A DNA stretch of 21,692 nt. Source: a virus. How positions within the stretch are numbered: position 1 is the stretch's first letter; each line of letters begins with the position of its first letter. The stretch lies in the IMG/VR virus record IMGVR_UViG_3300028161_000038, positions 1-21,692 of that record; one strand, given 5' to 3'. The notes below the pieces were generated by a model. It was not told the origin of the DNA and did not search any database. It was given only the letters and a program-made list of their open reading frames with translations. Of this stretch, positions 1 through 21,692 are shown in pieces. The position numbers were made by a program, and so were the translations under genes.

Positions 1-9
1 GCTGTCCGG

Positions 10-351
10 TTGACTAATTTAGACAAAAGACAGATTAAGTTTATAGAGTCTATGGCTTTGACTATGGGTCACATTACTAATTCTTGTCGGGCGTCAGGTA
101 TTACTAGGCAGACATATTATAATTGGATAGATAAGAATCCTGATTTCGCTGTTGCTTTAGAAAATACAGAGTGGGAGTTTCAAGATGATACAGAGAATGT
201 ATTACGACAAAAGATTGCAGATGGTGAGTTGGGTGCTATTACTTTTTCACTTACTAAAACTCACCCTAAGTATAGGTCAGAAAGTCAACCTAAAGTTCAG
301 GTGAACATATTAAATAAACTGAATGAACAGAAGGAAATATACCAAGATTAA
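10..351 (+). CDS. terS: Terminase small subunit (probable)
   Basis: Probable small terminase, which recognises phage DNA and hands it to the large subunit for packaging. The 113-residue reading has an N-terminal helix-turn-helix (about residues 18-45, including CRASGITRQTYYNWIDKNPD) of the kind seen in phBC6A51-type phage proteins, followed by an acidic helical middle and a PKYRSES segment typical of small terminases. The start shown is TTG at 10. The frame is open to the left edge with no stop, so the gene may begin outside the window. It lies first in a packaging order, upstream of a split large terminase. The assignment rests on the helix-turn-helix and position; a transcription regulator is the main alternative. 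Confidence 0.7.
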   Translation: MTNLDKRQIKFIESMALTMGHITNSCRASGITRQTYYNWIDKNPDFAVALENTEWEFQDDTENVLRQKIADGELGAITFSLTKTHPKYRSESQPKVQVNILNKLNEQKEIYQD

Positions 352-355
352 CAAG

Positions 356-364
356 TTATCCACA
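356..364 (+). promoter_or_regulatory. DnaA-box-like site
   Basis: TTATCCACA is an exact match to the bacterial DnaA-box consensus (TTATNCACA). It sits five bases after the terS stop and ten bases before a promoter-like sequence. A single match in a window of this size and composition can occur by chance, and no companion boxes or AT-rich unwinding repeats were seen. Function is therefore uncertain. Confidence 0.35.
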
Positions 365-373
365 GGGTGGTGG

Positions 374-402
374 TTGACAGTATGGTATACTAGTTTTATG
401 GT
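374..402 (+). promoter_or_regulatory. Sigma70-like promoter
   Basis: A perfect -35 box TTGACA (374-379) is followed after 17 bases by TATGGT (397-402), a 4-of-6 match to the -10 consensus. Within the same span, TGGTATACT (383-391) is an extended -10 (TG-N-TATACT), so two overlapping start sites are possible. Transcription from here would run into the gene-free block at 420-830 and then the terminase genes. Host RNA polymerase is the likely reader. Confidence 0.55.
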
Positions 403-419
403 AACCTTACAGACTGTAA

Positions 420-830
420 AATTTATCATCACATAGCAGCCCTTTTACGAGGGCTCTTTGTGTCCGCTACATTAACAACAGGTAAACCTCCGCAGTGATT
501 AGTAACTCCTGCGTAAAAAAAGCTTATTCTTAAGAGAACTCGGGACCCGCCCGTACCTGACAAGAGTTCATAAATACTGAAGCACACCACATACGAATAA
601 GTAATAACCAACGAGTGCTAAAAACCCTTTAATCTTCTGTTGGGGAAAAGGGAATAGGTTATAGCGTCTAAATCGGTGACCGTTGAACATTCTAAGATTC
701 TGAGATTCTGTACAAGACAGGGAGAACAGTCCGTCAGGAACGCTAGAGACTGAAAACAGAGGTAATGTTTACCCCGTATCCTAAGATGCTACTCCTGCCC
801 CCAACAGGAGAAACTCTGTTACTCTTTTTT
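420..830 (+). ncRNA. Candidate structured RNA between terminase genes
   Basis: No convincing gene is present here; the longest ORFs run antisense and do not resemble phage proteins. The stretch is dense in complementary arms: 438-443 with 450-455, 491-495 with 509-513, 536-541 with 564-569 (enclosing 541-544 with 550-553), 625-630 with 647-652 inside 604-609 with 657-662, 727-731 with 748-752, and 755-760 with 815-820 enclosing hairpins 761-773 and 792-810. Pairing of 581-585 with 615-619 would cross the 604-662 stem, a possible pseudoknot. It begins just after a sigma70-like promoter and ends near a T-run at 825-830. I recognised no known RNA family. Alternatives are a packaging (pac/cos) region or a decayed gene. 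Confidence 0.4.
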
Positions 831-838
831 CTAGGGTG

Positions 839-847
839 TGCTAAAAT
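839..847 (+). promoter_or_regulatory. Extended -10 promoter before terL (candidate)
   Basis: TG-C-TAAAAT matches an extended -10 element (TGNTATAAT, 5 of 6 in the hexamer). It lies seven bases before the ATG of the terminase ATPase gene, which has no Shine-Dalgarno sequence. No good -35 box is visible. If used, transcription would begin at or within a few bases of the start codon. Confidence 0.35.
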
Positions 848-854
848 ATAACAA

Positions 855-1670
855 ATGGTTAAGGAGAAAAACAACGGAACTAAAAGGTTTGTAGAAGATA
901 ACATTAGAATTGTCAACAAAGAAGGGGAGGAGGTTGACTTTATCTTAAACAACATACAAAGACAATATCTAACTATAGATACTAGTAATAGGGATATTGT
1001 GTTAAAAGCTAGACAGCAAGGATTCTCATCACTTATACTAGCTAGGTTTACAAAAGATTTTATCCTAAAAGATAACTCTCTTTCTGTTGTAGTAGCAGAC
1101 GGGAAGGATAACGCAACAGACTTGCTAAGTAGGGTTAAACAGTTCTTAAGTTCATACGAGAGGAAAAACAAGTTCAAAATACCCCTAAAATATAACTCTA
1201 AATATGAGCTACAGAATCAAGCTAATAATGCTAGGTACATAATCGGTACAGCTCAAGACCAGCAGTTTGGTAGAAGTAAGACAATAACTAATTTACACCT
1301 ATCAGAAGCAGCTTTTTATCCTGACTTTGAGAAACTTATGGCAGGAGCATTGCAGGCAGTAGTGCCTAGTGGAAATGTGGTTATAGAAACTACGGCTAAC
1401 GGGTTCAACGCCTTCAAAGACTTCTGGACACGCTCAGAGAAGGGAGAGACAGGTTTTACACCATTATTCTATCCAGCTTCTAAGTTCTATGATAGTGAAT
1501 ACCTAGCTCAGAAAGAGAAAGAGTTAGGCAGGTATTACAGACAAGAGTACCCAGAAACAGCACTAGAAGCATTTATTACTAGTGGTGATTGCTTCTTCAA
1601 CTTACTCGCGCTCGAAAAGTATCTAGCAGAGGTAAAAAAGCCAATAAGTAAAAACATAATCTATGTATAA
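855..1670 (+). CDS. terL: Terminase large subunit, ATPase part
   Basis: This is the N-terminal ATPase half of a large terminase, the motor that drives DNA into the prohead. In 271 residues it shows the Walker-A-like KARQQGFS (residues 51-58), a Walker B with catalytic glutamate in NLHLSEAAFY (E151), and the coupling motif ETTANG (178-183). RYYRQEYPETALEAF (about 226-240), a hallmark of the ATPase-nuclease linker, lies near the end. The protein stops at 1670, shortly after the linker, with no nuclease domain. The nuclease half is encoded separately at 2145-2816, in the same reading frame but after a 161-residue gene. No ribosome binding site precedes the ATG. The family normally has both domains in one chain of about 430-550 residues. 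Confidence 0.9.
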   Translation: MVKEKNNGTKRFVEDNIRIVNKEGEEVDFILNNIQRQYLTIDTSNRDIVLKARQQGFSSLILARFTKDFILKDNSLSVVVADGKDNATDLLSRVKQFLSSYERKNKFKIPLKYNSKYELQNQANNARYIIGTAQDQQFGRSKTITNLHLSEAAFYPDFEKLMAGALQAVVPSGNVVIETTANGFNAFKDFWTRSEKGETGFTPLFYPASKFYDSEYLAQKEKELGRYYRQEYPETALEAFITSGDCFFNLLALEKYLAEVKKPISKNIIYV

Positions 1671-2148
1671 AAAAAAGATAGAGTGGTCAGAAGTAGAAGA
1701 ACATTTCAGAGACGCTGTCGACTATATTAGCAACCACGAGTATGTGTCTGATGAGGGGTTAGAAAATGAAATAAGAAAGACTGTCAAGCACGGTCAAGTT
1801 GTAATGTATCCAGCTGGTGCAACTATGGTTATGAAGAAAAGAAGTAAGCCAGTAGACTATGGTGATATTAAAAAGATTTACGAGAATACTTATGAAATAA
1901 TAGATACAGATAGCTATAGCCACGACTCTGTTGACCCTCTAAAATATACGTGTAGAGATTGTTCAAACAGAATATGGGGAGAAGATATTTATTTATGCAA
2001 GACTGTTCATACAAATATTGATGGGAGACCTTTTGTTAGAAGTGAGTATTATTGTAAAGAACATTGTGACGTTGAAGATGAACCAGGTGTAAAGGACAGC
2101 ATTAAAGAGGTCAAAGATAATGCTGAAAAAATGTTAAGTATCCTATGA
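1663..2148 (+). CDS. Cysteine-rich protein inserted between terL halves
   Basis: I do not recognise this 161-residue protein. Its C-terminal part has a probable metal-binding cluster: C97-x2-C100-x11-C112-x18-C131-x3-C135, with H134 nearby. The N-terminal two thirds are charged and probably helical. It overlaps the end of the terL ATPase ORF by 8 bases and the start of the nuclease ORF by 4 (ATGA), so translation of the three is probably coupled. No HNH, GIY-YIG or LAGLIDADG motif is visible, which argues against a simple homing endonuclease. It could be an inserted accessory gene or a DNA-binding partner that bridges the two terminase parts; the latter is inference. Confidence 0.75.
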   Translation: MYKKKIEWSEVEEHFRDAVDYISNHEYVSDEGLENEIRKTVKHGQVVMYPAGATMVMKKRSKPVDYGDIKKIYENTYEIIDTDSYSHDSVDPLKYTCRDCSNRIWGEDIYLCKTVHTNIDGRPFVRSEYYCKEHCDVEDEPGVKDSIKEVKDNAEKMLSIL

Positions 2149-2816
2149 ACTACTACCAATACAGACCTATAGAACAGGGTGAAGTTCTTATTGTTGGTGG
2201 TGACTGTTCAGCAGGTGGGGGAGATTATTCTGTAGCTCAATTCTATTCTAGGACTAAGACTGACTTTCCTATGGTGTATCGTACTAAACAGCTAGCGTCA
2301 GTAATGACTCAAGAACTATACCCAGTACTAAACAAGCTATACGAGAGAACTGGTGTACGACCAATAATTGGCTATGAGCGTAACAATGGGGGAGTGTTTG
2401 AAATGGATAGAATGGCTACACTCAACAGAGAGAATAAGTTTGAGATATTTAAGATGCCGAGTTATGGTTCAGTCGATAGTGCAGAAAAGAATGCAGTCAA
2501 ACTTGGTTGGGATACCAACTCTGCTACTCGCCCTGAGATGCTAGCAAATCTAAAAGAGTGGGTGGATAATCATTTAGGCAACATTTATGATAAGGTTACA
2601 GTAGATGAGTTATTCAGCTTCATAGTCGTACAAACTACTGCTTCGTGGAAAGCTCAAGCTGAAAGTAATGCTCACGATGACCACGTTATGTCTATGGCTA
2701 TAGCTCTAAAAATGGCTGAGATAGTACCAGATAACTACGGAGCGAAGGAGAGACCACCAGTATTTGTGGGTTATCAAGACGGATTCGGTGGAGTAAAAGT
2801 TCCAATATACAAATAA
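2145..2816 (+). CDS. terL: Terminase large subunit, nuclease part
   Basis: This is the C-terminal RNase H-like nuclease of a large terminase, which cuts concatemeric DNA at the start and end of packaging. Acidic metal ligands are visible in the expected order: D20 in GGDCSAGGGDYS, E78 in IIGYERNNGG, and D178/D179 in AHDDHVMSMAIAL. The 223 residues make a complete nuclease domain but contain no ATPase motifs; those are in the ORF at 855-1670. The start is the ATG overlapping the upstream stop (ATGA). The first residues, NYYQYRPIEQGE, look like the ordinary linker just before the nuclease domain, so the break falls at a natural domain border. All active-site residues seem intact, so this is probably functional rather than decayed. 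Confidence 0.9.
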   Translation: MNYYQYRPIEQGEVLIVGGDCSAGGGDYSVAQFYSRTKTDFPMVYRTKQLASVMTQELYPVLNKLYERTGVRPIIGYERNNGGVFEMDRMATLNRENKFEIFKMPSYGSVDSAEKNAVKLGWDTNSATRPEMLANLKEWVDNHLGNIYDKVTVDELFSFIVVQTTASWKAQAESNAHDDHVMSMAIALKMAEIVPDNYGAKERPPVFVGYQDGFGGVKVPIYK

Positions 2817-2818
2817 AT

Positions 2819-3595
2819 ATGACAATAAATAAAGTTCTAATAACAGGAGCAGGGGGGACAGTAGGTAGGGCTTTTGTTCGCTTGTTAACTAGTAAAAAAA
2901 TAGATGTAGTGGCTGTGGATAACAACGAGTGGGCACTAGCTGAAGTTAAGAATGATTATCCTGATATAACGATAGATTTAAGTTCATTCGCTGATGTAGA
3001 TTTAGACTACTATACACCAGATGCAATTATACATTGTGCTGCCTATAAGCACGTGAACTTTGGGGAAAAGGAGATAGATGAGTTTGTGAGAAATAACGTT
3101 GTCTATACCTCTAAGCTCTTTAGGACTACTCATAGATACGGCATACCTACATTGTTCATCTCAACAGATAAAGCAGTAGAGCCTCTAAGCGTGTATGGGT
3201 ATACTAAGGCAATAGGTGAGGCACTAGCTAAAAAGTATAATCACTCTGTTGCTAGAATGGGTAATATCCTGTCTAGTTCTGGTTCAGTAATACCTACTTG
3301 GGAGAAACAGATAAAAGATAACTTGCCTATAACAATCACAGACCAGAGAATGACTAGGTTCGTGATAGAAGATTATGATGCAGCTAGTCAAATATGGCAC
3401 AAGTTTATCCAACACGATAAGTTCATAGTGCCTGAAATGAAAGAGGTACGGCTGATGGACTTACTAGCAGAGGTGCTGAAACGACACGGGTATAACAAGC
3501 CAGAGGATTATAAAGCTGGAGTGGTAGAAATAGGAATAAGACCAGGAGAAAAGCTAAAAGAAAAAGTAAAATGGGATTGGGAGAATAACTTATGA
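2819..3595 (+). CDS. CapD/PseB-like nucleotide-sugar dehydratase/epimerase
   Basis: An NAD(P)-dependent short-chain dehydrogenase of the polysaccharide-synthesis (CapD/FlaA1/PseB) group. These act on UDP-N-acetylglucosamine-type sugars, giving 4-keto-6-deoxy products. Seen in 258 residues: Rossmann motif GAGGTVG (10-16), HCAAYKHV (72-79), STDKAVEP (115-122) with Y126-x3-K130 as the catalytic pair, RMGNILSSSGSVIPTWEKQI in the substrate region, MTRFVI, and GIRPGEKLKE near the end. It is shorter than most relatives (about 330 residues) but keeps the key motifs. It begins two bases after the terminase stop without a Shine-Dalgarno sequence, and its end overlaps the next gene by 4 bases. The exact sugar cannot be told from sequence. 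Confidence 0.85.
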   Translation: MTINKVLITGAGGTVGRAFVRLLTSKKIDVVAVDNNEWALAEVKNDYPDITIDLSSFADVDLDYYTPDAIIHCAAYKHVNFGEKEIDEFVRNNVVYTSKLFRTTHRYGIPTLFISTDKAVEPLSVYGYTKAIGEALAKKYNHSVARMGNILSSSGSVIPTWEKQIKDNLPITITDQRMTRFVIEDYDAASQIWHKFIQHDKFIVPEMKEVRLMDLLAEVLKRHGYNKPEDYKAGVVEIGIRPGEKLKEKVKWDWENNL

Positions 3596-4134
3596 ACGAC
3601 TGGAGTAAATCAACATTTAATCACGGCAGCACTAGACCAGAATGGTTTGAACTGATAGCTAGACTAACAGAGGGCAAGAAGTCAGTACTAGACTTGGGTT
3701 GTGGCATTGGCAGGTTTACTAACGCTTTTAAGAAAATGTCCTATCTAGGAGTAGATATTTCACGCAAGAATATCAAGATAGCTGAGGGATTATATCCACC
3801 ATACCCAAAAAGAAAGTTTGTTGTGGCAGATATAACTGACTGGGATACTGACAGAGTGTTCGACATAGTCTTTAGTTGGGTAAGTTTGCAGCATATAGAC
3901 CCTCTTTATTTCGAGGACTTGATGAAAAGTGTTGGGAAGTGGGGTAAGTCTGTTATGTTTATGGAGCATACAGCTGAGATGACGGCACCATCTGAGTATA
4001 TGTGGGCTCACGACTATAAGAAATATCTTGATATAACATTCAAAGAGCCGATTGTCGAGGGTTCAGAACTAATGCTAGGTAAGGTTAAAAAGGAGTATTT
4101 ACCAGAGTATGGGAAAAAAGATAAAAAGGTATAG
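3592..4134 (+). CDS. Class I SAM-dependent methyltransferase
   Basis: A small Rossmann-fold methyltransferase of 180 residues. Motif I is VLDLGCGIGRF (32-42), followed by LGVDIS (about 52-57, acidic ribose-binding residue), VVADITDW and FDIVFSWVSLQHID, the usual motif order of Methyltransf_11/25-type enzymes. The start has a good Shine-Dalgarno sequence (GGGAG, 3579-3583) and overlaps the upstream stop by 4 bases. No DNA-target-recognition domain is evident. Its position within a run of sugar-nucleotide genes suggests a sugar or glycan as substrate; this is inference. DNA or small-molecule methylation is not excluded. Confidence 0.8.
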   Translation: MNDWSKSTFNHGSTRPEWFELIARLTEGKKSVLDLGCGIGRFTNAFKKMSYLGVDISRKNIKIAEGLYPPYPKRKFVVADITDWDTDRVFDIVFSWVSLQHIDPLYFEDLMKSVGKWGKSVMFMEHTAEMTAPSEYMWAHDYKKYLDITFKEPIVEGSELMLGKVKKEYLPEYGKKDKKV

Positions 4135-4327
4135 TAATTATACAAAAGAAGACCAGAACAAAGATGAAGGAAAGATGGTTACTGCTATGAAACGTAAAGG
4201 CTTTATAACAGGCAATACAAGATTATATGTTCTAGCTAGTGAGTTTAAGGGGGCTGATGATGTAGAGAAAACTAGATTGTGGTTGCAACACCCAGAGTTC
4301 AAAAACTTTTTAGAAGGTAAAAAATAA
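4109..4327 (+). CDS. Small basic hypothetical protein
   Basis: A 72-residue lysine-rich protein that I do not recognise. It overlaps the methyltransferase gene by 26 bases in another frame. The N-terminus (GKKIKRYSNYTKED) is strongly basic; the C-terminal half looks helical (KGADDVEKTRLWLQHPEF). No signal peptide, membrane segment or metal-binding motif is visible. The overlap layout and unbroken frame fit the tight packing of the cluster and support a real gene. Confidence 0.55.
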   Translation: MGKKIKRYSNYTKEDQNKDEGKMVTAMKRKGFITGNTRLYVLASEFKGADDVEKTRLWLQHPEFKNFLEGKK

Positions 4328-4329
4328 AT

Positions 4330-4389
4330 ATGGATAGAATTATTATAGGCACTAAGCAATCAATAAAACTTAGTGCAGAAAGGGAGTAG
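4330..4389 (+). CDS. 19-codon micro-ORF before UDP-sugar dehydrogenase
   Basis: ATG at 4330 opens a 19-residue frame (MDRIIIGTKQSIKLSAERE) ending TAG at 4387-4389, three bases before the next ATG. Its last codons contain the AGGGAG ribosome binding site of the dehydrogenase gene, so translating it would cover and then release that site. It could be a leader peptide for coupling, or chance. There is no independent support. Confidence 0.2.
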   Translation: MDRIIIGTKQSIKLSAERE

Positions 4390-4392
4390 CTG

Positions 4393-5142
4393 ATGAAAGC
4401 AGCTATCATCGGGAATGGAACTGTTGGCAAGGCTCTTGGTAAAGCTATGGGGATAACTCCCTATGGTCCAGGAGATGAGCCAATCAGCGCTGATGTGGTA
4501 GTTATCTGTGTACCGACAGAAACCAAGGAAGGAGTACACGACCAGAGTCAAGTTGAACAGGCAATATCAAGAGTAGAAAATGCGAAGATTATTGTTTTAC
4601 GTTCTACTGTTTTACCAGGTACTTCTGACAGACTAGCCAAAGACCTAGATATTCCTCTTGTTTTCGTACCTGAATATGGGTTTGAGGCAACGATGGAAGA
4701 AGACTTAGCACACCCTAGGTCGTTAATACTGGGCGTTGGTGAAGGTGTAACGCTTGAATTGGTAGATTTGGTTATTACTACCATGCCTCGCTCTAACTCT
4801 GTTAAGAGTATGTCCCGAGCTTCTGCCGAGTTCGCTAAGTACTTCGCTAATATCTGGGGCTGTTCTCAAGTGACACTTGCTAATTCGCTGTATGACTGGG
4901 TGATAGCTCAAGGGTACGATGACTTAGTATACAGGGATGCTGTTTTAGGAGCACTTCTTCACGGGAATGTACCTGAATGGGGTTGGGAGATAACTCACCA
5001 AGGCACGCGCGGTTACGGGGGAAAGTGTCTTCCTAAGGACATACAGGCAGCTATAAGTCAGTATTCACATGAATTGTGGAGACAGTTCGAAATTCAGAAT
5101 AGGGAGTTGAGAAAAGAGGTAATTGACAATGACCTTACATAA
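4393..5142 (+). CDS. UDP-glucose/GDP-mannose dehydrogenase-like enzyme, short form
   Basis: An NAD-dependent four-electron dehydrogenase oxidising C6 of a nucleotide sugar to a uronic acid. Seen in 249 residues: GNGTVG (7-12) for NAD binding, VVVICVPTE (36-43), RSTVLPGT (70-77), FVPEYGFEATMEEDLAHPRS (91-110), the central-domain helix with FAKYFANIWG (147-156), and the catalytic GYGGKCLPKDI with C212, K215 and D216. All catalytic residues are present. The C-terminal UDP-binding domain of the normal enzyme (about 400-450 residues) is absent, so substrate binding or dimerisation must differ. A good Shine-Dalgarno sequence (GGGAG, 4382-4386) fixes the start. It is the last gene before a strong terminator. 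Confidence 0.85.
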   Translation: MKAAIIGNGTVGKALGKAMGITPYGPGDEPISADVVVICVPTETKEGVHDQSQVEQAISRVENAKIIVLRSTVLPGTSDRLAKDLDIPLVFVPEYGFEATMEEDLAHPRSLILGVGEGVTLELVDLVITTMPRSNSVKSMSRASAEFAKYFANIWGCSQVTLANSLYDWVIAQGYDDLVYRDAVLGALLHGNVPEWGWEITHQGTRGYGGKCLPKDIQAAISQYSHELWRQFEIQNRELRKEVIDNDLT

Positions 5143-5146
5143 CCTT

Positions 5147-5176
5147 AAGAGGGATACTACGGTTTCCCTCTTTTTT
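5147..5176 (+). terminator. Rho-independent terminator
   Basis: AAGAGGGA (5147-5154) pairs perfectly with TCCCTCTT (5165-5172) around a 10-base loop and runs into TTTT (5173-5176). It begins four bases after the dehydrogenase stop and ends five bases before the aminotransferase ATG. It should reduce transcription from the terminase and sugar genes into the aminotransferase. Confidence 0.85.
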
Positions 5177-5181
5177 ACAAA

Positions 5182-6156
5182 ATGAAAATACAATTTAGCA
5201 AACCAACAATAGGACAGGAAGAAATAGACGCTGTAGCTAGAATAATTTCATCAGGGTGGCTTGCGGCAGGGGCAGAGACAGAAGCGTTCGAGAAAGAGTT
5301 CGCAGAGTATGTGGGGGTTAAATACGCAATCTTTACAAATAGCTGTACGAGTGCGCTAAAGATGGCTTATAAATACGTATTGGAGGATATGGAAGGTGTG
5401 AGCAGGGTGTTGGTTCCAAAGAATACATTTTGTGCCACTTATTCTGCTGCTGAAGAAATTGGATTATCAACAGTCTACTTAGAGGACTTCAAGAACAGGC
5501 AAGCCTTCCTGAAGTATGTACATAGATTCCCAGATATAGAACGTGTCAACGTACACTATGGTTCAGTTCAAGATACAACCCCCTGTCTAATAGAGGACTC
5601 CGCTCACCGTATTGAACCGAACGACCCTCTGGTAGGATTGATACGCTGCTATTCATTTTACGCAACTAAGAATATGACTACTGGTTCGGGTGGTATGTTT
5701 GTAACTAACGATAAAAAGATTTATGAGAAAGCTAGGTTATACTGGAAAGATGGGATTGACAAATCTACAAAAGATAGAGCGAAAGGGGACTTGGATTATA
5801 CTGTTCGTGTTATGTCTGGAGGCTATGATGGTAACGATATTGCTGCTGCTATCGGGCGTGTGCAGCTCAGAAAACTCCCAGAGTTCAACAGGAAGCGTAA
5901 TGCCATTGTGCGAAAGTATAATCAAGCCTTCGGAACGAAGTGGACAGGAAACCACCTTTACCCCTACTTTCTAAGTTCAGAGGCTGAGCTAAGAAAATTC
6001 ATAAAGCACATGCAAAGCAATGGAGTTAGCGTAGGTTGGCACTATCCTGGCACAGGCTGGTTGGGTGTGAGTTTGCCTTTATACCCAGACCTGACAGAGG
6101 AAGAAGTAAAATACATAATTGATAGGACCAACGCTTACAAAAATACTACAGGTTGA
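5182..6156 (+). CDS. DegT/DnrJ/EryC1-family sugar aminotransferase
   Basis: A PLP-dependent aminotransferase that converts keto groups on nucleotide sugars to amines. Its 324 residues include SGWLAAGAETEAFEKEFAEY (24-43), TNSCTSALKMAY (52-63), the PLP-ring aspartate in LIEDSAHR (D139), and the Schiff-base lysine in SFYATKNMTTGSGGM (K163), followed by GYDGNDIAAAIGRVQL. It is slightly shorter than most family members (about 370). It would be the partner of the CapD-like enzyme, aminating the 4-keto product, or of a 3-keto uronic acid from the dehydrogenase. The start lies only five bases after the terminator T-run and has no Shine-Dalgarno sequence, so read-through or an unseen promoter is needed. 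Confidence 0.87.
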   Translation: MKIQFSKPTIGQEEIDAVARIISSGWLAAGAETEAFEKEFAEYVGVKYAIFTNSCTSALKMAYKYVLEDMEGVSRVLVPKNTFCATYSAAEEIGLSTVYLEDFKNRQAFLKYVHRFPDIERVNVHYGSVQDTTPCLIEDSAHRIEPNDPLVGLIRCYSFYATKNMTTGSGGMFVTNDKKIYEKARLYWKDGIDKSTKDRAKGDLDYTVRVMSGGYDGNDIAAAIGRVQLRKLPEFNRKRNAIVRKYNQAFGTKWTGNHLYPYFLSSEAELRKFIKHMQSNGVSVGWHYPGTGWLGVSLPLYPDLTEEEVKYIIDRTNAYKNTTG

Positions 6157-6481
6157 AAAGGTAGGATTTGAGAACTACTCAACCGCAGTTATGCAGATGT
6201 TTGAGCCGTACATAAGGTTGTATACCTTCAAATACAAAATACCTGGCTTAGATAGAGATGATTTAGCACAAGAGCTACGATTGCACCTATGGATAAAACT
6301 TAATATGTATGACCCTAGGAAGTCTTCTCCTGTTACTTGGGCTAATACTGTAATGCGTAACAGGTGTCATAACTTATATGCTGCTAGTCAGATGAACAAA
6401 AGAAAAGCACTCAACGTTTCTGAGCAGATAGAAGATGTACTGGATAATGTATATCTAGTTGATGGCATACAACAAAAATAA
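6119..6481 (+). CDS. Sigma-70 region-2-like protein, no region 4
   Basis: A small RNA polymerase sigma-like protein of up to 120 residues. The core matches sigma-70 region 2: YIRLYTFKYK (31-40), GLDRDDLAQELRLHLW (43-58, corresponding to the region 2.2 DL-Q-E helix that binds the polymerase clamp), MYDPRKSSPVTWANTVMRNR (63-82, regions 2.3-2.4). After residue 95 only about 25 residues remain, so the -35-binding region 4 is missing. This recalls T4 gp55, which reads -10-only late promoters. The start is uncertain: TTG at 6119 overlaps the aminotransferase by 38 bases, while ATG at 6191 would drop 24 residues; neither has a clear Shine-Dalgarno sequence. Its 3' end contains the first TGTATATCTA element, directly before the portal gene. 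Confidence 0.65.
   Translation: MIGPTLTKILQVEKVGFENYSTAVMQMFEPYIRLYTFKYKIPGLDRDDLAQELRLHLWIKLNMYDPRKSSPVTWANTVMRNRCHNLYAASQMNKRKALNVSEQIEDVLDNVYLVDGIQQK
6445..6457 (+). promoter_or_regulatory. TARTGTATATCTA element, copy 1 (portal)
   Basis: TAATGTATATCTA lies inside the 3' end of the sigma-like gene and ends four bases before the portal ATG (6462). No Shine-Dalgarno sequence lies between. It shares GGATAATGTATATCTA with copy 2. If it is a -10-type late promoter, transcription would begin at about the start codon, giving a leaderless portal mRNA. Confidence 0.6.
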
Positions 6482-8339
6482 GAAGGACTCTAAGAAAAGC
6501 GATTTGTCGTCTTCTGGAAAGAAGATGGTTAAGGCTGGTGAGAGTAGAATATCTGAGTATAATACAGAGTATAAACGTTGGCTAGGGGTACTAGAAACTT
6601 ACCACAGTAATAGGTTTAATCGTAATTATAAGCAATATACTTCTTACACCCAAACGAAAGAAACAGATACAAGAATCTCTGACCCAGTGGCTCCTGAACT
6701 TGTGGAGAAGGTTGTACAGAAGATGTTTGAGAAAGACCCTAAGTTCTTCTCACTAGCTAGAGGCAAGACATTACCGAGAGAAGTTACAGACATAATGGCT
6801 TCTTCTGCCTATTATTACTGGACAGCCCCAGAGAGAATTGCTGGTTCAGGCACTATGAGAGCCAAGATGAAGTCTTTAGGTAGAGAGTTTTGTGTAACTG
6901 GAAATGTTGTAGTAGAAACATTTTACAATCAGAAATCTGAGACACCAGATATGCGTATTTTACCGATAGAAGATGTAATTTTTAACCCTACTAAGACACT
7001 TAAAAGCTCCGAAAGGTATTATATTAGACAATATGTTTCACTGGACTACTTGGAGGATAAGAAAGAGGTAACAGAGAATGGCAAGGTTGTATCTGGGATA
7101 TTCGAGAAGAAGGCTATAGATGCAATAAAAAGAAAATACAAGGACTCACCTGGATTTACTCAAGACCCTAATGGAAATAATATCAATCGTTCAGGCTCAG
7201 ATGCTTACGAGAAGCCTGTGGAAAAGATATTGCTAATAACTATCTGGGAAGGTAAACACTGTGTTCGTATAGCCGATTGGGAACAGATAGTCCAAGAGTA
7301 TGACAATGAGATATTAGATGACCACCCACTAGACTTTGCCACAGATATAGAGGTTCCTAAAGAGCCGTATGCTTTCTCATTCTTAGATTTTATAAACGGT
7401 CTTACACATGCAAAAGATTTACTGATTAATCAGACAGTTGACTATGGTACTAAATTACTTAACCCACCATTATTCGTTGACCCTACTGTATCTCCAGTGA
7501 ACAAGGCTACGCTGTCCAATGCTTATAGGGCTGGTGGAATAGTCTTTGCTACAGCCAAACAGGCTCAGCACCAACCTATGCCAGCACTACCACAGGCAGG
7601 ATTTCAACTATTAAGTTACCTACAACAGCGCTCAGAGTCAGTTTCTGGTATTGGTGCTTATCTATCAGGTGTACCTAATCAAGAATCAGATAAGACAAGA
7701 GGTACTAAAGGCGGAATACTAGCACTTATGGCTCAGGCTGTTACTCCAGTTAAAGACAGACAGTTGAATATAGAGGAATCTATCATCGAGCCAATGGTTA
7801 ACAAGTGGCTGAAGTATGCTGGTGCTCTTATGAGTGCGAATGAGGACAAATACATCTTGATAACTGGTTCAGAGCCAAGGTGGGTACAAGTTACAAAAGG
7901 ATTACTAACAGGAAAGATTAAACTAGAAGACCTCTATGTGGCTGAGATTATAGATGATGAAGACCTTGAGTTCATGGTCCAAGAGTTATTAGAACAGGGG
8001 AAAGACCCAGAAACAGAAATAGTTATAGATACAGACTGGATAGTTCGTGTTGAAACAGGTTCACTAGCCGAGATAGACACAGAACAAGAATTAGAGAACT
8101 TACAGAGTTGGGCTAAGTTTGCCATAGAAATGGGTCAACAAATAGATACCAAGAAAGTCGCTATAGAGGCAGCATTAAGAGCAAATATAAAGGAGCCTGA
8201 ACAGTACTTACTAGATGCTGAGGAGCAACCACAGATAGACCCTAATACAGGTCAACCTATTATGCCACAGCAAGAGGGACAAATGCCTGTTGCACCACAA
8301 GAACAACAACTACCACCAGCCCCACCGCTATTCGGATAA
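6462..8339 (+). CDS. Portal protein (P22-like)
   Basis: The portal is the twelve-subunit ring at one capsid vertex through which DNA enters and leaves and to which the terminase and tail attach. The 625-residue chain fits the P22-like portal class: an N-terminal clip/stem preceded by a lysine-rich leader, ISDPVAPELVEKVVQKMFE (about 68-86), a conserved PYAFSFLDFINGLTHAKDLL segment, LLNPPLFVDPTVS, and the QQRSESVSGIGAYLSGVPNQ loop. A Q/P-rich tail (EQPQIDPNTGQP to LPPAPPLFG) ends the chain. I chose ATG at 6462 over the in-frame TTG at 6459 because the ATG sits four bases after the element, as in two other genes. It follows the sigma-like gene and overlaps it by 20 bases. Confidence 0.9.
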   Translation: MAYNKNKKDSKKSDLSSSGKKMVKAGESRISEYNTEYKRWLGVLETYHSNRFNRNYKQYTSYTQTKETDTRISDPVAPELVEKVVQKMFEKDPKFFSLARGKTLPREVTDIMASSAYYYWTAPERIAGSGTMRAKMKSLGREFCVTGNVVVETFYNQKSETPDMRILPIEDVIFNPTKTLKSSERYYIRQYVSLDYLEDKKEVTENGKVVSGIFEKKAIDAIKRKYKDSPGFTQDPNGNNINRSGSDAYEKPVEKILLITIWEGKHCVRIADWEQIVQEYDNEILDDHPLDFATDIEVPKEPYAFSFLDFINGLTHAKDLLINQTVDYGTKLLNPPLFVDPTVSPVNKATLSNAYRAGGIVFATAKQAQHQPMPALPQAGFQLLSYLQQRSESVSGIGAYLSGVPNQESDKTRGTKGGILALMAQAVTPVKDRQLNIEESIIEPMVNKWLKYAGALMSANEDKYILITGSEPRWVQVTKGLLTGKIKLEDLYVAEIIDDEDLEFMVQELLEQGKDPETEIVIDTDWIVRVETGSLAEIDTEQELENLQSWAKFAIEMGQQIDTKKVAIEAALRANIKEPEQYLLDAEEQPQIDPNTGQPIMPQQEGQMPVAPQEQQLPPAPPLFG

Positions 8340-8349
8340 TGTATATCTA
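8337..8349 (+). promoter_or_regulatory. TARTGTATATCTA element, copy 2 (scaffold/capsid block)
   Basis: TAATGTATATCTA begins with the portal stop codon. Unlike the other copies it lies 23 bases before the next ATG (8373), and a Shine-Dalgarno sequence (ACGGAG, 8362-8367) lies between. This spacing is what a promoter with a short normal leader would give, and argues that the element itself is not a ribosome binding site. It would serve the small protein, scaffold, capsid and perhaps the glycosyltransferases. Confidence 0.6.
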
Positions 8350-8372
8350 ATTAGATAACTAACGGAGATGTT

Positions 8373-8642
8373 ATGCAAGACAAGATAAAAAAGGGTTTGT
8401 CCCCCGAAGAAAAAAGACAGTTACAGTTGCTACGGCAGTTGAGCGTTACAGAGGAGTTTAAGCTCTGGAGAGATATAGTTGTGAAACCAGTTCTCGATGA
8501 AATAGATGAGAGACTGGCTGACCCACTAGAGTTAGAGGAGGTTGAGCTGAAAGCTGTTCTGCTAATGCGCAACATGATAAAAGGAAAGTTTTACATGCTT
8601 TTCGACAATGTAGAAGTACAACTGAAGATAGAAAAACAATAA
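8373..8642 (+). CDS. Small helical hypothetical protein after portal
   Basis: An 89-residue charged protein that I do not recognise. It is almost certainly all-helical: KKGLSPEEKRQLQLLRQLS near the N-terminus, then PVLDEIDERLADPLELEEVE and a hydrophobic MRNMIKGKFYMLF stretch before a charged end. The start is secured by ACGGAG six bases upstream of the ATG. Position between portal and scaffold, and a length typical of small head-assembly proteins, suggest a role in head morphogenesis; that is inference. Confidence 0.7.
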   Translation: MQDKIKKGLSPEEKRQLQLLRQLSVTEEFKLWRDIVVKPVLDEIDERLADPLELEEVELKAVLLMRNMIKGKFYMLFDNVEVQLKIEKQ

Positions 8643-8661
8643 GTAACGGAGACTTTTGCAG

Positions 8662-8774
8662 GTTCATAGAGGGGATGAGGAGTTTTAACTAACTCTTTCA
8701 AGGCTAGTCCTTGATTCTCCGCTTGTCCCCTCACTAGTTGAGTGAGGACAAGCCTCTCTACGAGCCTGTGAACC
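8662..8774 (+). ncRNA. Structured spacer RNA upstream of scaffold gene
   Basis: This 177-base gap has no gene. An outer helix GGTTCA (8662-8667) with TGAACC (8769-8774), continued by TAGAG (8668-8672) with CTCTA (8756-8760), closes a multi-branched fold. Inside are GAGTT/AACTC (8681-8685 with 8692-8696) and a strong hairpin, GCTTGTCC then TCACT (8721-8735) pairing with 8741-8753 around AGTTG, interrupted by a two-base bulge. No T-run follows, so it is not a standard terminator. A Shine-Dalgarno sequence (GAGGAG) lies just downstream for the scaffold gene. It could be a processing or stability element, an attenuator or a cis-regulator of scaffold translation. Confidence 0.5.
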
Positions 8775-8819
8775 ATACTCCAATCGTGACGAGAACACGT
8801 AAAAAACGAGGAGAAAAAT

Positions 8820-9536
8820 ATGAATGAACAGGACAATGCTGTTGAAACTACTCCCACAGAGACAACTGTGGATACTGAGTCAGCGCCAGTAGAACAAAAA
8901 ACCACAGAAGCTCAGCAGGAGAAAGCTACTCCTGAGCCGTCAGCCGACACGACAGTCGAGCCTGAGAAAGAAGTGAGTAAAACCGTACCGTATGAGCGGT
9001 TTAAGAAGGTCAATGACCAATTTAAGAAGGTCAATGACGAACTTAAAGAGCTTAAAGAGCAACAATCAAGCACTGTTGTCGAAGGTCACGGAAGTATAGA
9101 TGAACAGGTCCAACAACCTGTAGAGAAGGCAAGTAGCACGTTTGAACCTGAGACAGAGAAAGCCTTGGACTCTTTCGTAGAGCAAAAGTTTGAAAAGAGA
9201 AAAGAAGCTGAGTTTGTCGCCAGACACAAGGAGGAGCTGAAAGACCCTGTATTAGCAGGGACTACACAGCGAATAATTGCTGAGGAAAACGCTAAAGGTA
9301 AAGTAATTGACCAAGAAGATGCACTAGCGAAAGCAAAGGCACTAATCGAGGATAGATTATCTAAGCCTGTTAACACAGCAAAAAAGGAAGGTGTCGAGGA
9401 AGGGCAAGAACTTGCTAAACAAAAACAGCAAGCTGGTGCTGTTGGAGATACTTCTACTAAATCTGATGTTAAGTCAGATGCAGAATTATCTGCGAAGGAA
9501 CTAGAAGACAAATATAATATCCCTCGTGTTAACTAA
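8820..9536 (+). CDS. Capsid scaffolding protein (probable)
   Basis: Scaffolds guide capsid assembly and then leave or are degraded. This 238-residue protein is highly charged, with no cysteine or tryptophan: an acidic, Thr/Glu-rich disordered N-terminus (1-55), then a coiled-coil seeded by VPYERFKKVNDQFKKVNDEL (about 57-76) with a duplicated heptad, then long Glu/Lys/Ala helices and a short basic-hydrophobic C-terminus (KELEDKYNIPRVN) of the sort that contacts capsid. The motif PYERFKKVND is common in phage scaffolds. It lies directly before the capsid gene, the standard order, and starts with a strong Shine-Dalgarno sequence (CGAGGAG). Confidence 0.85.
   Translation: MNEQDNAVETTPTETTVDTESAPVEQKTTEAQQEKATPEPSADTTVEPEKEVSKTVPYERFKKVNDQFKKVNDELKELKEQQSSTVVEGHGSIDEQVQQPVEKASSTFEPETEKALDSFVEQKFEKRKEAEFVARHKEELKDPVLAGTTQRIIAEENAKGKVIDQEDALAKAKALIEDRLSKPVNTAKKEGVEEGQELAKQKQQAGAVGDTSTKSDVKSDAELSAKELEDKYNIPRVN
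9000..9038 (+). repeat. Tandem heptad duplication in scaffold gene
   Basis: Two identical 18-base copies (9000-9017 and 9021-9038) with a 21-base period encode FKKVND-Q-FKKVND-E. The period is exactly one coiled-coil heptad. Perfect DNA identity suggests recent duplication or slippage. Confidence 0.85.
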
Positions 9537-9539
9537 CTA

Positions 9540-9561
9540 ACCGAGACTGGTCGAGCTTGGT
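9540..9561 (+). other. Short hairpin upstream of capsid ribosome binding site
   Basis: ACCGAG (9540-9545) pairs with CTTGGT (9556-9561), six pairs including one G-U, around a 10-base loop. It sits between the scaffold stop and the capsid Shine-Dalgarno sequence (AGGGGGAAAGG). It could set off or stabilise the capsid message; it is a weak structure on its own. Confidence 0.3.
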
Positions 9562-9584
9562 AGGGGGAAAGGAAATATAATATT

Positions 9585-10568
9585 ATGGCAAACGCATATA
9601 CAGCAACAACTGACGTAACTGGTTTTATACCAAACTATTACGACAAGATATTCTTGGAGAGATTACTCCCAGGACCTGTAATGATGGATTATTGTTTGAA
9701 GAAACAATTACCAAGTAACACAGGTAAAGTTGCTTATTTCCCACGTATGGTTAATTCTTCAACTATGGTATCTGCATATAAGTTAACTGAGGCAACAATT
9801 ATTGACACGGAGAAGATTGATGACGCTCAGGTATCAGCTACTATTGAACAGTTTGGTAACGCTAAAGCCCTAACGGACTTGACGCAACTAACTGCTATCA
9901 ATGGAACAGTTGAGGAGACCGTAAGAGAATTAGCTGACCAAGCTAAAAATATTCTCGACAAACGTATTCTGCAAGAAGCATATGGAACCTCTGCATCACC
10001 AACTGGTGCTGGATTCTCTGTGTGGACATGGAACACTGTCGGAAATGCTGACCTTGGTACATCTACCTCTGCTTTTGGAACATACGTTGGTAAAGTTGAG
10101 TTTAGAATGACAGCCGAGACAATCGACTTTGCTGTGAATAAAATGAGAGCAAGAAATGTCCAACCTTTAGAGGATGGACTATTTGGTCTTGTTGTTCACA
10201 CAAATACTGCGACTCGCTTGTTACAAGACTCTAACTGGAAAACTGCTTATCAGTACACTGACCCTGAAAATCTCAGAAAAGGTGTTGCTGGTTCGTATGG
10301 TGGTGCTAAGATTCAGATTGATAATAATATCTATACTTCAGCTAATGGTTCAAACGGTGACACCCTCTATTACTCAATTCTATTGGGTCGTGGTGGATTA
10401 GGTGTTACTCAGTTAGACGGAGGTGTAAAAACTTACGCCAAGAAACCTAACATGAACTCAACATTTGACCCTATTAACCAGTTCGTATCCTTCGGTTGGA
10501 AGGCGAATATGGTCCCTGTAAGATTGAATGTAAGCTGTGGATTGATTGTTATTACTGCTGATGCTTAG
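9585..10568 (+). CDS. Major capsid protein, N4-gp56 family
   Basis: The HK97-fold shell protein. The 327 residues follow the N4-gp56 family pattern: an N-terminal FIPNYYDKIFLERLLPG, then LPSNTGKVAYFPRM (about 43-56), AYKLTEATII, VSATIEQFGNAKALTDLTQL (84-103), and VRELADQAKNILDKRI (113-128), which corresponds to the spine helix and the region before it. A variable glycine/serine-rich stretch and a C-terminal VSFGWKANMVPVRLN segment follow. It has the strongest ribosome binding site in the window (AGGGGGAAAGG), suited to high expression. Position after a scaffold gene supports the call. No N-terminal delta domain is obvious, consistent with a separate scaffold. Confidence 0.9.
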   Translation: MANAYTATTDVTGFIPNYYDKIFLERLLPGPVMMDYCLKKQLPSNTGKVAYFPRMVNSSTMVSAYKLTEATIIDTEKIDDAQVSATIEQFGNAKALTDLTQLTAINGTVEETVRELADQAKNILDKRILQEAYGTSASPTGAGFSVWTWNTVGNADLGTSTSAFGTYVGKVEFRMTAETIDFAVNKMRARNVQPLEDGLFGLVVHTNTATRLLQDSNWKTAYQYTDPENLRKGVAGSYGGAKIQIDNNIYTSANGSNGDTLYYSILLGRGGLGVTQLDGGVKTYAKKPNMNSTFDPINQFVSFGWKANMVPVRLNVSCGLIVITADA

Positions 10569-10623
10569 ACTTTAGTCACGCTTCTGAGCTTAATGGAGAG
10601 AGCTCAGAGTCGATAACTAAAGT
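10569..10623 (+). other. Long two-part hairpin directly after capsid stop
   Basis: ACTTTAGT (10569-10576) pairs with ACTAAAGT (10616-10623), and inside it TCTGAGCT (10583-10590) pairs with AGCTCAGA (10601-10608). Each stem is a perfect eight pairs with a small internal loop between them. It begins at the first base after the capsid stop and ends five bases before the next Shine-Dalgarno sequence. There is no T-run, so it is more likely a 3'-end protecting or processing structure, lowering downstream expression relative to capsid, than a terminator. Confidence 0.6.
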
Positions 10624-10636
10624 AAACGGAGATAAT

Positions 10637-12253
10637 ATGTCGAAAAAAGACAATCCTTTTTCCAAAAAGCAGAAGTTTTTTTCTGTTATATCCCCTTGTT
10701 ATGGGATGACCTATAAGTCCTTAGAGAAAAATGCTGAAACGCTAAACGAACAGGAGTATAAAACATTTGAGTGGATAGTTGTGTTCGATGGAAAGCATAA
10801 GCGTGGTGCTAAGGTAATGGACAAGATAATCAAGAAGTATCCCAAAATGGATATTAGCTATTATCATTTGCCTAAGCACAAAGGAGCACCAGCAGCTAGA
10901 AACTTTGGTGCTACTAAAGCTAAGGGAGAAATCTATGTGTTCTTAAATGCAGATAACTATCTTTATCCAGAAGCTCTTAGAATATGGGCTGGAATATACG
11001 AACAAAAGCCCGAAGTAAATCGTGTTTGGGGACTATACGACATAATTACTGCTGACGGGACTAAAAGACCAGTAGGACAAGTACCACTAAATCAAGACGG
11101 TAGTGTCTGGTATAAGGCGTTCAAGTATTCTAATTTCTGTGATAGCTCATTTCCTATTAGAAAGTCTGCATACATAGAGTGGGATGAGAGCGTTAAGTCT
11201 TTGCAGGACTGGGATTGGGCAATAAGACAGTTGAAACGAGATAACTTTGAGGGGAAGGACTGGCATTACATTCATCAATCATTCTTTGCAGCAGAAGATG
11301 CTAAACCAGGTGGATTGTCAGATGATTCACACCAGAACTGGATAGAGAGGACAGGTTACATAAAGAAAAAGAACGGACTAAAGAAATCAGATATGGTTAT
11401 AACCTCTCTAGGAGCCTCTAATCACGCTTTCCCGTTAGTGGATATGCTAGGAGCAGACTATCTACCCATGCCATCTTTCAAGAAACATGAGTACAAGACT
11501 GTTTACCTGATAGGGTTTTATACACAGGAAGACGCGCAACATCCGTATGTTACGAAAACACACATGGATGTATTTGCTAATGCACCTAAAGCCACTAAGA
11601 TTATCCACTGGATTGGGTCAGATATTCTACAACTACGCTGGAATTGTAGTTTTGAGAAGATAAAAGCACTAAAGGAGTGGTTTAAGAAAGAAAAGATAAT
11701 TCACCTAGCCGAAGCAAAGTTTACACAAAAAGAATTAGCAGAGGTTGGTATTAAATCTATGGTTGTACCATTACCACCTAAATCTCTGTTTAAGCCAATG
11801 CCATTACCAGAGAAGTTTTCAGTAGCCGTATATGACCCTGGAGAGAACTTTGACTCTATGTATAAGAAAGAGTTTGTGATGAGTATAGTGAAGGCTATGC
11901 CAGATATTCAGTTCTATTTCTTTGGAGATGACAGTCGTAAAGGATTAGATGGAGATAATTTCAAACATATAGGATACATAGATTATAATAAATGGTTCCC
12001 TAGATTCTCTGCTAACCTGAGAATTACACTGCATGATGGTTTACCATTAACTCCTATACAATTTATGACTGCTGGTAGAAATGCCATAGTGACTGTTCCT
12101 CTAAAGGGCGCATACACCGTGAAGCAGAATAGAAAAGAAATCGTAAGTGCTATAAGAAAAGCGAAGGAGAAACCTATAAATCTAAAATATAGTAAGTATT
12201 GGCGTAAGGTTATGGACACTAGAAAGTTTATCAAAACAATTAAATCTCTATAA
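10637..12253 (+). CDS. Two-domain glycosyltransferase (GT2-like plus GT-B-like)
   Basis: A 538-residue protein with two apparent sugar-transfer domains. The first (about 12-240) is GT-A/GT2-like: SVISPCYG (16-23), VVFDG (48-52), KGAPAARNFG (82-91) and FLNADN (102-107) where most relatives have DxDD, so the metal site keeps D106 but two positions are Asn. It also has QDWDWAIRQL. The second (about 285-538) resembles the C-terminal part of a GT-B transferase: IIHWIGSDIL, VPLPP, YFFGDD, HDGLPLTPIQFMTAGRNAIV. The second domain may be catalytic, with the first modified or inactive. It has a good Shine-Dalgarno sequence (ACGGAG) and directly follows the capsid gene, suggesting it modifies virion or host-surface glycan. 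Confidence 0.78.
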   Translation: MSKKDNPFSKKQKFFSVISPCYGMTYKSLEKNAETLNEQEYKTFEWIVVFDGKHKRGAKVMDKIIKKYPKMDISYYHLPKHKGAPAARNFGATKAKGEIYVFLNADNYLYPEALRIWAGIYEQKPEVNRVWGLYDIITADGTKRPVGQVPLNQDGSVWYKAFKYSNFCDSSFPIRKSAYIEWDESVKSLQDWDWAIRQLKRDNFEGKDWHYIHQSFFAAEDAKPGGLSDDSHQNWIERTGYIKKKNGLKKSDMVITSLGASNHAFPLVDMLGADYLPMPSFKKHEYKTVYLIGFYTQEDAQHPYVTKTHMDVFANAPKATKIIHWIGSDILQLRWNCSFEKIKALKEWFKKEKIIHLAEAKFTQKELAEVGIKSMVVPLPPKSLFKPMPLPEKFSVAVYDPGENFDSMYKKEFVMSIVKAMPDIQFYFFGDDSRKGLDGDNFKHIGYIDYNKWFPRFSANLRITLHDGLPLTPIQFMTAGRNAIVTVPLKGAYTVKQNRKEIVSAIRKAKEKPINLKYSKYWRKVMDTRKFIKTIKSL

Positions 12254-12951
12254 TGAAAAACCCACTTATATCTGTGTGCATGCCGAACTATAATAAAGTT
12301 GAATATCTAGCAGAAGCGATAGAGTCTGTACTAAATCAAACATATAAGAACCTAGAGCTAGTAATCGCTGACGATGGTTCTACAGATGGTTCGTGTGACC
12401 TACTAGATTGGTACGAAAATAAGGATAAAAGAGTAAATGTTATAAAAACTAAGAACAATGGGATAGCAGTGGCTAGAAATACGGCTTTAGCTCGTGCTAG
12501 AGGAGAGTTTGTGGCAATAATGGATAGTGATGACCTTATGAACCCAAAACGTCTTAAACTCTCTCTCAAGGCTATACAGGGGTATGACTTCGTATACGGA
12601 CCATACTTACAGGCAGATGAGAATGCTAAGGTATTTGGTGTCTATGACCCACCTAAGAAAATAACAAAAGAGAACGAAATACATATTTTAGATGGTAACT
12701 ACCCTCATGTTACGATAATGGCTAAACGAGCTTGTTTTGTTCAGTGTAAGTATAGAGAGGAATTAAACGTGAATGATGATATGGGTTTAATGTTGGATTG
12801 GTACAAAGCAGGTTTTGTTGGCAAGAGGGTGAACGAGGCTCTGATGATTGTCAGGTACCACAAAGGTAGTGTTTCAGCTACTAGGGATAAGTTAGTAAAA
12901 AAGATTACTGAAAAATTAGTAAAGGAGTTTAATGCCATCAAAAATAAATAA
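12253..12951 (+). CDS. Family 2 glycosyltransferase
   Basis: A classical GT-A enzyme moving a sugar from a nucleotide donor. The 232 residues show SVCMPNYNKVEYLAEAIESV (7-26), NLELVIADDGSTDGS (33-47), NNGIAVARNTALARARGEF (68-86) and the metal-binding DSDD (91-94), with an acceptor-side NDDMGLMLDW (about 174-183) in place of the usual ED catalytic base region. All key residues are present. The start overlaps the upstream stop by one base (TAATG) with no Shine-Dalgarno sequence, indicating translational coupling. No membrane segment is seen, so it is a cytoplasmic enzyme. Confidence 0.9.
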   Translation: MKNPLISVCMPNYNKVEYLAEAIESVLNQTYKNLELVIADDGSTDGSCDLLDWYENKDKRVNVIKTKNNGIAVARNTALARARGEFVAIMDSDDLMNPKRLKLSLKAIQGYDFVYGPYLQADENAKVFGVYDPPKKITKENEIHILDGNYPHVTIMAKRACFVQCKYREELNVNDDMGLMLDWYKAGFVGKRVNEALMIVRYHKGSVSATRDKLVKKITEKLVKEFNAIKNK

Positions 12952-13996
12952 GGTAGCAGCCATACTGAGGCAGGATACTGGCGTGGGGTACTATCGTCTA
13001 GGTCAGCCAACAATGTTTTTAGATAGAATTACCAAAGGGAAATGCCGTATTACTCCTTTTACTGGAAAGAATGAACCAGTAACTATTGGTCAAGAGGACT
13101 CAAAACTTGGGTGGAATGATACGACACTTATGAAACTTGCTCAAGATGCAGACGTTATCTGGACTAACATTGTCTATGACTACAACGAGATGATTAAAAT
13201 GTTAGACCTTAGAGAGTGGAGTGGTGCTAAGTGGGTAGTAGATATAGATGATAACCTATATGCTGTTTCCACAGATAACCCAGGGTCTAATAATACAAAA
13301 CTGCTTAGAGACAATTTTGAGCTATGTTTACGCCTTGCTGATGGTGTTACAGTTTCAGTCCCTACACTAAAAAAGCTATATGGTAACTTGAACAAGAATA
13401 TCTTTGTGATGCCCAACGGCACAGACTTAGACTGGTGGAAGAAGTTAAAAGTGAAAAGACATAAGGGTATTAGAATTGGTTGGAGGGGAGCTTATGGTCA
13501 CAAAGCGGATATTAACTTAGTACGACCAGTCATAGAGGAAATACAGAAAAACTACGACAATGTTGCTTTTGTGTCTTTTGGAGCAAAACCAACTTTTAAG
13601 ACAGAACATCACGAGTGGGTGGACTTCCTAAAGTTTCCAAAGAAACTAGCTTCACTCAACCTAGATATTGCCATTGTTCCACTAGTAGATAGTTCATATA
13701 ACAGGTGTAAGAGTAACCTTGCTATACAGGAGTTCTCAGCTCTAAAGGTCCCTGTTGTGGCTAGCCCAACACTTAACCAAAAGAATATGCCCGTATTATA
13801 CGCTAGTACAAACCATGATTGGTACGAGCAACTTGTGAAACTAATAGAAACACCAAAGTTACGCAAAGAACAGGGTCAGAAGCAGTATAAGCATGTTAAA
13901 GATAAATATAGTATGAGTTTACTGGTTAAGCCATTATCAGAATGGCTGTCAAAACTACCACGAAGGAAAGATATAAAACCAAACCTCTCTCCCTAA
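12932..13996 (+). CDS. GT-B fold glycosyltransferase (GT4-like)
   Basis: A 354-residue GT-B transferase. N-terminal half: GVGYYRLGQP (17-26), where such enzymes bind acceptor, and VVDIDDNLY (102-110), common in phage and prophage glycosyltransferases. Then MPNGTDLDWW (160-169), the linker before the nucleotide-binding half, which has RIGWRGAYGHKADI (181-194) and PLVDSSYNRCKSNLAIQEFS (250-269) followed by ALKVPVVAS, the E-containing donor-phosphate region (E267). AAAGGAG upstream of the ATG supports the start, which overlaps the GT2 gene by 20 bases. The three transferases downstream of capsid form one translational unit and probably act in sequence on one glycan. Confidence 0.87.
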   Translation: MPSKINKVAAILRQDTGVGYYRLGQPTMFLDRITKGKCRITPFTGKNEPVTIGQEDSKLGWNDTTLMKLAQDADVIWTNIVYDYNEMIKMLDLREWSGAKWVVDIDDNLYAVSTDNPGSNNTKLLRDNFELCLRLADGVTVSVPTLKKLYGNLNKNIFVMPNGTDLDWWKKLKVKRHKGIRIGWRGAYGHKADINLVRPVIEEIQKNYDNVAFVSFGAKPTFKTEHHEWVDFLKFPKKLASLNLDIAIVPLVDSSYNRCKSNLAIQEFSALKVPVVASPTLNQKNMPVLYASTNHDWYEQLVKLIETPKLRKEQGQKQYKHVKDKYSMSLLVKPLSEWLSKLPRRKDIKPNLSP

Positions 13997-14006
13997 TGTA
14001 TATCTA
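13994..14006 (+). promoter_or_regulatory. TARTGTATATCTA element, copy 3 (fibre block)
   Basis: TAATGTATATCTA begins with the stop codon of the upstream glycosyltransferase and ends four bases before the ATG at 14011, with no Shine-Dalgarno sequence in between. The placement is identical to copies 1 and 4. It would drive the two small proteins, the fibre and the genes up to 18760. Confidence 0.6.
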
Positions 14007-14010
14007 AGTA

Positions 14011-14505
14011 ATGGAAACAACAGTTAGAACACCTATAGCCAGTAAGAGCGAAGACAAGACAGCTCCTGCTGTTCAAGAGGAGCATGGGCAGGTGGATACA
14101 ACACTTAGTGAGCCACTAAATACTAGTCCGTCAGAGAGAACTGTTGCTGGGCAAGCACCACTGATTGTTGATATAGCAGAGATAGGAGCAGGGTATGGGA
14201 CACTTAACACTGAGTATTTAGCGAAGAAAATAGATGGCTATATTTTAGAGGAGATGAAGTTAAACAACATTAAGGACACTGACAAGGGATACAAGGAAGT
14301 GGCAGATGCTTGGCTAAAGGTTCTTAAACTTTCACCTGAAATGGATATTTATACTAGATTAGAGAAGTTAAAAGAATATGGGTATCTCAATTCAGAGTTA
14401 AGGGAAAAGATGGATGACCGTGAAAACCTTTTACAGGGAGACCCACTAAGAATGACGAGCACACAATTAAGAAAACTTATAGAAAATGGCAATAGCACAA
14501 GATAG
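14011..14505 (+). CDS. Hypothetical protein with disordered N-terminus
   Basis: I do not recognise this 164-residue protein. Residues 1-50 are Thr/Ser/Glu/Pro-rich and probably disordered. The rest looks helical and contains LNTEYLAKKIDGYILEEMKL (about 66-85) and MDIYTRLEKLKEYGYLNSEL (about 110-129). No signal peptide or membrane helix is present. It leads the fibre block, is preceded by a putative late element, and overlaps the next gene by 20 bases, so a virion or assembly role is likely but unproven. Confidence 0.65.
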   Translation: METTVRTPIASKSEDKTAPAVQEEHGQVDTTLSEPLNTSPSERTVAGQAPLIVDIAEIGAGYGTLNTEYLAKKIDGYILEEMKLNNIKDTDKGYKEVADAWLKVLKLSPEMDIYTRLEKLKEYGYLNSELREKMDDRENLLQGDPLRMTSTQLRKLIENGNSTR

Positions 14506-14836
14506 TTCTACAACACGAGAATCTGAGCAATCAGTATTAAACCAAAGTTTTGATACAACCAATCGGTTGTTAATGGTTGAGTCGGTAGAGTCAGACGGTG
14601 CTGTTATGAAGTTGCCTCAGAGTAAGCTAGTTGCAATAAAAATAACTGTAGCTGGAGCTATTACTTATGTTGCTAAGGCACCTGTTGGTACTGCTCAGGC
14701 TTCTGCCGCTTGGCAAGCTAAGAAAATAGAAACTGCTGGAGCAGATACAACTATTACTTGGGCTGAAACCGCAGGTACAGCGAACCCTAATTATGTTCAT
14801 GTTGCAACTGATTTAACAGCACTTAGCTACTCATAA
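14486..14836 (+). CDS. Small beta-rich putative virion protein
   Basis: A 116-residue protein rich in Ala, Thr and Val with alternating patterns typical of small beta-folded structural proteins: LVAIKITVAGAITYVAKAPV (about 47-66), then AAWQAKKIETAGADTTITWA (about 73-92). Ends such as YVHVATDLTALSYS are common in small proteins found next to phage fibre genes. It overlaps the upstream gene by 20 bases, has no Shine-Dalgarno sequence, and ends two bases before the fibre ATG. A fibre-attachment or head-decoration role is plausible. Confidence 0.6.
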   Translation: MAIAQDSSTTRESEQSVLNQSFDTTNRLLMVESVESDGAVMKLPQSKLVAIKITVAGAITYVAKAPVGTAQASAAWQAKKIETAGADTTITWAETAGTANPNYVHVATDLTALSYS

Positions 14837-14837
14837 A

Positions 14838-17012
14838 ATGGATGTAAAATACGACTCAATACTAGATGAGCTCAGAGAAGACGACAGTGGGTCTGTTGTT
14901 ACTGATTTAGATGGTCTAACAGATGTGGTTATCACTGGACCGATAGCAGATAACGAGGTATTAGCTTATGATACTGGAACTTCTAAGTGGATAAACCAAA
15001 CTGCTGCTCAGGCAGGCTTAGCAACTACAGGAGATTTACACGCGGCAGTTACTGTAACTGATAGTGCTACTGTTGACTTGACACTAGCTGGACAGGATAT
15101 AAAAGCTGATGTAAAAGTTGATAGCATAAACGATACTCATATAGACTGGGGAGTTGGAGCTAATCAGGTTAGTGCTGACGATATACCTGATGGAGCAGTT
15201 AATGCTATTCCAACACTTGTACAAGAAGCTAACTGGGACACCGCTTATGGTTGGGGCGACCATTCGGCTGGGGGCTATCTTAAAGCTGATGGTACAGTTC
15301 CGCTAACTGGTAACTGGGCAGTGGGAGCTTTTACAATAGGCACAGCAGCTACTACCACTTTTGATGGAGTAAATGTAACTTCAGGAGCTGACCCTGGACA
15401 CACTCATACGGGAGCTTCTCTATCTGGCATAGATATTTCAGCAGACACTAATTTAGCTGTCACTGCACCGATAGTTTTGACTGATGACACTTTAAGTTTA
15501 GACCAATCAGCAGTTGACCATGGAACCTTAGCGGGATTAACTGACGATGACCACGCTCAATACGCTCTATTAGCTGGTCGCTCAGGTGGTCAGACTTTAA
15601 TAGGCGGTACAGCTTCAGGTGAAGATTTAACACTACAATCAACGGCTCACGCTACTAAGGGAAGTATTATTTTAGGTACTGCTTCAGCTTATGACGAAGT
15701 AAACGACAGACTAGGAATAGGAACACTGACCCCAAGTACAGCCTTGCACGTCAAGCAGGACTCAGTGACTTTTACTTTTGAAAGCACGAACGATGACGAT
15801 GCGAAGTTGATAGGTTACGCAGACAGAACTGTAGCTGACAGGAGCGTGCTATCCTTGCGTGGTCATTGGGGAACAGTAGCCTCAAGTAATAACATTGGAC
15901 AGATTGCCTTTAAGACAGGTGATGACACGGTTAATAAAGATGAGGGAGATATAGCATTTTCTGTTTTCAATGGCGGGGTTGCAAGTGAGGCAATGCGGAT
16001 AGTTCAAGAGGGAAATGTAGGAATTGGAACTAATGCTCCATCTGATAAACTTCACATTGTTGACACTAGGACTACTAATAACTCAATAGGTCTTTACATT
16101 CAGAAAACAGGTGCGGTATCTGGCACTTCTTACGGACAATATACTTATAACTCAGGCAACTCTACAACTAATATAGGCGGGTATTTCTATTCGGCTAACG
16201 CAGATACAAACTATGGTATTTACGCACAGGTTGACGCTGGTCTAGGCTCGCCACCTGACTCGGCTTATGCAGGTGCCTTTATGGGTGGACACGTCGGAAT
16301 TGGTACAGCAACGCCAGAAAGGATATTAGATATTGATACAAACAGCAATTCACAAGGCTTACGAATAAGGGGCTCTGTAGCCGCAACCGAAATAGCAGAT
16401 ATGTATGTCGGGGCAGGTGGGTATTTAGTTGTTGATTTAACTAATGGAAACGCTGCCAGCCAATTCATAGATTTAAGAAGTGAGGATAACGATTATGGGA
16501 TTATTATAAGGGAATCTGACGGCACAGGAACAGGTGCTTATGCTAACCTTTATGTAACAGACGATACTGCTGATAAACTTTCGATAACCGTAAGTCAGGC
16601 TTCTTCAGGAAGCGGATTAAATATAGACTCAACAGGTGAGGTTTACTCAAATGCACACTCTAATTATTATTCATCATCAACTGTTGTCGGATTTTCTTCT
16701 TTATCACAAACAGATATTTACACAAAAAGAATAGGAAAGACAGCGTTTGTAACATTTGGGCTTTATGGAACAAGTAATTCAACCTCATTTACATTCACTC
16801 TCCCGTGGACATCAGCAACAGGAACTACGGCATATTTTCCTTGTTGTATATTATACAACAATGGTGTTCAAGGAAAAGACGGAATGATTCAGTTAACAAC
16901 CGCAAGTAATGTAGCGACCTGTTATATTTATGGTGCTTCGTGGTCCCCGACAGGTTGGACAAATGTCAACGCTAAAGGTCTTTGGGGTTATTTTTCATAT
17001 CAAACAGCATAA
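14838..17012 (+). CDS. Tail fibre / receptor-binding protein
   Basis: A 724-residue modular fibre. An N-terminal attachment region with LTDVVITGPIADNEVLAYD (about 27-45) precedes shaft repeats: NWDTAYGWGDHSAGGYL (about 132-148), then GTLAGLTDDDHAQYALLAG (229-247) with GGQTLIGGTASGEDLTLQST, a module shared by many phage fibres. Three GIGT-x-x-P repeats follow (about residues 292, 395 and 486; GIGTLTPS, GIGTNAPS, GIGTATPE), each starting a beta-structured segment. From about 629 a compact C-terminal domain (KRIGKTAFVTFGLYG to GLWGYFSYQTA) looks like a jelly-roll or C1q-like receptor-binding head. No S74 chaperone motif is evident. The start follows the upstream stop with one base between and no Shine-Dalgarno sequence. 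Confidence 0.88.
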   Translation: MDVKYDSILDELREDDSGSVVTDLDGLTDVVITGPIADNEVLAYDTGTSKWINQTAAQAGLATTGDLHAAVTVTDSATVDLTLAGQDIKADVKVDSINDTHIDWGVGANQVSADDIPDGAVNAIPTLVQEANWDTAYGWGDHSAGGYLKADGTVPLTGNWAVGAFTIGTAATTTFDGVNVTSGADPGHTHTGASLSGIDISADTNLAVTAPIVLTDDTLSLDQSAVDHGTLAGLTDDDHAQYALLAGRSGGQTLIGGTASGEDLTLQSTAHATKGSIILGTASAYDEVNDRLGIGTLTPSTALHVKQDSVTFTFESTNDDDAKLIGYADRTVADRSVLSLRGHWGTVASSNNIGQIAFKTGDDTVNKDEGDIAFSVFNGGVASEAMRIVQEGNVGIGTNAPSDKLHIVDTRTTNNSIGLYIQKTGAVSGTSYGQYTYNSGNSTTNIGGYFYSANADTNYGIYAQVDAGLGSPPDSAYAGAFMGGHVGIGTATPERILDIDTNSNSQGLRIRGSVAATEIADMYVGAGGYLVVDLTNGNAASQFIDLRSEDNDYGIIIRESDGTGTGAYANLYVTDDTADKLSITVSQASSGSGLNIDSTGEVYSNAHSNYYSSSTVVGFSSLSQTDIYTKRIGKTAFVTFGLYGTSNSTSFTFTLPWTSATGTTAYFPCCILYNNGVQGKDGMIQLTTASNVATCYIYGASWSPTGWTNVNAKGLWGYFSYQTA

Positions 17013-17024
17013 GTAAAAATAATT

Positions 17025-17246
17025 ATGGCAAAAATCACATTAGAATTCGATGCACCAGACGGGATAACAGCAGAGCAGATAGCTAACCGTGTTAAACCAG
17101 CTATTGTTGGTTTGGCTAGAGAGAAAGCGGTAGCGGAAGCCACGAAAGACATTACTGATGCAGAAGTGATTATCAGTAGTGTTGATGACGAGGGAAACAA
17201 AATAGAAGTTGACCCTGAGATGTATAACCCCATAACGACTAAATAA
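17025..17246 (+). CDS. Small hypothetical protein after fibre
   Basis: A 73-residue protein that I do not recognise, with an alpha/beta pattern: KITLEFDAP, a helix GITAEQIANRVKPAIVGLAR and a strand AEVIISSVDDEGNKIEV. Acidic, no membrane segment. Fibre genes are often followed by small accessory or chaperone proteins, so a fibre-assembly role is possible. Its TAA stop overlaps the proposed ATA start of the next gene (ATAA). Confidence 0.6.
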   Translation: MAKITLEFDAPDGITAEQIANRVKPAIVGLAREKAVAEATKDITDAEVIISSVDDEGNKIEVDPEMYNPITTK

Positions 17247-17755
17247 ACCCACAAGAGATTTACGAGAAGATAAGGCATATAGGCGGAGACTTTACCTGTA
17301 GTATTGAAACAGTAGAGTCTATTTATGAGATAGCAAACAGACTTCCTAGAGAATCAACAATTTTAGAAATAGGTACAATGTTTGGCAGGAGTGCAGCAGC
17401 GTGGGCGCTAGCTTCTGAGAGTGCTTCAGTGGTCACAGTGGACAAGGTTGACCGCATAGCAGTAATCAAACCTAACCTTGCGTGGGCAGGCGTATCGGGA
17501 CGTGTGAGGGCACTCATAGGTGATGGGGCGAGGATACAACTAAACAGAAAGTTTGATTGTATCTACATAGATGGTGAGCACGATTACGAGAGTGTTTTAA
17601 GAGATATTAAAAGGTGGGATTGTTCAGCCAATCACATAATCTGTGGACACGATTACTCCGAACACTTTCCAGGTGTAATCAAGGCAGTAGATGAGTTTTA
17701 CGATAAAATAGAAAAAATAGGTAAACAAAATCCAATATGGCTAGTGAAAAAGTAG
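17243..17755 (+). CDS. Methyltransferase (Methyltransf_24-like), apparent ATA start
   Basis: A class I methyltransferase: motif I is ILEIGTMFGRSAAAWA (residues 40-55 counting from 17243), then VVTVDKVD for the acidic ribose contact, FDCIYIDGEHDYESVLRDI (motif IV region), and HIICGHDYSEHFPGV. The first ATG (17378) lies inside motif I and would destroy it, so translation must begin upstream. No ATG, GTG or TTG exists back to the in-frame stop at 17240. The best candidate is ATA at 17243, overlapping the previous stop as ATAA, giving an N-terminus reading M-NPQEIYEKIR. A -1 frameshift from the upstream gene or a sequencing error are alternatives. Probable substrate is a sugar or glycan, given neighbouring transferases. 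Confidence 0.65.
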   Translation: MNPQEIYEKIRHIGGDFTCSIETVESIYEIANRLPRESTILEIGTMFGRSAAAWALASESASVVTVDKVDRIAVIKPNLAWAGVSGRVRALIGDGARIQLNRKFDCIYIDGEHDYESVLRDIKRWDCSANHIICGHDYSEHFPGVIKAVDEFYDKIEKIGKQNPIWLVKK

Positions 17756-18585
17756 AACTAATATACCCAACCATAGCTCGGTGGCACTGTGTTGACTTAA
17801 TGCTAAAAAACTTAGAGAAAGCAGAGAAACCTAAAAACATTCAGGTACTAGCGATAGTAGCTTCAGACGATAAGTTTGCTAATTACTTAGAGAAAGGACT
17901 TAAAAAGATATTCAAGAAAGTTCGTGTAGTCAGAAATGACCAGAAACCAGTTGAGCACGATGAACTCAGAGGCAGGATAGAGGGGAAAAAGCTATGGGCT
18001 TCAGATATTAACCTTAGAAAAATACAGAATGTGAAAGAAACCTACGAGCTAGCGATGAAACATATTGATAAAACCGCTGATTACTACTGGTTTATAGAGG
18101 ACGACACTTTATTCCCACTAAACACTTATAGCCGAATGATAAAAGCTATGGACTTATTAGAGGCTGATGTGGTGTCAGGTATCTCTTATTACTGGCACAC
18201 AGACAAGAAAGACCCTCGTAACTTCTGGCAGTTCGTCAAAGCTGTTGATGAGGGAATCGGAAACAAAGGAGTAAAGGCTGATGATAAAGCCCCTTCATTC
18301 CAAACTATGCCACCTCAAGACGGAGGGATAGCGAAACTAGGGGCTACTGGGCTTGGGAATGTTATAGCTAAGAGAGAGGTAGTTAAAAGATGGATACCCA
18401 CAGAGTACCCCTCTATTAAAAGTGGTGCAGATATTTCATTCTTCTGGCAATGTATGCAGAACGGATATTCAGCATACGGTATCTGGGACTTGTTTTTGCC
18501 ACATATAACCAAGTTTGATAATGGAGACATACAGATTCTTGGTAGAATAGATAAAAGTTTACTAAAAGTAATAAATGGAGAATAA
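17737..18585 (+). CDS. GT-A-like glycosyltransferase
   Basis: A 282-residue probable glycosyltransferase. The N-terminus has the opening strand-helix of GT-A enzymes (VELIYPTIARWHCVDLMLKN, 6-25), followed by IQVLAIVASDD and KKVRVVRND. The DxD-like metal site is YYWFIEDDTLFP (116-127; E121, D122, D123), then ADVVSGISYYW, a GATGLGNVIAKR acceptor-site loop (about 201-212) and SGADISFFWQCMQNGYSAYG (about 229-248), where the catalytic acidic residue is expected. It overlaps the methyltransferase by 19 bases, with no Shine-Dalgarno sequence. Placed right after fibre genes, it may glycosylate the fibre or a host glycan. Family assignment is less firm than for the GT2 at 12253. Confidence 0.75.
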   Translation: MASEKVELIYPTIARWHCVDLMLKNLEKAEKPKNIQVLAIVASDDKFANYLEKGLKKIFKKVRVVRNDQKPVEHDELRGRIEGKKLWASDINLRKIQNVKETYELAMKHIDKTADYYWFIEDDTLFPLNTYSRMIKAMDLLEADVVSGISYYWHTDKKDPRNFWQFVKAVDEGIGNKGVKADDKAPSFQTMPPQDGGIAKLGATGLGNVIAKREVVKRWIPTEYPSIKSGADISFFWQCMQNGYSAYGIWDLFLPHITKFDNGDIQILGRIDKSLLKVINGE

Positions 18586-18586
18586 T

Positions 18587-18760
18587 ATGGCAAAAGCAAA
18601 AAAGAAGAAAACAGAACCAAAGGTAGTAGGTATTAAAGATTTGTCTCTGGAGAAACTAAAGGCAGCAGCGTATGACCTTCTGTCGGAAAGAAGTAGAATA
18701 GACAATACCCTTAGAGTTGTAGAACAAGAACTAAAGAATAAGGCAGAGAAACCTAATTAG
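18587..18760 (+). CDS. Small lysine-rich coiled-coil protein
   Basis: A 57-residue protein with a basic N-terminus (AKAKKKKTEPK) and a C-terminal helix, LEKLKAAAYDLLSERSRIDN, continuing to NKAEKPN. I chose ATG at 18587 over ATG at 18575 because the latter overlaps the previous gene and the TGGAG between the two forms a Shine-Dalgarno sequence at correct spacing for 18587. Small proteins of this type, rich in coiled coil, occur near tail-assembly genes of many phages; the function is unknown. Confidence 0.6.
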   Translation: MAKAKKKKTEPKVVGIKDLSLEKLKAAAYDLLSERSRIDNTLRVVEQELKNKAEKPN

Positions 18761-18765
18761 CCCCT

Positions 18766-18778
18766 TAGTGTATATCTA
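18766..18778 (+). promoter_or_regulatory. TARTGTATATCTA element, copy 4 (adaptor)
   Basis: TAGTGTATATCTA ends four bases before the adaptor ATG (18783). The following bases GTTGATG are identical to copy 1. It lies in a 22-base intergenic gap and so is not constrained by coding sequence. Confidence 0.6.
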
Positions 18779-18782
18779 GTTG

Positions 18783-19415
18783 ATGTATACTTGGGCACAA
18801 ATAAAGTCACGGGGAGCTTCTTTAACAGGTGAAAGTTCAGCTTCTACTGAGCTACAAGCACAACTGAACTCAGCAGTTCAGGATATTGTTAATTCCTATA
18901 ATTTTTCATGGAATCTAGCAACAGATACCCTGACTTTAACTGCTGGTAAAGATGACCTAGCAGCAGATTATAATCCACGATGGCATATACATGATGCTAG
19001 GATAGTTTCTTCTGGCACAGGTAATGACAACATATTCACAGAGATAGAACTAGCAGACAGAGATAAATACTCTAGTGATGATTATGTGTACTGGATAGTC
19101 TATGATGCAACTAATAAGATTTATACTTTTAACACACTAACGCAAACTGGAACCGTCATAGTCTACTACAACTTTAGTCCAGCAGACATGACAGCAGATG
19201 CTGACCAGTGTGTTGTGCCAGATGGAGAGGCTGTTGCCTATTTGGGGGCAGCTAAGAACTGGTTGGCAGATGAGAGAGATGAAGCTCTAAAGGCAGATTT
19301 CGAGGAAGAAGCGGCTGGTCGGATACGAGCTATGTATCAACACGACTTAATGTTTGGTGCAAATATAGGTATAAATAGCAAGATACTAGGAAACCCAGAA
19401 CTAAGAGACCAATAA
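18783..19415 (+). CDS. Head-tail adaptor (P22 gp4-like, probable)
   Basis: A 210-residue protein in the usual adaptor position, before a tail stopper/nozzle gene. The N-terminal helices (YTWAQIKSRG and TELQAQLNSAVQDIVNSYNF, about 22-41) and the C-terminal GEAVAYLGAAKNWLADERDE helix with DFEEEAAGRIRAMYQHDLMF fit the helical adaptor that docks under the portal; the middle is beta-rich. Similar proteins in P22-like phages connect portal to tail. I chose ATG at 18783 over in-frame TTG at 18780 because of the four-base spacing from the element. No Shine-Dalgarno sequence precedes it. Confidence 0.65.
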   Translation: MYTWAQIKSRGASLTGESSASTELQAQLNSAVQDIVNSYNFSWNLATDTLTLTAGKDDLAADYNPRWHIHDARIVSSGTGNDNIFTEIELADRDKYSSDDYVYWIVYDATNKIYTFNTLTQTGTVIVYYNFSPADMTADADQCVVPDGEAVAYLGAAKNWLADERDEALKADFEEEAAGRIRAMYQHDLMFGANIGINSKILGNPELRDQ

Positions 19416-19416
19416 A

Positions 19417-20961
19417 ATGGCTCTGCGACAAAAAAAACTAAACAAACTAATCAGAGATGATTTTTCAGGTGGCTGTAACTATTTTTTAGGTGTACGACAA
19501 ATAGCAGATAATGAGAGTCCTAATGCTACCAACTGTGACTTTAAGGGTCGTTCTGGCGTAGGGAACAGAAGCGGATACACAGAAATAGGCACTGTAGCTG
19601 GAGGTCGTACTGCTATCTACGGTATGAATTACTTTCGTACTTCTGCTGTAAGGCAAGCTATAAAGTTTGCTTCTGATGGTAGTGACATAGAACTTTACTA
19701 TTCTACTGGCGGTGCTTGGACAGAAGTAAATACTGATACTTTCACAGACTCTGTAAATATGGACACAGTACAAGCTGGAAGTAAGTTATACACAGCTAAT
19801 GGTGCTGATGTGATGAAAGACTGGAGTGGTGCAGTTTGGGCTACTACAGCCAATGGTACTAAGGGATATTTTCCTGAGTACTATGACAAGAGGTTGTGGG
19901 TAGTAGATGAAACAAATGCAGACACAGTTAACTTCTCAGGTCAGTATGCGGCAGCAGGTTCTTTACTGGGTGACTTTGCAGATGCTTCTGCTGGTACTGT
20001 CACATTTGAACCTGGTTCTGGCGCAGTAGTTAAGGGTATGAAGTCCTTCAAGAACAAATTATATGTGTTCTTAGACAGAGCAATTTACAGGTTATCTCCT
20101 GCTAGTGCAGCAAATACCTTCACAGTCGAGCTTGTAACCCGTTCTGTAGGGTGTGTTTCACATAGGTCTATCGTACAGGTAGGTGAAGATCTTTTTTTTG
20201 CAGCTTACGATGGTGTCCACTCTCTCGGTGAAGTTGCAAACTATACAGAGGTTCGTACCACAAATCTATCTGCTAGGATGCAAAAAGTATTTGACAATCT
20301 CTCTGGTGCTAATAAAGCTAAGCTAGCAGCAGGGTATTACAATTTTAAGTATCATCTATTTTACTCACAATATGGTACAGCTAATGACTCTTGTATTGTG
20401 TATGACACGAGATATAAGGGGTGGCAAGACTGGACTAATATAGCTGGGAATGATTCTAGTGTTTATATCGATTCAAATGATGATAGACATTTCTACTTTG
20501 GGAATCCTTCTAATGGTGAAGTGTATAAGATGTACTCTGGTGACACTGATAACGGTGGTGTTATAACCTCTAACTGGTACTCTAAATCTTACGATGATAA
20601 GTATCCAGATACAGTTAAGCTATATTTCGACACTACGGCTACTTTCTATGCTCTTTCTGGTACTGTTAATTTTTATGTGATTTTTAATGACAACGAGATA
20701 AGTGGCACTAGCTCTATCACTGAACCTGTACCACAAGGAGGGTATGGTAGTTCTTCCTACGGTCGCCAATCTTATGGTGATGCAGATAACACCCTTACTG
20801 TTAATAGTGTTATAAATGAGCCACAGAGATTAAGAGCTAAAGGCAAGAAGTTCGCTATACAATACAGAGTTAGCTCTACTGGACAATGGCAATTAAACAA
20901 TATAACACAAACACTGAAACCGTTCTCGCATTACAAATTTCCTTCAGAGAACAAGTTATAG
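19417..20961 (+). CDS. Propeller-like tail stopper/nozzle (P22 gp10-like, probable)
   Basis: A 514-residue beta-rich protein. The opening RDDFSGGCNYFLGVRQIADN (13-32) with ESPNATNCDF is common to phage tail proteins of this class. Repeated blade-like segments follow: KLYTANGADVMKDW, KRLWVVDETNADTVNFSGQY, KNKLYVFLDRAIYRLSP, EDLFFAAYDGVHSL, YNFKYHLFYSQYG and RHFYFGNPSNGEVYKMYSGD, indicating a beta-propeller. Propellers of this kind form the stopper (gp10) in P22-like tails that retains packaged DNA. The C-terminal part (from about 385) seems to be a separate beta-sandwich with a Gly/Ser-rich linker GGYGSSSYGRQSYGDAD. It begins one base after the adaptor stop, without a Shine-Dalgarno sequence. 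Confidence 0.7.
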   Translation: MALRQKKLNKLIRDDFSGGCNYFLGVRQIADNESPNATNCDFKGRSGVGNRSGYTEIGTVAGGRTAIYGMNYFRTSAVRQAIKFASDGSDIELYYSTGGAWTEVNTDTFTDSVNMDTVQAGSKLYTANGADVMKDWSGAVWATTANGTKGYFPEYYDKRLWVVDETNADTVNFSGQYAAAGSLLGDFADASAGTVTFEPGSGAVVKGMKSFKNKLYVFLDRAIYRLSPASAANTFTVELVTRSVGCVSHRSIVQVGEDLFFAAYDGVHSLGEVANYTEVRTTNLSARMQKVFDNLSGANKAKLAAGYYNFKYHLFYSQYGTANDSCIVYDTRYKGWQDWTNIAGNDSSVYIDSNDDRHFYFGNPSNGEVYKMYSGDTDNGGVITSNWYSKSYDDKYPDTVKLYFDTTATFYALSGTVNFYVIFNDNEISGTSSITEPVPQGGYGSSSYGRQSYGDADNTLTVNSVINEPQRLRAKGKKFAIQYRVSSTGQWQLNNITQTLKPFSHYKFPSENKL

Positions 20962-20966
20962 TTTGT

Positions 20967-20979
20967 TAGTGTATATCTA
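20967..20979 (+). promoter_or_regulatory. TARTGTATATCTA element, copy 5 (last gene)
   Basis: TAGTGTATATCTA ends six bases before the ATG at 20986, within a 24-base gap. The following ATTAGA is shared with the bases after copy 2. No Shine-Dalgarno sequence lies before the start codon. Confidence 0.6.
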
Positions 20980-20985
20980 ATTAGA

Positions 20986-21692
20986 ATGGCATATAACTTA
21001 CCAACAGGAGATTTTGAGACAACTACGCTAAACGGAGCTTTAGCTGCTGGTGCTGCAACTGCAACAGTAGGAACAGGACTAAACATACCTGCAACTAATG
21101 GTATTCTTCAGATTGACTATGAATCTACTACAGCAGTTGGTTCAGATAATGGACCAGAAACAATTTCTTATGCTACATATACAACTGCTACAGGAGCTTT
21201 AGCTGGTATTACTAGGGGAATAGATAGTAATACTTCAGATGTTGCTCATGCTGATGGTGCCTCTGTACACGCTGGTCCTAGTGTGAAGATGATGGCAGAT
21301 GTTGTAGCTGGTACTGGACTGTCTGATTCAGTTATAACTGGTAGAAAGATAGATAGTGTTTATGCTGAAGTTGCTGGTACTGGTGCTGACGTAAATGCTG
21401 CTGCTGCTTCCGCCTGGACAGATGTTACTACTTGTAGCGTTAGTGTTACAACAGCCGTAACTTCTACTGTTTATTTATGGGGACAGATAGAGTGCCAGAA
21501 TAGTGCAAGTGCAGCAACAATAGAAATGCAGGCAACAATAGCTGCTGATGCGAATAGTTCACAAGATGAGTATTATTATATGAATCATAGTGGAGTACGG
21601 GAAGGATTTAGCAGGTTGCTTATGATAAACGGTGTTACAGCAGGAGCAAAGACTATTAAGCTACAGTTCCGTTCTGCATCTACAAACACCTT
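20986..21692 (+). CDS. Fibre-like or tail protein, truncated by window end
   Basis: The frame is open from ATG at 20986 to the right edge (about 235 residues visible; the end is missing). The N-terminus, with TTTLNGALAAGAATATVGTG (residues 13-32), then ILQIDYES, PETISYATYT and LAGITRGIDSNTSDVAHADG, resembles a widespread N-terminal domain of phage structural and fibre proteins (strand-rich, with an x-G-x-TRG signature and AHADGASV). After about residue 125 there is a second beta-rich part with SAWTDVTTCSVSVTTAV and LWGQIECQNS, like a jelly-roll. It could be a second fibre, a baseplate-attached protein or a capsid-binding fibre. Confidence 0.7.
   Translation, partial: MAYNLPTGDFETTTLNGALAAGAATATVGTGLNIPATNGILQIDYESTTAVGSDNGPETISYATYTTATGALAGITRGIDSNTSDVAHADGASVHAGPSVKMMADVVAGTGLSDSVITGRKIDSVYAEVAGTGADVNAAAASAWTDVTTCSVSVTTAVTSTVYLWGQIECQNSASAATIEMQATIAADANSSQDEYYYMNHSGVREGFSRLLMINGVTAGAKTIKLQFRSASTNT

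Follow-up and report, generated by a model that had tools for sequence, protein, structure and literature searches.

The large terminase locus of a virus recorded in IMG/VR (IMGVR_UViG_3300028161_000038), of which positions 1 to 21,692 make up the 21,692-nucleotide stretch analysed here (the window), raises the question of whether a single terminase gene was broken by an inserted gene or whether the enzyme is encoded as two proteins irrespective of that insertion. Three ORFs follow one another on the plus strand: a stand-alone large-subunit ATPase of 271 aa (855..1670), an inserted ORF of 161 aa (1663..2148), and a stand-alone nuclease of 223 aa with an RNase H-like fold (2145..2816). The inserted ORF overlaps the ATPase stop by 8 bases (ATGTATAA, 1663..1670) and the nuclease start by 4 bases (ATGA, 2145..2148), while the ATPase and the nuclease share a frame and are separated by 474 bases of another ORF; this layout is as an earlier note on the same DNA had described it. 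The codon signature of the window was present in all three ORFs, in the frame given here only. Additionally, two other IMG/VR contigs were identical to the sequence over 6.1 and 7.8 kb, which speaks against a random assembly error at the terminase locus, even though they may have a site or project in common. Upstream, the small terminase subunit TerS (10..351, plus strand) was matched by phrog_4044 (8e-7), and the approximately 500 bases between TerS and the ATPase (352-854) contained no convincing ORF and had a fold z-score of -2.0; this segment had no Rfam match, was unchanged in both identical contigs, and had no similar sequence in the other loci.

Both outer ORFs were recognizable as terminase components. 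Among the PHROG profiles, phrog_2 (terminase large subunit; 6e-15) was matched by the ATPase and phrog_24361, a terminase profile, by the nuclease (6e-10); neither half had a match among the Pfam terminase models. When compared with solved structures, the ATPase family profile hit T4 gp17 (1e-10) and the nuclease profile hit the nuclease domain of RB49 gp17 (1.5e-10). The predicted structure of the nuclease (pLDDT 90.9) had T4 gp17 as its closest PDB fold, and the model indicates that the nuclease is a complete domain by itself. The ATPase ORF has the Walker A, Walker B, and coupling motif of an ASCE ATPase, with a deviant Walker A (KARQQGFSS), a Walker B (LHLSE), and an IETTANG motif, and the nuclease ORF has the D-E-D triad of an RNase H-like nuclease (catalytic D20, E78, D178/D179). 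The expectation that the catalytic motifs of both halves are intact was confirmed across 57-63 relatives, in which K51, R53, G56, and E151 of the ATPase and D20, E78, and D178/D179 of the nuclease were invariant. Against the nearest relative, L004, dN was 0.18 and 0.14 with saturated dS, indicating purifying selection. Each of 17 records examined carried one nuclease gene, and a second phrog_2 match was not found in any record searched, which argues against the split copy being an extra one, the relatives' records being metagenomic and none of them certified complete. A decayed terminase, or a sequencing or assembly error, might be suspected from the single window viewed alone; the two further identical contigs, the same architecture in approximately 78 distinct relatives, the invariant catalytic residues, and the purifying selection make this reading extremely improbable, and in substance it is refuted.

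To place the window among its relatives, approximately 130 loci were collected from alignments of both halves, classified with HMMs, and de-duplicated to 80 distinct terminases. The ATPase and nuclease were adjacent or overlapping ORFs in 63 of these, were separated by extra genes in 15, and were fused in only 2; L097, which has an internal break within the nuclease, and L083 were scored as adjacent. Thus, in 78 of the 80, the window included, two ORFs take the place of the single hinge-joined polypeptide of a canonical large terminase, and encoding the ATPase and the nuclease by different genes is the norm in this clade. Relatives without the insertion, which the earlier note had proposed to look for, include the nearest one, L004 (79% and 82% identical), in which two ORFs nonetheless encode the ATPase and the nuclease. 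In L004 and in L005/L006, these insert-free ORFs overlap by 8 bases and lie in different frames, and in L004, L005, and L113 the nuclease starts at the position where the inserted ORF starts in the window (1663..1670). Because L004 and L005/L006 lack the insert yet already have two ORFs, the comparison of these loci indicates that the split predates the insert. The proposal that the gene had been split by the inserted ORF was therefore not borne out, most relatives being, like L004, insert-free and yet encoding two overlapping ORFs in different frames. Parsimony on the ATPase, nuclease, and combined trees placed the split state at the root and required 15 changes; the trees were rooted at their midpoint, so the split root is provisional as to the state before the clade, and the cultured outgroups are single ORFs. 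The two fused terminases (L037 and L040) were nested inside the split clade on the trees and look like secondary fusions.

The frames and start sites at the junction bear on how the nuclease is produced. Relative to the ATPase, the nuclease lies in the +1 frame in most lineages, but the +2 frame (ATGA overlaps) and frame 0 also occur, the latter in L074 with two consecutive stops at the junction; with three relative frames, no single recoding event accounts for all lineages. The nuclease start codon was situated 1-8 codons ahead of a conserved RxYR motif, at 2-4 codons in 69 of 74 cases, and its position was alike in lineages with and without inserts. A Shine–Dalgarno (SD)-like motif preceded the nuclease start in 42 of 76 sequences, against a background of 19%, the sequences being related and not independent. 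Taken together, the junction architecture fits two separately translated proteins; frameshifting, an intron, and a broken gene do not fit it, as far as it can be read from the sequences.

Three lineages depart from this pattern. In the L095 group, L136, and L078/L142, no ATG, GTG, or TTG was present at the nuclease start, where ATC or ATA was found instead, and the ATPase ended with TAT CTT TAG or TAT ATT TAG, the former in the L095 group and L136. In prfB, CTT followed by a stop codon is prone to shifting. It is possible that these lineages use either initiation at a rare codon or +1 frameshifting. Where ATC takes the place of ATG, an SD-like motif precedes CTT by approximately 8-10 bases, and this distance would suit initiation better than a prfB-type shift. 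A general version of the frameshift reading, in which a programmed +1 shift yields a fused ATPase–nuclease in the insert-free relatives and the two-ORF appearance is only apparent, could draw on the mostly +1, seamless junctions and on the resemblance of TAT CTT TAG in the L095 group and L136 to the prfB site. It is nevertheless distinctly unlikely, considering the +2 and 0 frames, the tandem stops of L074, the conserved start codon and SD-like motif at the nuclease, and the initiation-like, not prfB-like, spacing where ATC replaces ATG; in the window itself, the two halves cannot be joined in this way across the 474 intervening bases.

Splicing was considered as another route to a single terminase. 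Introns and homing genes are known from phages, and HNH_3 genes occupy the same junction in three lineages, so the insert might be imagined as a self-splicing intron or homing element whose removal would restore one TerL. No intron family or known RNA element of Rfam was found in the window, at its junction or elsewhere, or in the 15 insert loci, and, in agreement with the absence of an obvious homing-endonuclease motif remarked on earlier, the insert had no significant HNH, GIY-YIG, or LAGLIDADG match in Pfam, NCBIfam, PHROGs, PADLOC, or PDB sequences. Nor would one continuous frame result from splicing, because the two ORFs of the insert-free relatives lie out of frame with each other; this difference in frames also speaks against a group I or II intron or an intein as the cause of the split. 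We consider the intron or homing-element reading very improbable indeed.

Regarding the insert itself, the five-cysteine cluster reported earlier was found as CRDC...C...CKEHC. Searches of IMG/VR, GenBank phages, the 50 related records, Pfam, PHROGs, NCBIfam, PADLOC, and PDB sequences returned identical copies only, and the gene was not found elsewhere in any of the 50 related records, a placement that would have spoken against the earlier proposal. A scan with a DNA pattern of the cysteine motif gave one further match (L146), which was rejected as a chance match. The predicted structure of the insert had a pLDDT of 38, too low to inform on its fold. No repeats flanking the insert were found; CTATG occurs at both of its edges and is too short to interpret. 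The insert is most likely a translationally coupled cargo (moron) gene and not a part of the motor, to judge from these comparisons. The opposite view, that its product is a third motor subunit, for instance a zinc-binding adapter bridging ATPase and nuclease, gains some appeal from the position of a translationally coupled gene between both others and from a CxxC...CxxxC cluster that could bind zinc. This third subunit is unlikely, since the closest relative, L004, does without the insert, no homologue occurs in the 50 related records, and in other lineages the junction holds different genes, mostly enzyme-like, including unrelated methyltransferases, HNH proteins, and an NTP transferase. The more far-reaching combination, in which ATPase and nuclease are never covalently joined clade-wide and the cysteine-rich insert of the window is a zinc-stabilised adapter replacing the hinge, is likewise decidedly improbable.

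The ATPase–nuclease junction is a site of repeated insertion by mostly unrelated genes. These include HNH_3 genes (L049, L111, L114), a NinG-like gene (L126), N6/N4 DNA methylases (L106, L128), a C5 methylase (L116), class I methyltransferases (L109 and the second gene of L111), an NTP transferase (nucleotidyltransferase; L131), a gene with a weak Cpn10-like match (L015), and inserts without an assigned family (L028, L039, L107, L118, and the singleton of the window); one more junction insert was present in L144, a contig of a bacterial genome. For example, L106 and L104 have nearly identical terminases and differ in the presence and absence, respectively, of the methylase gene. The HNH proteins of L114 and L049 were 65% identical, while their ATPases and nucleases were 42% and 49% identical, an excess over the flanking terminases that is indicative of horizontal transfer to one and the same position; no such excess was seen for the L114/L111 pair. 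When 80 HNH loci were examined, one was located beside this terminase (L149, which is the L114 record again), and the HNH family is therefore not confined to the junction. HNH genes are known near phage terminases, and HNH homing endonucleases are known; the HNH_3 genes that three lineages have here, with one pair closer than the flanking terminases, resemble that situation, whereas the insert of the window lacks an HNH signature. Most inserts, that of the window included, overlap both neighbouring genes by a few bases, and, because gene overlaps are common elsewhere in the window, these overlaps are no special evidence for coupling. In L126, the nuclease ORF (4912-6555) has 548 aa and, by eye, an apparent intein-like insertion directly after the catalytic HDD (HDD/CFIAGSLV...VHN/C).

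Other features of the window and its relatives were recorded alongside the terminase. The sequence TGTATATCTA occurs in five exact copies on the plus strand (6448, 8340, 13997, 18769, and 20970), in or beside gaps flanking late genes; with up to one mismatch, 8 matches were found, a number equalled in 1 of 100 shuffles, and the element is possibly a candidate late promoter. An ORF at 6119-6481 appeared sigma-factor-like by eye, and genes of sugar-nucleotide and glycosyltransferase type (an epimerase, a UDP-sugar dehydrogenase, a DegT aminotransferase, and a GT2 protein) were located amid the head genes (2819-6156 and 10637-13996). Two relatives sit in bacterial contigs, L141 (MGBO01000019.1) in a Roizmanbacteria MAG and L144 (JAFRKQ010000021.1) in a contig of 151 kb from a goat-gut bacterium. 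The hosts may thus include Patescibacteria, with misbinning being possible.

The locus thus resembles T4 and RB49 gp17 in having an ATPase and an RNase H-like nuclease in the same order with the same catalytic residues, and the break falls, as anticipated, at the position of the T4 gp17 linker. In contrast, gp17 is one polypeptide. In current models of headful packaging, a hinge inside one TerL chain links ATP hydrolysis to the movement of DNA, and gp17 divided artificially at the linker keeps both enzymatic activities but no longer translocates (PMC3012670, PMC9958956). A two-protein motor would therefore need another form of coupling. Relatives with a homologous ATPase in a single ORF are L037, L040, L055, Pseudoalteromonas phage PH1, and the Vibrio phages VPMS1 and D96a, with a homologous nuclease detected in L037, L040, L055, and D96a; these have one ORF of approximately 495-563 aa (L040 being a partial fragment) in place of the two found here. 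In actinobacteriophages, the TerL ATPase and nuclease are also annotated as separate genes; a clade-wide split with insertions at the junction, as in the present clade, is not known from them. A published description of this split-terminase clade was not found in the open-licence literature.

Overall, we regard it as probable that this is a two-gene large terminase, separately translated from one message and presumably working as a non-covalent motor, with the cysteine-rich ORF as a late insertion of cargo. The ATPase and nuclease would be translated separately via overlapping stop and start codons, the nuclease by re-initiation or from its own ribosome site, and the two proteins may then come together on the portal without a covalent link to form a functional packaging motor, their association presumably taking over from the interdomain hinge of T4 gp17. 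The 161-aa ORF would have entered late, as translationally coupled cargo between already separate genes, keeping the ATPase-side overlap and probably forming no part of the motor. Counted against this two-protein model are the lineages without a nuclease start codon (the L095 group, L136, and L078/L142), with their candidate +1 shift sites, and the two fused lineages. Of the earlier suggestion of a two- or three-component motor in place of a broken gene, the two-component part is upheld by the clade-wide state and the conserved catalytic residues and nuclease start, and the three-component part is not.

For annotation, full-length TerL models can miss such phages: both halves here escaped the Pfam terminase models. 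The clade also offers ATPase and nuclease subunits that can be expressed separately and, with its two-gene terminases, fused revertants, and junction insertions, provides a natural test of the need for a covalent hinge. If the split terminases work as two proteins, a covalent hinge would not be universally required.
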